From Bacteroidia bacterium (GTDB taxonomy: Bacteria > Bacteroidota > Bacteroidia > Flavobacteriales_E > Vicingaceae), in NCBI GenBank assembly GCA_030426475.1, contig JAUHYR010000003.1, positions 1 to 61,714 on the forward strand: a stretch of DNA of 61,714 bases. Direction: 5' to 3'. Positions 1 through 61,714 of this stretch are shown piece after piece (position 1 is the stretch's first letter; the number at the start of each line of letters is the position of its first letter). The notes under the pieces were generated by a model. It was not told the DNA's origin. It did not search any database and saw nothing but the letters and a program-made list of their open reading frames with translations. A program made the translations under genes and the position numbers.

Positions 1-922
1 CCACACCTTGATAAGTTTCGATAGCTTTAGCTACTTTTTCAGGATTTTTCACATACTGATTAGTAGCAATAAAAGCTCCCAATGCATTTTCAATATTATG
101 CTTTCCGGGTAAGCCACATTTTATGTTTTCGATTTTTTCAAAACCATTAATAATATCAAAAACTTGCTTGCCATTTTCAACTCTAATATTAGCACTTGTT
201 ACTTCTGCATTATTTGTATTAGTGGAGTAAGAAGAAACATTTTTAATGGTAACCAAATCTTCTTCTACTGATTTATGCAATATGATTTTCTCTTTTACTT
301 GTAAAGCAAACTCTCTGTATGATTTTACCATTTCTTCTTTGCTTCCATAAATATCTAAATGGTCAGGGTCTAAAGAAGTGATAATGGCAATGTTTGGATG
401 TAAGGTTAAAAACGAACGATCAAATTCATCGGCTTCTGTTACCAAAACTTTTGCATCAGGATGAATAACAAAATTAGAGTTAAAGTTTTTAATAATTCCT
501 CCTAAAAACCCAACTATCGGCACTCCACATTCTGTTAAAAAATGTGCTATCATTCCGCTTGTGGTTGTTTTTCCATGAGTTCCGGCAACAGCAAGGGTAA
601 AATAGTTCTTACTAATTTCTCCTAGAATTTGTGAGCGCTTGTATAAATTAAACTTTTGCTTTTTGAAATGATTAAACTCTTTATGATCTTTTGGAATTGC
701 CGGAGTATAAACAACAATATCTATTCCTTCAGGCAGCAATGAAACGTCATCTTCAAAATGAATTTTAGCACCTTCTTTTTCTAATTCTTTGGTAAGTTTT
801 GTTGGTGTTTTGTCATAACCATAAACTTCTTTTCCCAGGAATAAAAAATACCTTGCCAGAGCACTCATTCCAATACCTCCAATTCCTAAAAAAAAGACCT
901 TATTTACGCTATCTAAATTCAA
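1..922 (-). CDS. murC: UDP-N-acetylmuramate--L-alanine ligase MurC (N-terminal part, cut by window edge)
   Basis: Cytoplasmic Mur ligase that adds L-alanine to UDP-MurNAc. About 307 residues are present and the C-terminal domain lies outside the window. The N-terminal Rossmann motif GIGGIGMSALA (about residues 12-22) and the ATP loop AGTHGKTTT are clear, followed by TEADEFDRSF and the DPDHLDIYG segment typical of MurC. No ATG precedes the Rossmann motif. A TTG at 920-922, overlapping the murG stop as TTGA, is the best start and gives MNLDSVNK. It is the last dcw gene in view, translationally coupled to murG. Identity is certain; the start is likely. Confidence 0.93.
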   Translation of the reverse strand, partial: MNLDSVNKVFFLGIGGIGMSALARYFLFLGKEVYGYDKTPTKLTKELEKEGAKIHFEDDVSLLPEGIDIVVYTPAIPKDHKEFNHFKKQKFNLYKRSQILGEISKNYFTLAVAGTHGKTTTSGMIAHFLTECGVPIVGFLGGIIKNFNSNFVIHPDAKVLVTEADEFDRSFLTLHPNIAIITSLDPDHLDIYGSKEEMVKSYREFALQVKEKIILHKSVEEDLVTIKNVSSYSTNTNNAEVTSANIRVENGKQVFDIINGFEKIENIKCGLPGKHNIENALGAFIATNQYVKNPEKVAKAIETYQGV

Positions 923-2019
923 TTTTGTTTTGCAATTTTTATAATTTCATTAGCAATACTTTCAGCTGCATTTTTAAAAGCAAGTGGTTTTAAGTTTTCA
1001 CGCAACTCATTACACTTCTTTTCATCATTGATAAGCTTAAGTGCTGATGAAACAAGACTTTTTTCCGCATCAACATCCTTCACTAACAAAGCTGCATTTT
1101 TTGAAACAAGCGCCATTGCATTTTTAGTTTGGTGGTCTTCAGCTACATTTGGAGAAGGAACAAGAATTGATGGTTTTCCTGTTACACAAATTTCAGAAAT
1201 GGATAAGGCTCCCGCTCTTGAAATAACCACATCAGCAACAGCATAAGCATAATTCATTTTTGTGATGAATGCATGTGATTGAGTATTTGAATAATTTGCT
1301 GTAGCCGATTTAGCTTTGTCTTTAAAACCATTACCCGTTTGCCATATCAACTGAATATCATTTTCTTGAAACTTTTCAAGCGAACCCAAAATTGCTTTAT
1401 TGATAGTTAATGCGCCTAAGCTTCCTCCAATAACCAAAACCGTTTTTTTAGAAGCATCTAACTTAAAATATTCCAATGCATCTGATTTTATGTTTTCAAG
1501 ACTAGTGATATCCTGACGGACAGGGTTTCCGGTTAATTTTATTTTCTCTTTAGGGAAAAAGTTTTCCATATTGTCGTATGCAACACAAATCAGTTTAGCT
1601 TTTTTTGCAAGCAATTTATTTGTAATTCCGGGATAAGAGTTTTGCTCTTGAATAATGGTAGGAATTTTTTGAGCATTTGCAGCTTTTAAAGTTGGCCCAC
1701 TGGCATAGCCGCCCACTCCAACCACTGCATTTGGAGAAAAGTCTTTTACAACTTTTCTTGCCTTTAATAAACTACGGATTAATTTAAACGGAAAGGCAAG
1801 ATTTTTTAGTGTTAATTTTCGTTGTAAACCCATTACGGGTAACCCAATAATTTTATATCCTGCATTTGGAACTTTTTCCATTTCCATTCTTCCTTCTGCC
1901 CCAACAAATAAAATTTCACAATTAGGTTCTGCTTTTTTTAAAGCATTTGCTATCGCAATAGCCGGGAATATGTGACCACCCGTTCCTCCTCCGCTTATGA
2001 TAAACTTAAGCTGCTGCAT
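919..2019 (-). CDS. murG: MurG, UDP-GlcNAc transferase making lipid II
   Basis: Peripheral inner-membrane glycosyltransferase that moves GlcNAc from UDP-GlcNAc to lipid I, giving lipid II. The 366 residues are the usual length. The N-terminal donor/acceptor loop SGGGTGGHIFPA (about 9-20), the second glycine loop VIGGSLGALTIN and the C-terminal UDP-GlcNAc region (VISRAGALSISE, then PNVAEDHQTKNA) are all present. The start overlaps the end of ftsW by 14 bases and the stop overlaps the murC start, so it sits inside one tightly coupled minus-strand operon. Nothing is missing or unusual. Confidence 0.97.
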   Translation of the reverse strand: MQQLKFIISGGGTGGHIFPAIAIANALKKAEPNCEILFVGAEGRMEMEKVPNAGYKIIGLPVMGLQRKLTLKNLAFPFKLIRSLLKARKVVKDFSPNAVVGVGGYASGPTLKAANAQKIPTIIQEQNSYPGITNKLLAKKAKLICVAYDNMENFFPKEKIKLTGNPVRQDITSLENIKSDALEYFKLDASKKTVLVIGGSLGALTINKAILGSLEKFQENDIQLIWQTGNGFKDKAKSATANYSNTQSHAFITKMNYAYAVADVVISRAGALSISEICVTGKPSILVPSPNVAEDHQTKNAMALVSKNAALLVKDVDAEKSLVSSALKLINDEKKCNELRENLKPLAFKNAAESIANEIIKIAKQN

Positions 2020-3157
2020 CTGCTAAAGAATTTTGTGGTTCATGTTGCTTGCTAACACTTAAGATTACTCCCATTGCAATAAAAGTGAATAAAATAGAAG
2101 TTCCTCCCATACTAACCATTGGTAAAGGCTGACCTGTGACAGGAAATAAATTAACCGCCACAGCCATATTTATCATGGCTTGAAAAACTAAGCTAAATGA
2201 GAAACCAAAAACTAAAAGAGTTCCAAAAGGCTTATCACTAGTTGAGGAAATTCTAATTCCTCTAAATAATAAAATGAGATATAAAAACAATAATAATATT
2301 CCACCTATTAATCCATATTCTTCTATCACAATGGCGTAAATAAAATCGGAATATGGATGTGGTAAAAAATTTCGTTGAGTACTTTTACCGGGACCTTTTC
2401 CAAAAACTCCACCTGTAGCAATTGCTATTTTAGACTGCTCCGATTGATAATTTTCAGTGACGTTACCTTCTCTAAAATCTTCTATTCTGTTTACCCAAGT
2501 ATCTACCCTTTTTATAGTTCCGGGAAAAGCCATTCCGATTAATATAACAACTGTCAGACCCGCTACACCTATACCTATTAATGAAAGAATGTACTTGATA
2601 TTTACTCTACCAATAAACATTAAAATTATTGATGTAATAAAAAGTAATGCAGCAGTAGATAAGTTGGCGGGAAGAATTAATCCGCAAACCACTAATACAG
2701 GTAAGATAATAGGAATAAAAGCTGATTTGAAGTCTTTAATGTTATCCTGCTTTTTTGAAATTATTCGCGCCAGATACATAATCAAAGCAAACTTGGCCAA
2801 ATCTGATGTTTGAAAAGTATAATTTAAAATTGGAATAGTAAGCCACCTACTTGCATCATTGATAGTGCTTCCCATCACTAAAGTTAGTAGCAATAATGGT
2901 ATGGATAAGTATAAAAGTAGTTGAGATAATTTTGAGAAATAAGTGTACTTAATGTTGTGGGTGAAGTAAGTAAGTAATAGACCAATGATTAAAAATGAAG
3001 AATGTTTAATTAAGTAGTAAAAGGTATTTCCGTCTGTGTGTTTGTAGGCAAGCGTAACAATAGAGCTATAAACAGTTAAGATAGAAGTTATGGAAAGTAG
3101 CATCACAACTACCCAAACGACTTTGTCTCCTCTGAAATATTTCTCTAGGACATTCAA
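2006..3157 (-). CDS. ftsW: FtsW, SEDS-family septal peptidoglycan polymerase
   Basis: Integral membrane glycosyltransferase of the SEDS family that polymerises lipid II at the septum with its partner class B PBP, here FtsI upstream in the operon. The 383 residues show about ten hydrophobic segments. The SEDS signature is near the C terminus (FPVTGQPLPMVSMGGTS), and the family loop with GPGKSTQRNFLP is present. FtsW is chosen over RodA because it lies in the dcw cluster between murD and murG; a separate rodA lies at 30868-32172. It overlaps murG by 14 bases and starts 5 bases after the unknown ORF. Confidence 0.95.
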   Translation of the reverse strand: MNVLEKYFRGDKVVWVVVMLLSITSILTVYSSIVTLAYKHTDGNTFYYLIKHSSFLIIGLLLTYFTHNIKYTYFSKLSQLLLYLSIPLLLLTLVMGSTINDASRWLTIPILNYTFQTSDLAKFALIMYLARIISKKQDNIKDFKSAFIPIILPVLVVCGLILPANLSTAALLFITSIILMFIGRVNIKYILSLIGIGVAGLTVVILIGMAFPGTIKRVDTWVNRIEDFREGNVTENYQSEQSKIAIATGGVFGKGPGKSTQRNFLPHPYSDFIYAIVIEEYGLIGGILLLFLYLILLFRGIRISSTSDKPFGTLLVFGFSFSLVFQAMINMAVAVNLFPVTGQPLPMVSMGGTSILFTFIAMGVILSVSKQHEPQNSLADAAA

Positions 3158-3162
3158 TTTTT

Positions 3163-3522
3163 TTAAACTGAGAGATTACTAAATTCATTAATTTCTTTTT
3201 GAGCATCTGAAAAAGGTGTGTCTGAAAAATAAACAACTCCATTAACCAGTTTTAAAATATTTTTTACACAAAAAAATGCTTCTTCTGCACCTGTTACCTC
3301 TAATAATAGTATGCTTTTGCGAGCTGTTAGTGTTGCTATGTCCTCAACACATTTTTTGCTAGCTAAAACAACTTTCGTTTTAGAAATAATTTTATTCAAC
3401 TTAGAAACATCATCTGCTTCTCCCAAAATAACTGCCCAACTATTTATATGCGGAGGGAAGTCAGTATCATCTACTGTTGAAACATAAAATTCTACTTGGT
3501 TAATTTGGTTAACTTTTTTCAT
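3163..3522 (-). CDS. Unknown 119-residue protein inside the dcw cluster
   Basis: I do not recognise this protein. It is in frame with its own ATG, 16 bases after murD and 5 bases before ftsW, so it is almost certainly transcribed and translated with the division genes. No signal peptide or membrane segment is visible. The sequence alternates short hydrophobic strands (SWAVILGEA, KVVLASKK, SILLLEVTG, GVVYFSD) with helical stretches, suggesting a small cytoplasmic alpha/beta fold. There is no catalytic motif I can name. It could be a lineage-specific accessory of the cluster or a remnant of a nucleotide-binding domain. That it is coding is likely; its function is unknown. Confidence 0.75.
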   Translation of the reverse strand: MKKVNQINQVEFYVSTVDDTDFPPHINSWAVILGEADDVSKLNKIISKTKVVLASKKCVEDIATLTARKSILLLEVTGAEEAFFCVKNILKLVNGVVYFSDTPFSDAQKEINEFSNLSV

Positions 3523-3538
3523 GGGTAAAGGTGTTTAT

Positions 3539-4876
3539 TTATAGCCCTTTCACTGCATTCTTAAATTGATGCCCTCTGTCTTCATAATTTTCAAATAAGT
3601 CAAAGCTTGCACAGCATGGAGAAAGTAATACGGTCTCTCCTTTTCTTGCTAATTCATAAGATTTTTTAACAGCATCTGCGGCACTTGTTGCTTCAACAAT
3701 AGTTTCAATTTTATCGGCAAAAGCTTTAATGATTTTTTTATTGTCTTTACCTAAACAAACAATTGCTTTTACTTTTTCTTTCACCATATCCTCCAGCATT
3801 GTATAATCGTTTCCTTTATCAACGCCACCTACAATCCACACTACAGGTTTTTGCATACTCTCTAATGCAAACCAAGTAGAGTTAACGTTTGTTGCTTTTG
3901 AATCGTTTATAAATTCAATACCGTGAATATTGGCAACAAATTCTAACCGATGTTCTACATTTTGAAAGTCTGAAAGACTCTCTCTTATTTTATCTTTTCG
4001 AATATCAAATATTCGGGCCGCTACGGCTGCTGCCATAGTGTTGTAGAGGTTGTGGTTTCCTTGCAAAGCAAGTTCGTAAATTGACATAGTAAATAGTTTA
4101 TTATTTAGTTTAACATTAATTGACTCATTTTCTTTATATGCTCCCTCTTCGGGAATTTGTGTTATGCTGAATGGATATTTTTTTGCTACTACTTTAATTT
4201 TTTCTAAATGTGATTTTATTTCCGGATCGTCCATCCAGTAAATAAATGCATCACTCTCTGTTTGATTTTGTATAATTCTAAACTTAGACTTTACATAGTT
4301 TTCCATTTTATAATCATACCTATCCAAGTGGTCAGGCGTAATGTTTAATAAAATGGCTACGTCAAGTTTAAACTCATGCATATCGTCTAACTGAAAGCTG
4401 CTTAATTCAATGATGAAAAAATCTTTGTCTTCTTCTGCCACTTGTTTCGCCAAGCTCTCACCAACATTTCCGGCTAAGCCAACATTTAATCCAGCCTTTT
4501 TGAAAATATGATAGGTAAGTAAGGTGGTAGTTGTTTTACCGTTACTTCCTGTTATACCTATCATTTTAGCTTTAGAAAACCTGCCTGCAAATTCTATTTC
4601 AGAAATAATAGAAATTCCTTTTGCTTTAGCCTTTTTAATTATCTCAGCCTTTTCAGGAATTCCCGGACTTTTAATAATTTCATCAGCATTCAAAATCTTT
4701 TCTTCAGTATGCTTTTCTTCTTCCCATTCAGCACCAATTTGTGAAAGAACGTTTTTATACTTTTCTTTTACTTTTCCAAAATCTGACACAAACACTTCAA
4801 ACCCCTGTTTGATTGCCAATTTTGCTGCACCAACACCACTTTCTCCGGCACCCAGTATCACTATCCTTTTACTCAA
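3539..4876 (-). CDS. murD: UDP-N-acetylmuramoyl-L-alanine--D-glutamate ligase MurD
   Basis: Cytoplasmic Mur ligase adding D-glutamate to UDP-MurNAc-L-Ala. The open frame extends 90 bases further upstream into mraY, but that extension has no family similarity. A TTG at 4874-4876, two bases after the mraY stop, gives MSKRIVILGAGESGVGAA and 445 residues, the normal MurD size. The Rossmann loop GAGESGVG, the ATP loop GITGSNGKTTTTLL, NITPDHLDRY and the C-terminal FINDSKATN motif are present. It is followed after 16 bases by the unknown ORF. The TTG start may keep its translation low relative to neighbours, which is inference. Confidence 0.94.
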   Translation of the reverse strand: MSKRIVILGAGESGVGAAKLAIKQGFEVFVSDFGKVKEKYKNVLSQIGAEWEEEKHTEEKILNADEIIKSPGIPEKAEIIKKAKAKGISIISEIEFAGRFSKAKMIGITGSNGKTTTTLLTYHIFKKAGLNVGLAGNVGESLAKQVAEEDKDFFIIELSSFQLDDMHEFKLDVAILLNITPDHLDRYDYKMENYVKSKFRIIQNQTESDAFIYWMDDPEIKSHLEKIKVVAKKYPFSITQIPEEGAYKENESINVKLNNKLFTMSIYELALQGNHNLYNTMAAAVAARIFDIRKDKIRESLSDFQNVEHRLEFVANIHGIEFINDSKATNVNSTWFALESMQKPVVWIVGGVDKGNDYTMLEDMVKEKVKAIVCLGKDNKKIIKAFADKIETIVEATSAADAVKKSYELARKGETVLLSPCCASFDLFENYEDRGHQFKNAVKGL

Positions 4877-4878
4877 AA

Positions 4879-6117
4879 CTATCTCAGTTTTAAAGTGATA
4901 ATGGATATAATTGCCAGCATTACACCAATAATCCAAAAGCGAGCAACAATCTTTGATTCGTGCCAACCCTTTTTTTGAAAATGATGATGTAACGGAGACA
5001 TTAAAAACACTCTTCTTCCCTCTCCAAATTTTTTCTTGGTGTATTTGAAATACGCCACCTGTATCATTACTGATAAATTCTCTATTAAAAATATTCCACA
5101 GAAAACAGGTATTAGCAACTCTTTACGCACAGCTATTGCAAAAACCGCTATAATTCCTCCAAGTGCTAGACTTCCTGTGTCGCCCATGAATACTTGTGCT
5201 GGATAAGAGTTGTACCATAAAAACCCTACACAAGCTCCGATAAATGCTGAAATAAATATTACTAACTCTCCCGTTTGAGGGATGTACATGATGTTTAGAT
5301 AATCGGCAAAAATGAAATTACCGGAAACGTATGCAAATGCGGCTAACGTAACTCCAATTATCGCTGACGTACCTGTTGCCAAACCATCTAATCCATCTGT
5401 AATATTTGCACCGTTTGAAACAGCTGTCACAATAATTATCACTAATGGGATAAATAATATCCATCCGTATTTTTTTGCACCATCTCCCGCCCAGCTAATT
5501 AATGAAGCATAGTCAAATTCATTATTTTTCATGAATGGAATAGTGGTAATCATAGATTTTGATTCTTCCCACTCAAAAACACTTTTGGCTCCTTCCTCAT
5601 TATTCGTCATCATTGATACATAAGAAGGAGATTCAGATTTGGTCATTACTGTTACATCATTATTAAAATAAAGAACAGCACCTACAACTAAACCTACGCC
5701 AATTTGACCAACTACTTTAAACTTACCTGCCAATCCTTTTTTATCTTTTTTAAATACCTTAATGTAATCGTCAACAAAACCGATTGCACCTAAACCTATC
5801 GTAGTGAAAATCATCAAGAGGATGTAAACATTTTCCAGTTTAGCAAGAAGTAGTGTAGGAATTAAAATTGCCGCTAAAATTATCAAGCCACCCATTGTTG
5901 GTGTTCCTTGTTTTTGTTTTTCTCCTTCTAAACCTAAATCTCTGATGGTTTCTCCTACTTGTTTTTTTCTTAAATAACCTATGAGTCTTTTACCAAAAAC
6001 CATAGAAATAAGCAGAGAAATAATTACCGCTAATGCTGCTCTAAATGATAAATACTGAAAGACTCCTGCTCCCGGAATATCAACACTATCTAAATATTTG
6101 AATAAATAATACAACAT
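4879..6117 (-). CDS. mraY: MraY, phospho-MurNAc-pentapeptide transferase (lipid I synthesis)
   Basis: Polytopic inner-membrane enzyme that moves phospho-MurNAc-pentapeptide to undecaprenyl phosphate. Signatures seen are [11 protein letters not shown], the Asp-rich [25 protein letters not shown] and the [13 protein letters not shown] box near the C terminus. At 412 residues it is about 50 longer than the E. coli enzyme. The extra length is an extracytoplasmic loop at roughly residues 155-210 rich in Ser, Thr and Glu, a pattern I associate with Bacteroidetes MraY. Start and stop interlock with murE (TAATG, one base shared), which shows operon coupling. Confidence 0.97.
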
Positions 6118-7580
6118 TACTTCTCTAACATTTTTAGCATTTCACTCACAATTTTTGCATCATCAAAATCATGCTTCACCCCATTTATCTCCTGATATGT
6201 TTCATGACCTTTTCCTGCAATTAAAATGATATCTCCTTTGTTCGCCATTGTGCAAGCTGTTTTAATGGCTTCTTTTCTATCTGTAATTGCCAGCACTTTT
6301 TTAAAGTGTAGAGCAGGAACTCCCTTCTTCATATCATCTATAATAGTTTCAGGATTTTCAGACCTAGGGTTATCAGAAGTGAGAATTACCTTAGTACTAA
6401 GCTCACAAGCTATTTCAGCCATAACAGGTCTTTTAGATTTATCTCTATCACCACCGCAACCAACAATAGTTATCAGTTGTTCATTACCGGTTCTTATGTC
6501 TTTTATGGTAGCTAATACATTTTGGAGTGCGTCTGGTGTGTGCGCATAATCAACAATAGCAGAAATACCTGATTCGGTTTTAATAAACTGAAATCTTCCT
6601 CTTGCGGCATCTACTTTGCTGAGTTCTGTTAAAACATCTAGCTTTCTTTCTCCTGCTAAAATGGCTGTGGCGTAAACACTTAATAAATTATAAGCGTTAA
6701 ACGTTCCTATTAATCGACTCCAAAATTCTTCTCCATCAATCATTAATGTTAAACCCGTAAAACGGTTTTCAAGAATTTTAGCTTTAAAGTCTGCCATTCC
6801 CTTAATAGAATAAAACATTCGCTTCGCTTTCGTATTCTGAAGCATGATTTCTCCGTTTTTGTCATCTTTATTACTCAGAGCAAAAGCCGAAGCTGGTAGT
6901 GCATCAAAAAACATTTTTTTGGCTGCGATGTATTCATCAAATGTTTTATGGTAATCTAAATGATCGTGTGTAATATTGGTGAAAACACCTCCATAAAATT
7001 GTAACCCGCTTATTCTGTGTTGATGAATTGAATGGGAACTTACTTCCATAAAACAGTGAGTACATCCTTCCTCCACCATTTGATTGAGCAACTGATTGAG
7101 TTGAATCGGGTCTGGAGTAGTGTGTGTGGACGGAATTACTTTTTCGTTAATCTTATTTTCAACGGTAGAAAGCATGCCCACTTTATGTCCAAGAAGTCGA
7201 AATAGTTTATGGAGTAAAGTAACATTTGTAGTCTTTCCGTTTGTGCCGGTAACACCAATAAGTTTTAATTTTTCAGAAGGGTCATCATAAAAATTGGCAG
7301 CAGCTATTCCTAGTGCTTCAGCACAGTTTCCTACTTTAACATAAGTTACTCCGGGCACTAAATTTTCAGGTAACTCTTCACAAATAATGGCAGAAGTTCC
7401 ATTTTTAATGGCAGTATCAATGTATAAATGGCCATCTGTTTGAGTTCCTCTTACTGCTACAAAAAGACATAACTTTTCGGCTTTACGAGAATCAAAAACA
7501 ATTTTTTCGATAGCTACATTAGTTACTCCAATTACGTCTGTAATTCTTATTTTATATAATATGTCTTTTAGTAACTTCAT
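6117..7580 (-). CDS. murE: MurE, meso-diaminopimelate-adding Mur ligase
   Basis: Cytoplasmic ligase adding the third stem residue to UDP-MurNAc-L-Ala-D-Glu. It has 487 residues, with the ATP loop TGTNGKTT at 111-118 and the substrate motif DNPR at 403-406. In this family that motif marks meso-diaminopimelate specificity rather than lysine, so the wall is inferred to be of the mDAP type. GKGHETYQ near the C terminus is also typical. The start overlaps the ftsI stop by four bases and the stop shares a base with the mraY ATG. Confidence 0.96.
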
Positions 7581-9691
7581 GATGAAAGTTCCAAATAAAT
7601 GGTGCTACCTTTTTTAACTATTTCTCCTGCCGGTAATGATTGAGTTTTAATTACTCCTTTCCCTGAAAACTTCACACTCAAACCTCTGTTTTCAAGCAGA
7701 TAAATTGCATCCATAATTCCCATTTCCACAACATTCGGAACTAAATTCTTTTCCATTGATTGGGAGTTTATTTTTACTTTTTCTTCTTCGGTGGAAGTAC
7801 TAATCCATTCACTTGAAGTTTCTCCGTCTGTTTTAATTTTGAAAGCATTAAAAACAGTCAGTAAATCATCTTTATTACCACTTTTTGAGTAGGGAATGGT
7901 GGACATTGCTTGATGTTCTTGAGTAGTCAATACATCATGAAGCTTTAAATCAACGGCAAAAACTTTATTTGCTACTTCTTTAAAAATTGGTCCAGCCACT
8001 TGATTTCCATAATATACATTATTTGACGGTGCATTAATAACCACTATACATGAATATTTAGGCTTTTCGGCAGGGAAATAGCCTACAAAAGATGCCTGAT
8101 AACTAATTTTAGATTCGTATTTGTATCCGTATTTAGAATTTGCTATTTGAGCGGTTCCGGTTTTTCCGGCTATCTTAAAATTCATTCCTTTTAAATTTTT
8201 AGCCGTTCCATTTTCAACCACATCCACTAAACATTCTTTTACTAATTCAATCGTTTCTTTAGAGGCAATTGATGGATTTAATATTTCAGGTTTAACTTCT
8301 CTCACCAACTTTCCTTTATTCATTATTTTTTCTGCCAACTGAGGCTTCATCATTTTACCACCGTTAGCTACAGCATTGTAAAAAGTCAAAATTTGTAAAG
8401 GAGTTAATTGAATTTCGTATCCAATACTCATCCAAGGAAGTGTAACTCCTGACCATGTATTATCTTCCGGGTTTTTGATATAAGGCTTTCCTTCTCCTTT
8501 GATAGCTACACCTGTTTTTTCGTTTAAATTCATTTTATAAAGAGCATCTGTAAATTCTGTTGGATTTTTTTTGAAGGCATTTACAATGGCTTTTGAAATG
8601 GCTACGTTGGATGAAACTTCAAAAGCTTCTCTCAATGTAATTATTCCATGACCGCCTCTTTTAGAGTCATACATCGTTCTGTCATAAAACTTTGTACTAC
8701 CATCTTCAGTATTTATTTTATCATCAAGAGAAACATACCCCTTTTCAAGAGCCACCATTAATGAAGCCAACTTAAAAGTTGAGCCCGGCTCAGTACTTTC
8801 TCCCACCACATAATTATATGATTCATAGTACTCATCGTTTCTACCTTTCTTAAGATTTGAAATGGCTCTTATTTTTCCTGTTTCAACTTCCATAACAGCT
8901 ACACAACCATGATCAGCATTGTGAAGCTTTAGCTGATTGTATAATGCATTTTGAGCAACATCCTGAATATTTACATCTATAGTTGAATATACATCATAGC
9001 CGGATTGCGGCTCTTGTTCATTTTCATCACTCAATGGCATCCAAACTCCACCGGCAATTTTTTGCATGAGTCGGCTACCGTTTACACCTTGAAGTTCTTT
9101 ATTGTAAAAATCTTCTAAACCAACGGAAGAAGAGTTTTCTCTGTAGTTGCCTATTGTTCTGGCAGCAAGTGGCCAAAACGGTTGTTTTCTTTTATTTTTT
9201 TGCTCATAAATAAATCCACCTTTGTATTGACCTAATTTAAAAATTGGAAAGGTTTTAACTTTTTGAAGTTGTGTGTAACTAATATTTCTTTTGATCAAAT
9301 GATAGCGTTCACCTCTTGCTCTTGCTTTCGTTAATTCCTCTTTATATTGTTGCCAGCTCTTATCTTGAAACGTTTCGCTAAGGTTTACACATAATGCTTT
9401 AATGTTTTCAGAAAAAACTTCATCCGTTAGTGCTTCTGTTTTTAAATCCATTCGGATATCATAAACCGGAACGGATGTTGCAAACAAACTACCATTTCTG
9501 GAATAAATATTTCCTCTTACCGCCTCTATACTTTTAACAGAAATAGTGGATTTCTCTGCTCTTTCTTTTAACTCAGAACCTTCTACAAATTGAACTCTAA
9601 ACGCCTGAAACAATATGGCACCACCAAAAAGACATATTCCTATGTAAACTACATAGGTTCTCCACATAATATCTTTTTTGTATTCCGTCAT
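7577..9691 (-). CDS. ftsI: FtsI / PBP3-type septal transpeptidase with a PASTA domain
   Basis: Class B penicillin-binding protein that cross-links septal peptidoglycan in the periplasm, paired with FtsW. It has 704 residues with a short cytoplasmic N terminus and one membrane anchor (about 12-30), followed by a dimerisation domain. The transpeptidase motifs are STFK at 304-307 (Ser304 nucleophile), SSN at 360-362 and KTGT at 510-513. A single PASTA domain (about 646-704) starts VPNVVEMG and fits the Bacteroidetes version of the protein. The start overlaps ftsL by four bases. Confidence 0.96.
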   Translation of the reverse strand: MTEYKKDIMWRTYVVYIGICLFGGAILFQAFRVQFVEGSELKERAEKSTISVKSIEAVRGNIYSRNGSLFATSVPVYDIRMDLKTEALTDEVFSENIKALCVNLSETFQDKSWQQYKEELTKARARGERYHLIKRNISYTQLQKVKTFPIFKLGQYKGGFIYEQKNKRKQPFWPLAARTIGNYRENSSSVGLEDFYNKELQGVNGSRLMQKIAGGVWMPLSDENEQEPQSGYDVYSTIDVNIQDVAQNALYNQLKLHNADHGCVAVMEVETGKIRAISNLKKGRNDEYYESYNYVVGESTEPGSTFKLASLMVALEKGYVSLDDKINTEDGSTKFYDRTMYDSKRGGHGIITLREAFEVSSNVAISKAIVNAFKKNPTEFTDALYKMNLNEKTGVAIKGEGKPYIKNPEDNTWSGVTLPWMSIGYEIQLTPLQILTFYNAVANGGKMMKPQLAEKIMNKGKLVREVKPEILNPSIASKETIELVKECLVDVVENGTAKNLKGMNFKIAGKTGTAQIANSKYGYKYESKISYQASFVGYFPAEKPKYSCIVVINAPSNNVYYGNQVAGPIFKEVANKVFAVDLKLHDVLTTQEHQAMSTIPYSKSGNKDDLLTVFNAFKIKTDGETSSEWISTSTEEEKVKINSQSMEKNLVPNVVEMGIMDAIYLLENRGLSVKFSGKGVIKTQSLPAGEIVKKGSTIYLELSS

Positions 9692-10056
9692 TTTTTAAGA
9701 CTGATTTTTTTTGGTGGAGTGATAGATTCATAGATGCCTTGCTCAGCAATCATTTTTGCTACTTCTGATTGTTTGCTTCTGTAATTTAATTCTGATTTAA
9801 GAGTGATGTATTCTGAACGTAGCTCTTTTACTTCTTTGTTGAGCCTATCAATTTTACGCACATTAGATTCTGCGTAGTAACCATTTGCTATATAAATTAG
9901 GGCTATGAAAGAAATGAAAAACATAAAAGGTAACTGACGAACAACTCCATCTCCCTTTAAAAAGTTACCCGACAAGAATCCCAACCAACTCTTTTTTTTC
10001 TTTTTCGGAGAGGTTTTCACTTCTTCTACAGGTTCCTTAATTTTATTTTTACTCAT
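9688..10056 (-). CDS. ftsL: FtsL-like bitopic division protein
   Basis: Small bitopic protein at the FtsL position, between rsmH and ftsI. Of 122 residues, the cytoplasmic tail is Lys-rich (SPKKKKKSW), a single membrane segment lies at about 43-60 (MFFISFIALIYIANGYY), and the periplasmic part is a predicted coiled coil with a leucine heptad pattern (DRLNKEVKELRSEYITLKSE). FtsL is thought to bridge FtsB/FtsQ and FtsW-FtsI. FtsL proteins diverge strongly, so the call rests on size, topology and gene order. It has four-base overlaps on both sides. Confidence 0.85.
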   Translation of the reverse strand: MSKNKIKEPVEEVKTSPKKKKKSWLGFLSGNFLKGDGVVRQLPFMFFISFIALIYIANGYYAESNVRKIDRLNKEVKELRSEYITLKSELNYRSKQSEVAKMIAEQGIYESITPPKKISLKK

Positions 10057-10952
10057 TCTTTTCTTTCAGCTATTCTAAGTTTTGCGCTTCTTGCTCTATT
10101 GTTTATTTCAATTTCTTTTTCATCCGGCACTATTGGCTTTCTGGTTATTTGTTTGAATGGCTCATAAAAATTTCCTTTGATGTCTTTATCTATTTTTCCT
10201 TCCACATTTCCAGACCTAAAGAAATTTTTCACCAATCTGTCTTCCAGTGAGTGATATGAAATCACCGACATTCTTCCTCCAATTTTTAAAACGTCTAATG
10301 ATTTTTTTAATAACTCTGCTAAGACTTGTATTTCATTATTCACCTCTATGCGGAGTGCCTGAAATACTTTAGCAAAAAACTTATGTTCCTCATTTCGTTT
10401 TGCCATTGGGGTAAGCATACCTACCAATTGCTTGGATGTTTCTATTTTATTTAAAGAACGTTGTTCAATTATTTTTCTAGCGATTAACTTTCCTTCTCGC
10501 AACTCACCATATTCCTTGAATATTTTTACCAACTCCTCCTCTCCATATTCATTGATGACATTTAATGCCGACAACTCTGCTTTTTGACTCATTCGCATAT
10601 CCAACAGACTATCTTCACGAAAAGTGAAGCCTCTTTCTGTTTTGTCAAACTGATGAGATGAAACTCCCAAGTCTGCTAATATTCCGTCCACCTTTTCAAT
10701 TTTGTAGTACCTTAAATAATTTTTCAGATACTTAAAATTTTGGTTTACCAGAATCAACCTTTCATCATCTAACTTATTTGCAATTGCATCTTTGTCTTGA
10801 TCAAATGCTATAAGCTTTCCTTTACTTCCCAGTCGTTTCAAAATTTCTTTTGAATGACCTCCGCCACCATAGGTTACATCAACATAAACACCATCCGCTT
10901 TAATAGACAAACCGTCTATCGAGCTATGTAAAAGAACCGGATTATGATACAT
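10053..10952 (-). CDS. rsmH: RsmH (MraW), 16S rRNA C1402 N4-methyltransferase
   Basis: SAM-dependent methyltransferase acting on cytidine 1402 in the decoding centre of 16S rRNA. It is a complete 299-residue protein with the SAM loop DVTYGGGGHSKEIL (about 25-38), DGILADLGVSSHQFD, the FREDSLLDMRM segment and the C-terminal SYHSLEDRLVK motif. It overlaps mraZ by 11 bases at its start and ftsL by four at its end, the standard mraZ-rsmH-ftsL order. Confidence 0.97.
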   Translation of the reverse strand: MYHNPVLLHSSIDGLSIKADGVYVDVTYGGGGHSKEILKRLGSKGKLIAFDQDKDAIANKLDDERLILVNQNFKYLKNYLRYYKIEKVDGILADLGVSSHQFDKTERGFTFREDSLLDMRMSQKAELSALNVINEYGEEELVKIFKEYGELREGKLIARKIIEQRSLNKIETSKQLVGMLTPMAKRNEEHKFFAKVFQALRIEVNNEIQVLAELLKKSLDVLKIGGRMSVISYHSLEDRLVKNFFRSGNVEGKIDKDIKGNFYEPFKQITRKPIVPDEKEIEINNRARSAKLRIAERKE

Positions 10953-11415
10953 CCTCTTGAGTATTATTACCCAAGCTACCCATCACCTCTTCAGCTAATT
11001 GACCAAAATCAATTTGCTCTTTCATAATTTTTTCAAAACTCTTTTTGCTCCATAATTCTATTCTATCACCGTTTCCACACACCTTAACTTCTTTTTTCAA
11101 ATCAGCATAATCTACCAGCACTTTTGGCACCAACATTCTTCCCGCTCCATCCAACTCTACTACTGTTGCACCATTGTTAAATCGTCTTACAAACTGCTCA
11201 TTCTTTTTGATGAAACGATTTAATTTTCCCAGTTGTCCGGAAATTTTATTCCATTCACTCATCGGGTAAATTACTAAGCAGTTTTCAAAAACATTTCTGT
11301 TCACCACAAAACCCTCATGCATTACTTCTGCAAGCTGCTTTTTAAGACCGCTAGGAAACATGAAACGCCCCTTTGCATCTAGTTTACAATCGTATTCTCC
11401 TAAGAGATTGAGCAT
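10942..11415 (-). CDS. mraZ: MraZ, dcw-operon transcription factor
   Basis: DNA-binding regulator made of two SpoVT/AbrB-like halves. The longer open frame reaches 11490, but that extension runs through the repeats that look like the MraZ operator. The ATG at 11413-11415 gives MLNLLGEYDCKLDAKGRF and 157 residues, the family length. DAKGRF in the first half and DGAGRMLVP in the second are the two family signatures. MraZ generally autoregulates the dcw operon by binding repeats upstream of itself, and matching repeats are seen at 11451-11493. It is the first gene of the operon. Confidence 0.95.
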   Translation of the reverse strand: MLNLLGEYDCKLDAKGRFMFPSGLKKQLAEVMHEGFVVNRNVFENCLVIYPMSEWNKISGQLGKLNRFIKKNEQFVRRFNNGATVVELDGAGRMLVPKVLVDYADLKKEVKVCGNGDRIELWSKKSFEKIMKEQIDFGQLAEEVMGSLGNNTQEDVS

Positions 11416-11450
11416 CAGATTTTTTTGTTTAAGGGCTAAAAGTAAAAAAT

Positions 11451-11493
11451 ATTTTCCCACTTTATGACACATTTTACCACATTTTCCCACTTT
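11451..11493 (-). promoter_or_regulatory. MraZ box: four direct repeats with 10-base period
   Basis: Read on the minus strand, four consecutive decamers are AAAGTGGGAA, AATGTGGTAA, AATGTGTCAT and AAAGTGGGAA (two perfect copies, two degenerate). Known MraZ operators are direct repeats with a GTGG-type core spaced by one helical turn. The array ends 36 bases before the mraZ ATG, so MraZ bound here would control the whole dcw operon. The core match and exact phasing make this a strong call. Confidence 0.85.
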
Positions 11494-11601
11494 TGTTGAA
11501 AACTTTTATCGGTTTTACTTTTTTATGACCTGAATAAAATTGATTGACAGAAACTTAAAGTGCTTATTTGATGTGGGTTCGCTTAATTTTTTACTTTCTG
11601 T

Positions 11602-11631
11602 TTTGACAATACTTTTAAATCTTTAAATTTG
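11602..11631 (+). promoter_or_regulatory. Bacteroidetes-type promoter for the hydrolase-engB unit
   Basis: TTTG at 11602-11605 and TAAATTTG at 11624-11631 are separated by 18 bases. This matches the Bacteroidetes primary sigma pattern (TTTG at -33, TAnnTTTG at -7). A start site near 11636 would leave a leader of roughly 20 bases before the ATG at 11655. Confidence 0.8.
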
Positions 11632-11654
11632 AAGGATAGAAATGCTTAGATAAG

Positions 11655-12428
11655 ATGAGTCTTCAAAATCAAATCATAAAAGAAAACGAGTTTGAGTACC
11701 TTGAAATTGGTTCGGGACATCCAATGGTTGTTCTTCACGGATTGTTTGGGGCGCTAAGTAATTTTGAGGACCTAATAGCTCACTTTAGTAAAAAATACAG
11801 AGTTATTGTTCCTATAATGCCATTGTATAGTTTACCTATACTTAGTACGGGAGTTAAAACATTAGCTGAATTTATTGAAAGTTTTGTAGAGTTTAAACAA
11901 CTAAATAACTTTTCCATTTTAGGAAACTCTTTAGGCGGACATGTTGGTTTGGTTTACACACTAAAAAATCAAGAAAAAGTTCATTCTTTAATACTGACGG
12001 GTAGTTCAGGCCTTTATGAAAACGCTTTTGGCGGAAGCTTTCCCAGAAGAGAGGATAAAGAATTTTTGAGAAATAAAATTGCCGTTACGTTTTACGACCC
12101 TGCTTTGGTTACTGATGAATTAGTGGATGAAGTTTTTGAAATAGTAAACAATAAAGAAAAATTGGTTCGAATTTTAGCTATGGCTAAATCGGCAATTCGC
12201 CATAATTTAAAAAACGACCTAGCTCAGTTTACTTTACCGGTTTGCCTTATTTGGGGTAAAAACGACAATATTACTCCGCCTGAAGTAGCCGAAGATTTTC
12301 ATAAAAACATGGTAAACAGTGATTTGTACTGGATAGACAAATGCGGCCATGCGCCAATGATGGAGCGACCAGTAGAGTTTAACCAAATTTTATCGAATTG
12401 GTTAGAAACCAAATTTCCTAATCTTTAA
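11655..12428 (+). CDS. Alpha/beta hydrolase of unknown substrate
   Basis: A 257-residue cytoplasmic alpha/beta hydrolase without signal peptide. The nucleophile elbow is GNSLGGH with Ser92, the likely acid is Asp204 in WGKNDNITP, and the catalytic His232 is in CGHAPMMERP. The oxyanion region is VVLHGLFGALSNF. The fold resembles small esterases and C-C hydrolases, but the substrate cannot be read from sequence. It has its own promoter and is followed two bases later by engB, so the two form a small operon. Confidence 0.85.
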   Translation: MSLQNQIIKENEFEYLEIGSGHPMVVLHGLFGALSNFEDLIAHFSKKYRVIVPIMPLYSLPILSTGVKTLAEFIESFVEFKQLNNFSILGNSLGGHVGLVYTLKNQEKVHSLILTGSSGLYENAFGGSFPRREDKEFLRNKIAVTFYDPALVTDELVDEVFEIVNNKEKLVRILAMAKSAIRHNLKNDLAQFTLPVCLIWGKNDNITPPEVAEDFHKNMVNSDLYWIDKCGHAPMMERPVEFNQILSNWLETKFPNL

Positions 12429-12430
12429 TT

Positions 12431-13030
12431 GTGGAAATAAAAACCGCCACCTTTGTTAAGAGCAGTGCTAACCTGGCTGAATGCCCTAAAGACAACATTC
12501 CTGCTTTTGCATTTATTGGCAGAAGTAATGTGGGTAAATCTTCTTTAATAAATATGCTTACCGGAAACGGAAAGTTAGCTAAAACCTCATCTACACCCGG
12601 AAAAACACAGTTGATTAATCATTTTTTGATTAACGAAAAGTGGTATTTGGTAGATTTGCCGGGCTATGGCTACGCCAAAGTTTCTAAAAAAGATAGAGCC
12701 AAGTTTCAATTGATGATAAATACGTTTATCAAAAAAAGCCCTAGTTTATTAGGCACATTTGTATTAATTGACAGCCGCATACCACCCCAAAAAAATGACT
12801 TAGAATTTATGGAATGGCTGGGCACTAACGGCATTCCGTTTTGTATGGTGTTTACCAAGCTAGATAAAATATCTTCTTCGCAATACAACAAAAACTTATT
12901 GGTGTACAAAAAAGAAATGGAAAAGGTTTGGGAAGAGTTCCCTACTTTTTTTAGCTCTTCTAGCAAAAATGAAGCAGGTAAAACCGATATTTTAAATTTT
13001 ATTGGGAAGGTGTTGGAAGCAGAGTTTTAG
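12431..13030 (+). CDS. engB: EngB (YihA/YsxC), ribosome-biogenesis GTPase
   Basis: Small Era-like GTPase required for 50S subunit assembly. It has 199 residues with G1 GRSNVGKSS (about 29-37), the G2 threonine in STPGKTQ, G3 DLPGYGYAK, and G4 TKLD. The start is GTG at 12431, two bases after the hydrolase stop; the second residue onward (EIKTATFVKSS) fits the family N terminus. It ends the plus-strand unit and faces the minus-strand gene at 13117. Confidence 0.96.
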   Translation: MEIKTATFVKSSANLAECPKDNIPAFAFIGRSNVGKSSLINMLTGNGKLAKTSSTPGKTQLINHFLINEKWYLVDLPGYGYAKVSKKDRAKFQLMINTFIKKSPSLLGTFVLIDSRIPPQKNDLEFMEWLGTNGIPFCMVFTKLDKISSSQYNKNLLVYKKEMEKVWEEFPTFFSSSSKNEAGKTDILNFIGKVLEAEF

Positions 13031-13116
13031 ATAGGCTTCTTTTGATTTTATACTTTCCGCTCATTGTTGCTAAGTTTCAAACTTTCGCTAGTTAAGGGGA
13101 ACAACAATCAAACTAT

Positions 13117-13695
13117 TTACTGTTTTTTAATCTTTAAAAATACAATTAAATCAACACCTATTAATAGCCCGCTAGTCAATGTGTTTTGAGCTTTATTATA
13201 GTTTTTATTAGGTCCACTTAAATGATTAATCTCTATCCCACTAATATTTTGACTATAACCACAATTTAGTTGAAGAGCAGCAAATTTATCATCAAGCCAT
13301 AAACGACCAGTTAAATAATAATGTAAGTATTGTATTTTTCCTGTTTCATAATAATCAACAGAGTTCTCATTATCATATCGCAACTTTCCTTTTAATTGAT
13401 AAGAGTAATTACTCGAAAAAAATGCTTCTATTTTCTTTGAGTTGTTATAAAATCTAAGCTTAGAACCTAAACCAAAAACAAGAGATTCTGATGGCCCTAT
13501 ACCAGTTCCAATATTAAGCTCCAAGCTTTTATTGAATAAATTTGGAGTATAATTGTAAAAAAGACCCCAAGATCCATAACAAGTTTTTAAACCACCCCCA
13601 GTTCCTATACCTCCATTGGAATTTTTTTCTATTTGTCCATAGGAAAGTATAGTACTAAATGCACTTATAAAAACAACTAGAACTTTTTTCATCAT
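13117..13695 (-). CDS. Secreted protein of unknown function, possible outer-membrane barrel
   Basis: Not recognised. It is a 192-residue protein with a signal peptide (MKKVLVVFISAFSTILSYG) and a mature part rich in Gly, Tyr, Ser and Asn with alternating hydrophobic patches (SLELNIGTGIG, IEAFFSSNYSYQLKG, YLHYYLTGRLWL, LTSGLLIGVDLIVFL). These patches suggest beta-strands of a small barrel. No catalytic motif or sorting domain is seen. Either of two adjacent ATGs can start it. The terminator of the preceding gene (13696-13718) ends directly before the ATG, so expression may depend on read-through. Confidence 0.65.
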   Translation of the reverse strand: MMKKVLVVFISAFSTILSYGQIEKNSNGGIGTGGGLKTCYGSWGLFYNYTPNLFNKSLELNIGTGIGPSESLVFGLGSKLRFYNNSKKIEAFFSSNYSYQLKGKLRYDNENSVDYYETGKIQYLHYYLTGRLWLDDKFAALQLNCGYSQNISGIEINHLSGPNKNYNKAQNTLTSGLLIGVDLIVFLKIKKQ

Positions 13696-13718
13696 AAAAA
13701 AAGGAGCCGAAGCTCCTT
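13696..13718 (-). terminator. Intrinsic terminator abutting the next start codon
   Basis: On the minus strand the sequence is AAGGAGC-TTCG-GCTCCTT followed by a T run, a 7-bp perfect stem with the very stable UUCG tetraloop. It lies 26 bases after the stop of the type IX protein (13745) and ends at the ATG of the gene at 13695, leaving no space for a separate promoter downstream of it. Confidence 0.85.
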
Positions 13719-13744
13719 AAGTGTTTTCTATTAAATTCTTTTTA

Positions 13745-15016
13745 TTACTCAATTAAAGTAACGGTTCCTTGCTGAGAGTAATCTGCACCGTCACTCTTTG
13801 CTACTAAAGTGTAGTAATAAGTTCCTTCAGAGGCAGGCTCACCGGCAGAAGTTCTTCCGTCCCAAGCAATTTCAGGAGCAGTAGTAGAAAAAATTACTTG
13901 TCCCCATCTGTTGTAAATTACTAAGTCAAACTCCGTAATACCGTCAGAAGAAATTAAGAATAAGTCATTCATTCCGTCACCGTTTGGTGAGAATACGTTT
14001 GGCACAAAAATACCTTCGGTATTAATTAATACATACGGCTCAGTAGAAAAGTTTTTCCAACCCGGAGTAACCATAGTGTTGTAGTCAGTTCCTTTTCTAT
14101 GTTCTGCTTTAGCTATATCATTCCACATAGCTACAGTAGGTGTGGCCCATTGTGCTTTAGAGTAATATTTTTCTCCTGCTTTTGCATCATAAGCAATTGA
14201 AATGGTAGCAGGTGTAGCACCAGTAGTTCTACCAATGTTATGATACCAATCTCTATTTGGTGTACAAGGACACATTTTACCGTTATAAGTTGATAAGTCT
14301 AAATTATCTAAATCAGCAGAATGGTTAACCAAGTTAGCCACATATACATTAGTATCCGCTTCAGTTGGAGTTAAATTCACTTCTCTGTATCTTCTGGTTA
14401 ATAATGAAGAACCTGTCGGGAACATATAAGTAGAAGTTGAGTTAGTCACTCTAGCTAATCTACCCGTAGCAACGCTACTCACAAAACCTTCAGCTCCATA
14501 AGTATTATCATGAAGAATAGCGTTAGTAGAAGGATTAGTAACTAGCATTGTGTTTATATCAGTAGCTAATTCTAAACCGTTTAATTGAAGCGTATTAGTA
14601 GTAATAGCATCAATAGTTTGTGTTTTAATACCCGTTCCTGAAATTTCTAAATCGTTAAATGAAGTAATTATAGAACCTGTAATGTTTTGATTTCCACCGC
14701 TAAGGTTTACCAAGCTGTTTCCTGAATTAAAAACACTGTTGTTAATCCAGTCGCCTTGCACCATATAAACACCGTCTCCTGAAACAACAGAAGCATTATT
14801 AATTGCAAAATCACCGTTAGCAGTGCTATTGGCGGTAGTAGTAGTTCCGTTATTAATGAAAGTTGCCGTAGCACCATTCATTTCAGCATCTCCGTTAACA
14901 TGTAAAATACCGCCTGCCGTAACAGCCATAGTACCCCCATTGTTAAACAAAACCTGAGCATTTACTAATGCCGCAGAGAATAAAGAAACTAGAACAAACA
15001 CTTTTTTCATAGTCAT
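13745..15016 (-). CDS. Secreted protein with type IX (type B) gliding-associated C-terminal domain
   Basis: Cell-surface or secreted protein of about 423 residues. The signal peptide is MKKVFVLVSLFSAALVNAQ. The middle is repetitive and Thr/Asn-rich (about 20-330), likely beta-structured, with no enzyme motif. The C terminus has PNVFSPNGDGMNDLF, YNRWGQVIF and the WDGR...GTYYYTLVAK pattern of the gliding motility-associated C-terminal domain, a type B sorting signal for the type IX system. A longer frame begins at 15037, but that start would fall at or before the predicted -7 element. The ATGs at 15016 or 15010 fit better. Confidence 0.85.
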   Translation of the reverse strand: MTMKKVFVLVSLFSAALVNAQVLFNNGGTMAVTAGGILHVNGDAEMNGATATFINNGTTTTANSTANGDFAINNASVVSGDGVYMVQGDWINNSVFNSGNSLVNLSGGNQNITGSIITSFNDLEISGTGIKTQTIDAITTNTLQLNGLELATDINTMLVTNPSTNAILHDNTYGAEGFVSSVATGRLARVTNSTSTYMFPTGSSLLTRRYREVNLTPTEADTNVYVANLVNHSADLDNLDLSTYNGKMCPCTPNRDWYHNIGRTTGATPATISIAYDAKAGEKYYSKAQWATPTVAMWNDIAKAEHRKGTDYNTMVTPGWKNFSTEPYVLINTEGIFVPNVFSPNGDGMNDLFLISSDGITEFDLVIYNRWGQVIFSTTAPEIAWDGRTSAGEPASEGTYYYTLVAKSDGADYSQQGTVTLIE

Positions 15017-15034
15017 TTTTTTAAAGCCGAATAC

Positions 15035-15067
15035 CAAAAATAAACATTTTTAGCAATATTATACAAA
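15035..15067 (-). promoter_or_regulatory. Bacteroidetes-type promoter for the type IX cargo gene
   Basis: On the minus strand TTTG (15064-15067) and TATTTTTG (15035-15042) are 21 bases apart, matching TTTG / TAnnTTTG. The implied start near 15030 leaves a leader of about 14-20 bases, and it decides against the 15037 start codon for the gene below. Confidence 0.7.
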
Positions 15068-15081
15068 CATCTTAAACTTTC

Positions 15082-15402
15082 TTATTGAATTTTAAGTGTT
15101 TGGGCAAATTTTCTAATGCTAGACGCAAAATTCTCATCATTGGTTGCACGCTCCATCGTATCTGCCATAGTCATTAAACTCTGTTGGCAAAACTTTTTCA
15201 TCTCGTCTACCTTCATCTCTTTGTCCCACAAGTCTATACGCAAGGTGTTATTTTCTTTTTCATCCCAAATGGCCAGCATAAAAGCTTTGCATTTTTTAAA
15301 GTTTTCCTGTCCGCCATCCGGTGCTTTCCATGCAATATTTTCGGGAATATGATTTTCATCTAAATCAACTTTAATGGTAATTTCTGAAGATTTTTTCGAC
15401 AT
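15082..15402 (-). CDS. gldC: GldC, gliding motility protein
   Basis: A 106-residue soluble protein without signal peptide. GldC is known from Flavobacterium gliding genetics as an accessory whose loss mildly impairs gliding. Size, the N-terminal SEITIKVDLDENHIPENI, the following WKAPDGGQENFKKCKAFMLA and the immediate link to gldB support the call. Its ATG shares one base with the gldB stop (TAATG), so the two are translationally coupled. Confidence 0.92.
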   Translation of the reverse strand: MSKKSSEITIKVDLDENHIPENIAWKAPDGGQENFKKCKAFMLAIWDEKENNTLRIDLWDKEMKVDEMKKFCQQSLMTMADTMERATNDENFASSIRKFAQTLKIQ

Positions 15403-16430
15403 TATTTTGAAGGTTTATATTTTGAAACTTGTAATATTTTTTGGCTGTTTTCTTCCAATAGAATCTTTTGCAGAGGTAAATCGGTATTTTCAGCATACTT
15501 TCTTACTATTTGCCATCCTACCCAATGTCCAATTTTTCCGGGTGAACCATCAGGGAAGCCTGGAGTAAAGGGGCCTTCTCCTATATATTTTTTTATGTTT
15601 TTAGCATCAGAAGAAAAAATCAACTCCTTTTGCATTAAAAATTCCCAAACTTGAGGCTCATTATCAAAACACCATTTTAAATGCTCGGCACTATATCCAA
15701 TTTTTATAGAATCCTCTCTAAAAGGTGTAAGCAAATCAAGTGCATATAGTAGTTTTCCGTAGTAAATCATTTCATCTAATACCATTGTTCCTGATGGTTT
15801 TAAATTAAACTGCTCATTCACCCAGGCAGACATGGCATCGGTAATGATATTTTCTTGATTCATACTTACTTTTTTGTAGCCGGGTATGGTAAGTAAATCA
15901 TAATACTCACAATTACTGCCGAGATATTTTTCAAGCGGGATAGCCAGTAAACTATCATACACAACTATAGGATAATTAAAATGAGAATAGAAAGAAACAA
16001 GTTTAGGCTGACGTTTCTCCGGCATATAGTGCTTTGCATATTTAAAGGACTCTATAAAATCTGCTTCTACGCTTTCTAAACTAGCGTATTTATCCATAGT
16101 AAAATTATAGGCCTCCAGCACATTTTTATCATTCAAAAACATTTTAAGATAATAAGGCATGGCAGGGTCTTGATAATTCCCAACCTTTATTATTTCTTCA
16201 GTAAAAGAATGGTAAAAAAGTCCATACTTTTCGTTCAACTCATTTAAACCTTCTTCAATAGAGTCAGAGTTTTGCAAGGTAAATAAGTCTTTTTCAAAAC
16301 GATTAATTTTTATATCTACTGATATATGACTCAAATCTAATTCTTTGCTGTCAGTTTCTGTTTTGCAAGAAAAGAGAAAAACAAGAAGAATTATGGATAA
16401 AATTTTGGGAAGTCTATACATTATATACAT
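15402..16430 (-). CDS. gldB: GldB, gliding motility lipoprotein
   Basis: Lipoprotein of 342 residues (339 if the ATG at 16421 is used). The signal peptide ends in the lipobox LFSC, giving an N-terminal acylated cysteine. GldB is a core gliding/type IX protein needed for stable GldJ and secretion. Conserved features include FEKDLF, the long helical region around residues 60-160 and the GEGPFTPGFPDGSPG and IGHWVGWQIVRKY segments near the C terminus. The latter region resembles the DUF2268-like fold. It lies in the gldB-gldC pair, divergent from the PorT-like gene 42 bases away. Confidence 0.93.
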   Translation of the reverse strand: MYIMYRLPKILSIILLVFLFSCKTETDSKELDLSHISVDIKINRFEKDLFTLQNSDSIEEGLNELNEKYGLFYHSFTEEIIKVGNYQDPAMPYYLKMFLNDKNVLEAYNFTMDKYASLESVEADFIESFKYAKHYMPEKRQPKLVSFYSHFNYPIVVYDSLLAIPLEKYLGSNCEYYDLLTIPGYKKVSMNQENIITDAMSAWVNEQFNLKPSGTMVLDEMIYYGKLLYALDLLTPFREDSIKIGYSAEHLKWCFDNEPQVWEFLMQKELIFSSDAKNIKKYIGEGPFTPGFPDGSPGKIGHWVGWQIVRKYAENTDLPLQKILLEENSQKILQVSKYKPSK

Positions 16431-16472
16431 TCAAAAACCTTAATATTGCATTATTAATAAAGCTACAAAAAT

Positions 16473-17309
16473 ATGAAACCAGTTAAATCTTTCTTTATTT
16501 TAAGTATATCAGTTATTTTTTTAACCGCAAATGGTCTTAAAGCCCAAGACGATTTTGATAAAAAATTCCGATTTGGCTTAAAAGCTGCTCCAAGCTTAAA
16601 CTGGTACAAACCTGACAACGTTAAAAAATTTACCAGTAACGGAACCGCTTTAAAGTTTGGATTTGGTTTAATCACCGAATTTAGATTATCCAATACAGTA
16701 TACTTTACAACAGGATTAGAACTAAATTATGATGGCGGCAAGTTAAACTTCTTAGACTCTACTTATTATGCTTTAAATAAAGATGAAGCATTTATAGAAA
16801 TTAAAAAAGAAGGAGATTATATTGTTCCCGCTAATCCTGCAGATACTTCGGGCACTGGTTACCAATTAAAAAATAGAACATATAACGTAACTTATGTAAA
16901 CATTCCGTTAATGTTTAAAATGAGAACCAATGAAATTGGATATATCAGATATTATGGTCAGTTCGGAGTTAATGCCGGAATTAAAACGAAAGCCAGGGTT
17001 GATGATGAAACTTATTTAGCAGCAGTTGCCAATTCGCCAATAGTGCAAAAAGAAGATCTTGACCTTGATAAGGACATGAACTTATTTCGATTTCAATTAC
17101 ACATTGGATTAGGCGGTGAATATAGTTTAAGCGGTTCTACAGCTTTTGTATTTGGCGTTGGATATAATCTTGGTTTTTCAAATGTAATAAGAAAAGTGTC
17201 CAGGTATTTATATAATGTTGAAACTGTTAGCAACAATTTTATAGCTGAAATCACTAAACAAAATGCTACCGCTCATAATGTGGTGGTTAATCTTGGGATT
17301 ATATTTTAA
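16473..17309 (+). CDS. PorT-family outer-membrane beta-barrel protein
   Basis: Outer-membrane barrel of 278 residues with signal peptide (MKPVKSFFILSISVIFLTANGLKAQ). The mature start FRFGLKAAPSLNWYKP and FGLITEFRLSNTVYFTTGLELNY are typical of PorT-family (OMP_b-brl_2) barrels, and the C terminus ends in the aromatic strand VVNLGIIF. PorT/SprT is a type IX accessory, and gliding genes lie next door, but the family has many paralogues, so I do not assign the symbol. It is followed 19 bases later by nadE. Confidence 0.75.
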   Translation: MKPVKSFFILSISVIFLTANGLKAQDDFDKKFRFGLKAAPSLNWYKPDNVKKFTSNGTALKFGFGLITEFRLSNTVYFTTGLELNYDGGKLNFLDSTYYALNKDEAFIEIKKEGDYIVPANPADTSGTGYQLKNRTYNVTYVNIPLMFKMRTNEIGYIRYYGQFGVNAGIKTKARVDDETYLAAVANSPIVQKEDLDLDKDMNLFRFQLHIGLGGEYSLSGSTAFVFGVGYNLGFSNVIRKVSRYLYNVETVSNNFIAEITKQNATAHNVVVNLGIIF

Positions 17310-17328
17310 ATAACACATAATAAAATTA

Positions 17329-18108
17329 ATGCAGGTTAGTGAAACTATAGATTATATAGTTAGTTGGCTATTGGATTATTCCAACCAATCTAAAACCAAA
17401 GGCTTTGTTATAGGTGTCTCCGGTGGTATAGACTCTGCCGTTACATCTACCCTTTGTGCTAAAACCGGGAAACCGGTTATTGCCTTAAATATGCCCATTC
17501 GGCAAAAACCTGAACAGTTTAAACTTGCAGAAACTCAAATTGATTTTTTGAAAAAACACTTTAAAAATGTGAATGGAGTTAAACAAGACTTGTCTGAGGT
17601 CTTTGTATCATTTGAGAAAGCCATTCCTAAGGAAATTGAGGGCAACGGATTAGCTATGGCCAATTCCCGTTCTCGACTAAGAATGCTTACGCTCTACGCC
17701 TATGCCAGTCATAATGGAATGTTAGTAGCGGGAACAGGAAATAAAATTGAAGATTTTGGCGTAGGTTTTTTTACTAAATACGGTGACGGAGGTGTTGATT
17801 TAAGCCCTATTGCTGATTTAAAAAAATCGCAAGTTTATGCTATTGCAAAAGAACTAAATATTGATGCCTCTATACAAAATGCCCAACCAACCGATGGGCT
17901 TTGGGATGCTGATAGGACTGATGAAGAACAGCTTGGAGCTACTTATGAAGAATTGGAGTGGGCGATGGATTATATTGATTCCGAGACTAACACTTCACTT
18001 TCAGAAAGGCAAAAAAAGGTTGTTGAAATTTACCTTTCATTTCACAATGCCAATAAACACAAAATGCTACCCATCCCTTTTTGTAAAATACCTTTACATT
18101 TACTTTAA
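17329..18108 (+). CDS. nadE: NadE, NAD synthase (ammonia-type)
   Basis: Cytoplasmic enzyme amidating deamido-NAD to NAD with ATP. The 259 residues form the single synthetase domain only; there is no N-terminal glutaminase domain, so ammonia is the expected nitrogen donor. The ATP loop GVSGGIDSAVTS (about 28-39), GTGNKIEDFGVGFFTKYGDGG and PTDGLWDADRTDEEQLG are the family signatures. The stop overlaps the next ATG (TAATG). Proximity of nadE to gldB is also seen in other Flavobacteriales. Confidence 0.96.
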   Translation: MQVSETIDYIVSWLLDYSNQSKTKGFVIGVSGGIDSAVTSTLCAKTGKPVIALNMPIRQKPEQFKLAETQIDFLKKHFKNVNGVKQDLSEVFVSFEKAIPKEIEGNGLAMANSRSRLRMLTLYAYASHNGMLVAGTGNKIEDFGVGFFTKYGDGGVDLSPIADLKKSQVYAIAKELNIDASIQNAQPTDGLWDADRTDEEQLGATYEELEWAMDYIDSETNTSLSERQKKVVEIYLSFHNANKHKMLPIPFCKIPLHLL

Positions 18109-20393
18109 TGAAAGTATTTTTATACGCCCTTTTACTTCTATCTAGTTCTTTAGTTTTTGCTCAAAACGCAGAAGAGCACAAACCATTAACTGCATCGGGC
18201 TATATACCCGAAGACATTCGTAAGCTTTCTTATGACAAGTTTAAAGATGACTTAGGTAACGTAGATAAAAAATCTGCTGACAGAAAATCTACGGAAGAGT
18301 TTTTATTAATGAGTAACTACAGAGTTGATGAACTTCTTCAAAGCGGAAAAATCTTATTCAACGACCCTATCTCTGAATATTGTGAAAAAATACTAGATGA
18401 GATATTAAAAGATGATGCTGATACCCGGGCAAAAATTAGAGTGTACACTATTCGTTCATCCATAGCAAATGCCTTTGCAACAAACCAAGGAATTTTATTT
18501 GTTACCGTTGGATTAATGGCTCAACTTGAAAATGAAGCACAATTGGCTTTTGTTCTGGCTCATGAAGTTTCACATTTTAAAGAAAAACACACACTAAATT
18601 CGTATTTAGAAAATCAAAAAATAATTAAAGGAAAAGGCGAGTACAGACACTATGGCTATAATGAAAGTATAAAGTTATTAAGCCAGTATTCAAAAGACAA
18701 AGAATTTGAAGCCGATGAATTAGGAAGTAATGTTATTCTAAATACCGATTACTCCATTGAAGAAATAAACTATGTATTTGATGTGCTTCAGTATTCCTAT
18801 TTACCTTTTGATGAAATTCCTTTTGACAAGACTTTTTTTAATGATGATTATCTAAAAATTCCTGACGAATTCTTTTTAGACTCTATTTACCCCATAGTAA
18901 TTAAAGAAAACTATGACGATAGTGAAAGCACTCACCCTAATATTGTTAAAAGAAAAGAACGTGTAAAAAACAACCTAAAAGATAAAAAGGGAGGAGACAA
19001 ACTTTTCATAGTTTCAGAAGAAGACTTTAATAACGTAAGAAATATTAGCCGCTATGAATTACTCAGACTAAATTTACTTGACAGAAATTATCCAAAAGCC
19101 TTGTACAATTCTTACCTCTTATCATTAGAAAATCCTGATGATAAATACATAAAAACATCTATTGCCAAAGCACTGTACGGAATGGCTAAATATAAAAATG
19201 CGGGACGAACAAGTGAGGTTTTAACGTATTACAAAAAAATACACGGAGAGTCTCAGCAAGTTTACAAAATGCTACATTCCATGAAAAGCACACAAATAAA
19301 TGTTATCGCATTAAAATATAACTGGATAATGAAAAAACAGTATCCGGATGAAGCTATTTTTACACAAATGTGTGATGATTTATTTGACCTTCTGGTAATC
19401 GAAAACGAGAAAGAAAAAAGTTACTTTTTGACTAAAAAAGAAATTGAAAAAGCACAAAATAGCAATGATACTACAAGTATAGCTGAAAATGATATTAAGG
19501 AAGAAGAAAACAAAGAAAATAAGCGGTCAAAAAAATACATTGTTATTGACGAACGAAGAAGCAACACTAATAAAGAAAGTGAGAGTAAAGATGAGAATAA
19601 ATCATCCTTTGAAAAATTTGCCTTAGCCGATTTACTGGAGGAAGGAGCATTTGAAAATGAATTTAACGACCGTTTAGAAAAACTTGAAAAAAAGAAAAAA
19701 GAAGAAGAGGAAGAAGAAAACATGTCTTATGCACAAAAAAAGTCTATCAGACATGAAGAACAAAAAGAAAAGAAAAAACAAGAGCGAAAGGGAAAAGCAT
19801 TAGGTATAGATAAAATAGCCGTCATTGATCCTATGTATCTTCAAATGGATTCAAGAAATAATACAAAATATATTAACTCCGAAAAAAAATTATTGGACTT
19901 TAATAATACCATGATTACTATGGCCTCCGATTTAGGGTTAAGTATTGAGTTGGTAACTCCTAAAGAATTTACTATTGATGCTATTAATTACTATAACATT
20001 TTTAGCTTACTAAATGACTGGGCTGCCGAAAGATTTGACCATGAGGATATGGAGTTTGTTCAAAGCACCTCTGATTTAATGGAAGAAGTTAAAAAAGAAC
20101 TCGGGACAAAGTATATTTTGTACAATGGCGTTATATCCTATAAACAAAAAAAGAGTGATGTTGGTTATTATTTTTGTGGTGCAATACTATATCCCTTAAT
20201 ATTACCCTATGCTATTGTTTATGCTTTAACTCCGGAATATTGGACATATTACTACAACTATTTATTTGATATTGAAAATGGAAACGCATATATAGCTGAC
20301 GTAAAAGACACTAAACAAAAAGACCACAGGGGACTTGTTCTATCTAATCTATATCACACCTTTAACCAAATTAAAAGAAACCGCACTAAGTAG
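18108..20393 (+). CDS. Large secreted M48-family metallopeptidase with an unknown C-terminal domain
   Basis: A 761-residue protein with signal peptide (MKVFLYALLLLSSSLVFAQ). The zinc motif HEVSH is at 152-156 and the third ligand glutamate at about 201 in the EADELG segment, together a complete M48 gluzincin site, so a periplasmic or envelope-attached protease is expected. After the catalytic domain come a helical repeat-like part (about 305-440), a long highly charged Lys/Glu coiled stretch (about 440-570), and a C-terminal domain of about 190 residues with one hydrophobic segment (PLILPYAIVYAL). I do not recognise that domain. It is coupled to nadE by a one-base overlap. Confidence 0.85.
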   Translation: MKVFLYALLLLSSSLVFAQNAEEHKPLTASGYIPEDIRKLSYDKFKDDLGNVDKKSADRKSTEEFLLMSNYRVDELLQSGKILFNDPISEYCEKILDEILKDDADTRAKIRVYTIRSSIANAFATNQGILFVTVGLMAQLENEAQLAFVLAHEVSHFKEKHTLNSYLENQKIIKGKGEYRHYGYNESIKLLSQYSKDKEFEADELGSNVILNTDYSIEEINYVFDVLQYSYLPFDEIPFDKTFFNDDYLKIPDEFFLDSIYPIVIKENYDDSESTHPNIVKRKERVKNNLKDKKGGDKLFIVSEEDFNNVRNISRYELLRLNLLDRNYPKALYNSYLLSLENPDDKYIKTSIAKALYGMAKYKNAGRTSEVLTYYKKIHGESQQVYKMLHSMKSTQINVIALKYNWIMKKQYPDEAIFTQMCDDLFDLLVIENEKEKSYFLTKKEIEKAQNSNDTTSIAENDIKEEENKENKRSKKYIVIDERRSNTNKESESKDENKSSFEKFALADLLEEGAFENEFNDRLEKLEKKKKEEEEEENMSYAQKKSIRHEEQKEKKKQERKGKALGIDKIAVIDPMYLQMDSRNNTKYINSEKKLLDFNNTMITMASDLGLSIELVTPKEFTIDAINYYNIFSLLNDWAAERFDHEDMEFVQSTSDLMEEVKKELGTKYILYNGVISYKQKKSDVGYYFCGAILYPLILPYAIVYALTPEYWTYYYNYLFDIENGNAYIADVKDTKQKDHRGLVLSNLYHTFNQIKRNRTK

Positions 20394-20397
20394 CATA

Positions 20398-21171
20398 ATG
20401 AAAAATATTACTCTTATACTTTTTTTGATTTTTGCATTTAGCTTAAGTGCACAACAATCCGGTTATATGGGAAAAACAATTGCTATTCAATATAACCTTG
20501 CCTTATCTCCTGCTTTATCTGCCGGTTTTATTGGCAACACAGAAAGTCCCATTTCAATTAAACATGATTTTTTGATTGAAAAATCAATTAATGAAAACTC
20601 TTCAATAGGCTTTTCATTTAGACATAATGATGTTTATGTTCCTGCAAAAACAAAAGATGGAGGCATTAACTTTGAGATATCCAGTCCAAATCGGCAATAC
20701 TTCCTTACTCCTAAAAAAGACTTTTTTATTACTCATAACTCATTTTTTTTAGTACTCGGAACCTACACAGGAAAAGCAAATATTGCTCCTTTTGGAAGTT
20801 ACACCAATGTTTCCTTGGGTACAAGTATGTATTCCATTTCAAATAAAAATCCTGAAATTTTGTTTACTTACGATTCAACAGGTTATGGAGATAATACTGA
20901 CTATAAATTAATAGATAAAAACACCTATTACACTCTTATGATTTCTGTTGAATACGGCTTTAAAAGAATTATAGCTAAAGATTTATATTTTTCTTCAGGA
21001 ATTGCATGTAATATTAACCTACCCTACCTATTACCGCTTGGACAATTCTCCGGTGATGCCGACAATACATTATTAGAGCAAGCAGAGTATGTAAAAAGTA
21101 CCGGAAGATTTTATAACCAACTACAACACCTGTTTGAGCTAAAGCTAGGTATTGGTTATTTCCTTTTTTAA
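20398..21171 (+). CDS. Envelope protein of unknown function, probable beta-barrel
   Basis: Not recognised. The frame opens inside the M48 gene, but the ATG at 20398, five bases after that stop, gives a clean signal peptide (MKNITLILFLIFAFSLSAQ) and 257 residues. The mature part has many alternating strands (IGFSFRHNDVYVP, YYTLMISVEYGFKRI, FELKLGIGYFLF) and ends in phenylalanine, typical of an outer-membrane barrel. It is probably co-transcribed with the peptidase. Its stop directly abuts the stop of the convergent ferredoxin gene. Confidence 0.7.
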   Translation: MKNITLILFLIFAFSLSAQQSGYMGKTIAIQYNLALSPALSAGFIGNTESPISIKHDFLIEKSINENSSIGFSFRHNDVYVPAKTKDGGINFEISSPNRQYFLTPKKDFFITHNSFFLVLGTYTGKANIAPFGSYTNVSLGTSMYSISNKNPEILFTYDSTGYGDNTDYKLIDKNTYYTLMISVEYGFKRIIAKDLYFSSGIACNINLPYLLPLGQFSGDADNTLLEQAEYVKSTGRFYNQLQHLFELKLGIGYFLF

Positions 21172-21489
21172 TTATTGAGGAGCTAATCGAAGTACAAGAC
21201 CTTCCAATTCATCAGCCAACTTTATTTGACATCCTAATCTGCTATTCGCTTCAACAAAAAAAGCTTGGTCTAGCATATCTTCCTCAGCATCAGAACGATT
21301 AAAAATATCATGGTTTGATTCCACATAACAATGACATGAAGCACACATCGCCATACCTCCACATGTTCCTTCAACCGGCAAATCATTTGCCTTACAGAGT
21401 TCCATGATATTCATGTTAATATCCGTTGGAGCTTCGATTTTGTGTTCTACTCCTTCCCTATCAATTATAGTAACGTTAATTAGTGACAT
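21172..21489 (-). CDS. Adrenodoxin-type [2Fe-2S] ferredoxin
   Basis: A 105-residue cytoplasmic electron carrier. The cluster ligands are visible as CGGMAMCASC (C-x5-C-x2-C) followed by a fourth cysteine in RLGCQI, the adrenodoxin/Isc-type spacing. It lies immediately after the ferredoxin-NADP reductase gene with no gap, which indicates a functional pair: the reductase would charge this ferredoxin from NADPH. It might feed Fe-S assembly or an oxygenase; the sequence does not tell which. Confidence 0.93.
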   Translation of the reverse strand: MSLINVTIIDREGVEHKIEAPTDINMNIMELCKANDLPVEGTCGGMAMCASCHCYVESNHDIFNRSDAEEDMLDQAFFVEANSRLGCQIKLADELEGLVLRLAPQ

Positions 21490-22500
21490 TTAAAATCCTT
21501 GAATACCGTTTACAGTAGTATATTTTAATACAAAATTTTTATCGGGATATATTCTTTTAAAGGCTGATTGACACATCAATGTTGCCTCATGAAATCCACA
21601 TAAAATCAATTTTAGTTTACCCGGGTAAGTATTTATATCACCTATAGCATAAATGCCCTCTATATTGGTGCTATAATCAAACGTGTTTACCTCAATAGAG
21701 TTTTTATTAATATTTAAGCCCCAATCTGCTATCGGTCCCAATTTGGGTGAAAGTCCAAAAAGAGGAACAAAATGATCTGCCTCTTTTGAAATAATTCCAT
21801 CTGTTTGATGTTTTATTTCCACTCCTTTTAAATGACCATTTCCACTTAACCCAACCACTTCCGAATTAGTAATTAAATTTATTTTTTTGTTTGATGCTAA
21901 CTCCATTACTTTTTCTACTGAATCAGGAGCACCTCTAAACTCAGTTCTTCTGTGAATTAAGGAAACTTCGGAAGCCACATTCGTTAAAAAAATTGACCAG
22001 TCTAAAGCAGAATCACCGCCTCCGGCTACCACTACTTTTTTATCTCTATAAAACTCCGGGTCTTTAATAATATATTCTACACCCTTATCTTCAAAATCTG
22101 AAAGATTGGCAATGGGCGGTTTTCTTGGTTCAAAACAACCTAAGCCACCTGCAATAGCAACTACCGGAGCAATATGTTCTGTTCCTTTATTAGTTACTAC
22201 TTTAAATTTTCCGTCTTCAGTTTTTGATATTGTTTCACATCTTTCTCCTAAGGTAAACCCAGGTTTAAACGGTTCTATTTGCTTCATTAAATTTTCCACT
22301 AAATCTCCTGCAAGAATTTCAGGAAATCCGGGTATGTCGTAGATAGGCTTTTTAGGATAAATTTCTGTAAGCTGTCCTCCTGCTTGGGGCAAATAGTCAA
22401 TCAAATGACATCTGAGTTTTAACAAACCAGCCTCAAAAACCGTAAATAGTCCGCACGGACCAGCACCAACAATTATTATATCAGTTTCTATAGGTTTCAT
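21490..22500 (-). CDS. Ferredoxin--NADP+ reductase, thioredoxin-reductase-like type
   Basis: FAD flavoprotein of 336 residues. Motifs seen are the FAD loop IIIVGAGPCGLFTVFEAG, VVAGGGDSALDWSIFL for NADPH and the C-terminal IYAIGDINTYPGK. There is no redox-active CxxC between the domains, which separates it from thioredoxin reductase and fits type-2 FNR. The TTG at 22512 is a possible earlier start, but the ATG at 22500 gives the standard N terminus MKPIETDI. It precedes the ferredoxin gene directly. Confidence 0.93.
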   Translation of the reverse strand: MKPIETDIIIVGAGPCGLFTVFEAGLLKLRCHLIDYLPQAGGQLTEIYPKKPIYDIPGFPEILAGDLVENLMKQIEPFKPGFTLGERCETISKTEDGKFKVVTNKGTEHIAPVVAIAGGLGCFEPRKPPIANLSDFEDKGVEYIIKDPEFYRDKKVVVAGGGDSALDWSIFLTNVASEVSLIHRRTEFRGAPDSVEKVMELASNKKINLITNSEVVGLSGNGHLKGVEIKHQTDGIISKEADHFVPLFGLSPKLGPIADWGLNINKNSIEVNTFDYSTNIEGIYAIGDINTYPGKLKLILCGFHEATLMCQSAFKRIYPDKNFVLKYTTVNGIQGF

Positions 22501-22565
22501 AACTAGCCGCAAATTTAACAGTATTTCCCTTTTTTTATATCTTTACTAAACAAACCTATCTATTT

Positions 22566-23861
22566 ATGAGAAAATTTTTGAGTGTAGGTCTTTCTACTGC
22601 CTTCTCTATCCAACTATTTGCCGGAGGTTTTCAAATCAATCAGCAAAGTCATAAAGCCACAGGAATGGGAGGTGCTTTTACAGGTTTATGTATTGACGCA
22701 TCTTCTATTTTTTATAATCCCGGTGGCTTATATAAATTAAAAGGGCATCAATTTACCGGTGGCTTTACTTTAATTGATCCACATGTTTCTTTACAAACCG
22801 ATGCAAATGATAATATTGACCAAACTACAGGAAATGCAACGCCTTTTCATTTTTACTACTCCGGACAGTTTATTAACGAAAAACTTAGATTTGGATTTGG
22901 TGTAAATAATCAATTTGGTTCTAGTTCATCTTTTGACGATGATTGGGAAGGTAGGTTCATAGTTCAAAATATCGGACTTCAAACGTTTATGTTTCAACCA
23001 ACTGTATCTTACGCTGTGCTTGATGAAAAACTAAGTATTGGTGCAGGGTTTGTTTATACTACCGGAAATTTTCATTACGAAAAGGGAGTTCCATTAGCTT
23101 CAAAAGATAATGAATATGGAAAAGCAACTTTAAGCGGAAGTGGAAGTGCAATGGGATTTAACGTTGGCATTTTTTCCACCCCTTATAAATTAGAAAAAGA
23201 GGACTATACCTTTTCTGTTTCAGTAGGTGTGGATTACAGACATAAATTAAAAATGGATTTAGATAAAGGAAATGTTGATTTTACAGATATTCCAAGCTCA
23301 CTCAGAGATAAGTTTCCTGAAAGCACCGGGTTTACTTCATCACTTACTCTTCCGGCAGTGGCTTCTGGCGGTATAGCATTAACTTATGAAAAACCTGAAA
23401 AATTTAGGGTTGATTTATTATACGATTTAACAAGAACTTTTTGGTCTTCTTACGATACTTTGGCTTTTGATTTTGAAAATACGGATACTCCTGACTCTAA
23501 AACACCAAAAAATTGGGAAGATGTTTTTGTACATAGAATAGGTTTAAATATTACTTATAAAGATTTTATTTCCGTTAGAGGCGGAATATATATGGATCAG
23601 TCTCCCATACCGGATGGAAGAGTTAGCCCTGAATTACCGGATAACAGCCATACCGGATACACTGCCGGAATTGGTGTAAATATTACTGAAAATATTTCTG
23701 TCGATTTATCCTATTTACGTTCTTCTTTTGAACGACCAAATGCCTCTTTAACTACCGAAGGATTTACCGCCAGTTATAGAAGAATTGTAAATGTTTACGG
23801 CATCGGAATTAATGTGAAGTTTGGTGAAAATAAAACCACCGAAGCTCCTTCTATTGAATAA
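22566..23861 (+). CDS. OmpP1/FadL/TodX-family outer-membrane transporter
   Basis: Outer-membrane barrel of 431 residues with signal peptide ending near LFAGG. The mature N terminus GFQINQQSHKATGMGGAF and IDASSIFYNPGG is the FadL/TodX hatch signature. These proteins pass hydrophobic molecules such as long-chain fatty acids. The C terminus has the strands IVNVYGIGINVKFG followed by a short hydrophilic tail. The next gene encodes an SGNH lipoprotein five to 26 bases away, so a lipid uptake or processing unit is plausible by inference. Confidence 0.92.
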   Translation: MRKFLSVGLSTAFSIQLFAGGFQINQQSHKATGMGGAFTGLCIDASSIFYNPGGLYKLKGHQFTGGFTLIDPHVSLQTDANDNIDQTTGNATPFHFYYSGQFINEKLRFGFGVNNQFGSSSSFDDDWEGRFIVQNIGLQTFMFQPTVSYAVLDEKLSIGAGFVYTTGNFHYEKGVPLASKDNEYGKATLSGSGSAMGFNVGIFSTPYKLEKEDYTFSVSVGVDYRHKLKMDLDKGNVDFTDIPSSLRDKFPESTGFTSSLTLPAVASGGIALTYEKPEKFRVDLLYDLTRTFWSSYDTLAFDFENTDTPDSKTPKNWEDVFVHRIGLNITYKDFISVRGGIYMDQSPIPDGRVSPELPDNSHTGYTAGIGVNITENISVDLSYLRSSFERPNASLTTEGFTASYRRIVNVYGIGINVKFGENKTTEAPSIE

Positions 23862-23886
23862 TTTTATGAATATTAACTTTACTAAA

Positions 23887-25218
23887 ATGAAAAAATTACT
23901 TCCAATTCTTATTCTCAGTTTAACTATATTGAGTTGTACAAAAACTCAGTTTGAAGACAGAGTTAAAAATACAGGTTCAATAGATGTTTCAAATTATATT
24001 TCTGTTGGAAACTCTTTAACTCAGGGATTTCAGGATAACGGACTTTATGCAGAAACTCAAGCTTGGTCATACCCAGCATTAATAGCCAAGCAAATGAAAT
24101 TGGCTAATCCAAACATGCCTGATTTCAAGCAACCTGTTGCTATAGGAAATGGTTCAGGATATATGCACTTAGAGTACATAGATAATGAAATAACTCCCAT
24201 AAGACCTAGTGACCCAACTTATGGTGGTCCATATCGTGAAGATCCCACATGGTCCAATTGGGAAGATTATGTAAAAGGGCCTAAATACAACAATTTAGGT
24301 ATTGCGGGAATTCAGTTAAGGAATGCGATAGGATTAGACAATAATCAAAAAATATACAACCATGTTTTTTTAGATGGAATTAGCACTCTAAGTGTTCAGG
24401 GAAATCCATACGCACGGTTTTTAGATTGGGGAGACTCCCCACTTCTTTTTGGTACACCAAAAGAATATGTTGACCACATGAGAGAAAGTAATGCTACTTT
24501 TTTTACTAACTGGCTAGGAAATAATGATGTACTCGGATATGCAACTTCCGGTGGTGACGAAGGAGAGTTTACCATTCCTTTTGTTGGAACCTTCAAAGCA
24601 TCTGAATTAACTCCTGTTGCAGAATTTCGGCAAAAGTATGACTCTGTTCTTTCGGCTCTAACGGTTAACGGAGCAAAAGGCGTTTGCGCTACTATTCCTG
24701 ATGTTACTTCTATTCCATTATTTAATACAGTTACCTTAGAAAGCTTAGGAAAAGATATTTGGATTTATGAAAATGATGGCTCTACAAAAAGAATAGCTGT
24801 AGAAGGTGATTTAATTTTATTGACTGCACTTACAGAAATTGAAGATAACGGAAAAGGAACTCAAAATGATCCGCTGCCACATACCTTAGTATTAGATAAA
24901 GATGAGGCAAAATTAGCCAAAGACCATACTGTACTATTGAATAATGAAATAAAAGGTTTGGCAGCTAAATACGGAATTCCGGTGGTAGATACTTATGAGA
25001 TTTTAAAAACTTTTGAAAGTGGAATGAAAATGAGTGGTATCGACCTTAATATAAAATATGTTGAGGGCGGCTTATTTTCTTTAGATGGTGTTCATCCCAA
25101 TCCAAAAGGATATGCAATAGTTGCAAATGAGTTTATTAAAGTAATTAACCAATCTTATGATGCTAATATTCCTTTAATAGACATTACTAGATATAGAAGT
25201 GTAATTTTTCCTAATTAG
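23887..25218 (+). CDS. SGNH/GDSL-hydrolase family lipoprotein
   Basis: Lipoprotein of about 443 residues. The signal MKKLLPILILSLTILSC ends in a lipobox; an ATG 21 bases earlier (23866) is also possible. Block I is SVGNSLTQG with Ser43 as nucleophile (Asn in place of the usual Asp), block III is GNND in NWLGNNDVLG, and block V is LDGVHPNPKG carrying the Asp-x-x-His pair. All catalytic blocks are therefore present and the protein is probably an active esterase or lipase on the cell surface or in the periplasm. It lies directly downstream of the FadL-type porin. Confidence 0.88.
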   Translation: MKKLLPILILSLTILSCTKTQFEDRVKNTGSIDVSNYISVGNSLTQGFQDNGLYAETQAWSYPALIAKQMKLANPNMPDFKQPVAIGNGSGYMHLEYIDNEITPIRPSDPTYGGPYREDPTWSNWEDYVKGPKYNNLGIAGIQLRNAIGLDNNQKIYNHVFLDGISTLSVQGNPYARFLDWGDSPLLFGTPKEYVDHMRESNATFFTNWLGNNDVLGYATSGGDEGEFTIPFVGTFKASELTPVAEFRQKYDSVLSALTVNGAKGVCATIPDVTSIPLFNTVTLESLGKDIWIYENDGSTKRIAVEGDLILLTALTEIEDNGKGTQNDPLPHTLVLDKDEAKLAKDHTVLLNNEIKGLAAKYGIPVVDTYEILKTFESGMKMSGIDLNIKYVEGGLFSLDGVHPNPKGYAIVANEFIKVINQSYDANIPLIDITRYRSVIFPN

Positions 25219-25220
25219 TT

Positions 25221-25418
25221 ATGAAAGAGTACGAAAAAGAAGACATAAAGGTAATTTGGGAAAGCTCAAAATGTATTCATTCGGGTATTTGTGCTAAAGG
25301 ATTAAGCAAAGTTTTTAAACCAAAGGAACGTCCTTGGATTCAAACCGAAAATGCCAGTAAAGAAGATATTATTTCACAGGTTAATCAATGTCCCTCAGGA
25401 GCACTTTCTATTAAATGA
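25221..25418 (+). CDS. Small divergent [4Fe-4S] mono-cluster protein (Fer4_19 type)
   Basis: A 65-residue protein with the pattern of the divergent mono-cluster ferredoxin domain: WESSKCIHSGICAKGL, then VFKPKERPWIQ, and finally QVNQCPSGALSIK. Only three cysteines are present (in SKC, GIC and NQC), as is usual in this family where cluster binding differs from classical ferredoxins. The ATG is three bases after the SGNH stop, so it is probably in the same transcript. Its role next to lipid-related genes is unclear. Confidence 0.85.
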   Translation: MKEYEKEDIKVIWESSKCIHSGICAKGLSKVFKPKERPWIQTENASKEDIISQVNQCPSGALSIK

Positions 25419-25446
25419 AAAACCTCCAGGGCTTTACCTGAAGGTT
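25418..25446 (-). terminator. Intrinsic terminator, possibly bidirectional
   Basis: Inverted repeat AACCTCCAGG / CCTGAAGGTT (9 of 10 paired) around a 6-base loop. On the minus strand it is followed by TTTTT and would end the lipoprotein unit 25477-27011. On the plus strand only CTTT follows, so it may also weakly stop the FadL-SGNH-Fe-S unit. Confidence 0.7.
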
Positions 25447-25476
25447 CTTTAAGAATTTATTTATGTAGCTAAAAGG

Positions 25477-25683
25477 TTACTTATTTGAACATGTTACCGG
25501 GCCATATTTACCCCATTGGTCATTCATGTCTGTCTCTAAGCTTTTATTTGCTTTCTTTTTACAAGATTCAGCTACTTTAGTTGCTCCTATATCATCAGTG
25601 TAAGAACATTCTACACACTTTTTACATGAAGAGAGAGCTATTGTTGCTAGAAAAAGAAAGCCTATTATTTGTATTGTTTTCAT
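25477..25683 (-). CDS. Small cysteine-rich lipoprotein, unknown function
   Basis: A 68-residue lipoprotein: the signal peptide MKTIQIIGFLFLATIALSSC ends in the lipobox LSSC. The short mature part has four further cysteines (two in the CKKCVECSY region, one in ESCKKK and one in VTCSNK), which could form disulphides or bind a metal. I do not recognise the family. It starts 26 bases after the beta-helix lipoprotein stop and ends before a terminator, so the two are probably one transcript. Confidence 0.75.
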   Translation of the reverse strand: MKTIQIIGFLFLATIALSSCKKCVECSYTDDIGATKVAESCKKKANKSLETDMNDQWGKYGPVTCSNK

Positions 25684-25709
25684 CGTTATATTTTTTTAAT
25701 TTATAATTA

Positions 25710-27011
25710 TTAAAGTCCCTTTGTCCATCCGGCTGTCCAATCTGTTTGTGCAGCACCAATGTAAGTTCCGGCTTTAAACCATGAACCTAAAGTAGTAGGG
25801 TCAGTAGCATTAGCAGACACTGTACCAACATATCCTGTTAAGTTTGGATTAGCTGTACTATTTGAAGGGTCATTGGCAAACGGAGTACAATCTTTCCAAT
25901 CTGTACCATTGTTATAAGAAATAGAGCTTGTAACTAAAAGCGAACCAGCATTCATATTAACTGTAGTAATTGAGTCTGATACTCTAACTCCATTTTTAGG
26001 GAAGTTAGCAATAATAGCATTATAAATTTTACCCTTAGTACCTTCTCTTAATCTCATTCCTGTATTTTCACCATCACCATCATCAACTCCTAATAAGGTT
26101 ATGTTAGATAGAGTTGGTTCAGCATATGGAGTAAGTGTGTTATCATCTGCATTATTATCTGCTTCAATACCTCTATCACCACCATCTGAATTTTGATTAG
26201 CAATTAAAAATTGTCCATTTCCTCTCCATCCGTGAGTCCAGTCAAAAGAGTCATCATGATTACCGGAAGATACAGCATATCTTATACTAACAGTTCCTCC
26301 AAAAAATTCGAAACCATCATCTGCACCTCTATATGCCTGAACGTACTCAACTGTGGTTCCACTTCCACAACCGTTGAATGAGAATCCATTTAATTCATTG
26401 TCAGTACCTAAAATTTTACCCGCATATTCAACTCTAACATATTTTAAAACTCCAGAGTTGTCAGCATCATCAGTACCACCGTAAGTTCCCGTACCGCCTT
26501 CACCTTCAGCAGTTGCACCATTATTGATTCTAGCGTATCCATTTATAATTATACCGCCCCAATCTCCGGGAGCAGGATTAGCCTTAATTGAAGTAAACAC
26601 TATTGGACAAGAAGAAGTTCCTTCTGCCATGATTTTACCACCTTGTTTAATAGATAAAAATGGAGTTGTACCATCATCAGCTGCATAAACTTTAGTACAT
26701 GGCTCAATTGTTAAAGTTGCTCCGGGACCAACAAATACTCCACCTGAAAGCATCCAGTCTTTAGAAGCAGACATAGTAAAGTTTTCGTTAATTGTTCCTT
26801 CAATTTGGCTATACGTTGCGCCATTAACTGTTTTGTTTGTTACGATAAATGTTCTTGAATTTAAATATTCACAAGAACCATCATAAACTGTTGCATCAGC
26901 ATCAAAATTACTTGCACTTGGGTCTGTACATCCTTTTTTCTTTCCACAAGAAGAAAGAATCACAACTCCTGCAAGCATTGTAAGTGATAAAATTTTTTGT
27001 GTTGTTTTCAT
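25710..27011 (-). CDS. Surface lipoprotein with beta-helix-like repeats
   Basis: Lipoprotein of 433 residues; the signal peptide ends in VILSSC. A short Cys-containing module follows (GCTDPSASNFDADATVYDGS, then CEYL), then a long Gly/Asn/Asp-rich right-handed beta-helix-like region (about 75-430) with WGGIIINGYARINNG, ADDGFEFFGG, DDSFDWTHGWRG and RGIEADNN. I recall this family being found beside TonB receptors in several phyla, sometimes mislabelled as transporters. It lies downstream of such a receptor but is separated from it by a terminator and has its own Pho-like repeat. Ligand unknown; phosphate-related use is inference. Confidence 0.8.
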   Translation of the reverse strand: MKTTQKILSLTMLAGVVILSSCGKKKGCTDPSASNFDADATVYDGSCEYLNSRTFIVTNKTVNGATYSQIEGTINENFTMSASKDWMLSGGVFVGPGATLTIEPCTKVYAADDGTTPFLSIKQGGKIMAEGTSSCPIVFTSIKANPAPGDWGGIIINGYARINNGATAEGEGGTGTYGGTDDADNSGVLKYVRVEYAGKILGTDNELNGFSFNGCGSGTTVEYVQAYRGADDGFEFFGGTVSIRYAVSSGNHDDSFDWTHGWRGNGQFLIANQNSDGGDRGIEADNNADDNTLTPYAEPTLSNITLLGVDDGDGENTGMRLREGTKGKIYNAIIANFPKNGVRVSDSITTVNMNAGSLLVTSSISYNNGTDWKDCTPFANDPSNSTANPNLTGYVGTVSANATDPTTLGSWFKAGTYIGAAQTDWTAGWTKGL

Positions 27012-27083
27012 TTTCGTTTTGTTTTATTTTGACGCAAAGGAATCGTTATTGCATTAAGTGGACGTCACCTAAATTTTATGAGT

Positions 27084-27112
27084 TTGTTGTTTTAATGTAA
27101 ACTAAATGTTAA
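27084..27112 (-). promoter_or_regulatory. Pho-box-like direct repeats upstream of the beta-helix lipoprotein
   Basis: On the minus strand the heptamers TTAACAT (27106-27112), TTTACAT (27095-27101) and a weaker ACAACAA (27084-27090) follow each other with an exact 11-base period. The 7+4 layout is that of E. coli Pho boxes and the TTAACA core resembles PhoP half-sites of Bacillus. It is placed between the receptor terminator and the lipoprotein ATG. Confidence 0.55.
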
Positions 27113-27120
27113 TTGGATTA

Positions 27121-27153
27121 AAAAGAAAAGCCACTGCTAAATGCAAGTGGCTT
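27121..27153 (-). terminator. Intrinsic terminator of the TonB receptor gene
   Basis: The inverted repeat AAGCCACT (27128-27135) / AGTGGCTT (27146-27153) makes an 8-bp stem with a 10-base loop and, on the minus strand, is followed by TTTTCTTTT. It lies 23 bases after the receptor stop and isolates the downstream lipoprotein, which then needs its own promoter. Confidence 0.8.
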
Positions 27154-27175
27154 ACTTCTTCTAAAAACAAAGTTT

Positions 27176-30001
27176 TTATTGAATGTTTGCTTTTTTGTTA
27201 AACGGAATATTATAGGTGACACTTAAGCTAACATCTGTACCTCTTCTGTAACTATTTACCACCTCAAATCCTTGTGGTGTTTCTTGTTGTAATTGAATTG
27301 TTGGGTTAAGTATATTATTTCCTTTTAAAGAAACTATCCACTTCTTATTAAATTCAAGAGATAAAACAGCATTTAAGGTGTTTACCGGTAATTCATAAAC
27401 ATCTCCTAATCCAAAAATTCCTACTGAGTAAATTCTAGCCCCATAAACATTGTATGCCAGTGACATATTCATCTTAGTAGTTTTTCCCACAAACTTCTCA
27501 TAATTTAAGTCAAAATTAATTAGGTATGGAGAAGCTCCTTGTAAGGCACGTTGAGTATTTGTTACCACATTAGTAGCGGTGGTAGAATCACCTGATAAAT
27601 TTACTTGAGAATAAATGTAAGATGCATTCATCCCTATTGATAAATCTCTCAGAACAGCGGTATTTTTAAATAGGCTATCCAGTTTTTTTCTCAATTCTAA
27701 TTCTACTCCTGCAACATAAGCTTCGTTAGCATTTTGGAAAGATTGTAATTGACCACTGGCGGTAGCTAACATTGTTCTTTCAATTGGGTTTTGCAGGTAT
27801 TTTCCAAAAGCTGTTACTGCAACTAACTCTCCTATTCTTGGGAAGAACTCATAACTTAAATCCGCATTATAGTTAGTTCCGTTAATTAAAGCCGGGTTAC
27901 CTCTTGATTTCATTCCCGCAAAAAATTCTACATATTCAAAAGGTGCAACTTCTTTAAATCCCGGGCGTGAAATTGTTTTGCTTCCCGAAAATTTCAAGAA
28001 ATTATCTTCTTTAAGTGTGATTTTTGATGTTAGAACCGGCAATACATCCAAAGACTCTAATTTCTCTTTAACCACAAATATAGGCTGTTGCTGATCTCTA
28101 AACTTAATTTCCTGATAACCTTGCTCAAATCTTGCTCCGGCTTTAATGTTTAACCATTTGTAAGGATTAAACTCATTATCTACATAAAGTGCATTAATGG
28201 TTAAAAGTGCATTGTTTTTAGATGCTGGATTAGATACTTCCTGAATTTTAAACAATCCTGCTAAATGATTTTCGTTACTTAATTGCTCATCCGGAGTTTC
28301 AGGGTTAACTGTACTATACTTACTATCTATATTGCCTAAATCATAAGTATACTGACTATAATCAAACTCTCTTTGTTTATTTTTTTGTTGTGCGCCAACT
28401 GTTATTGCCCAACTGGTAGATTCTTCATTTTGAATAATCACACCTTTTAAGTGAACATCTTTTGTAATTTCAGTTTCAAGTAATGAACTAAAAAACCTGT
28501 GATTTTCTAACCTATCTACTGCATTAAATATATAGCCGTTTTCATCATACAAGTAAACCAATTGTCTTCTATCCGGCTCTTTACTTTTTGCAACATTGCT
28601 AGATAAAGCCCAGCCAAACTCTATTCTATTTTTCAAAAATTTGTGTTCTCCGGCCACTTGATTAGCCATTAGGTTATTTTGAACAAAGGTGTATCTTCTG
28701 GAAAAAATACTTTTTTGATAGTCAAAATGTGTTCCGTCAGTTTCTCTAAAGTCATCACTAGATATGTTTGAATACAGAAAATTATAAGAAACCTTATGAT
28801 CTTTATGTGGTTTGATATAAAGGTTAGCTAAAGCTGACGAGCTTGTTGAAATGTTGTACTTAATGAAATCATAATCCACCTGTCTTCTACTTTGAAGATT
28901 AATTATTCGATAAGCTCCTTCTTGAATAGATGTGTTATTAGAGTGAGAAACCAAAGCTAAAAAACCAACTCCTGTATTCAAATCGTCTTTTTTAAATGTG
29001 TTGAAGAAATTACCCCCTAAAATTTGTACTCCCGAATTAAGAGGCGCCTTAGTTGTAGTTGGGTTTAGGTTGTTAGCAAATCCTGTTCCTGCCGATTCTT
29101 CTTTATTATAAGAGCTATTGTAATTTTCTTCAGCAGCTACTTTAGAAGGAATATTTCTTGTGCCATCATCAAAACCAAAGTAATCATATTTGCCACCAGA
29201 ATAGGTTTTAAAAGGCTTAAGAAATGAGCTGGTATTAAACCCACTTGATAGTTTTACCTGAAAAGTCGGCTCATCAGGGTAATCTTTTGTTTTAATATCT
29301 ATAGCTGCACCGGAAAAATCGCCATATAATTTTGGAGAATATGATTTATTAACTGCAATATTGCTTACTACAGCTGTCGGAAATATATCTAAAGGAATTA
29401 CTTTTTTATCAGGGTCAGGTGAAGCTATTGGCAAACCATTAAGATAGGCTGAGTTATACCTATCACCCATACCTCTTACGTACACATGTTTTGACCCAAC
29501 TACAGAAAGTCCCGCAACTTTGGTTAATCCGGCTGCCACATCCGAAGAGCCTGTTTTATTAAGCTCTTGGGCTCCTATTTGTTGTTGAATACCACTAATT
29601 TCTTTTCTCTCAAGTAAAAGCATATTTTCAGATTGCATATCCTTTTTAGCTTCTACAGTAAATGCGTCTATATCTATGGCATCTTTTTCAAGTGTAACCG
29701 AAAGAGATTTTTGATTTCCGGCTTCAACAACCACAATTTGGGTATCGGGTTTATAACCAATAAATGAAAATACAATATGATACTTCCCGGGTTTTAAAGA
29801 AAGGTTAAATGTACCATCAAAATCAGTTGTTGTTCCTGCATAAGTTTCTAAAACTACTACATTTGCAAAAGGAACCGGTTCTTTTGAAGAATTATTTATC
29901 TCATAAACTTTTCCGCTTAGTGTTCCTTTATCTTCATTTTGGGCTGCAAATGAAGTGCTCAAAACAGTTAAGAAAAATAATAATAAACCTATTTGTTTCA
30001 T
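27176..30001 (-). CDS. TonB-dependent outer-membrane receptor
   Basis: Outer-membrane active transporter of 941 residues. The ATG at 30001 gives signal peptide MKQIGLLLFFLTVLSTSFA; a TTG at 30022 is less likely. Domains in order: a carboxypeptidase-regulatory-like domain (about 25-110; PFANVVVLETYAGTTTDFDG), a plug domain (about 125-240; GSKHVYVRGMGDRYNSAYLN) and a long beta-barrel to the C terminus. The ligand is not evident. A divergent PhoB-like regulator and Pho-like repeats suggest control by phosphate. It has no SusD partner, so glycan uptake is less likely. Confidence 0.92.
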   Translation of the reverse strand: MKQIGLLLFFLTVLSTSFAAQNEDKGTLSGKVYEINNSSKEPVPFANVVVLETYAGTTTDFDGTFNLSLKPGKYHIVFSFIGYKPDTQIVVVEAGNQKSLSVTLEKDAIDIDAFTVEAKKDMQSENMLLLERKEISGIQQQIGAQELNKTGSSDVAAGLTKVAGLSVVGSKHVYVRGMGDRYNSAYLNGLPIASPDPDKKVIPLDIFPTAVVSNIAVNKSYSPKLYGDFSGAAIDIKTKDYPDEPTFQVKLSSGFNTSSFLKPFKTYSGGKYDYFGFDDGTRNIPSKVAAEENYNSSYNKEESAGTGFANNLNPTTTKAPLNSGVQILGGNFFNTFKKDDLNTGVGFLALVSHSNNTSIQEGAYRIINLQSRRQVDYDFIKYNISTSSSALANLYIKPHKDHKVSYNFLYSNISSDDFRETDGTHFDYQKSIFSRRYTFVQNNLMANQVAGEHKFLKNRIEFGWALSSNVAKSKEPDRRQLVYLYDENGYIFNAVDRLENHRFFSSLLETEITKDVHLKGVIIQNEESTSWAITVGAQQKNKQREFDYSQYTYDLGNIDSKYSTVNPETPDEQLSNENHLAGLFKIQEVSNPASKNNALLTINALYVDNEFNPYKWLNIKAGARFEQGYQEIKFRDQQQPIFVVKEKLESLDVLPVLTSKITLKEDNFLKFSGSKTISRPGFKEVAPFEYVEFFAGMKSRGNPALINGTNYNADLSYEFFPRIGELVAVTAFGKYLQNPIERTMLATASGQLQSFQNANEAYVAGVELELRKKLDSLFKNTAVLRDLSIGMNASYIYSQVNLSGDSTTATNVVTNTQRALQGASPYLINFDLNYEKFVGKTTKMNMSLAYNVYGARIYSVGIFGLGDVYELPVNTLNAVLSLEFNKKWIVSLKGNNILNPTIQLQQETPQGFEVVNSYRRGTDVSLSVTYNIPFNKKANIQ

Positions 30002-30046
30002 CGTCTTTATTTTATAGTGCAAAAGACGGGTATTAACTTAACCGTA

Positions 30047-30064
30047 GTGTTATTAGGGTGTTAA
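30047..30064 (-). promoter_or_regulatory. Pho-box-like direct repeat upstream of the TonB receptor
   Basis: On the minus strand TTAACAC (30058-30064) and ATAACAC (30047-30053) are direct repeats with an 11-base period, ending 46 bases before the receptor ATG. Same geometry and AACA core as the repeats at 27084 and 30102. Confidence 0.5.
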
Positions 30065-30101
30065 CCTAAAATTAATTTTTACAGATTAAATCCGTGAATA
30101 T

Positions 30102-30119
30102 TTAACATTGCGTTAACAT
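30102..30119 (+). promoter_or_regulatory. Pho-box-like direct repeat upstream of the response regulator
   Basis: TTAACAT at 30102-30108 and again at 30113-30119, an exact 7-base repeat with an 11-base period; a third weak copy GTAATAG would be in phase at 30124-30130. It lies upstream of the -7 element at 30150, consistent with activation and possible autoregulation by the regulator encoded just downstream. Confidence 0.55.
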
Positions 30120-30149
30120 GGTCGTAATAGCCCGTTGGTATTGGGGTTT

Positions 30150-30157
30150 TACATTTG
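30150..30157 (+). promoter_or_regulatory. -7 element of the response regulator promoter
   Basis: TACATTTG matches the Bacteroidetes -7 consensus TAnnTTTG exactly. No TTTG lies about 18 bases upstream, so the -33 element is missing, as expected for an activator-dependent promoter. A start near 30162 would give a leader of about 23 bases to the ATG at 30185. Confidence 0.55.
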
Positions 30158-30184
30158 CCAAAAGAATTTTTGATCTTAAGAATA

Positions 30185-30862
30185 ATGCAAAAGATTTTAT
30201 TAGTTGATGATGAGCCTGATATTCTTGAAATTCTAAGTTATAATTTAGAAAAAAGCGATTATATAACATTTACTGCTGAAAGTGGTGTAGAAGCTATTGA
30301 GTTGGCAAAAAAAGAAATTCCTGATTTAATTGTATTAGATGTAATGATGCCAAATATGGATGGTATAGAAACTTGTATTGAATTAAGAAGTTTGCCTGAA
30401 TTATCTAATTCTATTATAGCCTTTTTATCTGCCAGAAATGAAGATTATTCTCTAATTGCAGGGCTTGATGCCGGTGCCGATGATTACATTACCAAACCCA
30501 TTAACCCAAGAGTCTTTGTTAAAAAAGTGGAAACCTTATTAAAAAGGAAAGGCGATAAGAACAGTGAAAAAATAATTCCCACTAAATCCATTGGAAACTT
30601 AACAATTGATAGTGAAAAATATCTCGTATTTAAAGGAGATAAAAAAATAGAGTTCTCTAAAAAGAAATTTGAATTGTTAGCACTATTAGCTTCAAAACCC
30701 GGTAAAGTTTTTACAAGAGATGAAATTTTAACCCAAATATGGAGCGATGATGTGATTGTCAATGACAGAACCATTGACGTACATATTCGAAAAATACGAG
30801 AGCAGTTGGGTGATGACTATATCAAAACGATAAAAGGTGTAGGCTATAAATTTTCGGCTTAA
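30185..30862 (+). CDS. PhoB/OmpR-family response regulator
   Basis: A 225-residue two-component regulator. The receiver domain starts MQKILLVDDEPDILE with the acidic pair, has the phospho-acceptor aspartate in IVLDVMMPNMDG, the Ser in FLSARNED and the lysine in DYITKPINP. The OmpR/PhoB winged helix (about 130-225) ends in IDVHIRKIREQLG and IKGVGYKFSA. The closest type is PhoB, but without its kinase the signal cannot be fixed. No histidine kinase follows; the next gene, five bases on, is rodA on the opposite strand. A TTG 30 bases upstream would overlap the promoter. Confidence 0.9.
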   Translation: MQKILLVDDEPDILEILSYNLEKSDYITFTAESGVEAIELAKKEIPDLIVLDVMMPNMDGIETCIELRSLPELSNSIIAFLSARNEDYSLIAGLDAGADDYITKPINPRVFVKKVETLLKRKGDKNSEKIIPTKSIGNLTIDSEKYLVFKGDKKIEFSKKKFELLALLASKPGKVFTRDEILTQIWSDDVIVNDRTIDVHIRKIREQLGDDYIKTIKGVGYKFSA

Positions 30863-30867
30863 TTATT

Positions 30868-32172
30868 CTATCTAAATACCATTAGTCTATCCGAATCAAG
30901 TTTCAGAAAAATAAAAAGTAAAATTGTAAATGACCACATGGATGAACCTCCATAACTTATAAATGGCAATGGAATTCCTATTACGGGCGCTAGACCTATA
31001 GTCATACCGATATTTACCATAAAATGAAAAAACAAGATACAAGCTACTGAATAGCCATAAATTCTGCTAAACTCGGAACGCTGTCTTTCTGCCAAAAAGA
31101 GTAGCCTCAGGAATAATGAAACATACAAAGCAATGGTAATAAATGTTCCCAGAAAGCCCCACTCTTCACCTATTGTACAAAAAATAAAGTCCGTGCTTTG
31201 CTCCGGCACAAAGTTGAATTTTGTTTGAGTACCTTCTAAAAATCCTTTTCCCGTAAAGCCTCCCGAGCCAATTGCAATTAACGATTGCTCTAAATTATAA
31301 CCCGCTCCTTGTGGGTCAGACTCTAATCCAAGAGTAATATTAATTCTAGAAACCTGATAAGGTTTTAATACATTATCAAAAAAGTAGTCAATTCCAATAA
31401 CCAGGCCTAAAGCAATAATAAGTCCGCCAAAACAAACCAACCATGACCTCTTTACTTTTCTTAAAACATAATAAATCAAAAGGGTTATTATTGCCAAAAT
31501 ACCCATTAACAAATAACTACCCGAAAAAGTAAAGTCAAACCATGTAAACTCAGAGCGCCTAAGGATTAAGGTTAAAATTGCAATTAATGCACCTCCTAGT
31601 CCAAATAAAAGAATATTTCCGTTTATTAATCCTTTTCTGAAAATTACCAAAATAAAAACACCATACACAATAGCTGAGCCAGTATCATTTTGAAGTAAAA
31701 TAAACATTACAGGAACAGCTATTATCAACAGCGATATTGCCTTTGCTTTAAATTCATTAAACTTAATATTAATACCACTCAAAAATTTTGATAGCACAAG
31801 GGCTGTGGCAAACTTTGCAAATTCGGAGGGTTGTAAGCTAAATCCACCTATTTTAATCCAGCTTTTTGCACCGTTTACTTCATCTCCTGCAATAAAAACA
31901 AAAAGAAGAGACAGAATTAATAAGCCATAAATAACATAAGCAAAAGTGGTATAAAATTCAGAATCAATAGTTAAAACTATTCCACCTATTACTAAACCAG
32001 CAATTATCCAGATAAGCTGCTTTCCATAAAGCTGAGACATTGAAAAAATACTATGGTGCAGTTCATTATAGACAGCAGCATAAATGCTTATCCAGCCTAT
32101 CATAACAAGAGATAAATACAAAAGTAATGTTGGTGTGTCAATGTTTGATAATATGCTTCTACTCCGTCTCAT
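30868..32172 (-). CDS. rodA: RodA, SEDS-family polymerase of the elongation machinery
   Basis: Inner-membrane lipid II polymerase working with PBP2 in lateral wall synthesis. It has 434 residues with about ten membrane segments; LGLESDPQGAGYNLEQSLIA, FTGKGFLEGTQTKFNFVPEQ and the C-terminal GIPLPFISYGGSS are SEDS signatures. It is called RodA because it is last in the mreB-mreC-mreD-mrdA operon. Its start overlaps the mrdA stop by four bases, and it converges on the response regulator with five bases between stops. Confidence 0.96.
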   Translation of the reverse strand: MRRSRSILSNIDTPTLLLYLSLVMIGWISIYAAVYNELHHSIFSMSQLYGKQLIWIIAGLVIGGIVLTIDSEFYTTFAYVIYGLLILSLLFVFIAGDEVNGAKSWIKIGGFSLQPSEFAKFATALVLSKFLSGINIKFNEFKAKAISLLIIAVPVMFILLQNDTGSAIVYGVFILVIFRKGLINGNILLFGLGGALIAILTLILRRSEFTWFDFTFSGSYLLMGILAIITLLIYYVLRKVKRSWLVCFGGLIIALGLVIGIDYFFDNVLKPYQVSRINITLGLESDPQGAGYNLEQSLIAIGSGGFTGKGFLEGTQTKFNFVPEQSTDFIFCTIGEEWGFLGTFITIALYVSLFLRLLFLAERQRSEFSRIYGYSVACILFFHFMVNIGMTIGLAPVIGIPLPFISYGGSSMWSFTILLFIFLKLDSDRLMVFR

Positions 32173-33998
32173 TGCATATTTTTTCTATTAATGATATCTG
32201 CTTTTAATATTCTTTCTTCCTTAGCTTTATTTTTAATTTCTCCCGTCAAGTATTTCTCCATCATTAAGCTAGCAATTGGTGCAGCCCAAGTTCCACCAAA
32301 ACCGGCATTTTCAACATAAACTGCAATCGCTATTTTAGGGTTTTCCATTGGTGCAAAAGCAATAAATACCGAATGGTCTTCGCCATGTGGATTTTGTGCA
32401 GTTCCCGTTTTACCGCAAACAGTTATGCTATCAATTTTTGCTCTTCTTGCAGTTCCTCCGGGTTCTTCAACAACCGCCCTCATTCCTTCATGAATGACAT
32501 CATAGTACTTTGAAGAAACACTTGTGTTTATTTTTGGGTAATATAGTGGAGAAACCGTATCTGCTTCTTGAATACTTTTAACTACATGAGGAGTATAATA
32601 ATATCCTTTATTTGCCATTATTGCCGCCAGATTTGCCATTTGCATGGGAATAACCTCAACTTCTCCCTGTCCGATACTCAAAGAATAAATAGTTGAATAA
32701 GCCCATCTTCCTTTTCCATAAATTTTATCGTAATAATTTGGTGTTGGAATTCCGCCACTACTCACATTTGTTAAATCAACGTTTAATCTTTTTCCCAGCC
32801 CAAATGTTTCGATATGTTTATTCCAAAGTCCTAAACCAATTTCAGTGTCTTTAAAATAATTACTGCTTTTATTTTGATTGATAACTCGCTTAAAAACGGC
32901 ATAAAAGTATGGGTTGCAAGAAAACTGAACTCCTTTCTTAACATTAGTAGCCATAGGGTGATTATGACAACCCACCAATGATTTATTACATGGGGCACCA
33001 AAGTTTTCTGTAATTACTCCTTCTTCCATTCCAATTAGCGCCTGAACCAATTTAAAAATACTTCCCGGAGGATATTTTGCCTGAAGCGCTCGATTAAATA
33101 ACGGGTTAAGAGTATCATTCAATTGAAGCTCTCTAAAGTTTTTATTTCGCTTTTTTCCTACTAACAGATTATTATCAAAAGTAGGTGAGGATACCAGGCT
33201 CAATATTTCTCCTGTTGACGGTTCTATAGCCACAATACTACCCACTTTATTCTGCATTAAAATCTCTCCATATTTTTGCAATTCAGCGTCAATGGTAAGG
33301 TTTAGCGAGCTGCCGGGTATGGCAGTTGTATCAAATTTTCCGTTGGCATAAGATCCCTTCTCGTTATTGAAAACATCTACCAAAACTAACTTTGTTCCCC
33401 TTTTACCTCTTAACACATTTTCATAGTAGGCTTCTATACCACTCCAACCAACTATATCCCCTTGCCGATAATAATTTACCGAATCTCTCTCCAACATTCC
33501 CGGTGAAACTTCTCCTAAATAGCCTATTAAGTGTGAGGCAAAAGAAGGGTATTTTCTAAGTGTTGATGTCTCTGCATAAAAGCCAGGATAATAAAGTAGT
33601 TTCTCCTGAATTATTCCGTACGATTCAATATCTATCCCTTTCTCAAAAACAGATGGTTTATATCGCCATTGTCCTTGATTGGCCTTTTCAAGTTTTGCCC
33701 TAAAATCTTCAATGGTAATTCCCAGTAAATTACAGAATTTAGCGGTATCCAAGTCTTTTATTTGAGAAGGAATAACCATGATATCATAACCGGGTTCGTT
33801 AGATACTAATAGCCTTCCGTTTCTATCATAAAAAACACCTCTGGAAGGATAAATATCTACTTTTTTTATGGTATTATTTTCAGAAGATAATTTGTATTTA
33901 TCATTAATAACCTGAATGTAAAATAAACGGATAAGGTATATAAAAGCTATGATGATAAAAATCCCGCCTACAACATATTTCCTTTCGTCTAATCTCAT
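32169..33998 (-). CDS. mrdA: Penicillin-binding protein 2 (elongation transpeptidase)
   Basis: Class B PBP with one N-terminal membrane anchor (about 10-30) and periplasmic dimerisation and transpeptidase domains, 609 residues. Catalytic motifs are SIFK at 313-316 (Ser313 nucleophile), SCN at 360-362 and KTGT at 530-533. PSRGVFYDRNG near residue 51 is the conserved start of the N-terminal domain. It partners RodA, the next gene. It overlaps mreD and rodA by four bases each. Confidence 0.96.
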   Translation of the reverse strand: MRLDERKYVVGGIFIIIAFIYLIRLFYIQVINDKYKLSSENNTIKKVDIYPSRGVFYDRNGRLLVSNEPGYDIMVIPSQIKDLDTAKFCNLLGITIEDFRAKLEKANQGQWRYKPSVFEKGIDIESYGIIQEKLLYYPGFYAETSTLRKYPSFASHLIGYLGEVSPGMLERDSVNYYRQGDIVGWSGIEAYYENVLRGKRGTKLVLVDVFNNEKGSYANGKFDTTAIPGSSLNLTIDAELQKYGEILMQNKVGSIVAIEPSTGEILSLVSSPTFDNNLLVGKKRNKNFRELQLNDTLNPLFNRALQAKYPPGSIFKLVQALIGMEEGVITENFGAPCNKSLVGCHNHPMATNVKKGVQFSCNPYFYAVFKRVINQNKSSNYFKDTEIGLGLWNKHIETFGLGKRLNVDLTNVSSGGIPTPNYYDKIYGKGRWAYSTIYSLSIGQGEVEVIPMQMANLAAIMANKGYYYTPHVVKSIQEADTVSPLYYPKINTSVSSKYYDVIHEGMRAVVEEPGGTARRAKIDSITVCGKTGTAQNPHGEDHSVFIAFAPMENPKIAIAVYVENAGFGGTWAAPIASLMMEKYLTGEIKNKAKEERILKADIINRKNMQ

Positions 33999-34513
33999 TT
34001 AGATTTACTACTATTATAAAAGAAAAGTACAGTTAAAAGTATTAGCACTTCTGTAAATACTGTACTAAATATAGCTCTTAATAATGTAGAAAAGAAATAT
34101 TTAAAGTGAAAAACTTCTGCATAAAACAACCAAACATGATGAATCGCAACTAATATCGAAGAATAAATAAAGAACCATTTCCAGCCAAAAAATTCCGGTC
34201 TTGGCAGTTGTCCAGTTTCATAACCTTCTCTTGGAGCAATTAGTTTTAAAAGATATTGTCTTGAAAAAACTAAAACCAAACAGGCAGAAGTATTCATTCC
34301 CGGTGTTTGAGTAAACATATCTATTACAGTACCAATAAAAAATGCTATTAGAAGCGCTAACCAACCACTTAAATCAATTGGTAATAATAAAAGAAAAAGC
34401 ACATAGAGGTATGGCCTTATATAACCGGCAAATTCAATTTGATTCAATACAAATATTTGAACTAAAAAAAGCGCAGTAAAGCTTATAATATATCTAGCTA
34501 TTTGTTTAATCAT
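33995..34513 (-). CDS. mreD: MreD, rod-shape membrane protein
   Basis: A 172-residue protein of five or so hydrophobic segments at the MreD position between mreC and mrdA. Family similarity is weak by eye (FIGTVIDMFTQTPGMNTSA is the most conserved-looking loop), as is normal for MreD, so order and topology carry the call. It belongs to the elongasome with MreB and MreC and overlaps both neighbours. Confidence 0.88.
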   Translation of the reverse strand: MIKQIARYIISFTALFLVQIFVLNQIEFAGYIRPYLYVLFLLLLPIDLSGWLALLIAFFIGTVIDMFTQTPGMNTSACLVLVFSRQYLLKLIAPREGYETGQLPRPEFFGWKWFFIYSSILVAIHHVWLFYAEVFHFKYFFSTLLRAIFSTVFTEVLILLTVLFFYNSSKSK

Positions 34514-35339
34514 GTAAAGTTGCTTCCTCTATTATTTTTTCTCGTTCTATTTTCATTAAATCCTTAACAATATATACGTGTGATAATTTTCTGAAATCAG
34601 TTGAAATATCTACATCAATTTTGTAAAAACTTCCATTTTCTACTCGCTCAAATGATTTTATAGTGCCTATTGGCACACCTTTAGGAAAAGCTGATGAATA
34701 TCCGCTTGTTTTTATATGATATCCCTTTTTTAAGGAAACGTAATTTGGAATGTCATTTAACATTAATGTATGCTCATCATCTCCACTCCAACTGATTGAA
34801 CCAAAATAGTTGTTCTCTTCAATAAATGCACTCACTTTACTTTCGATATGCAACAGGCTAACTATAACCGCAAAATTATCTGACGAACTTTTAACAATTC
34901 CCACTACACCATCTGAGGAAATAACTCCCATTTCCGGCATTATTCCGTTTATTCTACCTTTATTAATTAAAATATAATTTTTTTTATTGCTCACAGAGTT
35001 TTCTATGACTTCTGCTGCTATATAAAGATATTGCTGTTGATACAAAGTATCTTCTATTTTAACCTTATCAGAGAAAAGCTTTTTTAATGAATACTTTTCA
35101 TATTGTTTTAAAAAGGCATTCTCTTCAGCTAGCTTATTATTTTTTTCACCAAGATTAATATAGTTTGTAAAGTTGTGGTAACGTTCTAAAACGCCTCCCG
35201 ATATATTTCCCGTAAGATTGGTAAACTTGTTATTTTGATAGTTATTTCCTGATACTAGTAAGTAAAAGGCAAACAATTGGAGTACAACAAATATTATTAA
35301 AAAATGATATTTTAAAATAAGTTGTACAAGATTCCTCAT
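34506..35339 (-). CDS. mreC: MreC, rod-shape periplasmic scaffold
   Basis: Bitopic protein of 277 residues: membrane anchor (about 12-30, HFLIIFVVLQLFAFYLLV), coiled coil (about 60-90, LGEKNNKLAEENAFLKQYEK), then the two beta-barrel-like periplasmic domains with the family segment VISSDGVVGIVKSSSDNFAVI. It links cytoplasmic MreB filaments to PBP2-RodA. Spacing is 15 bases from mreB and there is an 8-base overlap with mreD. Confidence 0.94.
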   Translation of the reverse strand: MRNLVQLILKYHFLIIFVVLQLFAFYLLVSGNNYQNNKFTNLTGNISGGVLERYHNFTNYINLGEKNNKLAEENAFLKQYEKYSLKKLFSDKVKIEDTLYQQQYLYIAAEVIENSVSNKKNYILINKGRINGIMPEMGVISSDGVVGIVKSSSDNFAVIVSLLHIESKVSAFIEENNYFGSISWSGDDEHTLMLNDIPNYVSLKKGYHIKTSGYSSAFPKGVPIGTIKSFERVENGSFYKIDVDISTDFRKLSHVYIVKDLMKIEREKIIEEATLHD

Positions 35340-35354
35340 TTCATGTAATCAATA

Positions 35355-36377
35355 TTATTTGATGAGGAATGGGAATTTTTCAATATTCTTTAACGCAATG
35401 CCTGTACCTCTAGCAACAGCTCTTAGCGGATCTTCGGCAACGTGTACAGGAAGACGTGTTTTCATCTGAATTCTTTTATCCAATCCTCTTAATAAAGCGC
35501 CACCACCTGCTAAGTAAATACCGGTTTTGTAAATGTCTGCTGATAATTCAGGAGGTGTCATTTCAAGTGCATTCAATACTGCTTCCTCAATTTTAGAAAT
35601 TGATTTATCCAGCGCATGAGCAATTTCAGAATATGACACCGAAATTTCCTTTGGAGTTCCTGTCATTAAATCTCTTCCTTGAATTGGGTATTCCGCAGGC
35701 GGATTATCCAACTCAGGTAAAGCAGAACCAATTTCAATTTTTATTTGCTCTGCCGAACGCTCACCTATTAAAAGATTATGTTGTCTTCTCATGTAATCTA
35801 CAATGTCATTGGTAAATTCATCACCGGCAACTCTTATTGATTTATCGCATACAATACCACCTAATGCAATTACTGCAATTTCAGATGTACCACCACCAAT
35901 ATCAATAACCATATTTCCCATTGGTTCTAGTACGTCAACCCCAATTCCTATTGCCGCAGCCATTGGCTCATGAATCAGATAAACTTCTTTTCCACCGGCA
36001 TGTTCAGCACTATCTTTTACTGCTCGTTTTTCCACTTCGGTAATTCCTGAAGGAATACAAATCACCATTTTAAGTGAAGGTGTAAAAAAGCTTTTTCCGG
36101 GATTAATCATTTTTATCATTCCTCTAATCATTGCTTCTGCAGCATTAAAATCTGCGATTACTCCATCTTTAAGAGGTCTAATGGTTTTTATGTTTTCATG
36201 GGTTTTACCATGCATTTGCATAGCCTTCTTTCCTACTGCAATAATTTTTCCGGTTTGCCTATCTTGAGCTACTATAGATGGTTCATCTACTACTACTTTA
36301 TCGTTATGGATAATAAGAGTGTTTGCAGTACCTAAGTCTATTGCAATTTCCTGTGTTAAAAAACTAAATAATCCCAT
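35355..36377 (-). CDS. mreB: MreB, bacterial actin
   Basis: Cytoplasmic actin homologue that organises wall elongation, 340 residues. Phosphate 1 loop IDLGTANTLI (about 13-22), phosphate 2 loop MVIDIGGGTSEIAVI, and the adenosine motif GIYLAGGGALLRG are present. The N-terminal MGLFSFLTQEIAID can form the short amphipathic membrane anchor of Gram-negative MreB. It lies 10 bases after purH, an order I know from other Flavobacteriales. Presence of the full set implies a rod-shaped or at least elongating cell. Confidence 0.97.
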   Translation of the reverse strand: MGLFSFLTQEIAIDLGTANTLIIHNDKVVVDEPSIVAQDRQTGKIIAVGKKAMQMHGKTHENIKTIRPLKDGVIADFNAAEAMIRGMIKMINPGKSFFTPSLKMVICIPSGITEVEKRAVKDSAEHAGGKEVYLIHEPMAAAIGIGVDVLEPMGNMVIDIGGGTSEIAVIALGGIVCDKSIRVAGDEFTNDIVDYMRRQHNLLIGERSAEQIKIEIGSALPELDNPPAEYPIQGRDLMTGTPKEISVSYSEIAHALDKSISKIEEAVLNALEMTPPELSADIYKTGIYLAGGGALLRGLDKRIQMKTRLPVHVAEDPLRAVARGTGIALKNIEKFPFLIK

Positions 36378-36387
36378 TTAGTGAGTT

Positions 36388-37914
36388 TTAATGTTTAAAA
36401 TGTCTAATACCTGTGAAGACCATTGACATATTGTTTTCATTACAATAGTTAATTGAAGCTTCGTCTTTAATTGAACCTCCCGGTTGTATTACTGAATTTA
36501 TTCCTTCTTTGTTTGCAATTTCCACACAATCTGGGAAAGGGAAAAATGCATCGGAAGCCATAACGGCTCCATTCAAGTCAAAGTTAAAACTCTTAGCTTT
36601 ATGTATAGCTTGTTTTAACGCATCTACTCTTGATGTTTGACCCGTTCCGCTTGCAAGCAGCTGACCGTTTTTTGCCAAAACAATTGTGTTCGATTTTGTC
36701 TGTTTTACAATTTTATTTGCAAAAAGTAAGTCTTGTATTTCGCTTTCAGATGGTTTCTTATTCGTCACTGAATTTAAGTCTGCCTCCGTTTCAATCTTAT
36801 CATCTTTATCTTGAACCAAAAGTCCGTTTAAAGCCGTTCGGTAATTTACTTTTGGTAATTCAGTAGTTTTTCTTTGAAGGATTATTCTATTCTTTTTGCT
36901 TTTTAAAATTTCTAAGGCTTCGGCTTCAAAATCAGGAGCTATTACTACTTCACAAAATAACTGGTCTATTTCTTTGGCCGTTTCAACATCAATCGTTTTG
37001 TTGGTAATTAATATTCCTCCAAATGCCGAAACAGGATCTGCAGCAAGAGCATCTTTATAGGCATCTACAAGTTTTTCCCTTACCGCTAGACCACATGCAT
37101 TATTATGTTTTAAAATAGTAAATACAGCCTTTGATTCTGATTTGAATTCATCTATTAAATTAATAGCAGCATCTACGTCAAGTAAGTTATTATACGATAA
37201 TTCTTTACCATGAAGCTGATTAAATAACAAGTCTATATTACCATAGAAATAACCTTTTTGGTGAGGGTTTTCTCCATATCTCAGCTCTTTTTTTCCGGAA
37301 AAGTTAATGGTCAAATCTTCTGAGGAAGAAAAATAATTTGCAATGGCAGTATCATATTTTCTTGTCACATCAAAAGCATTTGCAGCCAATTTTTTTCTGT
37401 CTTCTATTGAAGTGAAACCTTGTTTTTCAGAAATAGTTTGTGTAGCAAATTGGTAATCGTTAGGTGATGCAACTACCATAACATCTTTAAAATTTTTTGC
37501 CGCAGCCCGAATTAATGAAACACCGCCAATGTCTATTTTCTCAATAATATCTTGTTCAGAAGCTCCGCTTGAAACAGTTTCCTCAAAAGGATAAAGGTTT
37601 ACAACTACTAAATCAAATTCAGGAATTTCATATTGCTCTAGTTGAGCTATATCTTCATTTAGTTCTCTTCTTCCTAAAATTCCTCCAAAAACTTTTGGGT
37701 GTAAAGTTTTAACTCTACCACCTAAAATAGAAGGATAAGAAGTAAGGTTTTCTACAGCGTTAACTTTTACATTTAAACTTTCAATAAAACTTTGTGTACC
37801 TCCCGTAGAATAGATGTTTACATTATTGGCCGCTAAGGTTTTTACTAGGTCTTCTAAATGATCTTTGTAATAAACAGATATTAAGGCGTTTTTAATTTTT
37901 TTCAGGTCACCCAT
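36388..37914 (-). CDS. purH: PurH, bifunctional AICAR transformylase / IMP cyclohydrolase
   Basis: Cytoplasmic enzyme for the last two steps of IMP synthesis; 508 residues. The N-terminal MGS-like cyclohydrolase domain (about 1-200) has YSTGGTQSFIESL and GGRVKTLHPKVFGGILGRR. The transformylase domain carries the catalytic Lys-His pair in ILKHNNACGLA, and ends GGSIKDEASINYCNENNMSM and FTGIRHFKH. It is first in the mre operon, transcribed away from the MacB-like permease. Confidence 0.97.
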   Translation of the reverse strand: MGDLKKIKNALISVYYKDHLEDLVKTLAANNVNIYSTGGTQSFIESLNVKVNAVENLTSYPSILGGRVKTLHPKVFGGILGRRELNEDIAQLEQYEIPEFDLVVVNLYPFEETVSSGASEQDIIEKIDIGGVSLIRAAAKNFKDVMVVASPNDYQFATQTISEKQGFTSIEDRKKLAANAFDVTRKYDTAIANYFSSSEDLTINFSGKKELRYGENPHQKGYFYGNIDLLFNQLHGKELSYNNLLDVDAAINLIDEFKSESKAVFTILKHNNACGLAVREKLVDAYKDALAADPVSAFGGILITNKTIDVETAKEIDQLFCEVVIAPDFEAEALEILKSKKNRIILQRKTTELPKVNYRTALNGLLVQDKDDKIETEADLNSVTNKKPSESEIQDLLFANKIVKQTKSNTIVLAKNGQLLASGTGQTSRVDALKQAIHKAKSFNFDLNGAVMASDAFFPFPDCVEIANKEGINSVIQPGGSIKDEASINYCNENNMSMVFTGIRHFKH

Positions 37915-38049
37915 CTCTTTTGCTCTAAATTAGCTACAATTTTAAGAAATAGACTAGCAATCAGCAACCTTTCAAATTCATATTTTTACCTTTGTTGATA
38001 AATGTATTGATTTGTTAATGACAGCTTCTCTAATTTTTACTCATCACTA

Positions 38050-39315
38050 TTGAAAAATAACAGTTTTATATTAGTCGTTAAATTAATTGGAGAAAGCTTT
38101 ATTGTTGCCATTCAATCGCTAAAATCAAACAAGCTTAGAACATTGCTTTCTCTTTTGGGAATTACTATAGGAATTTTTGCAATCATTACTGTTTTTTCAT
38201 TAGTTGATTCATTGGAAAGAAATATAAAAGGAAGTATTGAGCAACTAGGCGACAATGTTGTTTTTATTCAAAAGTGGCCCTGGGAGTTTGGTGGCGATTA
38301 TCCTTGGTGGAAATATTGGCAACGACCTCAACCAAGCTTGCATGAGTTAAAATTAATTCAGAAAAAATCTACTCTTGCAGCAGCAACAGTATATCAAATA
38401 GATTATGCGTTTACTGCAAAATACAAAAGCACAAGTATTGAAAATGTGATATCTGTTGGTGTATCACATCAATTTAATTTATTAAAAGAGTTTTCTCTAG
38501 ACGAAGGTCGTTACTTCTCTCTTTCGGAAAGTAATTCAGGGCTCCCGGTAGCAATTATCGGTAAAGCTGTTGCGCTTAGTTTATTTGGGTTAAGTTCTCC
38601 TATTGGTCAAAAAATTAAGTTGGGAGGAAAAAATGTTACTGTTATTGGTGTTTTTCAAAAAGAAGGAGAAAGTGTACTAGGAAATAGCTTAGACGGACAA
38701 ATTGTAACTCCTGCCATATTTTTAAAGACTATGGTAGATACTAAGCAAAGAGGAGTGAATCAAAGTATTTGGGTAAAAGCAAAGCCGGGTGTAAAAAATG
38801 AAGATTTAATTTATGAGTTAAGAGGAATTATGAGGTCTATCAGAAAAATTAAACCTTTGGCTGATGATAATTTTGCACTAAATGAAACCAGTATGCTAAC
38901 CACTGGTTTTTCCGATATGTTTGCGATGATAACCATTATTGGTGCTATAATTGGTGGCTTTTCAATTTTGGTTGGAGGATTTAGCGTTGCCAACATTATG
39001 TACGTTTCGGTAAAAGAGAGAACTTCAATTATTGGTATTCAAAAAGCATTGGGAGCTAAAAATTATTTTATTCTACTTCAGTTTTTATTTGAGGCTATTT
39101 TTCTCTCAATGATTGGTGGTTTGATGGGGTTATTACTTGTTTGGTTAGTTACCAAAGCTGCCTCTGCCGTTATAGATATGGAAGTAATTTTGAGTTGGAC
39201 GAATATTATTACAGGTCTTACTATTTCTTTTATTATTGGGATAATTTCCGGTGTATTTCCTTCAAGAATGGCTGCAAAAATGAACCCTGTAGTGGCAATA
39301 AGAAGTAATGGCTAA
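38050..39315 (+). CDS. MacB/FtsX-type ABC transporter permease
   Basis: Inner-membrane permease of 421 residues: one N-terminal membrane segment (about 34-55, LLSLLGITIGIFAIITVFSL), a large periplasmic MacB-like core domain (about 60-285), then three C-terminal segments with the FtsX domain (VKERTSIIGIQKALGAKN is the cytoplasmic coupling motif). No ATPase gene is adjacent, so its partner is elsewhere. There is no ATG near the start; TTG at 38050 gives MKNNSFILVV. Such systems export lipids, peptides or antibiotics or act in envelope mechanics. The substrate is unknown. Confidence 0.88.
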   Translation: MKNNSFILVVKLIGESFIVAIQSLKSNKLRTLLSLLGITIGIFAIITVFSLVDSLERNIKGSIEQLGDNVVFIQKWPWEFGGDYPWWKYWQRPQPSLHELKLIQKKSTLAAATVYQIDYAFTAKYKSTSIENVISVGVSHQFNLLKEFSLDEGRYFSLSESNSGLPVAIIGKAVALSLFGLSSPIGQKIKLGGKNVTVIGVFQKEGESVLGNSLDGQIVTPAIFLKTMVDTKQRGVNQSIWVKAKPGVKNEDLIYELRGIMRSIRKIKPLADDNFALNETSMLTTGFSDMFAMITIIGAIIGGFSILVGGFSVANIMYVSVKERTSIIGIQKALGAKNYFILLQFLFEAIFLSMIGGLMGLLLVWLVTKAASAVIDMEVILSWTNIITGLTISFIIGIISGVFPSRMAAKMNPVVAIRSNG

Positions 39316-40394
39316 TTCTTTATAATTTTTTGATGAATTTTTTCTCCTGAAACACTCGCTTCTAAAAAATATACTCCTACCTCTAAAAAGCTAACATCTA
39401 TTTCATATTTCATGTTTGCTTCCAGCTTAAATTCTCCTATTAGCTGCCCATTCAGGCTAAAGAGTTGAACATAATCCACTGGTAAATTTAAAACTATTGA
39501 AAGCTTTGTTTTTACCGGATTAGGATAAAATATAAATTCAACATTTGTTATACTTTCATTTATAAAGGTTCCTCTTTTATCTTTTATCATCACCGTATCT
39601 CGAATGATACAACCTGTACTATCAGTAACTTTAAGAATATATATTCCAGGGTTTGAAGTTTTGAGTGTTTGATTTGTACTCCCGGTATTCCAGTAATAAG
39701 AGGCATAACCATCCGGACCTGTTAAACTCACAGTATCTCCCTCAAAATAAATAGCCGAATCGGTTGAAAAAACCAAACCTTCTTGAGGGTTGTCAGAAAT
39801 AATAGTTGAAAGTTGAATGGTGTCATTAACATTTTTTCCTAATACTTCCTGAGTTAAATTAGGATGTCCTTTTCTTGTAAACATAATGTAAGGAATAGAG
39901 TCTGTTGCTTTTGCAATTTCTGTGGCACCAATTGCATTCATGGCAATAGGAATTAATGGGTTAGCTCCATACCACTTAGAAAAATTACCATATCTCCAGG
40001 TATAAGCCAATATAAAAGAACCATTAGGAACACTATCCACCATTGCCTGAACCATCGCATTCATTTGGTTAGTATTGTTTGTGCTATACACAAATACGTA
40101 GTCAAATGCAGGGTTAGAACCAAAATTCATTTGTCCCAGGTTTTTAACTGAAGAATTCCATGGTTGTAGCGTAACAGAATCAATAATTGCTACTACAATA
40201 CAAGATGTCCAAATAGGATTACTCTCAACAAGTTTAGCACAATTGACGTAGTAATTAGTCAAATTTGCCTCTGAAACCGTTGGATTACCCTTTACATTAC
40301 ATTCTAACGATTTTGCATTGTGAGCAAACACCGAAGTAATTGAAATAACTACTCCAATTATTAGGGGTATGATATGAAATCCGGTTTTCTTCAT
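39312..40394 (-). CDS. Secreted protein with type IX (type A) sorting domain
   Basis: A 360-residue secreted protein. Signal peptide to about residue 24 (VISITSVFA), an N-terminal domain of about 180 residues, an Ig-like/PKD-like domain (about 195-265, GYASYYWNTGSTNQTL), and a C-terminal sorting domain (about 285-360) with FIFYPNPVKTKLSIVL, VQLFSLNGQLIGEF and the terminal GEKIHQKIIKN. The N-terminal domain (FDYVFVYSTNNTNQMNAMVQ, NGSFILAYTWRYG) faintly resembles ILEI-like domains found in PorU-type proteins; this is weak. Its stop overlaps that of the convergent permease by four bases. Confidence 0.8.
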   Translation of the reverse strand: MKKTGFHIIPLIIGVVISITSVFAHNAKSLECNVKGNPTVSEANLTNYYVNCAKLVESNPIWTSCIVVAIIDSVTLQPWNSSVKNLGQMNFGSNPAFDYVFVYSTNNTNQMNAMVQAMVDSVPNGSFILAYTWRYGNFSKWYGANPLIPIAMNAIGATEIAKATDSIPYIMFTRKGHPNLTQEVLGKNVNDTIQLSTIISDNPQEGLVFSTDSAIYFEGDTVSLTGPDGYASYYWNTGSTNQTLKTSNPGIYILKVTDSTGCIIRDTVMIKDKRGTFINESITNVEFIFYPNPVKTKLSIVLNLPVDYVQLFSLNGQLIGEFKLEANMKYEIDVSFLEVGVYFLEASVSGEKIHQKIIKN

Positions 40395-40395
40395 T

Positions 40396-40416
40396 TTTAG
40401 GACACAAAGTCCTAAA
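40396..40416 (-). promoter_or_regulatory. Leader hairpin next to the start codon of the type IX protein
   Basis: TTTAGGAC / GTCCTAAA, an 8-bp perfect stem with loop of five, ends two bases before the ATG at 40394 on the minus strand. It lacks a T run, so it does not look like a terminator; it would place a stem over the ribosome docking site. Confidence 0.4.
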
Positions 40417-40450
40417 CTTTACGAAATTTAACTGTTAAAGTTTTGAAAAT

Positions 40451-40520
40451 TAGACGAATTGGATGTTTCTATAGACGAAATATAGGTTTTTACACCTAGC
40501 GAACTAAGGTTTTTCACCTA
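40451..40520. repeat. Two nested short direct repeats downstream of rng
   Basis: TAGACGAA occurs at 40451-40458 and 40472-40479. AGGTTTTTACACCTA (40484-40498) is followed by AGGTTTTTCACCTA (40507-40520). Each copy of the second repeat is itself a small inverted repeat (AGGT...ACCT). They sit between the rng stop and the next gene. No function is evident. Confidence 0.45.
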
Positions 40521-40521
40521 A

Positions 40522-42072
40522 TTAAAGCTTTATTTCTTCGTCATTTTCATTTAAAAAACGATATTCTAGGTATTGGTAAGAACTTAAAGGAAGGATTTTT
40601 ATCCATTTTTTATACTTAAAATACCATTGTCGCTGTTTTTTTCTAAAACCTCTTGTAAGAAAAGCCTCAATAAATGGATGTACGCAAATAGTCAATTCCT
40701 TAGGTTTGATATTTTTCATCAAAAACTCTAAGTTTCTTTCTATTTCATCGGTAAACAATATTGGTGCTTTTACATCACCTGTTCCGCCACATGAAGGACA
40801 ACTTTCTTTAGTTTTTATCTCAATTTCGGGACGCACTCGTTGTCTGGTAATTTCCACTAAACCAAATCTACTTGGTGGTAATATGGTATGCTTTGCTTTA
40901 TCCGCTTTCATGAATTCTTTTAACTTTTCATGAAGTTTTGCGCGATTTTCAGACTCACGCATATCAATAAAGTCAACCACTATAATACCTCCCATATCCC
41001 TGAGTCTCAATTGGCGAGCAATTTCTTCGGCAGCTTCAATATTAGTTTCTAATGCGTTTTGTTCTTGCTCCTGACCTTTTATGGTTCTATTTCCACTATT
41101 TACGTCAATAACGTGCATGGCTTCGGTATGTTCAATAATCAAATATGCTCCTGAATTAAGAGAAACATTTCTTCCGAAAGCAGCTTTTATTTGTTTTTGA
41201 ATTCCAAAATGGTCAAAAATTGGTACTCTTCCTTGATATTCTTTAACAATTCCTGCCTTATTAGGAGAAACAGAAGTTAAATAGTCTTTAACTTCAGTAG
41301 CCGTAGCAGTATCGTTTACATGAATATTGGTAAACTCATCAGATAGTAAATCTCTCAAAAGAGCAGAAGTTCTGTCTAACTCTCCAAGTATTTTTTTGGG
41401 AGGAGCCGATGCTTTTAATTTTTGATACATCGTATTCCATCTGGTCATTAAATCATTAAGGTCGTTATGTAGTTCTACCACTTTTTTGGACTGGGCAACG
41501 GTTCTAATAATTATTCCAAAACCTTTCGGTTTAATACTTTGAACCAGTCTTAACAAACGCTCTCTTTCAGCAGGGTTTTTGATTTTTTGTGATACCGAAA
41601 CCTTTTCTGAAAACGGCACTAAAACAATGTAGCGACCTGCCACAGATATTTCAGAAGTTAGTCTTGGACCTTTTGTAGAGATAGGTTCTTTTGCAATTTG
41701 AACAACAATCTCTTGTCCCTGACTGATGACTTCTTTAATTTTCCCTCCTTTATCAATATCCTTTTCGGTTTCAAAATTATCAAGCTTAGAGGAATGATAA
41801 TTGTTGCCTCTTACGCTTTTTACAAATTTATTTAAGGATGAAAACTGAGGACCTAAATCCAAGTAATGCAAAAAAGCATCTTTCGTATAGCCAACATCCA
41901 CAAATGCGGCATTAAGACTTGGTATAACTTTATTGACTTTCGCCAAAAATATGTCTCCTACTGAGAATTGATGATTGCTTTTTTCGTTTTGAAGTTCAAC
42001 TAATTTTTTGTCCTTCAATAAAGCAATCACTACTTCCGATGGAGTTGAATCAATAACTAATTCTAAACTCAT
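40522..42072 (-). CDS. rng: Ribonuclease G/E family endoribonuclease
   Basis: Cytoplasmic endoribonuclease for rRNA maturation and mRNA turnover; 516 residues. The S1 domain (about 38-125) starts VGDIFLAKVNKVIPSLNAAF. The DNase I-like catalytic part has the two metal-binding aspartates in MHVIDVNSGNRT and IIVVDFIDMRES, and the zinc-link ESCPSCGGTGDV follows. It lacks the long RNase E scaffold tail and is closer to RNase G in size. The 119-base leader region contains a GTGCT/AGCAC stem, and autocontrol through the leader is known for E. coli RNase E; here it is speculation. Confidence 0.94.
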   Translation of the reverse strand: MSLELVIDSTPSEVVIALLKDKKLVELQNEKSNHQFSVGDIFLAKVNKVIPSLNAAFVDVGYTKDAFLHYLDLGPQFSSLNKFVKSVRGNNYHSSKLDNFETEKDIDKGGKIKEVISQGQEIVVQIAKEPISTKGPRLTSEISVAGRYIVLVPFSEKVSVSQKIKNPAERERLLRLVQSIKPKGFGIIIRTVAQSKKVVELHNDLNDLMTRWNTMYQKLKASAPPKKILGELDRTSALLRDLLSDEFTNIHVNDTATATEVKDYLTSVSPNKAGIVKEYQGRVPIFDHFGIQKQIKAAFGRNVSLNSGAYLIIEHTEAMHVIDVNSGNRTIKGQEQEQNALETNIEAAEEIARQLRLRDMGGIIVVDFIDMRESENRAKLHEKLKEFMKADKAKHTILPPSRFGLVEITRQRVRPEIEIKTKESCPSCGGTGDVKAPILFTDEIERNLEFLMKNIKPKELTICVHPFIEAFLTRGFRKKQRQWYFKYKKWIKILPLSSYQYLEYRFLNENDEEIKL

Positions 42073-42136
42073 GTAATAGTGCTTTTACGACAGTGTACAA
42101 CAGCACCTATGAAATAAGATAATCCCAATTAAAACA

Positions 42137-42172
42137 ACCAGTCAGCAAATTCGAACATATCTGACCGGTCAG
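42137..42172 (-). terminator. Candidate terminator with an internal 12-base palindrome
   Basis: On the minus strand ACCGGTCAG and CTGACTGGT can pair over 9 bp (one G-U) around a 15-base loop, followed by TGTTTTAATT. The first arm is part of a perfect palindrome CTGACCGGTCAG (42161-42172). It lies just after the 31-residue gene and would separate the HU operon from rng. Confidence 0.5.
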
Positions 42173-42191
42173 AAAAAAATAAACCGAAGAA

Positions 42192-42287
42192 CTATTTATT
42201 CTTCTTTTTGTGTCTGTTTTTTCTAAGTCTCTTTTTACGCTTATGCGTAGCCATTTTATGTCTTTTGCGTTTTTTTCCGCTTGGCAT
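42192..42287 (-). CDS. 31-residue extremely basic protein, candidate ribosome-associated protein
   Basis: A short ORF reading MPSGKKRKRHKMATHKRKKR followed by LRKNRHKKKNK, with about 60 percent Lys plus Arg. It begins 11 bases after the TPR gene stop. I recall near-identical tiny proteins in many Bacteroidetes, annotated as hypothetical or ribosomal-like. The composition fits rRNA binding, as in THX-type proteins, but this is not the THX sequence. Conservation of such a short frame and its location between HU and RNase G argue that it is real. The exact role is uncertain. Confidence 0.75.
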   Translation of the reverse strand: MPSGKKRKRHKMATHKRKKRLRKNRHKKKNK

Positions 42288-42298
42288 AGCTTGTAATT

Positions 42299-43150
42299 TT
42301 AGTTGTTTAACAATTTCTTGATGTACTCATCCAACTGCTGTTTTGTAGCCGGATTTTCAATCATGTTTTTATATTTTTCAATATGCTCAACTGCTTTTGT
42401 TGTATCTTCCATAGCTAAGCTAATATCGGTAAGATACAAATGTGCTTCTGCAAATTTTGGTTCAATTATCAAAATTTGTTCAAAGCGCTGTTTTGCTTTT
42501 TCATATTGCCCTGATTGTATAGAAAAATAGCCTAAGTTGGTTAAAGCAGATAAATTTGTTGAATCTTCTTTAACTACCTCAAGTAGAAGAGTAATTCCTC
42601 TCATTGGCGGTTCCCCTAAATAAGAAGAGCCATCTACATAACAAACTCCTAAACCTGTTTTGGCATTTAAGTTTTTGTCGTTTATCTTCAATACTTCATT
42701 ATAAGCATCAATAGCTTTATTAATAAGTAAAGTTTTAAACTCCTGATGTTGTGTGTATCTAAATGCATTAAAAAATGCATCTCCACTTAACAACCAACTT
42801 TCTTCGCTTTTAAGTTTTAATGCTTTTAACTCATAAAACGAAGCTGCCAATTCAGGAAAGTTATTGGTATAAGAAATTGAATACAGCGAATCCAGTTTAC
42901 TTATATTACTACTCTTCTCTAAATACTTGTCATATTCAGACTGAATATGATTTCTCAAACTTTCATCCGGAATACTTCCAATCAAAGACTGAATAGTAAA
43001 GTCATGATTATGACTACCATCTATTTCTTCCAACTGGTCTTTGACAATATCTTTCTTGTCAAGAACCTTTCTGGGCAACAATAATAAAAGAACGATAATA
43101 AGAATGGCTGCTGCAATGGCAACGTATTGTTGTTTGCTAAGCTTTGCCAT
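42299..43150 (-). CDS. Membrane-anchored TPR protein
   Basis: A 283-residue protein with a short cytoplasmic N terminus, one membrane segment (about 9-25, VAIAAAILIIVLLLLL) and a periplasmic TPR solenoid. At least three TPR units are visible (around SWLLSGDAFFNAFRY, NLSALTNLGYFSIQSGQYEK and AEAHLYLTDISLAMEDTTKA). It is probably a scaffold; partners are not indicated. It is co-transcribed with HU (seven bases upstream) and the small basic protein. Confidence 0.85.
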   Translation of the reverse strand: MAKLSKQQYVAIAAAILIIVLLLLLPRKVLDKKDIVKDQLEEIDGSHNHDFTIQSLIGSIPDESLRNHIQSEYDKYLEKSSNISKLDSLYSISYTNNFPELAASFYELKALKLKSEESWLLSGDAFFNAFRYTQHQEFKTLLINKAIDAYNEVLKINDKNLNAKTGLGVCYVDGSSYLGEPPMRGITLLLEVVKEDSTNLSALTNLGYFSIQSGQYEKAKQRFEQILIIEPKFAEAHLYLTDISLAMEDTTKAVEHIEKYKNMIENPATKQQLDEYIKKLLNN

Positions 43151-43157
43151 TCAGTTA

Positions 43158-43442
43158 CTATTTCACTTTCTGCTTAACTTTATTTAAGAAAGTTTTAGCA
43201 GGTTTAAATGCAGGAATGTTGTGAGCAGGAATAATAATCGTAGTGTTTTTAGAAATATTTCTTCCAGTTTTTTTAGCTCTCTTCTTAATAATGAAGCTTC
43301 CAAATCCTCTCAAATAAACGTTTTCTCCTTTAACCATTGATTCTTTTATTGTTTTCATAAAAGACTCAACTGTAGCTTGTACAGCAGCTTTTTCTACACC
43401 TGTTTTCTTTGAAATTTCTGCAACAATGTCTGCTTTTGTCAT
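43158..43442 (-). CDS. HU-family DNA-binding protein
   Basis: Nucleoid protein of 94 residues that bends DNA as a dimer. MTKADIVAEISKKTGVEKAA is the helical dimer part, FMKTIKESMVKGENVYLRGFG follows, and the DNA-binding arm has the HU proline in IIIPAHNIPAFKPAK. The Lys-rich tail is a little longer than in E. coli HU. A consensus promoter (43495-43524) drives it, and it is first in the HU-TPR-small basic protein unit. Confidence 0.95.
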   Translation of the reverse strand: MTKADIVAEISKKTGVEKAAVQATVESFMKTIKESMVKGENVYLRGFGSFIIKKRAKKTGRNISKNTTIIIPAHNIPAFKPAKTFLNKVKQKVK

Positions 43443-43494
43443 ATCTATAATAAATTTAACTAATTAAAATTCAACCTCTTAAATTTTCGGGCTG

Positions 43495-43524
43495 CAAATA
43501 TAGTGTTATTATTTCGATAACAAA
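43495..43524 (-). promoter_or_regulatory. Consensus Bacteroidetes promoter for the HU operon
   Basis: Minus strand TTTG (43521-43524), an 18-base spacer, then TATATTTG (43495-43502): both elements match TTTG / TAnnTTTG exactly. The leader would be about 48 bases. It is one of the best promoter matches in the window, fitting a highly expressed gene. Confidence 0.85.
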
Positions 43525-43545
43525 ATTTTTTCTTAACCTTGGTTT

Positions 43546-44607
43546 TTGAAAAAAGACGAAACTGTGAATTTATCCGCTAAACTGGCAAAATGGTACGAGC
43601 AAAATAAAAGAGAATTACCCTGGAGAGCCACAAAAGATCCCTATAAAATATGGTTGTCTGAAATTATTCTACAACAAACCAGAGTTAATCAAGGTTGGGA
43701 ATATTACGAAAAGTTTGTTGAGCACTTTCCAACTGTATTTGATTTAGCAAAGGCAAAAGAAGATATGGTGTTAAAACTTTGGCAAGGGCTTGGATATTAT
43801 TCAAGAGCAAGAAATTTACACTTTGCAGCCAAGCAGATAGTGAGCCAATTTAATGGAGAATTTCCTTCTTCCTACAAAGAAATAATAGCACTAAAAGGTG
43901 TAGGAGAATATACCGCAAGCGCCATTGCCTCAATTGCATTTAATGAACCTAAAGCCGTTGTTGATGGAAATGTGTTTAGGGTATTAGCCAGACTTTTCGG
44001 TATTGAAACTGCTATAGATTCCGGTAAAGGAAAAAAAGAATTTACCGAGCTTGCTTTTAAAATTTTAGACAAAAAAAATCCGGGTAACCATAATCAAGGG
44101 ATAATGGAGTTTGGATCATTACAATGTACACCAAAAAACCCTGATTGTGAGAGCTGTATCTTTAGGAGTGACTGTTTTGCTTTTAATAACGGCTTGGTAA
44201 AAAATCTACCTATAAAAGAAAAGAAAACCAAAATTAGTCACCGTTATTTCATTTATTGCATTCTGGAAAACCCTAAAGGAGAAATTTTAATTGAAAAAAG
44301 AGCAGAAAATGATATTTGGAAAGGACTCTATCAATTTCCTCTGATAGAAGAGAAAAAATCAAAATCCGAAAAAGAAATTATTGAAAAAAGCATTGCGCAT
44401 TTTAAACTTAAAAGTATTAAGCTCATTTCAGTTTCCTCACCTCTCAAGCATATTTTAAGTCATCAAAAAATTGAAGCGGTTTTTGTTCATTTTAAGGTAA
44501 ATAAGTTTCCTTCAAAAAATTCCTTTACCAAGATTAAAAAAGATTCTATTATCAATTTTGGTATACCAAAATTGATAGAAAAATATGTAAATAATTATGA
44601 ATTTTAA
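43546..44607 (+). CDS. mutY: MutY, adenine DNA glycosylase
   Basis: Base-excision repair enzyme removing A opposite 8-oxoG; 353 residues. The HhH-GPD domain has catalytic Glu39 in WLSEIILQQTR, the hairpin LKGVGEYTASAIAS and Asp140 in VVDGNVFRVLARL. The [4Fe-4S] loop is C194-x6-C201-x2-C204-x5-C210. The C-terminal half is the NUDIX-like 8-oxoG recognition domain. Two starts are possible: TTG at 43546 or GTG at 43564 (MNLSAKL). A weak -7 element at 43534-43541 would favour the GTG. It precedes ssb and the gld genes, an order known from Flavobacterium. Confidence 0.94.
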   Translation: MKKDETVNLSAKLAKWYEQNKRELPWRATKDPYKIWLSEIILQQTRVNQGWEYYEKFVEHFPTVFDLAKAKEDMVLKLWQGLGYYSRARNLHFAAKQIVSQFNGEFPSSYKEIIALKGVGEYTASAIASIAFNEPKAVVDGNVFRVLARLFGIETAIDSGKGKKEFTELAFKILDKKNPGNHNQGIMEFGSLQCTPKNPDCESCIFRSDCFAFNNGLVKNLPIKEKKTKISHRYFIYCILENPKGEILIEKRAENDIWKGLYQFPLIEEKKSKSEKEIIEKSIAHFKLKSIKLISVSSPLKHILSHQKIEAVFVHFKVNKFPSKNSFTKIKKDSIINFGIPKLIEKYVNNYEF

Positions 44608-44611
44608 TTTA

Positions 44612-44619
44612 TATCTTTG
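44612..44619 (+). promoter_or_regulatory. -7 element upstream of ssb
   Basis: TATCTTTG is an exact TAnnTTTG match, 43 bases before the ssb ATG. No TTTG is found at the -33 position, so the promoter may be weaker or use another upstream contact. It would allow ssb-gldE-gldD to be transcribed apart from mutY. Confidence 0.5.
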
Positions 44620-44662
44620 TTAAACGAAACATCAACTAAGTTAAATTTAATCAAGTACAATT

Positions 44663-45094
44663 ATGTCAGTAAACAGAGTAATTTTAGTAGGAAATTTAGG
44701 TAAAGATCCAGAAGTAAGACACCTTGACGGTGGCTCTACAATCGCAAAATTTCCATTAGCAACGTCAGAATCATACAAAGACAGAAACACAGGAGAACGA
44801 ATAAAGCAAACAGAATGGCATAATATCGTTTTATGGAGAGGTCTTGCTGAAGTTGCAGAAAAATATTTGAAAAAAGGAAATCAGGTTTATATAGAAGGAA
44901 AATTAAAAACCAGAAGTTGGGATAGTGATGGCGTAAAGAAATACATTACAGAAGTAGTTGCAGACAATATGGTAATGATGTCTTCTAAATCATCTAATGA
45001 CAATGGTGATTCAGGAAGCAGTTATGAAAATTCTTCTGCAAGTAATGATGCAATGGATAACTCATCAGACCCAATTGATGATTTACCATTCTAA
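44663..45094 (+). CDS. ssb: Single-stranded DNA-binding protein
   Basis: SSB of 143 residues that coats single-stranded DNA in replication and repair. The OB fold (about 1-108) begins MSVNRVILVGNLGKDPEVRH and contains TEWHNIVLWRGLAEVAEKYL and VYIEGKLKTRSW. A Ser/Asn-rich linker is followed by the acidic partner-binding tip PIDDLPF. It lies between mutY and gldE. Confidence 0.96.
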   Translation: MSVNRVILVGNLGKDPEVRHLDGGSTIAKFPLATSESYKDRNTGERIKQTEWHNIVLWRGLAEVAEKYLKKGNQVYIEGKLKTRSWDSDGVKKYITEVVADNMVMMSSKSSNDNGDSGSSYENSSASNDAMDNSSDPIDDLPF

Positions 45095-45115
45095 GTCTAA
45101 CTAATTATTTAAATT

Positions 45116-46435
45116 TTGGACGAACCTCCCCAGACCAATTTATTTCTAGAGATTATATTTCAACCATTATCATTTGAGCTGATTATGCTTCTTTTGATAA
45201 TGGTTGTTCTTATTATATGTTCCGCCCTTATTTCAGGGTCGGAAGTTGCTTTTTTCTCTCTTGGTCCTGCACAGCTGGAAGAATTAGAAGAATCAGAAAC
45301 TAATTATGGAAAAAAAGCTTTATCACTTTTAGAAAAACCAAAGAGATTGTTAGCAACAATACTCATTGCCAACAATTTTGTTAACGTTGCTATTGTTATG
45401 GTGTCTGCATATTTTATGAATGTCTTCATAGATTTCGGAGGACACCATTTACTGGAGTTTACAGTACAAGTTGTTGTGGTAACATTTCTATTATTGTTAT
45501 TTGGAGAAGTTTTACCAAAAGTTTTTGCCACAAAAAAGGCAACTACAATTATTAAAGTAATGGCTTTCCCGCTTGGAGCATTATCTTTTTTGTTTAAAGG
45601 CTTTAGCGCATTACTGGTTTCTTCCACATCGTTTATTGACAGAAAATTTAAAAAGAAAGGTCACAATGTCTCTGTATCAGATTTATCCAATGCCTTAGAG
45701 CTAACTTCTGATATTAATGAAGAAGAAGAGCAAAAAATTTTAGAAGGTATTGTAAAATTTGGCGACACTACCGTTCGGCAAATCATGATTCCAAGAACAG
45801 AAATTTTTTCCATTGATTTTGAAAGCTCATTTGAAGAAGTAATGAAATATGTTTTAGATGCAGGTTTTTCAAGACTTCCGGTTTATAAAGAAACCAATGA
45901 CAACATTATTGGAATTTTATACATCAAAGATTTAATTCCACATTTTAAAAACACTAATTATGACTGGCATCAAATTTTACGAAAGCCATTTTTTGTTCCC
46001 GAATCAAAAAAATTAGATGATTTACTAAAGGATTTTCAGCATAGAAAAGTGCACTTAGCTATAGTAGCAGATGAATATGGCGGAACTAAAGGAATTATAA
46101 CCCTTGAAGATATTTTAGAAGAAATTGTGGGAGACATTAGCGATGAGTTTGACGATGAAAATATTGTTTACTCAAAGTTAGATAACGACAATTATATTTT
46201 TGACGGAAAAGTAATGCTGTCTGATTTGTACAAAGTTCTTGATATTGACGGAAGTGATTTTGAAAAAGAAAAAGACAGCGCTGACACACTTGCCGGATTT
46301 TTGATTGAACAAAATGGAAAAATACCAAGGGTAAAAGAAAAAATAAAATTTAATCATTACCTTTTCACTATTGAATCTGCTGACAATAGAAAAATAAAAC
46401 GAATAAAACTTACCATCGAAAATGAAGCTGAATAG
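45116..46435 (+). CDS. gldE: GldE, gliding-associated CNNM/CorC-type membrane protein
   Basis: Inner-membrane protein of 439 residues of the hemolysin C/CorC family. Order: N-terminal DUF21/CNNM membrane domain with about four segments (about 15-175; [20 protein letters not shown]), a CBS pair (about 215-340; [39 protein letters not shown]), and a C-terminal CorC domain. GldE is a known partner and suppressor of GldD in Flavobacterium. The start is TTG at 45116, giving MDEPPQTNL; no ATG is suitable. It overlaps gldD by 14 bases. Confidence 0.92.
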
Positions 46436-46991
46436 GATTTTTTTATTGTTATTACTTATTTCTTTATTGAGCTGTGAAGAAGAAGTATATACCCCTAAAC
46501 CAAAAGGGTATTTTAGAATAGATTTACCCGAGAAAAACTATGTCAAGTATGACAAAGATTGCCCTTTCACATTTGAAGCGCCAACTTATTCTGCCATCAG
46601 CTATTACCAAAATCAAACTGAGCCATGTTGGTTTAATATTGATTACCGAAGATTTCATGCAAGGCTTCACTTGAGCTATAAAAAAGTAGAAAACAACCTT
46701 AGAGATTATACCGAAGATTCTAGAAGTTTTACCCAAAAACATATTGTAAAAGCAACCGACATAAGAGAAAATATGGTGGTTGATGACTCTTTAAAAGTGT
46801 ACGGTGTTGTTTACGAAATTGACGGTAACGTTGCTTCGTCTATTCAGTTTCATTTAACAGATAGTACACAACATTTTATTAGAGGTTCTTTGTACTTTGA
46901 TTCTAAACCAAATGCTGATTCTTTAGCGCCTGTGCTGGATTTTCTAAAAAAAGACATTTACCATATGGTTGAAACTTTTAAGTGGAAGTAG
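46422..46991 (+). CDS. gldD: GldD, gliding motility lipoprotein
   Basis: Lipoprotein of 189 residues; the signal [18 protein letters not shown] ends in a lipobox. PKPKGYFRIDLPEKNY followed by FTFEAPTYSAI, and CWFNIDYRRFHARLHLSYK, are the family features. GldD is required for gliding and type IX secretion in Flavobacterium. It is translationally coupled to gldE by overlap. Only four bases separate its stop from the convergent ctaA stop. Confidence 0.93.
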   Translation: MKLNRIFLLLLLISLLSCEEEVYTPKPKGYFRIDLPEKNYVKYDKDCPFTFEAPTYSAISYYQNQTEPCWFNIDYRRFHARLHLSYKKVENNLRDYTEDSRSFTQKHIVKATDIRENMVVDDSLKVYGVVYEIDGNVASSIQFHLTDSTQHFIRGSLYFDSKPNADSLAPVLDFLKKDIYHMVETFKWK

Positions 46992-46995
46992 TAAC

Positions 46996-47976
46996 TTACT
47001 TCAGCTTCAAAAACAAGTTCATTTCCAGGCTAATCAAGAAAGCTGATAACAATAAATGAACAGGCTGCATGATAGCCGGCACACCAAAGTAATACATGAT
47101 AATTCCCGTAGCTGTGCTAAATACCATAATAGCTAAAATCCAACTTATTTCTTTTTGCTCGCTTATTTTTTTGAGTTTTAAAAATATCCAAATTGTGATT
47201 CCCAAAAGAAGTAAAGAAAAGGTTCTGTGTATGTAAAACCATGTATTTGGATTAGCCAGCCAGCTATCTCGAGAAGTAGTTGAAGCAATTTCATCAATAA
47301 ATTCTCGCACTTGTGTTCCCATTAAAACTTGAATAAGCGTAAGCACTATTACCACTAAACTCAGCCCCTTTATTTTCTTACCTGCTTCAATTGTTTTATC
47401 AGAAAATTGATAAAGCAAATACATTAAAGTCATTAAAATAAAAAATGCGGTAAGCATGTGTAATGTAATTCTTACAGGAGATAATACACTTTCTACTACC
47501 AACGCTCCCAGCCATCCTTCAAAACCAATCATACACAAAACAAAAACAGAAAACAATATATTTTTCTTACCATGTTTGAAAGAAGAAATAACTAACAGAA
47601 GGGCAGAAAAACCTAGTAATGCTCCAAACAACCGATTAACATACTCAATATAGGTGTGTGTAGGGTTATAAATGGCATAATCATGCTCTTCAAACAATTT
47701 CCAATTATTTAAATTCAGTTCACTAGTAGAAGTAAAGCTTTCATTTGCTTTATACAAAGCACTTTCAACTAAAATCATTTGCCCTTTCTCGTAGTTATGA
47801 TTAGGTTGAAACTCAATTTCTGATTGTTGTGATGGTGGAATGTAATAGCCAAAACATTTTGGCCAATCCGGACATCCCATTCCTGAACCTGTCATTCGAA
47901 CCACTCCACCTGCTATAATTACTAAGAAAGTAAATGTAATGGTTGACTTAACAAAAAAACTAAACTTACTTTTCAT
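46996..47976 (-). CDS. ctaA: Heme A synthase (CtaA/Cox15)
   Basis: Inner-membrane enzyme oxidising heme O to heme A for the cytochrome oxidase. It has 326 residues with about eight membrane segments. The conserved start VVRMTGSGMGCPDWPKCFG, and histidines in THTYIEYVNRLFGALLG, ITLHMLTAFF, FYIHRTFSLLLL and MQPVHLLLSAFL, match the family haem ligands. A periplasmic loop of about 60 residues follows the first segment. It works with CyoE, encoded at the far end of the window. Confidence 0.93.
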   Translation of the reverse strand: MKSKFSFFVKSTITFTFLVIIAGGVVRMTGSGMGCPDWPKCFGYYIPPSQQSEIEFQPNHNYEKGQMILVESALYKANESFTSTSELNLNNWKLFEEHDYAIYNPTHTYIEYVNRLFGALLGFSALLLVISSFKHGKKNILFSVFVLCMIGFEGWLGALVVESVLSPVRITLHMLTAFFILMTLMYLLYQFSDKTIEAGKKIKGLSLVVIVLTLIQVLMGTQVREFIDEIASTTSRDSWLANPNTWFYIHRTFSLLLLGITIWIFLKLKKISEQKEISWILAIMVFSTATGIIMYYFGVPAIMQPVHLLLSAFLISLEMNLFLKLK

Positions 47977-47997
47977 TTCAGAGCTCCAAAAGTAAAT

Positions 47998-48027
47998 AAA
48001 AAAGGTGACGCAAATGGCATCACCTTT
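47998..48027 (-). terminator. Intrinsic terminator of the subtilase gene
   Basis: Stem AAAGGTGA (48001-48008) / TCACCTTT (48020-48027), 8 bp with an 11-base loop, followed on the minus strand by a run of T. It lies 24 bases after the stop of the S8 peptidase and before the ctaA start. Confidence 0.8.
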
Positions 48028-48050
48028 AAATTATAAAAGCTTATTTTTAT

Positions 48051-51000
48051 TTAATCCTTAACTACTTTCACTACTTCATATCCATTTATTTTTAATAGAT
48101 ATATTCCATTTTCAAACAGGCTTAAGTCAACTTCAAATCTAGAGTTAGACGTTTTCGCTTCAAGCACTATTTTGCCAAGCATATCTGTTAAACGAATTGT
48201 TTTGCTTTCTCCTGAATTTAACCCGGAAATAATCAAATTATTTTTAGTGGGATTAGGATATACTGAAACTTTATTAGATGGATTTTCATTGATACCCACA
48301 CCAATAATAGTTACACTTGAAGTTGTGGTATCACACCCACAAGAATTACAAGCTATTAATTGTACAGTGTAATTTCCATTTGTACCATATAAGTGAGTTG
48401 GATTTTGTTGTGTAGAAGAATTTCCATCGCCAAAATCCCACTGCCATGAGTTTGAGTTTGATGATGTATTCGTAAAGCTTACGTTTGGACCTGTTGTGTT
48501 AGTAAAACTAGCAACTGGCAATGGAGAAACTGTTACAGCCAGCGTTCTTGGCGTGCTACTTCCACAAGAATTATCAGATGTAACTTGTACTGTTCCACCG
48601 GAAGACCCCACTAAGGTTGAAATGGAATTAGTTCCGCTAAAACCTGTCCATGTAGCAGGCAATGTCCATGTATAATTAGCTCCTGTAACATTTGTCACTG
48701 CATAAATTTGGTTTGAATTTTCACAAGGAGTAGTGCTTCCTATTATTACCGATGGTTGTGCCGGTATTGTCTCTACTTTAATATAAGTAGTATCAATATA
48801 TGTTACAGGCCCTGTTCCATCATTAACCGTTAAACTTACTTGGTAAGTTCCGGGTGTGTTATAAATAACAAATGGATTTTTTTGAGTAGAAGTAGAAGGT
48901 GTTCCTCCCTGAAAACTCCATTGCCATGAAGTAGGTGTTCCTCCTGTGGTTGCATCAGTATAGAAGACGGTATCATTAACACATACAGGTCTTGGTGTAC
49001 CAACAAAGCCAGGATTTAAATTACTGGTTAAGTTGTTCCATTTCCACATTCCGTCTTTGGTTGCGCTAGCATTAAACCAACCTGACCAACCCACAGAAGG
49101 GTTTATAAATTCAACATATAAATGTTGGTCAGTATCGATTATATTCCATGTTACACCGCCATCTTGACTATAAGAAGAGCCCGTAAGCCCTGTTGTAAAG
49201 GCAATGTTTGTTTTTTCAATAAAACATAAACCTACCGTTGAAACAGTACCTGTAGTGGTAAGTGTTGTCCATGTTGCCCCACCGTTTGTTGATTTATAAA
49301 CGTTAGAACTATTATCAACAATTAAACCTACTTGACCGGAAGAAAAAGATAAGTTTCCGCTGGTTGTTGTACCACCAAAGTCACTTATTGGGGATTGATA
49401 TACCGTCCAATTCAATCCTCTATTATGAGAACGATAAATTCTGCCTTTATTAGTTGTAAACCAAACCGTATCTCCTACCACTTCAATTTGTCTTGTGTAA
49501 CCATATTCTCCAGCTAAAGGATTAGGAATATTTCCTCCCGGAACAGCAGTCCAAGTAGTTCCCCCATTGGTTGTTCGATATAATTCAAAATCTCCATTGA
49601 TAGGGTCTCCCTGACAAAAACCATTATTTGCATCCCAAAAATAAACCACATTTGTAAAGGATGCTGAATTGTTATACGTTGCTGTATTTTGTCTTGTCCA
49701 AGTAGTTCCACCATTGGTTGTTTTCCATATACCTCCTGTTTGACCTGCTGCTGTTGGATAAACGGCTACCCATGCAGTATTAGCATCATAGGCATGAACC
49801 ATAGAAATTCCTAAGTTAGTATTTCCAACATTAATGTTTCCGGGTGTCCAAGTATTACCTCCATTTGTAGTTTTAGTAAATTGTTGGACATTTGAATTTC
49901 CACCTGAACCATCATAAGCAGTAGCCCAAACGACATTAGGGTCAACGATGGAAATATAGTTTATTCCTCTACTCACAGCAGTAAATCCTGAGTTTTGTTT
50001 AATCCATGCTCCATAAGGTTGTAATGAAACATTAATATAATTAGTTTTAGTTTTAACAACTGTGCCTGAAGAGTTAGTTACAGATAAAGAAACTGTATAA
50101 GTTCCGGCAGTAGAATAAGTAATTGCCGGAGGGTTTTGTCCTACAAAAGAAGAAGGAGTTCCTCCGGTAAATGTCCATGTCCAATTAGTAATTGGGCTAC
50201 TTCCCGGAGCAGAATAGTCAGAAAAAGTTACTGTTTGTCCGGCAGTAATATTTGTATAAACTCCTGTAAAGTTAGGAATAGGAACACCCGTTAAGCCGTT
50301 ACTTGCACAAGCAACTGCCGCTGCTGCATTTATTCTATTACCAATATTTTGGTTAATCACTTTTCCTGTTGTTTTGAGGCAATTTTCTATTTGAGCAGGA
50401 GTAAGAGAAGGATTAATACTTAGCATTAATCCCGCCAGTCCGGCTGCAAATGGCGTTGCCATAGAAGTTCCTCCCATTTTACCGTATCCATTAGTAGTTG
50501 TATAAACTGTACTTTGTAAACCGCCATTTGTATAACCGCCCGGTGATGCAATATCCACATAAGGCGTAGAACCATTATAATTTGAGAAACTGGAACGACT
50601 ATCATTACCATCAACAGAACCTACACAGATAACATTGTTGTATGCACCCGGATATTGAGGCGTAGTACTATTGCTGTTACCTGCTGCTGCAAAAAATACA
50701 ATTTCAGGATATGCATTTATCAGCGTTTGCATCGCACTGCTTGGAGTAGAGCCACCAAAAGACATACTAACTACATGCGCTCCATTTTCACAAGCCCATT
50801 CAACTCCTTCGTAGCTGTAGTAAACGCTTCCTGCACTTCCGGTGTTCGGAGTGGTCTTAACTCCAATTAATTCTACATTGCCACCTAAAGAAGCGATACC
50901 TAAGTTATTATTTATTCTTGCTGTGGCTAATCCGGCACAATGTGTACCATGAGACCAACTAAAGTTTTGTGTGGCCTGTTGAGGAGGTGTAGCGTCATTA

Positions 51001-51569
51001 TCTACATCTGCAACATCTCTTTGTTTATAGGTTGCTAAGTCAGTATGATTACAGTAAACTGCATTGTCAACAATGGCTAATTTTACTAAATTACTTCCTA
51101 AGCTAGTATTCCAGGCTGTTTCGGAACCAACCAATGTGTGATACCACTTTGTAGAACCTGTGTGATAAGTGTCATTGGGAATAAATGAAGTTTTATAAAT
51201 AGGTTCTTTTTCTGCAAATTCAATGCCCTCCACCTGACTTAATGCAGCAATAATAGCATCAATTTCAGCAAAATTTGAAAAAGTAACTCTATAGATTTTT
51301 TTTAGTTCAGTTCGTCCGGTAAAATAACTTGGTCTTTCAAATTTGGTTACTGAAAAGCCATCTAATGCTTTAGCTATTGTAGGATATTTATTGATATCTT
51401 CCGGAAGGCTAAATAAATTCATGTCTACTCTTTTGAATGTAGGGTTTTGATTTTTTGCCTCATAATTCAACTTAAACATAACTCTTCCATCAAGGAAATC
51501 CGGATTATATGTTTGTGAATAGCTGTAACCAAATAATATTACAAATAAAATAGGTAGTACTTTTTTCAT
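48051..51569 (-). CDS. Large secreted subtilisin-like protease with PKD and BNR-type repeats and a type IX sorting domain
   Basis: A 1172-residue secreted S8 peptidase. Signal peptide to about 19, propeptide-like region to about 130, then the catalytic domain with Asp168 (LAIVDNAV), His207 (SWSHGTHCAG), oxyanion Asn298 and Ser369 (GGTSMATPFAAG). After it come a PKD domain (about 435-515), a set of BNR/sortilin-like repeats carrying TTNGGNTW-type motifs (about 545-835), two more PKD-like domains (about 855-1090) and a type A sorting domain from VSVYPNPTKNNLIISG to VVKVVKD. It probably degrades extracellular protein for nutrition. It depends on type IX export, to which gldB-E contribute. Confidence 0.92.
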   Translation of the reverse strand: MKKVLPILFVILFGYSYSQTYNPDFLDGRVMFKLNYEAKNQNPTFKRVDMNLFSLPEDINKYPTIAKALDGFSVTKFERPSYFTGRTELKKIYRVTFSNFAEIDAIIAALSQVEGIEFAEKEPIYKTSFIPNDTYHTGSTKWYHTLVGSETAWNTSLGSNLVKLAIVDNAVYCNHTDLATYKQRDVADVDNDATPPQQATQNFSWSHGTHCAGLATARINNNLGIASLGGNVELIGVKTTPNTGSAGSVYYSYEGVEWACENGAHVVSMSFGGSTPSSAMQTLINAYPEIVFFAAAGNSNSTTPQYPGAYNNVICVGSVDGNDSRSSFSNYNGSTPYVDIASPGGYTNGGLQSTVYTTTNGYGKMGGTSMATPFAAGLAGLMLSINPSLTPAQIENCLKTTGKVINQNIGNRINAAAAVACASNGLTGVPIPNFTGVYTNITAGQTVTFSDYSAPGSSPITNWTWTFTGGTPSSFVGQNPPAITYSTAGTYTVSLSVTNSSGTVVKTKTNYINVSLQPYGAWIKQNSGFTAVSRGINYISIVDPNVVWATAYDGSGGNSNVQQFTKTTNGGNTWTPGNINVGNTNLGISMVHAYDANTAWVAVYPTAAGQTGGIWKTTNGGTTWTRQNTATYNNSASFTNVVYFWDANNGFCQGDPINGDFELYRTTNGGTTWTAVPGGNIPNPLAGEYGYTRQIEVVGDTVWFTTNKGRIYRSHNRGLNWTVYQSPISDFGGTTTSGNLSFSSGQVGLIVDNSSNVYKSTNGGATWTTLTTTGTVSTVGLCFIEKTNIAFTTGLTGSSYSQDGGVTWNIIDTDQHLYVEFINPSVGWSGWFNASATKDGMWKWNNLTSNLNPGFVGTPRPVCVNDTVFYTDATTGGTPTSWQWSFQGGTPSTSTQKNPFVIYNTPGTYQVSLTVNDGTGPVTYIDTTYIKVETIPAQPSVIIGSTTPCENSNQIYAVTNVTGANYTWTLPATWTGFSGTNSISTLVGSSGGTVQVTSDNSCGSSTPRTLAVTVSPLPVASFTNTTGPNVSFTNTSSNSNSWQWDFGDGNSSTQQNPTHLYGTNGNYTVQLIACNSCGCDTTTSSVTIIGVGINENPSNKVSVYPNPTKNNLIISGLNSGESKTIRLTDMLGKIVLEAKTSNSRFEVDLSLFENGIYLLKINGYEVVKVVKD

Positions 51570-51591
51570 GGTTTTGATTTTAAGGAAGATG

Positions 51592-51599
51592 GAAAGGTA
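51592..51599 (-). promoter_or_regulatory. Possible -7 element of the subtilase gene
   Basis: TACCTTTC on the minus strand matches TAnnTTTG in all but the last base, 23 bases before the ATG. A TTTG lies 14 bases upstream, shorter than the usual spacing, so the call is weak. Confidence 0.35.
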
Positions 51600-51625
51600 C
51601 GAATATTTTTAGTCAAAAAAATTCT

Positions 51626-52897
51626 TTACTCAGTGATTTTTAATACTTTGACTTCTACTCTTCGGTTTGCTGAACTCTGTGTGTCATTTTTAGGATAAGG
51701 ATAGATCATTTCCTTATTTCCATATCCATAATGTTTTAATTGCTTTTTAGAAATCCCTTTTTCAATTAGATAGCTTTTAACTGCCTTAGCCCTTCTTCTG
51801 GATAAAACTCTGAACCATCTTTTATTTGGGTCTCCGGGCCCATTAACATGTCCACCAATTTCAACTTGGATATTTGGATTGTCTTTCATAAAACTCAAGA
51901 GAGTTTTTAAAGAAGAATATGATGAAGGCAAAAATTCTGCTTTATTGCCCACAAACTCTATATTATTAAGATTCACTTTTTCTCCTTCTTTTAAAGGTTT
52001 TAGCTGTACAGTAATTGTTTTTGACTCAATTTGTTTTGGTACGAAGTAATCTACATACTCAAATAAATATCCCGGTGCATAGCCCACAACTTGCATTTTT
52101 CCGGTTTCAGAAACTTCAATAACTGAATTTATGACATCTGTTTCCGTAATTGAAAAATTAGCCATCTCAACACTAATCTTTCCTTTCAGAGAATCTTTAC
52201 TAAACTTATCTTTTAGAATAATTGTGTATTTTGATTTTGGAGATTTATCTTCTTTTACTTCAATTAACCCTAATGAATCCTGATTTTCTATTTTAACATT
52301 CATTGAGTCTATTTCGGTTTGAGATTTTGGAAGATTAAACACAATACAATGCCCTTTTCCTAAAGGGTTTACGTTATCAGTTATAAGATATAAAACATCT
52401 CCCTTTTTAACGTCCAATACCCTGCTAAAAACTGCATTAATTCCGGCCGGAGAATATAAATTCATTATCCCTTCTTTCAGTCCTGTCTTGGTTCCCTGCT
52501 CAATATCATTACGAGCAATATTAGCCCGAATCGGTGAAATTGAATTAAAATTTTTACTACAGATGTTGTCATCTACCGGAAATTTATACAACATAAAATC
52601 CCAATCGTCAGTTGCTTGATGAGGTGTTAATTCAAAACTAAATTTGCCGGATTCGGTTATTTTTATTTTATACCAAACAGTTAAATGTTCTTTTTCAAAA
52701 TACCTATCACTGCCCAGAGAAAAACCATTTATTTCTAATTTTTCTCCGTAGCCCAAAGGCTCGGAAACACAATACTTTTCTTTATCAACCAAAATAGCAG
52801 TACTACAATCAGAGTTTGGTTGAGAAAAAACAAGAGCGGGACAAAAGAAAGCTGAAAGAATAAAAAGCCAATATATTTTTGTTATAACTTTTTTCAA
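51626..52897 (-). CDS. OmpA-family protein with an N-terminal beta-sandwich domain
   Basis: Envelope protein of 423 residues. Signal peptide to about 25 (FFCPALVFSQ). The N-terminal part (about 28-195) has two cysteines close together and resembles a jelly-roll/PPC-like surface domain (LTVWYKIKITESGKFSFELT). A middle linker follows, then the C-terminal OmpA peptidoglycan-binding domain (about 310-420) with VEIGGHVNGPGDPNKR, LSRRRAKAVKSYLIEKGI and the NRRVEVKV end. It starts four bases after the metH stop, so it may be co-transcribed with metH, an odd pairing. Confidence 0.85.
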   Translation of the reverse strand: MKKVITKIYWLFILSAFFCPALVFSQPNSDCSTAILVDKEKYCVSEPLGYGEKLEINGFSLGSDRYFEKEHLTVWYKIKITESGKFSFELTPHQATDDWDFMLYKFPVDDNICSKNFNSISPIRANIARNDIEQGTKTGLKEGIMNLYSPAGINAVFSRVLDVKKGDVLYLITDNVNPLGKGHCIVFNLPKSQTEIDSMNVKIENQDSLGLIEVKEDKSPKSKYTIILKDKFSKDSLKGKISVEMANFSITETDVINSVIEVSETGKMQVVGYAPGYLFEYVDYFVPKQIESKTITVQLKPLKEGEKVNLNNIEFVGNKAEFLPSSYSSLKTLLSFMKDNPNIQVEIGGHVNGPGDPNKRWFRVLSRRRAKAVKSYLIEKGISKKQLKHYGYGNKEMIYPYPKNDTQSSANRRVEVKVLKITE

Positions 52898-52901
52898 TTC
52901 T

Positions 52902-55619
52902 TTAATAATTTAAAGTTGGAGAGAGCCATTTTTCTGCCTCTTCTATTGAAATGTTTTTCCGTTTTGCATAATCTTCAACCTGGTCTTTATTTATTTTTCC
53001 CAAACCAAAATATTTGGACTCAGTATTTGCAAAATAATATCCACTAACGGAAGCTGCAGGAAACATAGCCAATGAGTCTGTCAATTTTATTCCAATATTT
53101 TTTTCTACGTCAAGTAATTTGAAAATGGTTGGCTTTTCAGTATGGTCAGGGCAAGCAGGATAACCCGGAGCAGGTCTAATTCCTTGATACTTTTCTTTTA
53201 TTAGTTCTTCGTTTGAAAGTGTTTCACTATCTACATAACCCCAAATTTCTTTTCTAACTTTTTGATGCATTAATTCTGCTAAAGCTTCTGCAAACCTATC
53301 AGCCAACGCTTTTAACATGATACTATTGTAATCGTCATGATCTTTTTCAAACCTTTTCACATGCTCATCTATTCCCAAACCTGCTGTAACAGCAAAAGCT
53401 CCTATAAAATCTTTTTTGCCTGATTCTTTAGGCGAAATAAAGTCCGCTAAAGCAATATTTGGAACTCCTTCGACTTTTTTGCTTTGCTGACGAAGCGTTC
53501 TTGATACTGCAATGATCTTTTCATTGTCATCTGGTGAATAAATTTCTATATCATCTCCAACTGAATTAGCCGGCCAAATTCCAACTACCGCATTTGCAGT
53601 TAACCATTTTTCAGCAACTATTTTTTCAAGTAATTTATTGGCATCATCAAATAATTTTTTTGCTTCAACACCTACAACTTCATCGTCAAATATTTTAGGA
53701 TATCTGCCATGTAGTTCCCATGTTTGAAAAAAAGGAGTCCAATCAAAATACTTTACTATTTCATCTAATGGATAACTTTTAAAAGAAGTTATTCCAAGTT
53801 TTTTTGGTTCAGCAATAACAGAAGAATCCCAATCAATTTGATATTTATTTTTTCTAGCTTCTTCAATGCTTAGCATTTCCTTTTGGTGACTCTTACTTTT
53901 ATGCCACTCTCTCATTTTGGCATAATCCTTCTTAATTTCTTCCACAAACCCAACTTTGTGTTCGCCTAATAAACTACCTACAACAGGCACTGAACGAGAA
54001 GCATCTAATACATGAACTGCTTGACCTCTCTTGTAGTGTTCTTCTATTTTAACAGCTGTATGGATTTTTGAAGTAGTAGCTCCACCAATTAACAATGGAA
54101 TATCAAATTCATTTTTCTCCATTTCTTTGGCTACGTTTACCATTTCATCTAAAGATGGCGTTATCAAGCCACTTAAGCCAATAATATCTACATTTTCTTT
54201 TTTAGCAACTTCTAAAATTTTTTCGCAAGGCACCATAACACCTAGATCAATTACTTCATAGTTATTACACCCTAAGACTACGGAAACTATATTTTTTCCG
54301 ATATCGTGTACATCGCCTTTTACTGTTGCCAATAAAACTTTTCCGGCACTTTGTGAATCTCCGCTTTTTTCTTTTTCAATGAATGGTAATAAATAAGCAA
54401 CTGCCTTTTTCATTACCCTAGCACTTTTAACAACCTGTGGAAGAAACATTTTTCCTGAGCCAAATAAATCTCCGACCACATTCATTCCGTTCATTAATGG
54501 ACCTTCTATTACATGAATTGGTTTTTCGTGTTGTAATCTTGCCTCTTCAACATCTTCTTCTATAAAATCTACTATTCCTTTAACTAATGCGTGTGTCAGT
54601 TTTTCCTGAGTAGTTCCTTTTCGCCAAGATAAATCAAGTTTACTTTCTTTTTTCTCACCAACAAATGATTCTGCAAATTCTAACAATCTTTCCGTAGCAT
54701 CATCTCTTCTGTCTAATAAAACATCTTCAACGTGTTCTAATAAATCCTTAGGGATATCATCATATACTTCAAGCATTGCAGGGTTTACAATTCCCATGTC
54801 CATGCCTTCATTTATGGCATGATATAAAAATGAAGAATGCATTGCTTCTCTTACTGCATTATTTCCTCTAAATGAAAAAGAAACATTACTAACGCCTCCA
54901 CTAACATGAGCGCCAGGCAAGTTTTCTCTAATCCATCTGGTTGCTTTAAAAAAATCTATTGCGTTTTGTCTGTGCTCATCCATTCCAGTAGCCACAGGAA
55001 AAATATTCGGATCAAATATGATGTCTTGAGGAGGAAATCCCACTTTGTCGACTAAAATTCGGTAGGAACGTTCACAAATTTCAATTCTTCTTTCATAACT
55101 ATCCGCTTGACCTTTTTCATCAAATGCCATTACAATTACAGCGGCTCCATAGCGCAAAATTTGTGATGCCTGAAAAATAAATTGCTCTTCTCCTTCTTTT
55201 AAGCTTATTGAATTAACAACAGCTTTCCCTTGCACATTTTGTAATCCTGCTTCAATAATTTCCCATTTAGAGGAGTCAATCATAATCGGAACCCGAGAAA
55301 TATCCGGTTCTGCTGCCACTAACTTTAAAAACTTTACCATGGCTTCTTTTCCTTCAATCAAGCCATCATCCATGTTTATATCAATAATTTGAGCACCATT
55401 CTCTACTTGGTCTCTTGCCACTGAAAGTGCTTCGTCAAAATTATTCTCTTTAATCAGCCTTAAGAATTTTTTAGATCCGGCAACATTTGTTCGTTCACCT
55501 ACATTTATAAAGTTTACTTCTGGGCTTACCACCAAAGGTTCTAATCCACTTAATTTTAGATAAGGAATATTATTCCATTTATATTGATATTTTCCTTTAT
55601 AATCCGGATGAATACTCAT
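52902..55619 (-). CDS. metH: Methionine synthase MetH, folate/cobalamin/activation subunit of a split enzyme
   Basis: Cobalamin-dependent methionine synthase without its homocysteine domain; 905 residues. Pterin-binding domain (about 35-300; [18 protein letters not shown]), cap and cobalamin-binding domain (about 330-560) with the cobalt ligand His438 in GDVHDIGKN, and the SAM-dependent activation domain (to 905) with [15 protein letters not shown] at 815-829. The homocysteine-binding half is the separate upstream ORF, five bases away and in another frame. Both halves are intact, and a split MetH is known in Bacteroidetes, so this is a natural two-piece enzyme rather than a clear break. Confidence 0.94.
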
Positions 55620-55624
55620 TTTCT

Positions 55625-56608
55625 TTAATTAGGTTGATATTGTTCAACCAATTCAGCAATTGCTTTTATATGCGCAGGGGTAGTACCACAACATCCGCCA
55701 ACAATATCGACTAAACCTTCATCTAAAAACACTTTTATTTGTGCTGCCATCTGTTCCGGTGATTCATCATATTCACCCATTTCATTTGGTAATCCAGCAT
55801 TTGGATGTGCACTTACAAAAAAGTTTGACTTTTCTCTCATTACTTTTAAGTATGGTCTTAATGCTAAAGCTCCTAAAGCACAGTTTAAACCAATACTAAG
55901 AGGTTTACTATGTTCAACTGAAATCATAAAGGCTTCTGTTGTTTGGCCTGACAGGGTTCTTCCACTTGCATCAGTTATGGTTCCTGAAATCATTACAGGT
56001 AAATTTGTACCCAACTCTTTTTGAATTTCATCAATTGCAAAAAGTGCTGCCTTAGCATTTAATGTATCAGTAATAGTTTCTACCAATAATAAGTCAGAAC
56101 CTCCTTCAATTAAACCTTTTGCTTGTTCTTTAAAAGCAACCACTAATTCATTAAAGGTGATATTTCTAAATCCCGGGTCGTTTACATCCGGAGACATTGA
56201 AGCTAATTTGGTGGTAGGTCCCATAGAACCAGCCACAAATCTAGGTTTGTTTGGTGTTTTTTTAGTGAATTCATCTGCAACTTCTTTGGCTATTTTGGCG
56301 CAAGCATAATTAATTTCATATACCGCATCTTCTAACTCATAATCAGCCTGTGCAACAGATGTACTTCCGAATGAATTGGTTTCAATAATATCAGAGCCTG
56401 CTTCTAAATAGGCAGCATGAATTTCTTTGATAACATCAGGGCGAGTAATGGATAAAATATCGTTGTTTCCTTTTAATGAAAGATGGTGATTTTTAAATCG
56501 CTCTCCTCTAAAATCTTCTTCGGTAAGTTTATATCGTTGAATCATGGTTCCCATAGCTCCGTCCAAAACCAAGATTCTATTTTTTAGAACTTCTCTTATA
56601 TCAGTCAT
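55625..56608 (-). CDS. Homocysteine S-methyltransferase subunit of split MetH
   Basis: A 327-residue barrel domain that binds and activates homocysteine. [14 protein letters not shown] (about 15-28) is the conserved start. The zinc ligands are the cysteine in IGLNCALG and the adjacent pair in [12 protein letters not shown]. It corresponds to the N-terminal third of E. coli MetH and ends cleanly. It starts eight bases before the end of the 77-residue ORF and ends five bases before the larger metH part, which supplies methyl-cobalamin. Confidence 0.94.
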
Positions 56609-56834
56609 TTCCAGTAGCTTCCTTTTGCTGGTTTTGTTTATAATGTCGATAAATTAAAAACCCAACCACACCAAAAGCCACATAGGGGATAAACATTAAA
56701 TAGACTATTCCCTGATTTATGCCGGCACCCACATCATCCTGACTTTCAATTACAGCCTTACACATAGCGCATTGCGAAAACGCCTGACTAGCAGCAAATA
56801 GAAACAAGAAGATTGAAATAATTATTTTTTGCAT
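56601..56834 (-). CDS. Small membrane protein with CxxC, unknown function
   Basis: A 77-residue protein: signal peptide ([20 protein letters not shown]), a mature start [11 protein letters not shown] with a CxxC pair, a glycine-containing turn, one membrane segment (about 45-63, [19 protein letters not shown]) and a short charged tail. I recall similar small proteins near cytochrome oxidase genes in Bacteroidetes but cannot name a function. A thiol or copper-handling role is possible because SCO genes lie upstream. It overlaps the homocysteine methyltransferase start by eight bases. Confidence 0.75.
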
Positions 56835-56838
56835 GGCG

Positions 56839-56870
56839 CAAAAATAAGAACCATTTTAACCATTAGCAAT
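56839..56870 (-). promoter_or_regulatory. Possible promoter at the 5' edge of the 77-residue gene
   Basis: Minus strand ATTG (56867-56870), 20 bases, then TATTTTTG (56839-56846), an exact -7 match. The start of transcription would fall at or next to the ATG (56834), so the transcript could be leaderless or nearly so. Confidence 0.4.
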
Positions 56871-56890
56871 AAATATAACTTGTTTAAGAT

Positions 56891-57421
56891 TTAAGAATAG
56901 TAAGGGGCAATCATCAGGTAGACTATTACTCCGGTAACCGAGACGTAAAGCCAAAGAGGTAGGGCTATTCGGGCTATTTTTCTATGTCTGTCAAATTTTT
57001 CGCTCAAAGCCCTAACAACCGTAATTAAAACCAAGGGAACAATAGCTGCAGCCAGTACTATATGTGTTAATAATAAAAAGTAATAGATTCCCTTCATTAT
57101 TCCTTCTCCGCCAAATTTAGTAGGTGCGTTTGTAGAATGATATAAAACATAACATACTAAAAACAAGAGTGATAGAATTAACGCAGTGAACATCATTTTA
57201 CGATGAAGTTCAATTTTTTTATTCTTGATGGCAATAAAACCTAGTACTAAAAAAACTGCTGTTAAACCATTTATGATTGCATTTATTAAAGTTAAAAACT
57301 TAAATGACTCTCCCACCCCTTCCGGCTTGGGTAAATAGTAAAGAACCATTACTGCTAGTGGTAATGCTATTGAACCAATCCAAATTATTCTTTTCCCTTG
57401 TACTTCAGTTAGTGTTAGCAT
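56891..57421 (-). CDS. DUF420-family membrane protein, oxidase assembly
   Basis: A 176-residue inner-membrane protein with about five segments, related to the DUF420/CtaM-like group found beside cytochrome oxidase genes. Histidines in the membrane region (LHRKMMFTALILS, YHSTNAPTKFGGEG, LLTHIVLAAAIVP, HRKIARIALPLWLYVSVTG) are typical and may bind haem or copper. Placement directly after SCO (17-base overlap) supports a role in oxidase assembly. The exact activity is not known to me. Confidence 0.85.
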   Translation of the reverse strand: MLTLTEVQGKRIIWIGSIALPLAVMVLYYLPKPEGVGESFKFLTLINAIINGLTAVFLVLGFIAIKNKKIELHRKMMFTALILSLLFLVCYVLYHSTNAPTKFGGEGIMKGIYYFLLLTHIVLAAAIVPLVLITVVRALSEKFDRHRKIARIALPLWLYVSVTGVIVYLMIAPYYS

Positions 57422-58025
57422 CCTTTAATAGTTTAATATCTGATAAAAGCTGTTTTACTTCTTCTTCTTTCGTTCCATCATAAACTCCTCTCACATGATT
57501 TTGTTCATCCACTAAAAAAAATAATTCAGAGTGAAGAAAACCTCCCGGAGCAAATTCATCTTCGGAAGCAGAACTAAAATATCCCTTTTCCGCTAAACTA
57601 TATATTTCCTCCTTTTCTCCGGTTATTAAGTGCCAGTTAGGACTTACTTCTAGTTTATCAGCATATTTTTTAAGCTTAGCTATTGTATCAGTTTTCGGGT
57701 CAACGGTGAAAGAAAGAATATTTATCTCTCCTTTTGAAGCATATTTTTCATCTACCAATTTCATATTATTCATCATCACCGGACAAATAGATGGGCAAGA
57801 AGTAAAAAAGAAGTTTGCAACATGTATTTTCCCTGTTACCGTTTGTAAAGAAATTTTTTGATTTTCTTGGTTGACTAATTCAAAATCCGGTAAAGTGTGA
57901 TAGATAGTGTCTCCGGACTCATTTCCTGACTTTTCTCCAATATAAGGTAAAGAAGGGGTTTTAGTCTTACATGATACTAAAAAGACAATTATCGAAATAC
58001 TAAGAATTTTCTTTAAGTGGTACAT
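57405..58025 (-). CDS. SCO1/SenC-family copper chaperone lipoprotein
   Basis: Membrane-anchored thioredoxin-fold protein delivering copper to the CuA site of cytochrome oxidase; 206 residues. The signal ends in the lipobox LVSC (Cys19). The copper motif is C77PSICP with Cys77 and Cys81 (CxxxC), and the third ligand is His165 in FLHSELFFLVD. All three ligands are present, so it should be functional. It overlaps the preceding SCO-like ORF by 26 bases and DUF420 by 17, indicating tight coupling. Confidence 0.93.
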   Translation of the reverse strand: MYHLKKILSISIIVFLVSCKTKTPSLPYIGEKSGNESGDTIYHTLPDFELVNQENQKISLQTVTGKIHVANFFFTSCPSICPVMMNNMKLVDEKYASKGEINILSFTVDPKTDTIAKLKKYADKLEVSPNWHLITGEKEEIYSLAEKGYFSSASEDEFAPGGFLHSELFFLVDEQNHVRGVYDGTKEEEVKQLLSDIKLLKDANTN

Positions 58026-58677
58026 ATTCCTCCTTGATTAGTGCTGATATAGCATCCAATAGTTTTTTTGATTGTTCAACACTTGTTCCGTCAAAAATTC
58101 CTCTCAATCTAGCCTCTCTGTCTATTAAAAAAACATAATTTGTAAACCCTTTTTCAGTTGATTGGCATGGTGGAAAGCATAAATCTGAAGCAAGTAAATT
58201 TTTAGATTCCTCTTCTGTAAGAAAGACAAAATACCAAAATGATTCTTTCCCAATTTTATCTATGTAATCATAATACTGCTCATTAAATGGTAAAGAATCT
58301 GTTACCCAATTTCCAATGATTGCAAAATGGTCGTCAACAATGGTTTCATTACCTTTATTTGATTGAATTAATGAACGTTGAATTTTTTCACGAATGTGTG
58401 AAGTGATTTTTACTTCATTTTTATCGAGATAAGGATTAAAAAAATATAGCAGCCTGACTTTACCATTGCTTTTATGAATTGATGCTGTTTGCTCTACAAT
58501 GGTATTAAAAGTATAATCGGCAATAGGGTAATAAACCGTATCACCGTTTACGAATTCTTTTTTACCAAGATAAGGCAATGGTTTGTATATATGCTCCGCA
58601 TTAAAAAGTATCAGGTAAATAATTGCGGGAAGCAACAATATTATACCTAGAAAAATTATTTTTTTTGAAGTTTTCAT
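58000..58677 (-). CDS. Degenerate SCO-like paralogue lacking the copper motif
   Basis: A 225-residue protein with one N-terminal membrane anchor (about 7-25). It aligns along its length with the SCO gene that follows: PYLGKKEFVNGDTVYY against PYIGEKSGNESGDTIYH, and YVFLIDREARLRGIFDGTS against FFLVDEQNHVRGVYDGTK. At the CxxxC position it has FFNPYLDKNEV with no cysteine, and the conserved histidine is gone. It instead has a new Cys167-x3-Cys171 (LCFPPCQS) just before the last strands. It probably is a structural or thiol partner of SCO. Its ATG lies five bases after a terminator. Confidence 0.8.
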   Translation of the reverse strand: MKTSKKIIFLGIILLLPAIIYLILFNAEHIYKPLPYLGKKEFVNGDTVYYPIADYTFNTIVEQTASIHKSNGKVRLLYFFNPYLDKNEVKITSHIREKIQRSLIQSNKGNETIVDDHFAIIGNWVTDSLPFNEQYYDYIDKIGKESFWYFVFLTEEESKNLLASDLCFPPCQSTEKGFTNYVFLIDREARLRGIFDGTSVEQSKKLLDAISALIKEEYVPLKENS

Positions 58678-58681
58678 ATAT

Positions 58682-58708
58682 AAAAAAAGCCCTGAAATTT
58701 CAGGGCTT
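58682..58708 (-). terminator. Intrinsic terminator after the oxidase subunit operon
   Basis: Perfect inverted repeat AAGCCCTGAAA / TTTCAGGGCTT, read on the minus strand into TTTTTTT. It lies 20 bases after the subunit IV stop and ends five bases before the ATG of the SCO-like gene, so the SCO genes would be reached by read-through only, unless a promoter overlaps it. Confidence 0.88.
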
Positions 58709-58727
58709 AAATTTAATAATTAATCTT

Positions 58728-59111
58728 TTAAGAATTCCACCACATAAAATCAAAGTCCCTTATAGCTAATGCCTCATTAAGGCATATAAACGTAAGATAA
58801 AGCACAAATATGATATAAGGTGCTAGAATTGTCCATTTTAAATTTCTTCTTTCGTGACCTAAATGCATATAATCAAATACAATGTAGAATGCTTTGAATA
58901 AAGTAAGAATAATAAATGTCCACTTCACCATTCCCCAAATAGCATCAGGATTGGCACTTAAGCTTTTCCAGATTAAACCAAGTGTTACCTCAACAGTTGT
59001 AATACCAAGTAAAACCCAAAAAATTAACCAAATTCTTTTTCTAACTTTTTTGCCTTCTTCTTCACCGTGATGAACTGCAAATTCGTAAGCTGAGTCTGAA
59101 TGATTTGACAT
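58728..59111 (-). CDS. Cytochrome c oxidase subunit IV (prokaryotic type)
   Basis: A 127-residue membrane protein with three segments (about 28-48, 63-82 and 94-114). IWLIFWVLLGITTVEVTLGL and FKAFYIVFDYMHLGHERR are typical of the small subunit IV of caa3-type haem-copper oxidases. It is last in the cyoE-cox3-cox3-cox4 unit and followed by a terminator. The catalytic subunits I and II are not in the window. Confidence 0.88.
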   Translation of the reverse strand: MSNHSDSAYEFAVHHGEEEGKKVRKRIWLIFWVLLGITTVEVTLGLIWKSLSANPDAIWGMVKWTFIILTLFKAFYIVFDYMHLGHERRNLKWTILAPYIIFVLYLTFICLNEALAIRDFDFMWWNS

Positions 59112-59129
59112 ACCTAAACGTTTTATTTT

Positions 59130-60092
59130 TTAAACAAGATAAAAGAATGTGAACACGAATACCCATACAAGGTCAACGAAGTGCCAGTAAAGACCTACTT
59201 TCTCTACCATTTCATAATGCCCTCTTTTTTCGTAAGTATTCATTATTACATTCACAAAAATTACAAAATTAATTACCACACCACTAAATACGTGAGTTCC
59301 GTGAAATCCTGTGATAAAGAAAAAGAAATCAGCAAATAAAGGAACACCGTATTCGTTCATTTCAAGGTTTGCTCCTTGAATGATATTCCCGCTCATAATA
59401 GCCTCTTTAGCAGCATCTCCGGTTAAAATAAACTGCTGAACTTCTTCTGAACCAAGTGCTAATCCGTTCCCCATTGCACGAAGTGCCTGAGGAAGATGTA
59501 CGGAAGCTTCTCCGGTAATTCCTACAATATGAGCATGATGATGACCAATATGAGAATGTCCGAAGTATTCTCCTGCTTCAGCAGCAGCTATAGAAGTACC
59601 ATCAGATAATGCTAAAGTAAAATCTCCAAACATGTGGGCGATGCTACCATCTGCCATTTGTAGAGCTCCTTCAGCTGTTCCGTGTATAAAATGATACCAC
59701 TCCCAAGCCTGAGAGCCAACGAATATTAAACCTCCGATAATCGTTAACCCCAACCAAAGTATCACACTTTTCCTCTTCATTCTGTGACCTGCTTCAACAG
59801 CTAATACCATGGTAACAGAACTCATGATAAGGATGAATGTCATTAAAGCCACATAAAGTAATGGATGATGCCCATGCATAAAAGGGAAGTGTGTAAATAC
59901 ATTTTCGGCTACTGGCCAAATGTCTGAGAAACGATGACGGAAAAACCCGTAAGAAACTAAAAATCCGGAAAAGGTTAAGGCATCTGAGATTAGGAAGAAC
60001 CACATCATCATTTTACCATAACTAATACCAAATGGAGACTCTCCGCCTCCCCAAATTTTTTCAGTGTCTAAAGATTCTGTTTGATGTCCCAT
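59130..60092 (-). CDS. Cytochrome c oxidase subunit III with a His-rich loop
   Basis: Integral subunit III of 320 residues. PFGISYGKMMMWFFLISDAL, FVGSQAWEWYHFIHGTAEGA, FFFFITGFHGTHVFSGV and VEKVGLYWHFVDLVWVFVF are family signatures. Between the fourth and fifth membrane segments is an inserted soluble loop of about 90 residues (about 155-245) containing HSHIGHHHAHIVG. The loop might bind metal or interact with a partner, but this is inference. It is encoded together with a second subunit III-like gene. Confidence 0.92.
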   Translation of the reverse strand: MGHQTESLDTEKIWGGGESPFGISYGKMMMWFFLISDALTFSGFLVSYGFFRHRFSDIWPVAENVFTHFPFMHGHHPLLYVALMTFILIMSSVTMVLAVEAGHRMKRKSVILWLGLTIIGGLIFVGSQAWEWYHFIHGTAEGALQMADGSIAHMFGDFTLALSDGTSIAAAEAGEYFGHSHIGHHHAHIVGITGEASVHLPQALRAMGNGLALGSEEVQQFILTGDAAKEAIMSGNIIQGANLEMNEYGVPLFADFFFFITGFHGTHVFSGVVINFVIFVNVIMNTYEKRGHYEMVEKVGLYWHFVDLVWVFVFTFFYLV

Positions 60093-60101
60093 AAAACTAA
60101 A

Positions 60102-60689
60102 TTATGCTACAAATGTTAAAAATAAATAAATATATATCCATAGTCCGTCCATAAAATGCCAGTATATGGAACAGAGTTGCAAACCTAATAAATTTTTTGA
60201 GTTATACTTATGCCTATGCGAATTTAGAATGGAAATAATTAAGGCAATAAACCCTCCTATTAGGTGAACCAGATGTACAGCCGTTAATACATATAGAAAC
60301 TGGCTCGCAGAGTTAGTGGTTCCTGTAAAGAAATAACCCAAATCAACCAATTGGTTCCACCCAATAAATTGGCAAACGGCAAATCCAATCCCAAGTATTA
60401 AAGAGCCGTATAAATACTGTTTAACACCCGAATAATTATCTTTTTTTGCCGACTTATTGGCAAGAATAAACATTACGCTACTTCCTATCAGTAGAATAGT
60501 ACTTAAAGTAAAAATAGCAGGTAACTGAATATGTTCCCAGCCCGGGTCAGCCATTCTAACAAGCACCGCACTTGTTAAGCCACCGAAAAACATAATTATG
60601 CTTACTATGCCCAGCCAAAGTAAAGGTTTAGCTGTTTTTCTTCTGTGCTCTTCTTTAAATCCTTGTTTATCCAATGTGGTAGTAATCAT
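60102..60689 (-). CDS. Second haem-copper oxidase subunit III-family protein
   Basis: A 195-residue membrane protein with five segments, the short form of subunit III. LWLGIVSIIMFFGGLTSAVL, FLYVLTAVHLVHLIGGFIAL and LQLCSIYWHFMDGLWIYIYL match the family. Two subunit III genes in tandem are usual in Bacteroidetes oxidase operons. Its ATG shares one base with the cyoE stop (TAATG), and it is nine bases before the longer subunit III gene. Confidence 0.9.
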   Translation of the reverse strand: MITTTLDKQGFKEEHRRKTAKPLLWLGIVSIIMFFGGLTSAVLVRMADPGWEHIQLPAIFTLSTILLIGSSVMFILANKSAKKDNYSGVKQYLYGSLILGIGFAVCQFIGWNQLVDLGYFFTGTTNSASQFLYVLTAVHLVHLIGGFIALIISILNSHRHKYNSKNLLGLQLCSIYWHFMDGLWIYIYLFLTFVA

Positions 60690-61585
60690 TAAATTTTATC
60701 AAAATAAAGGGTTAAAAGTGCTATTGGCAAATAAATAAAACAAGCAAACATTACCATTAAAGCTGACTTGTCTGATTTTGTATAATAAAGCCTTATAGCA
60801 GGTATAATTAATAGAACTGCTAGTGCAGTTAAAATAATTGCAGAAGTAATTCCTGAAAACTTAAAAACATAAGGCAAAAATCCCACAGGAATCATAAACA
60901 AGCTGTAAAGAAAAATTAAAAATGCAGAGGTATCATTTTTTTCACCTGAGGGAAGCATTTTAAAACCCGCTTTTTTATAGTCTGCATCTGCTTTCCAGGC
61001 TATTGCCCAAAAATGAGGGAATTGCCATACAAATTGAATAGCAAACAAAATGCCTGCTTCCAGTCCAAAACTATCAGCATATGCTACATAGCCTAAAAGT
61101 GGTGGAATAGCTCCGGGAAAAGCACCTACAAAAACAGAAACCGGAGAAATTCTTTTTAATGGTGTGTAAATAAAAACATAGGAGAACCATGCTAATAAAC
61201 CTAAAACTCCTGCTAAAAAATTAAACTGAATAAATAAAATAGAAAGTCCGATTATTAAAATAGCTGAGCTGACAATAAATGCCTCTGTCACCGACATTCT
61301 TCCATCAGCCAGAGGTCGGTTAGCAGTTCTACTCATCAACTTATCTAAATCTTTTTCCCAAATTTGGTTAAATCCATTGGAAGCTCCTGTTAACAAATAA
61401 CCCCCAACTGCAAGTAGTATAATATCAGAAATAAAAACAGAGTCTGCAGCGATAAGATAACCCGCTACAGCAGAAAAAACTACAAAGAAATTTAATCTGA
61501 ATTTTGTAAGTGTTAGATAGTCAGTTATTTTAATCGAAATAATTGATTTATCACTTACAACAGCCTCTTTTGTTTGATAACCCAT
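60689..61585 (-). CDS. cyoE: CyoE/CtaB, protoheme IX farnesyltransferase (heme O synthase)
   Basis: Inner-membrane prenyltransferase making heme O, the substrate of CtaA. The open frame continues to 61681, but this extension overlaps acs and has no family character. The ATG at 61585 gives MGYQTKEAVVSDKSI and 298 residues, the normal length. The first Asp-rich motif with ASNGFNQIWEKDLDKLMSRT and RPLADGRM, the FIYTPLKRISPVSVFVGAFP loop and FPHFWAIAWKADADYKKAGF are diagnostic. It is first in the oxidase accessory operon. Confidence 0.95.
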   Translation of the reverse strand: MGYQTKEAVVSDKSIISIKITDYLTLTKFRLNFFVVFSAVAGYLIAADSVFISDIILLAVGGYLLTGASNGFNQIWEKDLDKLMSRTANRPLADGRMSVTEAFIVSSAILIIGLSILFIQFNFLAGVLGLLAWFSYVFIYTPLKRISPVSVFVGAFPGAIPPLLGYVAYADSFGLEAGILFAIQFVWQFPHFWAIAWKADADYKKAGFKMLPSGEKNDTSAFLIFLYSLFMIPVGFLPYVFKFSGITSAIILTALAVLLIIPAIRLYYTKSDKSALMVMFACFIYLPIALLTLYFDKI

Positions 61586-61646
61586 TAGTGGTAATTCTGA
61601 GCACGAAATTATAAAATTATAAGTTTTTGAAAGATTTTTTTGACTC

Positions 61647-61714
61647 TTATTTTTCAAATGCTCCCTTTTTAATCTCGTCAACTACCGAAGGGTCTAATAA
61701 AGTAGAAGTATCAC
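61647..61714 (-). CDS. acs: Acetyl-CoA synthetase, last 21 residues (cut by window edge)
   Basis: The partial minus-strand frame reads DTSTLLDPSVVDEIKKGAFE then K and stop. The DTSTLLDPSVV ending is the typical extreme C terminus of acetyl-CoA synthetase (E. coli Acs has GDTSTLADPGVV). Only the tail is present; AMP-binding motifs lie outside. It stops 61 bases before the cyoE ATG on the same strand. Confidence 0.75.
   Translation of the reverse strand, partial: DTSTLLDPSVVDEIKKGAFEK

Follow-up and report, generated by a model that had tools for sequence, protein, structure and literature searches.

The window analysed here, a 61,714 nt stretch of DNA from a Bacteroidia bacterium (contig JAUHYR010000003.1), carries short direct repeats ahead of three neighbouring genes, which encode a response regulator, a TonB-dependent receptor and a lipoprotein. 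The question raised by this locus is whether the repeats are operators and, if they are, which regulator and which condition they serve. We favour, with a probability of about 0.9, the explanation that they are Pho boxes through which a PhoB-type response regulator drives the regulator, receptor and lipoprotein units under phosphate scarcity.

Repeat sites and genes of the locus

The features are given by position in the window, strand and description.

25710..27011, minus: lipoprotein, 433 aa, predicted parallel beta-helix fold (structure prediction, position)
27035..27042, minus: putative -7 element TTCCTTTG of the lipoprotein gene, 19 nt past an in-phase GTGACGT (27062-27068)
27095..27112, minus: candidate Pho box of the lipoprotein gene, TTAACAT 27106-27112 and TTTACAT 27095-27101
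27121..27153, minus: intrinsic terminator between the receptor and lipoprotein genes (folding, z -4.75)
27176..30001, minus: TonB-dependent receptor, 941 aa, CarboxypepD_reg-like domain and plug (profile search)
30020..30027, minus: putative -7 element GTCTTTTG of the receptor gene, 19 nt past the last half-site
30047..30075, minus: candidate Pho box of the receptor gene, TTAATTT 30069-30075, TTAACAC 30058-30064 and ATAACAC 30047-30053
30102..30130, plus: candidate Pho box of the regulator gene, TTAACAT 30102-30108, TTAACAT 30113-30119 and a degenerate third half-site, GTAATAG 30124-30130
30150..30157, plus: putative -7 element TACATTTG of the regulator gene, exactly 19 nt past the last half-site
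30185..30862, plus: PhoB-type response regulator, 225 aa, no adjacent kinase gene

Direct reading of the sequence bears out the three 7+4+7 repeats reported in the preliminary description, each with a period of exactly 11. On the coding strand they read TTAACAT-TGCG-TTAACAT before the regulator gene (30102-30119), TTAACAC-CCTA-ATAACAC before the receptor gene (30064-30047) and TTAACAT-TTAG-TTTACAT before the lipoprotein gene (27112-27095). They had been described as double repeats, but the receptor and regulator sites are in fact triple, with a weaker third half-site. At the lipoprotein gene, weak in-phase half-sites continue at 27084, 27073 and 27062. All three sites have the make-up of a Pho box, with at least two 11 nt direct repeat units of 7 conserved and 4 variable positions. 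Nothing else in the 61.7 kb of the window matches TTAACA-N5-TTAACA within one mismatch. Dinucleotide shuffling of the two intergenic regions gave an expectation of 0.025 sites, and three sites were never seen together in 4000 shuffles. A matrix of 235 boxes, chosen by similarity to TTAACA from other genomes with the window excluded, gives its three highest scores within the window to these locations.

The regulator is of the OmpR/PhoB type, having a receiver with acidic pair, Asp, Ser/Thr and Lys and a winged helix close to the PhoB DNA-binding domain, and all of its phosphorylation residues are intact (acidic pair D8/D9, D52, S82, K104). It falls below the curated NCBIfam cut-offs for PhoB (TIGR02154, 202 vs 296 bits; NF053854, 199 vs 270 bits), although its PhoB score is higher than its score against YycF (176 bits). 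A PhoR kinase gene is absent beside it; the next gene is rodA, and a kinase gene is found on contig C19. The regulator encoded next to that kinase gene is also under the cut-off of NF053854, the Bacteroidota model (205 vs 270 bits). Straight after the window regulator, at 30868-37914, lies a cluster of rodA, pbp2, mreD, mreC, mreB and purH, genes without a strong box.

In profile searches the receptor matched SusC only at its N-terminus (64 vs a cut-off of 368 bits) and the lipoprotein gave no SusD match, so the two do not belong to the SusCD/PusCD class. The beta-helix model of the lipoprotein has a pLDDT of 78, and a structure search of the PDB returned weak, generic beta-helix matches with none below E 0.001. 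Since these matches are generic only, no ligand was assigned from the structure search. A terminator had been proposed to separate the receptor and lipoprotein genes, and folding indicates that it is real (-18 kcal/mol, z -4.75). It was missed by a simple terminator scan of the window, apparently because of its 10 nt loop.

Half-site period and promoter phase in related genomes

Homologues of the receptor were found in 37 of 46 genomes of the family. In the fullest clusters of the relatives the gene order is pstSCAB-phoU, Na-Pi symporter, two small genes, a PhoB paralogue, receptor, lipoprotein, phoB and phoR. Across 138 intergenic stretches from 19 family loci, 52 pairs of TTAACA half-sites lie at a spacing of 11, against 1.1 expected, with further peaks at 22 and 33; the genomes behind these counts are related and thus not independent, and several genera are included. 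All 10 pstS loci that were fetched have 11 bp TTAACA-like repeats upstream. A scan of named genomes showed that the usual order among Flavobacteriia (Flavobacterium, Myroides, Paenimyroides, Empedobacter, Chryseobacterium and Aquimarina) is phoR-phoB / receptor-lipoprotein, and in these loci the spacing again peaks at 11 (69 vs 3.7). The 11-base period is therefore kept in orthologous loci, both within the family and among named Flavobacteriia. One family genome (G041) carries a receptor homologue lacking the beta-helix lipoprotein (L062:5409-8289), with a perfect box, TTAACAATCCCTTAACAT, upstream, near other predicted secreted proteins.

The repeats also hold a fixed position relative to the promoter. 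The -7 consensus of Bacteroidota is TANNTTTG, and a 5/6 match to it at offset 19 from the last half-site was present in 39 of 88 distinct promoters, where 1.3 would be expected. When other Flavobacteriales were taken together with the window, 22 of 37 promoters were in this 19 nt phase, whereas each of ten other phases had 0-4. The three promoters of the window all keep the 19 nt phase. That of the lipoprotein gene is unusual in that its strong box lies 44 bp farther upstream than is the norm, a layout it has in common with a close relative (L171).

Homologues of the lipoprotein occur in Proteobacteria as well, where an E. coli-type Pho box was found before the homologous gene in 9 of 20 loci (p<=0.015); some of the proteobacterial loci include phoBR or pst genes. 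In L199, L202, L213, L226, L231 and L248 such boxes stand upstream of the beta-helix lipoprotein homologue, which in most is then followed by a receptor gene. Judged from sequence, these loci would be the same module under the operator of a different lineage.

Other occurrences of the box in the genome, and competing explanations

The bare pair pattern gave 58 matches genome-wide and its reversed control 59. As such, there is no enrichment, and the pattern by itself is unable to list a regulon; intergenic placement, orientation and promoter distance are the features that discriminate. One of the matches is a triple repeat between a pstS-pstC-pstA-pstB-phoU-Na/Pi symporter cluster and a divergent gene for a phosphate-selective porin. 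With the box-to-promoter distance learned from relatives, the 2.87 Mb genome was scanned for the box followed by 19 nt and TANNTTTG at up to two mismatches. There were three matches, one of them intragenic, and the only two intergenic ones are pstS (of pstSCAB-phoU) and the window regulator; the receptor promoter comes next, at three mismatches. The motif was thus found before phosphate genes, where the preliminary description had proposed to look for it, and is shared with the pst/phoU promoters of the same organism. Period-11 repeats were additionally seen before atpB and after a pyrophosphatase gene (C32, C86), the C86 repeat pointing away from its nearest gene.

That the repeats are chance products of AT-rich intergenic DNA might be argued from the bare pattern being no commoner than its reversed control, yet the local shuffles never produced three sites and the conservation of period and phase in other genomes refutes this explanation, to which we give practically no weight. 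A cell-envelope regulator of the WalR/YycF type is a more specific competitor. The WalR consensus is TGTTAA-N5-TGTTAA, which is what the box reads as its reverse complement; the regulator gene adjoins rodA/pbp2/mreDCB, and its product does resemble YycF. We nevertheless consider it very improbable that the repeats serve such a regulator, as the same box precedes the pst-phoU, Na-Pi symporter and porin genes and none precedes the cell-shape genes of the window. PhoB scores above YycF, and the syntenic genes are phosphate-induced (PMC8115612).

A closer competitor accepts the sites as true Pho boxes and differs in the protein that binds them. The window genome has two PhoB-type regulators, where most relatives have one canonical PhoB, usually beside a kinase gene. 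The second canonical copy (L092:6075-7795, on contig C19) has an adjacent kinase gene and lies beside a DUF3078 gene, and no Pho box was found upstream of this pair. The boxes might be bound mainly by the C19 PhoB, leaving the window regulator as a Pho-induced amplifier or competitor. The kinase gene beside the C19 copy agrees with this, as does the habit of the relatives; its recognition helix is the same as that of the window regulator (DRTIDVHIRKxRE, near-invariant among the regulators compared), and response regulator trees, with their long branches, do not separate the window regulator, the C19 copy and the degenerate paralogues of the relatives. A pair without a box would also fit constitutive sensing by that pair, with the inducible copy acting downstream of it. 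On the other side, the window regulator sits beside the receptor gene, has a strong box of its own and retains an intact phosphorylation site, and the Flavobacteriia pair PhoR with the PhoB found at this place. We regard the C19 copy as the main binder as possible but doubtful; control of both the locus and its own gene by the window regulator, as the preliminary description had suggested, is likely.

Proposed mechanism and relation to known systems

Very probably, the window locus is an uptake unit for phosphate starvation, and units of this kind have in part been described in Flavobacterium. The mechanism we propose starts from the sites, their placement, phase and conservation, the synteny and the shared box before pst. 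The three repeats would be tandem 11 bp operators for a Bacteroidota PhoB-type response regulator. When phosphate is scarce, phosphorylated PhoB would, as in E. coli, bind in a head-to-tail arrangement to the TTAACA half-sites across the -33 region, next to a weak -7 element. Placed on one face of the helix, 19 nt ahead of that element (TANNTTTG), it would bring in RNA polymerase at each of three separate units: the regulator, the receptor and, past the terminator, the lipoprotein. At the outer membrane the receptor and lipoprotein may work as a pair that captures and takes up a presumed phosphorus-containing ligand, which would feed the pstSCAB-phoU and Na/Pi symporter systems, encoded elsewhere in the genome behind the same box. 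The PhoR-like kinase of contig C19 would be the presumed phosphate donor to the regulator, just as the window regulator would be the presumed occupant of the boxes. The earlier proposal of a small phosphate-starvation uptake module largely stands, given the same box at pst, the conserved period and the synteny; what does not hold is that the module is complete in itself, since pst, phoU and the gene of the PhoR-like kinase are located elsewhere.

The nearest described system is the ‘PhoBR operon’ of F. johnsoniae (Fjoh_0541-0549; PMC8115612), in which, as in the window, PhoB is encoded directly beside a TonB-dependent receptor and a lipoprotein of the pectin-lyase (beta-helix) fold, FII. The window lipoprotein is the counterpart of FII by position and fold class. 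Unlike that operon, the window has no adjacent PhoR gene, and the porin and symporter genes are located elsewhere. The syntenic locus Fjoh_0543-0546 is strongly induced by phosphate depletion, with log2 changes of 3.06, 8.02 and 9.91 for Fjoh_0544 (PhoB), 0545 (receptor) and 0546 (lipoprotein FII), a response published for F. johnsoniae and not for the window organism (PMC8115612). The main text of that report makes no mention of a Pho box; the Flavobacterium loci that we fetched have the 11 bp boxes and the order phoR-phoB / receptor-lipoprotein. Phosphate-induced SusCD-like pairs, PusCD, have also been described (PMC8115612), and resemble the proposed window pair in being TonB-dependent outer-membrane uptake systems with a lipoprotein partner, but the window has a non-SusC receptor and a beta-helix lipoprotein in place of SusD.

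Among known operators, the E. coli Pho box consists of two 11 nt direct repeat units, CTGTCAT (PMC4415409). The 7+4 layout, the head-to-tail tandem, several units per promoter, a PhoB-type regulator and pst targets are common to both, whereas the window half-site is TTAACAT and its promoter element is the Bacteroidota -7 TANNTTTG, 19 nt away. The DAP-seq motif of PhoP from Riemerella anatipestifer, flavobacterial like the window organism, has TTTAACA as its most conserved bases and the protein binds before its own operon, although it was reported as a virulence regulator and phosphate genes were not the focus (PMC9603813). No description of a Pho box sequence or promoter distance in Bacteroidota was found in the part of the open-access literature that was searched. 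The PhoP box of Bacillus subtilis is a TT[AT]ACA repeat, with a half-site nearly identical to that of the window and an 11 bp period, but in another phylum and with another promoter type.

The system is thus of a known kind, with a sharper rule linking operator to promoter in the phosphate control of Flavobacteriales: TTAACAT recurs every 11 bp, and the last copy ends 19 nt ahead of TANNTTTG. This rule could allow Pho regulons to be predicted in bacteria that matter for the turnover of phosphorus in soils and the sea. A widespread pair of receptor and beta-helix lipoprotein is also linked to phosphate in this way, and several of its proteobacterial homologues carry their own lineage's Pho box.

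The PhoB paralogue in the Pho cluster of the relatives may be a further novelty, as a second PhoB turned pseudo-receiver. Its acidic pair is lost in 14 of 14 copies, one of which also has Glu for the phospho-acceptor Asp, and the recognition helix is kept. Copies with Pho boxes upstream include L063:2512-3189, L066:1888-2565, L067:6588-7265, L076:5405-6085 and L168:12911-13585, among others. With the acidic pair lost and the DNA-reading helix kept, the paralogue could form a second stage independent of phosphorylation. In the window genome the kinase-less PhoB is the canonical copy beside the receptor gene, under its own box, and the kinase-linked copy has none. We tentatively suggest that the Pho response of this flavobacterial family includes a second, kinase-less PhoB itself under a Pho box, which in the relatives might act as such a second stage, an amplifier or a brake. 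G041 has its only canonical phoB next to purH and mreB (L156:6194-9662), the neighbourhood of the window regulator, which suggests that this is an old position for the gene.
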